This document shows positions 1 through 12,826 of a stretch of DNA of 12,826 nucleotides, in pieces. The position numbers and the translations under genes are program-made. The notes under the pieces are model-generated. The model ran no database searches. It had not been told where the DNA came from and saw only the letters and a list, made by a program, of their open reading frames with translations. The stretch's first letter is position 1; each line of letters starts with the position of its first letter. Origin of the DNA: a bacterium (GTDB lineage: Bacteria > JALSQH01). Where the stretch lies: contig JALSQH010000114.1 in NCBI GenBank assembly GCA_026985515.1, positions 1-12,826 on the forward strand. Reading direction: 5' to 3'.

Positions 1-2467
1 GATTGTCAACCTCCAGATCCCCATCTATGTCAAACCGTCCTCCCATGGGTAATGATATATCATTTATCTTCAACGCTCCAGGAAAATTTACACTGTAAGA
101 AAGAGTCTTTATCAAAAGCAATGCAAGGGGTTTAACCTGAGAATTTATAAAATAATTCACAGGATGAACTTCTGTCTTCCCTGTCCTCACCCCATAACAT
201 CGGTGGTTTTCGCTGTCATACAGGTCCAGCTTACTCAATTCTACAAGGTCAGGCACTTTCACCTCCAATATTTTACTATCCATAAATTTCTCCTTCTTCT
301 CACCGTATGGAGGATCATCAATCAATTCTGCCTTCAGAATATACCTCCTCGCTACAGGCCCGGTTATGTAAGTGAACTCGCATCTCTTTTCACCAGAAGG
401 CATCTCTACACAGCATTCACCCTTATAGTTTAACCTGCAGATAAGCTTTCTGTAAAATTTTACCCCTGTATTTTGCAAAGGTATTCTGTAACTGAGCCTG
501 TTACCACCATAGTATTCTTTTTTAAGATAATTAAAATATAAATTATCACCATCCGCTATTACTATGCCACCAAAATAACCCGAAGTCTCGTCATCACTTC
601 CCATATTGAGCGCGTGGAAATGACCCCCGTTGCACAGTGCTTCCTCCTGCAATGTATTACCCGAACACTCTACAGGAGTGTAGGTTATTTCCACCCTTTT
701 ACCATTCAGAGCGCCATCTCCTGCTCCCGTAATCTCATCTGTTACACTTACACTGAAAGGTACCATCATATCCTGAAGATGATAACCTGCCCCATTTTTA
801 AAACCATTGGGAGCTTTATCATACCACCAGGGATATAATTCCCATACTGGCCCCCTCTTTGGGGGAAAGCTGCCAAATCCATGTACTTTTATCGACAATT
901 TCAATTTCTTAGGTGTGACAATAACATCTTCTGGTTTTGCGGCTTCAAACATTGTGTAGGTTTCCATCTCCCCTTTGTACCAGATTTCATTGTACCATCG
1001 CGTTTTCCCGTTAATATTAACATAGCCTGAATCTTCTCTATCTATCCACCTGCACCCGCTTCCACTCTTGTCTGCTCCTTTACTTTCAATATCCAGAATA
1101 ATATAGTTTTCCCATTTAATATCCTCGGTTATCTCTCCCGGAAAGTAAAAATCAACTATAGCTTCCCCCGGGACTGTGTATTCCTGGCTGCACCTTTTGC
1201 CATCAGGAGGAGTGAGACCAGTAGAAATGGTTCTTTTTATAACTCTGGGTTCCCGGATTATCTTTAGAATTTTTCCCCTTGCAGTGCACTTGTATGAATC
1301 GTTACCTGATCCGTTTATTCCAATGATGCCAAACCCAATTAAAGAGAGATCTTCAGAAATTCCTGAACATTTTTCTCCCCCTACACCTTCTAAAGTTCCT
1401 GTGAAATGATAAGGTGTGCCTGTATAAAAAACCTTCACCAGAAAATGGATCATACTCGCTTTTGAAGGTAGCTTTTTAATCCTGTAAACATACTTCAATT
1501 TCCCATCTGACTCTGCAAGACTGTACCAGGCAACACTCCACTTTCTGTGATCTTTATCCCACAGATACACCACATTGTTGTATGCATACCTTGGAAAGTT
1601 CCAGCTTCTTCCCAGATTACTAAAAGGTGCATTCTCAAAATTTATATTTCCTCTAATCAGTTTTTCATGAAAATTGAATATTATTCTCTCACCTCTGCTT
1701 CCACGCAACCATCTACCTGAGCCTGGCCTCCATTTCAGCATAAGTAATCCATAAGCTGTTCCATGCAATGGATCAACATCATAATCCAGATCCGCAAGCA
1801 TCTGATAAATGTAATCACCTGTATTTGGAATCAGGTTAAGCAGATTATTACCATAATGAAAATACCATTTCCCCGGACTCAGTGTGTGGATAAGATGTAA
1901 TTCCTGAAAATGTCTGGTAAAAATAAAATAACCTGTCTTACCCTCTTTTAAATTGAAGCTTCCTTCTATCTGAGGAGCAAAGTGCAATTTTTCTAATTCC
2001 TGGGAAGAAGATGTTTCAAAATCATTATTTTCCCCAGTTGTAAATAAGAACTTCTTTCCATACTTACAGCTGACAAGATTTCCGATCCTTATACATAATC
2101 TGTAATAAACAGAAAGTGGTTCAGTAGCTGAAGAATCATAATCAAGATTGCCCTTGAAAAGGTTATCTGAAACCTGATCCACATTTATCCTGTACCATGT
2201 ACCACCTTCCCCAAGTTCTTCAAGCCAGAACTCATCTACTCTTTCAAGAAGATCTCTCTGAATGATGAACATAATTTCTCCACCCGGTAACAATGGTGAA
2301 AGATCCTGGATCATTATTGAAGAAGCAAGTCGTGCTTCGCGGGGAGTAAGATAAGTGTTTCCTGCAATCCCGCTGTTTACCCCATTGCCCTGACCACAGG
2401 AGGCAAGTAAAAAGGTCACAACTATTAAAGAAATGTATAAATTTTTGAGTTTTACCCTTCCGAACAT
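1..2467 (-). CDS. large secreted lipoprotein, C-terminus beyond the window edge
   Basis: This reading frame stays open from an ATG at 2467 to the left edge (822 complete codons, no stop), so the gene is partial at its 3' end. The N-terminus is a clear lipoprotein signal: Lys/Arg at residues 4-8, a hydrophobic stretch at 10-22, then lipobox L-A-S-Cys24. Gly follows the cysteine, so there is no Asp+2 retention signal, and outer-membrane or surface placement is inferred. The mature part has many cysteines, as in extracytoplasmic proteins. Residues about 515-660 look like a bacterial Ig-like domain (beta-rich, with a GGHFHA motif at 614-619). Residues about 765-822 carry HPVNY and INDISLP-x-GG-x-FDIDGD, which I recall from uncharacterised lipoproteins in which this segment precedes a His/Asp-rich possible metallopeptidase-like part. 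No Shine-Dalgarno lies before the ATG, and the promoter sits immediately upstream. The reading frame is certain; the function is unknown. Confidence 0.85.
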   Translation of the reverse strand, partial: MFGRVKLKNLYISLIVVTFLLASCGQGNGVNSGIAGNTYLTPREARLASSIMIQDLSPLLPGGEIMFIIQRDLLERVDEFWLEELGEGGTWYRINVDQVSDNLFKGNLDYDSSATEPLSVYYRLCIRIGNLVSCKYGKKFLFTTGENNDFETSSSQELEKLHFAPQIEGSFNLKEGKTGYFIFTRHFQELHLIHTLSPGKWYFHYGNNLLNLIPNTGDYIYQMLADLDYDVDPLHGTAYGLLMLKWRPGSGRWLRGSRGERIIFNFHEKLIRGNINFENAPFSNLGRSWNFPRYAYNNVVYLWDKDHRKWSVAWYSLAESDGKLKYVYRIKKLPSKASMIHFLVKVFYTGTPYHFTGTLEGVGGEKCSGISEDLSLIGFGIIGINGSGNDSYKCTARGKILKIIREPRVIKRTISTGLTPPDGKRCSQEYTVPGEAIVDFYFPGEITEDIKWENYIILDIESKGADKSGSGCRWIDREDSGYVNINGKTRWYNEIWYKGEMETYTMFEAAKPEDVIVTPKKLKLSIKVHGFGSFPPKRGPVWELYPWWYDKAPNGFKNGAGYHLQDMMVPFSVSVTDEITGAGDGALNGKRVEITYTPVECSGNTLQEEALCNGGHFHALNMGSDDETSGYFGGIVIADGDNLYFNYLKKEYYGGNRLSYRIPLQNTGVKFYRKLICRLNYKGECCVEMPSGEKRCEFTYITGPVARRYILKAELIDDPPYGEKKEKFMDSKILEVKVPDLVELSKLDLYDSENHRCYGVRTGKTEVHPVNYFINSQVKPLALLLIKTLSYSVNFPGALKINDISLPMGGRFDIDGDLEVDN

Positions 2468-2469
2468 TA

Positions 2470-2505
2470 CATACCAATTAAATCATAAATTTACTAAAAA
2501 GTCAA
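2470..2505 (-). promoter_or_regulatory. sigma70-type promoter of the 2467 lipoprotein gene
   Basis: On the minus strand a TTGACT -35 box (2505-2500) is separated by exactly 17 nt from a TTTAAT -10 box (2482-2477). Each box matches the consensus at 5 of 6 positions, and TG one base before the -10 gives an extended -10. Counting 6-7 nt from the -10 puts the transcription start near 2470-2471, only about 3 nt before the ATG at 2467. The mRNA would then be essentially leaderless, which agrees with the lack of a Shine-Dalgarno sequence. The promoter is inferred from sequence alone. Confidence 0.6.
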
Positions 2506-2657
2506 GTTATCGCTTTGCCCGAAATTCTCAAATAGAAATCTGGTTAATCCACCATTTGCCTTTTTACCCCTATAAATAAGCTTCTCACCGGCCATCACTC
2601 AGTAGGAGACGGCAGAATACAGGGTATGGTTTTTAAAATAATAAATTATAGTTACCC

Positions 2658-2679
2658 AAAATCTCCTATTTGAGATTTT
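2658..2679. repeat. perfect 8-bp inverted repeat with 6-nt loop
   Basis: The arms AAAATCTC (2658-2665) and GAGATTTT (2672-2679) are exact reverse complements around the loop CTATTT. The stem has only three G/C pairs per arm and no proper U-tract beyond it. It is therefore a weak candidate for a bidirectional terminator behind the 2890 stop, and fits equally well an element end or operator. The 9-mer formed by the loop and the start of the right arm recurs inverted at 2527-2535. Confidence 0.55.
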
Positions 2680-2736
2680 AGGTGCAAGAAGGATTGAGTT
2701 TCCAGGGAAAGAGAAGAAAGAATGGAGGAGATAAAA

Positions 2737-2849
2737 ATGAGGCTACACAAGCATATCAAATGGAGCAGACTATGAAATGGAGAAGCATATGGGTGAAAAA
2801 GGGAGTAAAAGAAGATTCAATTTTGAATAAAAGGGGAGTAAGAGGATAG
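2737..2849 (+). other. possible tiny ORF pair with strong RBS (speculative)
   Basis: A consensus Shine-Dalgarno GGAGGAG (2724-2730) stands 6 nt before an ATG at 2737, opening a 12-codon frame (2737-2775). Its TGA overlaps a second ATG (2772) as ATGA, and the second frame runs 25 codons to a TAG at 2847-2849. The second peptide is very basic and begins with Lys-Trp-Arg. The overlap mimics translational coupling, but the region is purine-rich and repetitive, so both the Shine-Dalgarno and the frames could be chance or the frameshifted remains of an older gene. No promoter is evident. Confidence 0.15.
2749..2791 (+). repeat. short imperfect tandem repeat, 17-nt period
   Basis: AAATGGAG occurs at 2758-2765 and again at 2775-2782, each followed by a 9-nt block ending in TATG. 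AAGCATAT flanks the array at 2749-2756 and 2783-2790. The two full 17-nt units agree at 14 of 17 positions. The array falls inside the possible tiny ORF pair and does not keep a reading frame, because 17 is not a multiple of 3. Confidence 0.5.
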
Positions 2850-2889
2850 ATTACTCAATTATATCAGAATCAGAGTCCTGCAAAGGATG

Positions 2890-4272
2890 TCACCAGTCCA
2901 GCTTGCATCCAAACTTCAAAGATCCTATTTTTCTCCAGATAAACACCTTATTTACGGAATCGTAGTTCCCCCTGTACAATCTGTAAGTGTAAGTAAATGC
3001 ACTTTTACACCCTCCCATATGGTAATAAAACCACTGGATATCATCCAGATTAATAGCTGTGGAAATTCCTCCAATTGCGTAAAGAGAATCACCATACTCG
3101 GTTATTCCACCAAAATTTCTTTCGAGAGACAACCAGCCTAGGGGGAGTTTCAATTTAATCCGCCTGTTTGCAGAATCACTCTCAAAGTTTTCAAAATACC
3201 AGGTACTTGCAAAGAAGTCAGGCTCAACAAAATTCTCACCCACATATTCCCTCGAGAAAGTTAAAAGCACCCCTTCCTTCATAGGAAAAAGACCAGATAA
3301 TGTTAATTTCATGTGATCCTTCATATTTTGATTTCCTGATGTGACTTCAAAATTGTAAAAAATACCTTTATCCGTCTTAACATTCACAAGCACCACAGAG
3401 ACTGACAAAGATGTCGCAGTAAGCTCACCGGCAAAAAACGGATACGAAAAAAACACCTTTCTATATTTTCCATCAAAACTTCCAAGGAGAGAGAAATTAC
3501 ATTTAAATTTATTCGCCTCCGTACTGGTTATTGACAGTCTGTAAACCTTTACCTTATCAGATGAATATGCAAAATAATAGGGTACGTCTGTAAGTGGATC
3601 CATGTACATACCAGCTCTGACAAATTGCTCTGGAAATCCACAGTCCACACTCACCCCGTCAGATACAGCCCTCACTTTCCATTCTTCATTTTCTTCACAG
3701 AAAGAGATATCATCCCAGTCCCATATGTACCTGCTACAGGGAAAATAAAACAATTCGTCACCAAATCTCAATAAATACTTATCCTCAAAGATTCCTCGCG
3801 ACATCTCTGGATTCATTTTCTTACCGACAAACATTGTCCCATCCATGGACATCACAGAATAGGTTAGAGGCTGGTCAATCCTGCACCCCTTCCAGAATGT
3901 CACAGCAAATTCATCTGAAGGATAGGAAAGGGGGCTAATTATGTTAAAAAAGTAAAATTTATCTATAACACATTCATCCTTAAACTCAATCTCCTTAAAA
4001 AAATTTAAGCCTGAATCACCTACCCTGTAAAAACTTACTTTACTTGAGCATCTATCCCTTCCAATAACATTTTTCCTTGCAAAATATTCAACCTTTGCAA
4101 GGTAGATTCCATCTTTTCTTCTCACAAAAAAAGCTGTTTGACCTGGAGTTTCTTCTGATTCATATATAGGACAATAATGATCACAGGCATTAAAGAAGAA
4201 AAAGGAGATAATCAGAAAAAGGAAAATAATTCTTTTCCACCAGTTCCTTTTCTCAAAGATCTTTTCAACCAT
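2890..4272 (-). CDS. cysteine-rich lipoprotein of unknown function (460 aa)
   Basis: The frame could be extended upstream to 4413, but that would overlap the MFS gene and add 47 residues with no signal character. Starting at ATG 4272 puts a signal peptide right at the N-terminus: Lys/Arg through residue 14, hydrophobic 15-27, then Phe-Asn-Ala-Cys30. Asn/Phe in the lipobox are not ideal. Asp follows Cys30, which in enterobacteria retains lipoproteins in the inner membrane; whether that holds here is unknown. The mature chain is rich in aromatics, predicted beta-strand and about ten further cysteines, with one kelch-like YAIGG near residue 410, so a beta-propeller or other extracytoplasmic binding fold is possible. 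I recognise no family. It lies 53 nt after the MFS stop and is probably co-transcribed, with no clear Shine-Dalgarno. Confidence 0.75.
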   Translation of the reverse strand: MVEKIFEKRNWWKRIIFLFLIISFFFFNACDHYCPIYESEETPGQTAFFVRRKDGIYLAKVEYFARKNVIGRDRCSSKVSFYRVGDSGLNFFKEIEFKDECVIDKFYFFNIISPLSYPSDEFAVTFWKGCRIDQPLTYSVMSMDGTMFVGKKMNPEMSRGIFEDKYLLRFGDELFYFPCSRYIWDWDDISFCEENEEWKVRAVSDGVSVDCGFPEQFVRAGMYMDPLTDVPYYFAYSSDKVKVYRLSITSTEANKFKCNFSLLGSFDGKYRKVFFSYPFFAGELTATSLSVSVVLVNVKTDKGIFYNFEVTSGNQNMKDHMKLTLSGLFPMKEGVLLTFSREYVGENFVEPDFFASTWYFENFESDSANRRIKLKLPLGWLSLERNFGGITEYGDSLYAIGGISTAINLDDIQWFYYHMGGCKSAFTYTYRLYRGNYDSVNKVFIWRKIGSLKFGCKLDW

Positions 4273-4325
4273 CTTTTTCGCATTTATGCAACAAATGTGC
4301 CATTTGATCCTTAAGCCTGTAAATT

Positions 4326-5486
4326 TTACACAGCCAGTAGGATCCCGAAAAAGGCAACCATCCCGGCAATTCCTCCGAAGAGAAAGGGTGCCGAAGGCCC
4401 GAGGAGATCCCACAGTAACCCGGCAAGTAAAGAGGCAGGAAGAAGGCCTATGCCTTCAATGGCAGAATGCAAACCAAGAATGGTAGCTCTTCTATCCTCT
4501 GGAGCGAGGTCAGACACAAAGGCCCTTGTAACACCCTCGGTGGCACCTTTGTAAACTCCATAGATTGCCATTGAAATCCAGATCAGCTTCGGAAAAAGGG
4601 CGATCATCAGGTAAACTAATCCATAAATGAAAAATCCAGCGGAGATTACATACTTCCTGTTTATCTTATCAGACAAATAACCGGCAGGATATGAAACAAC
4701 TGCTTCAACAATATTGTATACAACATAGAGCAGAATTATTTCACCCACTCCAAGACCTATATCTTTCTCCGATGCTCTGAGAAAGATAAACTGATTTGAA
4801 GAATTACCCATGGTGAAAATGAATAGAAAGAGGAAATACAACTTTAACTTCAGAGGAAGTTCCCTGAATGAGGCAAGGTTTATTCTTCTTTTAATTCTTC
4901 CCCTCCCGGTTTCAATGGAAAAGAAAAGGATCAACACGCTCAAAAGGGCCGGTATCAAACTTATAAAAATCAGCTTCCTGAAAAGTGCTATCTCACCAAC
5001 CTTCTCCCCGGTCAGATAGGTAACTATGAAATACGCAGAGAGAGACCCCAGCACCGCTCCGGCAGTATCCAGACTCCGGTGAATGCCAAAGGCTCTGCCT
5101 CTCTCCTCCTCCCCGATTGATTCTGCTATCATCGCATCTCTGGGTGCCCCTCTTATGCCCTTACCAAATCTATCTGTAACCCTTCCGGCAAAAATCATGC
5201 TCCAGCTGTGTGCGAGATAAAAGAGCAACTTGCCCAGAAAGGAGAGGGTATAACCACCTATTGCAACAGGTTTCCTCTTTCCAACCCTGTCAGCAAGGGC
5301 TCCAGAGAAAACCTTAAGGAGAGACGCCGATGACTCCGCCACTCCCTCTATAATTCCCAGGATACCCGGACCGCCTCCGAGGGCTTTTACATAGAGGGAT
5401 ATAATCGGGTAAACCATTTCGGAACTTACATCAGTGAAAAAAGATGTGAAACCTGTAATCCAGATATTCAATTTCCTGCTCTTCAT
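4326..5486 (-). CDS. major facilitator superfamily (MFS) transporter
   Basis: This is an inner-membrane MFS permease of 386 residues, the usual 12-helix size. The N-terminal half opens with a TGFTSFFTDVSSEMVYPI-like helix, followed by the loop motif GALADRVGKRKP (MFS motif A). The segment RGAPRDAMIAESIGEEERG and the following HRSLDTAGAVLG are typical of a widespread uncharacterised permease subfamily. A second motif-A copy, GYLSDKINRKY, starts the C-terminal half. ATG 5486 is chosen over an in-frame TTG at 5510 because AAGGAG (5493-5498) stands exactly 6 nt before it. The substrate is unknown; drug or metabolite efflux is a guess from family membership. It diverges from the TerB-like gene and probably leads a two-gene unit with the downstream lipoprotein. 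Confidence 0.88.
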   Translation of the reverse strand: MKSRKLNIWITGFTSFFTDVSSEMVYPIISLYVKALGGGPGILGIIEGVAESSASLLKVFSGALADRVGKRKPVAIGGYTLSFLGKLLFYLAHSWSMIFAGRVTDRFGKGIRGAPRDAMIAESIGEEERGRAFGIHRSLDTAGAVLGSLSAYFIVTYLTGEKVGEIALFRKLIFISLIPALLSVLILFFSIETGRGRIKRRINLASFRELPLKLKLYFLFLFIFTMGNSSNQFIFLRASEKDIGLGVGEIILLYVVYNIVEAVVSYPAGYLSDKINRKYVISAGFFIYGLVYLMIALFPKLIWISMAIYGVYKGATEGVTRAFVSDLAPEDRRATILGLHSAIEGIGLLPASLLAGLLWDLLGPSAPFLFGGIAGMVAFFGILLAV

Positions 5487-5509
5487 CCGTAACTCCTTAC
5501 CCGGGAACA

Positions 5510-5538
5510 ATTTTCAAAAGTATTTTTTTATGTTACAA
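5510..5538 (-). promoter_or_regulatory. possible promoter of the MFS gene
   Basis: The minus strand shows TTGTAA (5538-5533) and GAAAAT (5515-5510) with a 17-nt spacer. Each matches the sigma70 consensus at 4 of 6 positions. The start would fall near 5503, leaving a 5' leader of about 17 nt that contains the Shine-Dalgarno. The match is weak and in AT-rich DNA, so this is tentative. Confidence 0.3.
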
Positions 5539-5539
5539 T
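5511..5539 (+). promoter_or_regulatory. possible promoter of the TerB-like gene
   Basis: On the plus strand TTTTCA (5511-5516) lies 17 nt before TACAAT (5534-5539), matching the consensus at 4 of 6 and 5 of 6. The predicted start near 5545-5546 would place AAGGAG at the very 5' end of the mRNA and the ATG at 5561 about 15 nt in. These boxes interlock with the opposite-strand promoter candidate. Confidence 0.35.
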
Positions 5540-5560
5540 GATTGAAGGAGTATGTCCAGT

Positions 5561-6148
5561 ATGGAAAAGGGGACAGGATGGAGAGAAGCTTCTCCCGAGG
5601 AGAAAAAAGCCTATATTGAGCTTTTAGTATGGATAGTGACAGCTGATGGAAAATTTCCACTGGAACAGCGACAACTTGTGGTTCAGCTCCTTGACAGACT
5701 TGAAATTCCGCTGGGTGAAGAGAAAAGAGTATTAAAAGAGTTTTTTTCAATGCCCTCTGAAGATGGCATAAAAAATTCCATTAAAAAACTGAAAGAATCC
5801 TCCTTGAGATTTTCCGCCCTGGCAGATGTTATCACCCTTGCCCTTGCCGATGACCAGGTCACAGAAGAGGAGAAAAAAGTTATAAAAAAGCTTGCCTCAG
5901 AGATGAATATTACTGAAAAGCAGTTTCAGAGTATATATCTGACAATAGTGGAAGCAAAAAGAATAATGAAAGAGAAGATAAACGGGGAAAGAAAAGAACA
6001 TCTCCTTAAAAATCTCAACAATCCTCTCTTTGCAATCGGGATTCCGGTACTTCTTTCGATAATTGCAAACAGCGCCCTTGGTGGATCAGCTTTCCTTCTC
6101 TGGCTTGGCGTGGAAACCGTTTCGGTGCTGAAGAAACTCTTCAGATAA
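5561..6148 (+). CDS. TerB-like domain protein with hydrophobic C-terminal tail
   Basis: This 195-residue protein has the two-part acidic signature of the TerB/DjlA-like helical fold: TADGKFPLEQRQ around residues 27-38 and LADDQVTEEEKK around 95-106. In TerB proteins such Asp/Glu clusters bind metal. Residues about 154-190 form one or two hydrophobic helices, so it is probably membrane-tethered. TerB domains occur in tellurite/stress-response and membrane-associated signalling proteins, but the role here is unknown. ATG 5561 is preferred over ATG 5552 because AAGGAG (5545-5550) would be only 1 nt from the latter and 10 nt from the former. It is the only substantial plus-strand gene in the window and ends exactly against the 3' end of the Enzyme I gene. 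Confidence 0.75.
   Translation: MEKGTGWREASPEEKKAYIELLVWIVTADGKFPLEQRQLVVQLLDRLEIPLGEEKRVLKEFFSMPSEDGIKNSIKKLKESSLRFSALADVITLALADDQVTEEEKKVIKKLASEMNITEKQFQSIYLTIVEAKRIMKEKINGERKEHLLKNLNNPLFAIGIPVLLSIIANSALGGSAFLLWLGVETVSVLKKLFR
6128..6144. repeat. 7-bp hairpin at the convergent gene ends
   Basis: CTGAAGA (6128-6134) and TCTTCAG (6138-6144) pair perfectly around AAC, just before the TerB-like stop (6146-6148) and beyond the Enzyme I stop (6149-6151). Neither strand has a U-tract directly after it, so it is not a canonical intrinsic terminator. It encodes Leu-Lys-Lys-Leu-Phe-Arg in the TerB-like frame, so the symmetry may partly be coincidental. Confidence 0.4.
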
Positions 6149-7909
6149 TTACTCCAGATCTTTCAAAAAAGGAAGTTTTTTTTCAATGTAATCCAACAAA
6201 ACATTCTCAACTTTCTTCGCTGTATCCTGGAGAAGAAGTTTCTGAACCAGTTCCCTTGCTTCCTTTGAATCTAATTCCCTCACAACCTTTTTCACCTTTA
6301 AAATTGAGTGTGGAATCATGCTCAGACTCGTATACCCAAGTCCCAGCAAAACAACTGTGAAGACTGGATCACCCGCAGCCTCGCCACAGATCCCCACTTC
6401 TATTCCCTCTTTCCTTGCACTTTCAGCAATCTGGTTTAAAAGACGGAGAATGGCAGGATGTAAAGGCTCAAAGAGATACTCCACATGCTCATTTGTCCTG
6501 TCCACAGCAAGGGTATACTGAACAAGGTCATTTGTTCCAACACTGAAAAAATCCACCTCCCTTGCAAGCATATCAGCAATAATGGCAGCAGAGGGAACCT
6601 CAATCATGGCACCAATGGGAACATGCGACGCAAAACTCTTACCCTCCTCTTCCAGTTCCCTGTGTACTTCCTTTATGAGCTTTTTCACCCTTCTCACTTC
6701 CCACACGCCAGAAACCATCGGAAACATTATCCTCAGATCTCCATACTCTGCCGCTCTGTACAGAGCTTTCAGCTGATTTTTGAAAATCTCCCTGTATTGC
6801 AGAGCCAGCCTTACCCCTCTCAACCCAAGGGCTGGGTTGTCTTCCTGATAGAGAGTAAAAGGGGTCTTTTTATCCGCACCCAGATCAAATGTCCTTATGA
6901 TAACGGGAAGAGGAGCCATCTTTTCGAGTACACCTTTATAAATCTCAAACTGCTCATTTTCAGGTGGTGGATCATCTCTGTTAAGGAAAAGGAACTCCGT
7001 CCTGAAAAGACCTATTCCTTCAGCTTTGTGAGAAATAACAGCGGGTATTTCCTCCACAAAATCCACATTCGCAAGGAGTGAGATCTTGGTACCATCCTTT
7101 GTAACAGATGGAACATCAATGTAGCTCCTCAGTTCGCGGTATCTCCTCTCATACTCCTCCCGCAGAGCAGCGTACTTTTCAACCATGTGGCGGGTGGGAT
7201 TGAGAATAACAACTCCATGGATCCCATCAACTATTACCTCATCTCCCTCCTCAGCATGATCCAGAAATCCCTCAACACCCACCACTGCAGGAAGTTCCAG
7301 GGTTCTTATTGTGATTGATGTATGAGAATTTTTACCACCTATTTCAACTATGAGGCCCTTCACCCCCGCTTTGTGAAGTTTCACAACTTCCAGAGGGGAA
7401 AGATCATGTGCTGCAAGAATATCCCTCCCGCTCTCACCAATATCTTCCTCTCTTTCTCCCCGGAGATTCTTCACCAGTCTGTTTGCCACAAAATAGAGAT
7501 CCTCTTTCCTTTCCCTGATGTAAGGATCATTAATCTTTTCAAAAAATTTTTCCATTTCCTTCACAACTTTCTCAACGGCCCATTCAGCGTTGATCTGCTC
7601 TTCCACGATGTGATTCTTGATCTTGCTCATGAGAGTTGCATCATTGAGAAACATCTTCTGGATTTCAAGAATAGAAAACACTTCCTTCTGAAGATCTGGA
7701 TCAATCCTTGAGAGTATCTCCTCTATCTGTTTCTTGGAAGCAAGGAGAGCCCTGTCAAATCTGCGTAATTCGTATCCAATATATGGTTTCAAAATCTGAT
7801 ACTTGGGAATCTCCACCTTGCTTCTGGTGGAAATGGAAAGAGTACCAATAGCTATTCCTGGATAAACACCTATGCCTTCAAAAGTGAGTTCCTTTTTCTT
7901 TCGCTTCAT
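6149..7909 (-). CDS. ptsI: PTS Enzyme I (phosphoenolpyruvate-protein phosphotransferase)
   Basis: Enzyme I takes phosphate from phosphoenolpyruvate in the cytoplasm and passes it to HPr. The length (586 aa) is normal. The N-terminal swivelling domain carries the active-site motif GGKNSHTSI with His196 as phospho-acceptor, followed by ELPAVVG. The TIM-barrel part has GIGLFRTEFLFLN (Arg303, PEP-phosphate binding), FFSVGTNDLVQYTLAVDR, and GICGEAAGDP with the catalytic acid Cys508. The start ATG overlaps the HPr stop (TAATG), with GAGGAG (7912-7917) immediately upstream. It is the last gene of the operon and meets the convergent TerB-like gene with no spacer. All key residues are present. Confidence 0.97.
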   Translation of the reverse strand: MKRKKKELTFEGIGVYPGIAIGTLSISTRSKVEIPKYQILKPYIGYELRRFDRALLASKKQIEEILSRIDPDLQKEVFSILEIQKMFLNDATLMSKIKNHIVEEQINAEWAVEKVVKEMEKFFEKINDPYIRERKEDLYFVANRLVKNLRGEREEDIGESGRDILAAHDLSPLEVVKLHKAGVKGLIVEIGGKNSHTSITIRTLELPAVVGVEGFLDHAEEGDEVIVDGIHGVVILNPTRHMVEKYAALREEYERRYRELRSYIDVPSVTKDGTKISLLANVDFVEEIPAVISHKAEGIGLFRTEFLFLNRDDPPPENEQFEIYKGVLEKMAPLPVIIRTFDLGADKKTPFTLYQEDNPALGLRGVRLALQYREIFKNQLKALYRAAEYGDLRIMFPMVSGVWEVRRVKKLIKEVHRELEEEGKSFASHVPIGAMIEVPSAAIIADMLAREVDFFSVGTNDLVQYTLAVDRTNEHVEYLFEPLHPAILRLLNQIAESARKEGIEVGICGEAAGDPVFTVVLLGLGYTSLSMIPHSILKVKKVVRELDSKEARELVQKLLLQDTAKKVENVLLDYIEKKLPFLKDLE

Positions 7910-8205
7910 TACTCCTCTTCACCAAATCTATTTTCAACAAGTTCAACAAGTGCCTCCACTGCCTCATCAGCATCTGGACCAATGGCAACAATCCTCACCT
8001 CTGTTCCCTTTGCAGCTCCAAGGGTAAGCAAACCAAGTATGCTCTTCCCGTTTGCTTCCATATCATCTTTGATCACGAGGATCTCACTCTGAAACTTCTC
8101 TGCAGTTTTAACAAAACTGCTGGCTGCCCGGGCGTGAAAACCCAGTTTATTTACGATTTCCACAGATTTTTCAACCCTTTTCACATCTTCAATATTTCTG
8201 GCCAT
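7909..8205 (-). CDS. ptsH: phosphocarrier protein HPr
   Basis: HPr shuttles phosphate from Enzyme I to the EIIA proteins. In this 98-residue version the catalytic motif is KLGFHARAAS with His24, equivalent to His15 of the well-studied proteins. The regulatory serine lies in GKSILGLLTLGAAKG (Ser55, equivalent to Ser46), the target of HPr kinase, whose gene is in this same operon. Relative to typical HPr it has about nine extra N-terminal residues and an acidic tail. The ATG at 8205 is supported by GGAG 7 nt upstream, inside the EIID coding region, giving a 25-nt overlap. Both phosphorylation sites are intact, so metabolic control through Ser-phosphorylation is expected. Confidence 0.96.
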   Translation of the reverse strand: MARNIEDVKRVEKSVEIVNKLGFHARAASSFVKTAEKFQSEILVIKDDMEANGKSILGLLTLGAAKGTEVRIVAIGPDADEAVEALVELVENRFGEEE

Positions 8206-8942
8206 AACCTGTCTCCAGTAATTAGTATAATGTAATAGAAAAGTATTACAAAATCACCCGGAAAAATAACCATAAAGAGTCCAATTACAAATCCTGCAAA
8301 GACCCCTTCAAAGGAAAAAAACTGATGTACATACGACCAGAAGATCAGGTATGAGAATAGGGATGCTGAAAGCACACTATTAACTGTAAAAAGTATCTTT
8401 GCAATTCTGTAGGGATTTCTATTTCCTATCATGTCAACAATTTCCACCCCATATCTGTAACCAAGGAAAAAACCTCTTATTCTGAGAAAAAATGAGAAGG
8501 AATTGTAAATAACAACGAAAACTATCAAACCAGCCACAGGTGAGATTAAAACTCCAATCAAAATTCCCGCAAAGGCAGACAGGGGCCTGAAACCTGCCCA
8601 TCCGTAAGTATCACCAATGGCTCCAAGTGTACTCATCATACGCACCTTGAAAGAGCTTATAATATCTTCTTTTATTTTTCCCCCAGCATACTCCATTTCC
8701 ATTTTCACCAGAGCACCCAGCATAATCGGGAAAAAGAGGGGATTGGTGTTAAAGTACTCCTCGTAGAATTTCTTTCTCTGAAAATACTTCTCCCTTTCAT
8801 TTTTGTAGAGATGGTCCAGGAGAGGAAGAAGGGTGTAGAGAAGACCGATACTCTGCAATCGCTCAAAATTCCACCACGCCTGGAGAAAAAAACTTCTCCA
8901 AATTATTTTTAAAAGAATTCCACCAACCTTTACCATATCCAT
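8181..8942 (-). CDS. mannose-family PTS membrane subunit EIID
   Basis: EIID is the second integral membrane component of mannose/fructose/sorbose-family PTS permeases and acts with EIIC. The N-terminal motif RSFFLQAWWNFERLQSIG and the following LLYTLLPLL are diagnostic. GAIGDTYGWAGFRPLSA in the middle corresponds to the conserved G-x-GD-x-x-W-x-x-RP segment. Several hydrophobic helices follow, ending in a long membrane hairpin. The length (253 aa) is near the family norm of about 270-300, slightly short. ATG 8942 overlaps the EIIC end by 13 nt; a second ATG two codons in (8936) is equally possible, and no clear Shine-Dalgarno separates them. The transported sugar cannot be told from the sequence. 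Confidence 0.93.
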   Translation of the reverse strand: MDMVKVGGILLKIIWRSFFLQAWWNFERLQSIGLLYTLLPLLDHLYKNEREKYFQRKKFYEEYFNTNPLFFPIMLGALVKMEMEYAGGKIKEDIISSFKVRMMSTLGAIGDTYGWAGFRPLSAFAGILIGVLISPVAGLIVFVVIYNSFSFFLRIRGFFLGYRYGVEIVDMIGNRNPYRIAKILFTVNSVLSASLFSYLIFWSYVHQFFSFEGVFAGFVIGLFMVIFPGDFVILFYYIILITGDRLWPEILKM

Positions 8943-9634
8943 TGCAACCAGTGTATAAAAAGGAAAAGAAAAAAAGCAATCAAAAATGTAAGAATATACA
9001 GAGAGGTTAGTCTCTGTTTTTTAACACTTGAAAGATACGAAAAAAACAGAATAGAGGGGATTCCACTCAAAAAAATAAGGCCAGGTGAAGTGTTGAGAGA
9101 TAGAGACTTCAAAAAAAGAGCAAGTGGAAAAGCAAAAACCAGTACAGCAGTCAAGTAAATAAAGTGAACAACAAAATTTATGGAAAGAGCATAATAGAGG
9201 CTTCTGCCTATCAGTTCTTCATCTTCACCACCTGCTTCTATCCACCGTGCTATGCGAAGATTTATCTCTCTCTGGACCATATCAACCCTCTTACCCAGAT
9301 AGCCATTCACTATTCCCCAGAAGATACTCCAGCTCAGGGCATCAGAGCTGGGGATTCCAAATCTGATGGAAACGAGGTAAATAATAACTGCCGAGAAAAA
9401 GGCAAGCACCTCATGTGGTGGCACAGTGTTGCCCACGGGTAGTTTGCTGAGCCAAAGAACCTCGAAAAAGATGCCCAGCACCAGCATTTCATTCATTCTG
9501 CCAAAAATCAGTCCAAGAATTACTGAAGCTGGAAAAGGTCTCAAAATTGAGAACTGAAATGCCGCGTATCTTTCAACCCCTCCAGCAGATCCGAGAATAA
9601 GAAGAAGAATTGTTTTGGCAACAGATTCAATCAT
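8930..9634 (-). CDS. mannose-family PTS membrane subunit EIIC
   Basis: EIIC forms the sugar channel of mannose-family PTS permeases. The 234-residue protein is hydrophobic throughout. It has the family pattern of a short Gly-rich motif (LGLIFGRMNEMLVLG) and a helix ending in LWLSKLPVGNTVPPHEVLA, matching the conserved P-x-G-x-x-x-PP loop. It is somewhat shorter than the usual 250-270 residues. The ATG at 9634 lies inside the end of the EIIB gene (ATGATTGA, 8-nt overlap), so translation is probably coupled; only a weak AAGG lies upstream. Together with EIIB and EIID it makes a complete permease. Substrate unknown. Confidence 0.9.
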   Translation of the reverse strand: MIESVAKTILLLILGSAGGVERYAAFQFSILRPFPASVILGLIFGRMNEMLVLGIFFEVLWLSKLPVGNTVPPHEVLAFFSAVIIYLVSIRFGIPSSDALSWSIFWGIVNGYLGKRVDMVQREINLRIARWIEAGGEDEELIGRSLYYALSINFVVHFIYLTAVLVFAFPLALFLKSLSLNTSPGLIFLSGIPSILFFSYLSSVKKQRLTSLYILTFLIAFFLFLFIHWLQWIW

Positions 9635-10124
9635 CTATGATTTCTTTACCTTTTTCTCCCGGTATGTTTCTCAACTCAACTTTCTTTCCTTCCCTGGAAA
9701 GGATTTTTAACTTCTCCAGTTCCTCCAAACTGCATGTGAAAAAGCTGGTGAGATTAACCACATTCTCTCCTCTTTTATGATAATTACCAACATTCACAAA
9801 CTCTACCGGCACCAGTGAAGCAACCTTAACAAGATCATCAACATTGTTAACCAGTATCAGAACATTTTTCCCGTTTGATACATCAGAAATACTTGGGATG
9901 CGGGAAGTATCAATGAAATGAAGAGAAACATCTGGAGGTACTGAAAGAGACATGATTTTCTGTTGCATTGGGTCAGAACTGATTCTGTCACTTACAACGA
10001 AAATCTCATCAATGGATAGAAAAGGCACCCACCCCTGAACAACCTGACCATGGATCAGCCTGTCATCCAGCCTGAGGTAAAATTTTTTCTTTTTTTCTCC
10101 CTTCTTCCAGACGGAAAATCTCAT
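9627..10124 (-). CDS. mannose-family PTS subunit EIIB
   Basis: EIIB receives phosphate from the mannose-type EIIA and hands it to sugar bound by EIIC/EIID. The hallmark motif RLDDRLIHGQVVQGW is present, with phospho-acceptor His25. The length (165 aa) is typical. The first 14 residues form a very basic extension (Lys/Arg-rich) before the family core begins. Its ATG overlaps the EIIA stop as ATGA, with GAAGG 7 nt upstream. The basic stretch is encoded by a long A-rich run, which is a place where sequencing or replication slippage could occur, but the frame is intact. Confidence 0.94.
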   Translation of the reverse strand: MRFSVWKKGEKKKKFYLRLDDRLIHGQVVQGWVPFLSIDEIFVVSDRISSDPMQQKIMSLSVPPDVSLHFIDTSRIPSISDVSNGKNVLILVNNVDDLVKVASLVPVEFVNVGNYHKRGENVVNLTSFFTCSLEELEKLKILSREGKKVELRNIPGEKGKEIIDD

Positions 10125-10531
10125 GCAAGTGCCTTCGAAGCAATTTTCACATTATCTTTTCCATAGTCGGCAAGATACAGGACAACTTCGTGCAGTGGCT
10201 TTTTTTCCTCCTCCATGCTCATCTTAAGTGCCTTTATAAGCATGGGAAGATTGAATCCTGTTATTACCTCAACCTTTCCCGGTTTCACAAAACCAAAAGA
10301 TATGTTGGATGGGGTTCCTCCAAACATATCGGTAAAAATGAGGACCCTTCTGTATTTTTTCAAAAACTTATTCACCAGTCTTTCAAACTGCTCCTGAATT
10401 TCATCAATATTTTTCCCAAATTCTACCGAAATTGCCTCAACTGTGTCAATTTCACCAACGATTGTTTTAACAGTTTCGACGGCTTCTTTTCCAAAATTCC
10501 CGTGCGTGGCAACAATAATTCCGAAGCTCAT
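10121..10531 (-). CDS. mannose-family PTS subunit EIIA
   Basis: This small cytoplasmic domain accepts phosphate from HPr and passes it to EIIB. The motif IIVATHGNFGKE gives phospho-acceptor His10, and TDMFGGTPSN is the conserved active-site Asp loop. The length of 136 residues is that of a free-standing EIIA domain, with EIIB as a separate gene immediately downstream rather than fused as in E. coli ManX. The ATG overlaps the RapZ stop (ATGA), and a GGAGGAG run directly before it gives a strong but closely spaced ribosome binding site. Confidence 0.95.
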   Translation of the reverse strand: MSFGIIVATHGNFGKEAVETVKTIVGEIDTVEAISVEFGKNIDEIQEQFERLVNKFLKKYRRVLIFTDMFGGTPSNISFGFVKPGKVEVITGFNLPMLIKALKMSMEEEKKPLHEVVLYLADYGKDNVKIASKALA

Positions 10532-11388
10532 AACTCCTCCAGATCTCTGTGGGTTACACTAACATTATATCCCTCTTCCATTAGCATTCCAGCAATAACC
10601 TCAGCAACATAAACTGACCTGTGCCTTCCACCAGTGCAACCTATTGATATGACGGGATTCCATATGGGTGAATCCCTTGATTCAAGGAAAAATTTTATGT
10701 AGGAGTAGGTTGATTCAATAAATGCATTGACTTCCTCCTTTGAGGAAAGAAACTCCTTCACCTCCCTGTCCTTCCCTGTTTTATCCTTCAATTCAGGTAC
10801 AAAGTAGGGATTTGGCAAGACCCGGGCGTTAAACACCAGATCAGAATTCTCAGGAATCCCCCTTGAGAAACCAAAGGAGATTATTGTGATGTATATGGCG
10901 CTGGCTGATCTGTTCAATCTTTCGGCAATTTCTCTGCTCAACCTGTGAATATCAAAGGAAGATGTGTCAATAACTTCCGTGGCCTTCTCCCTTACTGGTT
11001 CAAGATACTTCTGCTCAAGCTTAATTATCTTCTTCAAATCAGCAACTTGTCCCAGTGGATGAATTCTCCTTGCCTCCTTAAATCTTCTTACTATAACATC
11101 CACCTTAGCTGTAAGGTAAAAAATACGGTAATTTATCTTTCTCAGTTCCAGTTCTTTCAATATTTTGTTTATCTCAGATAGAAACGGCCTTTCCCTGACA
11201 TCTATTCCAAGAGCAAGTTTGTCATACGGGATTTCACTCTTTTCCATAAGATCAATGAAAACAGGTATCAAAGAAAGGGGGAGGTTATCAACAGTGTAGT
11301 ACTGAAGATCCTGAAGCGCCTTCAGCGCCGTGGTTTTACCTGCTCCTGATAGTCCGGTGACAATTATTACTTCTTTAATCTTGCTCAC
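10528..11388 (-). CDS. rapZ: RapZ/YvcJ family P-loop adaptor protein
   Basis: RapZ-family proteins have an N-terminal ATP/GTP-binding fold and a C-terminal domain that in E. coli binds glucosamine-6-phosphate and small RNAs for RNase E; in Bacillus the homologue YvcJ is a nucleotide-binding protein. Here Walker A is GLSGAGKT (residues 12-19), followed by YYTVDNLPLSLIP. The C-terminal half has FGFSRGIPENSDLVFNAR, LPNPYFVPEL and CTGGRHRSV, all diagnostic. At 286 residues it is full length. It starts with GTG at 11388, overlapping the hprK stop (GTGA), with GGAGG 7 nt upstream. Family assignment is firm. Whether it controls amino-sugar synthesis here is unknown, since no RNase or small RNA target is visible. 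Confidence 0.96.
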   Translation of the reverse strand: MSKIKEVIIVTGLSGAGKTTALKALQDLQYYTVDNLPLSLIPVFIDLMEKSEIPYDKLALGIDVRERPFLSEINKILKELELRKINYRIFYLTAKVDVIVRRFKEARRIHPLGQVADLKKIIKLEQKYLEPVREKATEVIDTSSFDIHRLSREIAERLNRSASAIYITIISFGFSRGIPENSDLVFNARVLPNPYFVPELKDKTGKDREVKEFLSSKEEVNAFIESTYSYIKFFLESRDSPIWNPVISIGCTGGRHRSVYVAEVIAGMLMEEGYNVSVTHRDLEEL

Positions 11389-12335
11389 TCAATTTCCTCC
11401 CTGAATCTCCCCTGCAATGCTCTATCAATGTTTTCCTTAAATTCTTTTGCAGAATCTATTCCCTTCAACTTCAGCAGATAGTTCCTCGCAGCAACTTCAA
11501 TTAGAGCTGGCAACTGCCTTCCAGGCGTGACGGGTAATCTCACCAGTGGAACTCTGACCCCCATTATTTCGTAATAGTTTTCCTCAAAGCCGAGTCTATC
11601 ATAATCAGTTTCATCCTCCCACCTGATAAGCTCTATAACAAGTTCAATTCTTTTGGTATCCCTTATTGAGGAAATTCCGAAAAGATCCTTGATGTTGATT
11701 ATACCCAGGCCCCTTATTTCCACGATGTGTTTTAGAAGTTCTGTGGATCTTCCTATAAGCACCCTTGGAGACTTCTTAATAATTTCAACCATATCATCTG
11801 CCACAAAACGGTGGTTCCTCATTATCAATGAAAGGGACAATTCACTTTTTCCTATTCCACTCTTACCGATGATGAGAACCCCCACACCAAAAACATCGAG
11901 AAGGTTTCCATGAATAACCACCTTCTCTGCAAGAAGTTCCGCAAGGAGATCTTCAATCTGGATTATAAATGTGGAACTCTGCATGGAAGTTCTAAGAAGG
12001 GGAATTTTCTCTTTACACGCTTTCCTCTTGAGAACCTGGGGTATGTTGAGACCCTTTGTTACGATGATACAGCTGATTGGTATCTCCTCAAGGAATTTGA
12101 CAGCCTTTCTCTTCTTGTAGGGAGAGAGCTGATTCAGATATGTTATTTCAGTTTCCCCAAAAATCTGAACTCTTTCAGGATATACATGATATGTGAATCC
12201 CGTCAGAGCAAGACCGGGTTTCTGGATTCTGGGATGTTCGATCAGTTTCTCTTTGAGACGATGGTTGCAGATGACCTCTAAATCAATGCCTCTTTTGAGA
12301 GCTTCATTTAGCAGTTCATCTACACTAATTTTCAT
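11385..12335 (-). CDS. hprK: HPr kinase/phosphorylase
   Basis: HprK phosphorylates HPr on the regulatory serine (Ser55 of the HPr gene in this operon) and also removes that phosphate. The 316-residue length is standard. The C-terminal catalytic part begins near residue 135 and contains IHGN (His142), Walker A GKSGIGKS (157-164), FVADDMVEI (Asp180-Asp181) and the HprK signature VEIRGLGIINIKDLFG. The N-terminal domain is present and intact. It begins 3 nt after the PtsN-type stop with no visible Shine-Dalgarno, so translation probably depends on ribosomes finishing the upstream gene. All catalytic residues seem conserved, so the protein should be active. Confidence 0.97.
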   Translation of the reverse strand: MKISVDELLNEALKRGIDLEVICNHRLKEKLIEHPRIQKPGLALTGFTYHVYPERVQIFGETEITYLNQLSPYKKRKAVKFLEEIPISCIIVTKGLNIPQVLKRKACKEKIPLLRTSMQSSTFIIQIEDLLAELLAEKVVIHGNLLDVFGVGVLIIGKSGIGKSELSLSLIMRNHRFVADDMVEIIKKSPRVLIGRSTELLKHIVEIRGLGIINIKDLFGISSIRDTKRIELVIELIRWEDETDYDRLGFEENYYEIMGVRVPLVRLPVTPGRQLPALIEVAARNYLLKLKGIDSAKEFKENIDRALQGRFREEIE

Positions 12336-12338
12336 GTG

Positions 12339-12800
12339 TTACAGTTTTGAGTCTTCTTCTCTGAGTACATTAACAATCTCCTCAGCAGAAGAAGCGTTCA
12401 TTAATTTTTCTCTAACTTCGCTCTTTTTCAGAATCCTGCTAATCTTGGCAAGAGCCTGAAGATGAACTGCGGGCTTTGATTCAGGAGCCAAAAGAAGAAA
12501 AAAGAGATGCACAGGTTTCCCATCCATGGCATCAAAGTCAACACCTCTTCTGGACCTCCCAAAGGCGAGGTAAATTCTCTCACCATTTTTCAACTTACCG
12601 TGCGGAATTGCCACACCATTTCCGATTCCTGTGCTCCCAAGACTTTCCCTTTCAAGGAGGAGATTGTAGATTTCCTCACCATTTAGTTCTGGAAATTTCT
12701 TCGAAACCAGGCTGGATAACTCTCTGATTACCCCCTCCTTGGAATCCCCCTTGAGATCAGGTTCTACCAGATCCTCATCAATATACTCGCTTATTCGCAT
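12339..12800 (-). CDS. ptsN: PTS EIIA of the fructose/nitrogen (PtsN) type
   Basis: This is an EIIA domain of the fructose/mannitol/nitrogen family, 153 residues, as in PtsN. The active-site motif GIGNGVAIPHGK puts the phospho-acceptor at His67. The following FGRSRRGVDFDAMDGKPVHLFFLLLAP and HLQALAKISRIL are characteristic. No EIIB/EIIC of the fructose type is present here, so a regulatory rather than transport role is likely, as known for PtsN in proteobacteria. ATG 12800 is supported by GAGGAG (12807-12812) 6 nt upstream. It is the first gene of the operon inside the window; in related layouts a ribosome hibernation factor and rpoN precede it, but only 26 nt remain here. Confidence 0.94.
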   Translation of the reverse strand: MRISEYIDEDLVEPDLKGDSKEGVIRELSSLVSKKFPELNGEEIYNLLLERESLGSTGIGNGVAIPHGKLKNGERIYLAFGRSRRGVDFDAMDGKPVHLFFLLLAPESKPAVHLQALAKISRILKKSEVREKLMNASSAEEIVNVLREEDSKL

Positions 12801-12826
12801 AATTTTCTCCTCTTGTGATAAGGATA

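Follow-up and report, generated by a model that had tools for sequence, protein, structure and literature searches.

The gene that runs off the edge of the window (the whole stretch of DNA analyzed, 12,826 bases) probably encodes an exported, lipid-anchored, Ig-bearing protein with a C-terminal M74-like zinc metallopeptidase of the LAS group, most likely one that cuts peptidoglycan; here we infer both catalysis and substrate. The protein belongs to a family found in several phyla, whose genes nearly always precede a gene for an apparently exported partner protein.

The Lipoprotein at the Contig Edge

The window is the entire contig G000:C114, meaning that the open reading frame listed first in Table 1 is truly truncated. 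Its residues 1–24, MFGRVKLKNLYISLIVVTFLLASC, constitute a lipoprotein-type signal peptide with a lipobox, which was judged by eye against the consensus [LVI][ASTVI][GAS]C. The first-pass annotation had described a lipoprotein open at the edge and carrying HPVNY and INDISLP-x-GG-x-FDIDGD, and we found the motifs where it had put them: HPVNY spans residues 768–772 (window 166–152) and INDISLPMGG residues 801–810 (window 67–38), followed by an Arg and then by FDIDGD at residues 812–817 (window 34–17).

Table 1. Features of the edge gene (positions in the window)
Feature	Position	Strand	Basis or remark
Lipoprotein ORF, 822 codons from ATG, 3' end missing	2..2467	minus	no stop before window edge
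Lipobox LASC, residues 21–24, behind basic/hydrophobic leader	2396..2407	minus	direct reading
NGGHFH (GGHxH motif of the relatives' Ig-like domain), residues 613–618	614..631	minus	motif match only
Ig-like domain end and linker (ILEVKVPDL... to VR ahead of TGKT)	185..409	minus	profile alignment
Start of predicted M74-like LAS peptidase domain, TGKTEVHPVNY ... INDISLPMGGRFDIDGD	2..184	minus	profile alignment; MepA equivalence

With a profile built without the window, the last 72 residues scored 43.0 bits, against 4.5 bits for the best of 5000 shuffles, so the motif match in the tail is not due to chance. A 15-row profile, from which the window was again excluded, matched window positions 17–409 of the minus strand with an E value of 9.8e-16; with profile positions 95 onward (profile A5), the alignment takes in the closing part of the Ig-like domain, then the linker and the opening part of the peptidase domain.

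The edge protein, of whose peptidase domain just the opening part can be read, had no matches in Pfam or NCBIfam, and the PHROGs search yielded weak matches only, all in other parts of the protein. Single-sequence searches of the PDB with the window tail and with the tail of a same-genome paralogue (see below) returned no match. No fold was identified for the first ~570 residues, and the term Ig-like applies only to the last domain before the motif. An Ig-like stalk had been suggested for this protein. That suggestion stands insofar as an Ig-like domain is predicted before the peptidase domain of a relative (L041) and its end is aligned in the window; no other Ig-like part was recognized.

The window stops ahead of every zinc ligand, the zinc-binding half being beyond the contig. 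A search of the same genome for the sequence beyond position 1, using the edge DNA, revealed no overlapping contig, and the rest of the gene was found in none of the other contigs of the assembly by edge-DNA overlap, motif pattern or profile. The motif-pattern search of the assembly hit the paralogue and three further places; the only one of these close to the start of a contig (C80:127) proved to be a short His/Gly-rich frame unlike the family and was rejected. Since the missing half was not found elsewhere in the assembly, we infer it from the relatives: in its intact form, the edge protein would carry H-x-x-H-[R]-x-G-x-x-x-D plus a terminal His.

The remainder of the window holds other genes. 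Upstream of the edge gene (2890–4413, minus strand) is a second lipoprotein-like ORF, with a lipobox-like stretch FFFNAC, for which no family was found. A TerB-domain protein with a hydrophobic C-terminus (E 1.3e-9) is encoded on the opposite strand (5552–6148, plus), and a complete PTS block, all on one strand, occupies positions 6149–12800 (minus): EI, HPr, mannose-type EIID, EIIC, EIIB and EIIA, RapZ, HPr kinase and an EIIA-2 protein.

Relatives and Extent of the Family

With the window tail as the query, a relative turned up in a distant genome (E 8.2e-6), and a further copy in the same genome gave a weak match. This paralogue (G000:C112, hereafter the C112 copy), which shares ~22% identity with the window copy over 465 residues, has an intact C-terminus reading NDISLPMGG...HLSHRRGTGIDI...SIHVEF-stop, with GHLSHRRGTGIDI between NDISLPMGG and EGSIHVEF-stop. 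At its locus (L018), a lipoprotein-like frame (324–1160, plus strand) extends, in a different reading frame, into the beginning of the peptidase frame (1145–3127, plus strand). This first frame could belong to a lipoprotein gene of its own, or a frameshift could have split it off as the N-terminus of the peptidase.

When four relatives, but not the window, were combined into a profile, it identified 17 places in 11 of the 386 genomes in the survey, the window among them (E 1.5e-6). Named genomes, scanned in turn, yielded further loci in Deltaproteobacteria, Nitrospirae, Bdellovibrionales, Elusimicrobia, Acidobacteria (Thermoanaerobaculia and Bryobacterales), Poribacteria and Lindowbacteria, and two viral contigs also hold relatives; annotated phage and plasmid records contained none.

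An H-x6-D zinc motif follows NDxSLxxGG, or a close variant of it, in 31 of the 32 representatives examined, the exception (L045) having its frame broken just past HSSHRK. Every representative with H-x6-D, save L050, has a further His at the end. The first-pass annotation had proposed that proteins with NDxSLxxGGxFD continue with a His-rich segment of the type H-x-x-HR-x-G-x-x-DV, and such a continuation, HxxHRxGxxxD followed by a last His, is indeed present in the C112 copy and in nearly all of the ~30 relatives, across several phyla.

Assignment to the LAS Group

Comparison of a profile of 15 Ig-plus-tail sequences with all PDB sequences gave Escherichia coli MepA (1TZP/1U10) as the top match (E 0.0012), followed by Sonic and Indian Hedgehog (E 0.8–1.3), which also belong to the LAS group. 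The alignment places NDmSLpwGGlF on GDMGMPAGGRF of MepA and HsgHrlGtsvDi on HASHQTGLDVDI of MepA, that is, HxxHRxGxxxD on HASHQTGLDVD. The zinc ligands of MepA are H113, D120 and H211, and in this alignment they are matched by the family's second His, its Asp and its final His.

The Pfam family Peptidase_M74 (PF03411) recurs among the members, mostly below its curated cut-off of 25 bits: most matching relatives score 11.7–17.1 bits, while L047 (25.0 bits) and L052 (24.9 bits) are at the line. As the cut-off is generally missed, we term the family M74-like rather than M74. The genome carrying the window contains no M74 enzyme detectable with Pfam.

The structure predicted by AlphaFold2 for relative L041 (pTM 0.80, mean pLDDT 86) comprises an Ig-like domain and a LAS-type domain. 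The latter resembles MepA with Z = 10.4 (122 residues, 2.9 Å) and Hedgehog with Z = 10.8, whereas the Ig-like domain resembles those of GH2 enzymes and intimin, with Z about 10–11. The link to LAS peptidases made in the earlier reading is thus borne out by the top PDB sequence match and by the predicted fold of a relative and, judging from profile alignment and modeling, the family is an M74-like subfamily with a predicted LAS fold.

Active-Site Variants and the GGHxH Motif

Complete members nearly always retain all three putative zinc ligands. The C-terminal end is variable. An H-x-H is found there, as in MepA, in 16 of 30 members; the other 14 lack the first His and have a single one. In 8 of those 14, including the C112 copy, a Glu lies four residues ahead of the last His (E-x-x-x-H). 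VanX has E-x-x-H where other LAS enzymes have H-x-H (PMC3927764), implying that a Glu-bearing motif can replace H-x-H in LAS enzymes. By analogy, our guess would be that the Glu at position –4 stands in for the H-x-H base in this family.

Nearly every member in which the region is readable has, in its Ig-like domain, GGHxH or a GGH whose second His comes a few residues later; in many cases RPxG comes next. The corresponding NGGHFH of the window was matched by eye and lies outside the profile-aligned stretch. The GGHxH motif could represent a second metal site or an active-site contact.

The Partner Gene

The gene immediately downstream of the C112 copy encodes a product of 444 residues that has a leader sequence and whose homologues adjoin the peptidase gene in most loci. 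In the genome survey, a partner match was present just downstream, on the same contig, at 16 of the 16 peptidase places (window excluded). Eight partner-positive genomes had no peptidase match; seven of them match the C-terminal FIMAH part only, and in the eighth, G317, the partner stands alone, with no adjacent peptidase. One Elusimicrobia locus (L048, 661–5267, plus strand) holds two tandem peptidase–partner cassettes.

Several partners reach the cut-off of the Pfam family FIMAH (PF22888) through their C-terminal helices. The partner model (pTM 0.79) consists of an N-terminal beta-sandwich, with modest structural matches only, and a C-terminal helical bundle similar (Z = 15.5) to part of a multi-domain GH92 mannosidase. 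We found no second partner gene in the assembly carrying the window, and the stretch downstream of the window's gene lies beyond the contig. Viral contig L039 seemed to encode a fused partner, but this candidate was discarded as too weak, being a 24-residue match of 4 bits followed by the contig end. In the literature searched, no paper with the phrase "FIMAH domain" was found, nor anything relevant on M74 enzymes with Ig-like lipoproteins.

Proposed Function and Alternatives

In the mechanism that we propose, one zinc would be held by the second His together with the Asp and the terminal His, and would activate a water molecule for the cleavage of a peptide bond, most likely in the stem or cross-link peptides of peptidoglycan. 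The apparently exported partner, with its beta-sandwich and predicted four-helix FIMAH domain, would probably work with the peptidase, as an anchor, a targeting subunit or a restraining subunit.

Known M74 enzymes such as MepA are zinc D,D-endopeptidases that cut the D-Ala-mDAP bond in peptidoglycan (PMC6403190), and by analogy murein is the most likely substrate of the family. One viral relative (L040, 2930–4417, plus strand) is an endolysin that combines a phage lysozyme, PG_binding_1 and the M74-like domain in one protein, a fusion that ties its branch to peptidoglycan. No peptidoglycan-binding domain was detected in the members examined apart from L040. The N-terminal modules recognized in other members were MopE metal-binding repeats, beta-propeller repeats and a weak TIG match, modules that would also be compatible with a surface protein acting on something else.

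The domain might have kept the LAS fold but lost catalysis, serving as a zinc-containing module for peptide or glycan recognition in the manner of Hedgehog N-domains. Hedgehog is the second sequence match and among the best structural groups for the catalytic domain, and almost half of the members (14 of 30) lack the first His of H-x-H. Nonetheless, we consider this explanation rather unlikely, given that nearly every complete member retains the three ligands, that H-x-H is complete in 16, and that the Glu at –4 in 8 of the 14 looks like a replacement of the base, for which VanX offers a precedent (PMC3927764), and not like decay. Alternatively, an active peptidase could trim its partner, or another surface protein, instead of murein. 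The constant position of the partner gene after the peptidase gene (16 of 16) and the apparent export of both products would fit such a role, which we nevertheless regard as distinctly unlikely: the M74 enzymes so far known act as peptidoglycan endopeptidases (PMC6403190), the viral relative L040 is fused to a lysozyme and a PG-binding domain, and the G317 partner has no peptidase beside it.

A further explanation concerns only the window copy, which could be a decayed or partnerless paralogue, with the C112 copy as the working one. Both the continuation of the gene and a second partner are absent from an assembly that is 97.6% complete, but a contig break can account for the absent continuation without any decay. 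Moreover, the 822 codons are open, the family motifs are intact as far as the sequence can be read, and the 15-row profile scores the window copy better than the C112 copy (E 9.8e-16 vs 3.5e-7), making decay very improbable. Our preferred reading of the edge protein remains that of a lipid-anchored, probable peptidoglycan peptidase.

A broader and more speculative proposal, which we consider possible but less likely than not, is that of a yet undescribed, exported, two-protein system for cutting peptidoglycan, spread over several phyla. It would comprise a LAS zinc peptidase placed behind an Ig domain that has a conserved His cluster (GGHxH, possibly a second metal site or an active-site latch), a dedicated beta-sandwich/FIMAH partner, and a branch in which Glu takes the place of the His base of H-x-H.

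At the level of annotation, an unannotated ORF becomes a testable zinc peptidase family for which neither Pfam nor NCBIfam offers a dedicated model, and the peptidase is linked to a partner gene that annotation leaves unconnected. If the activity is as proposed, several little-studied phyla would turn out to possess a cell-wall-cutting enzyme that escapes standard searches.

Comparison with Known Systems

The partner shares its C-terminal helices with the FIMAH domain (PF22888) but, unlike plain FIMAH, adds an N-terminal beta-sandwich that has no Pfam family, and its gene is tied to the peptidase gene. The Ig domain of L041 is structurally like the bacterial Ig-like domains of intimin/invasin and GH2 proteins; in contrast to these, the family's domain carries the conserved GGHxH...RPxG and lies ahead of a peptidase domain. 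With the Hedgehog N-terminal domain and M15 peptidases, the family has in common the H-x6-D and the last His, although the sequence matches are weak and cover the zinc-site half only, excluding the NDxSLxxGG segment.

By sequence, the closest parallel is to MepA (penicillin-insensitive murein endopeptidase, MEROPS M74), in which the order GDMGMPAGGRF...HxxHxxGxxxD...HxH corresponds to NDxSLxxGGxF...HxxHRxGxxxD...(H)xH of the family, with the same predicted fold. Unlike in MepA, however, the peptidase domain of the family follows an Ig-like domain, contains an inserted FD(I)xxxW between the GG and the HxxH motif, and is much shorter past the Asp, with nearly half of the members devoid of H-x-H.
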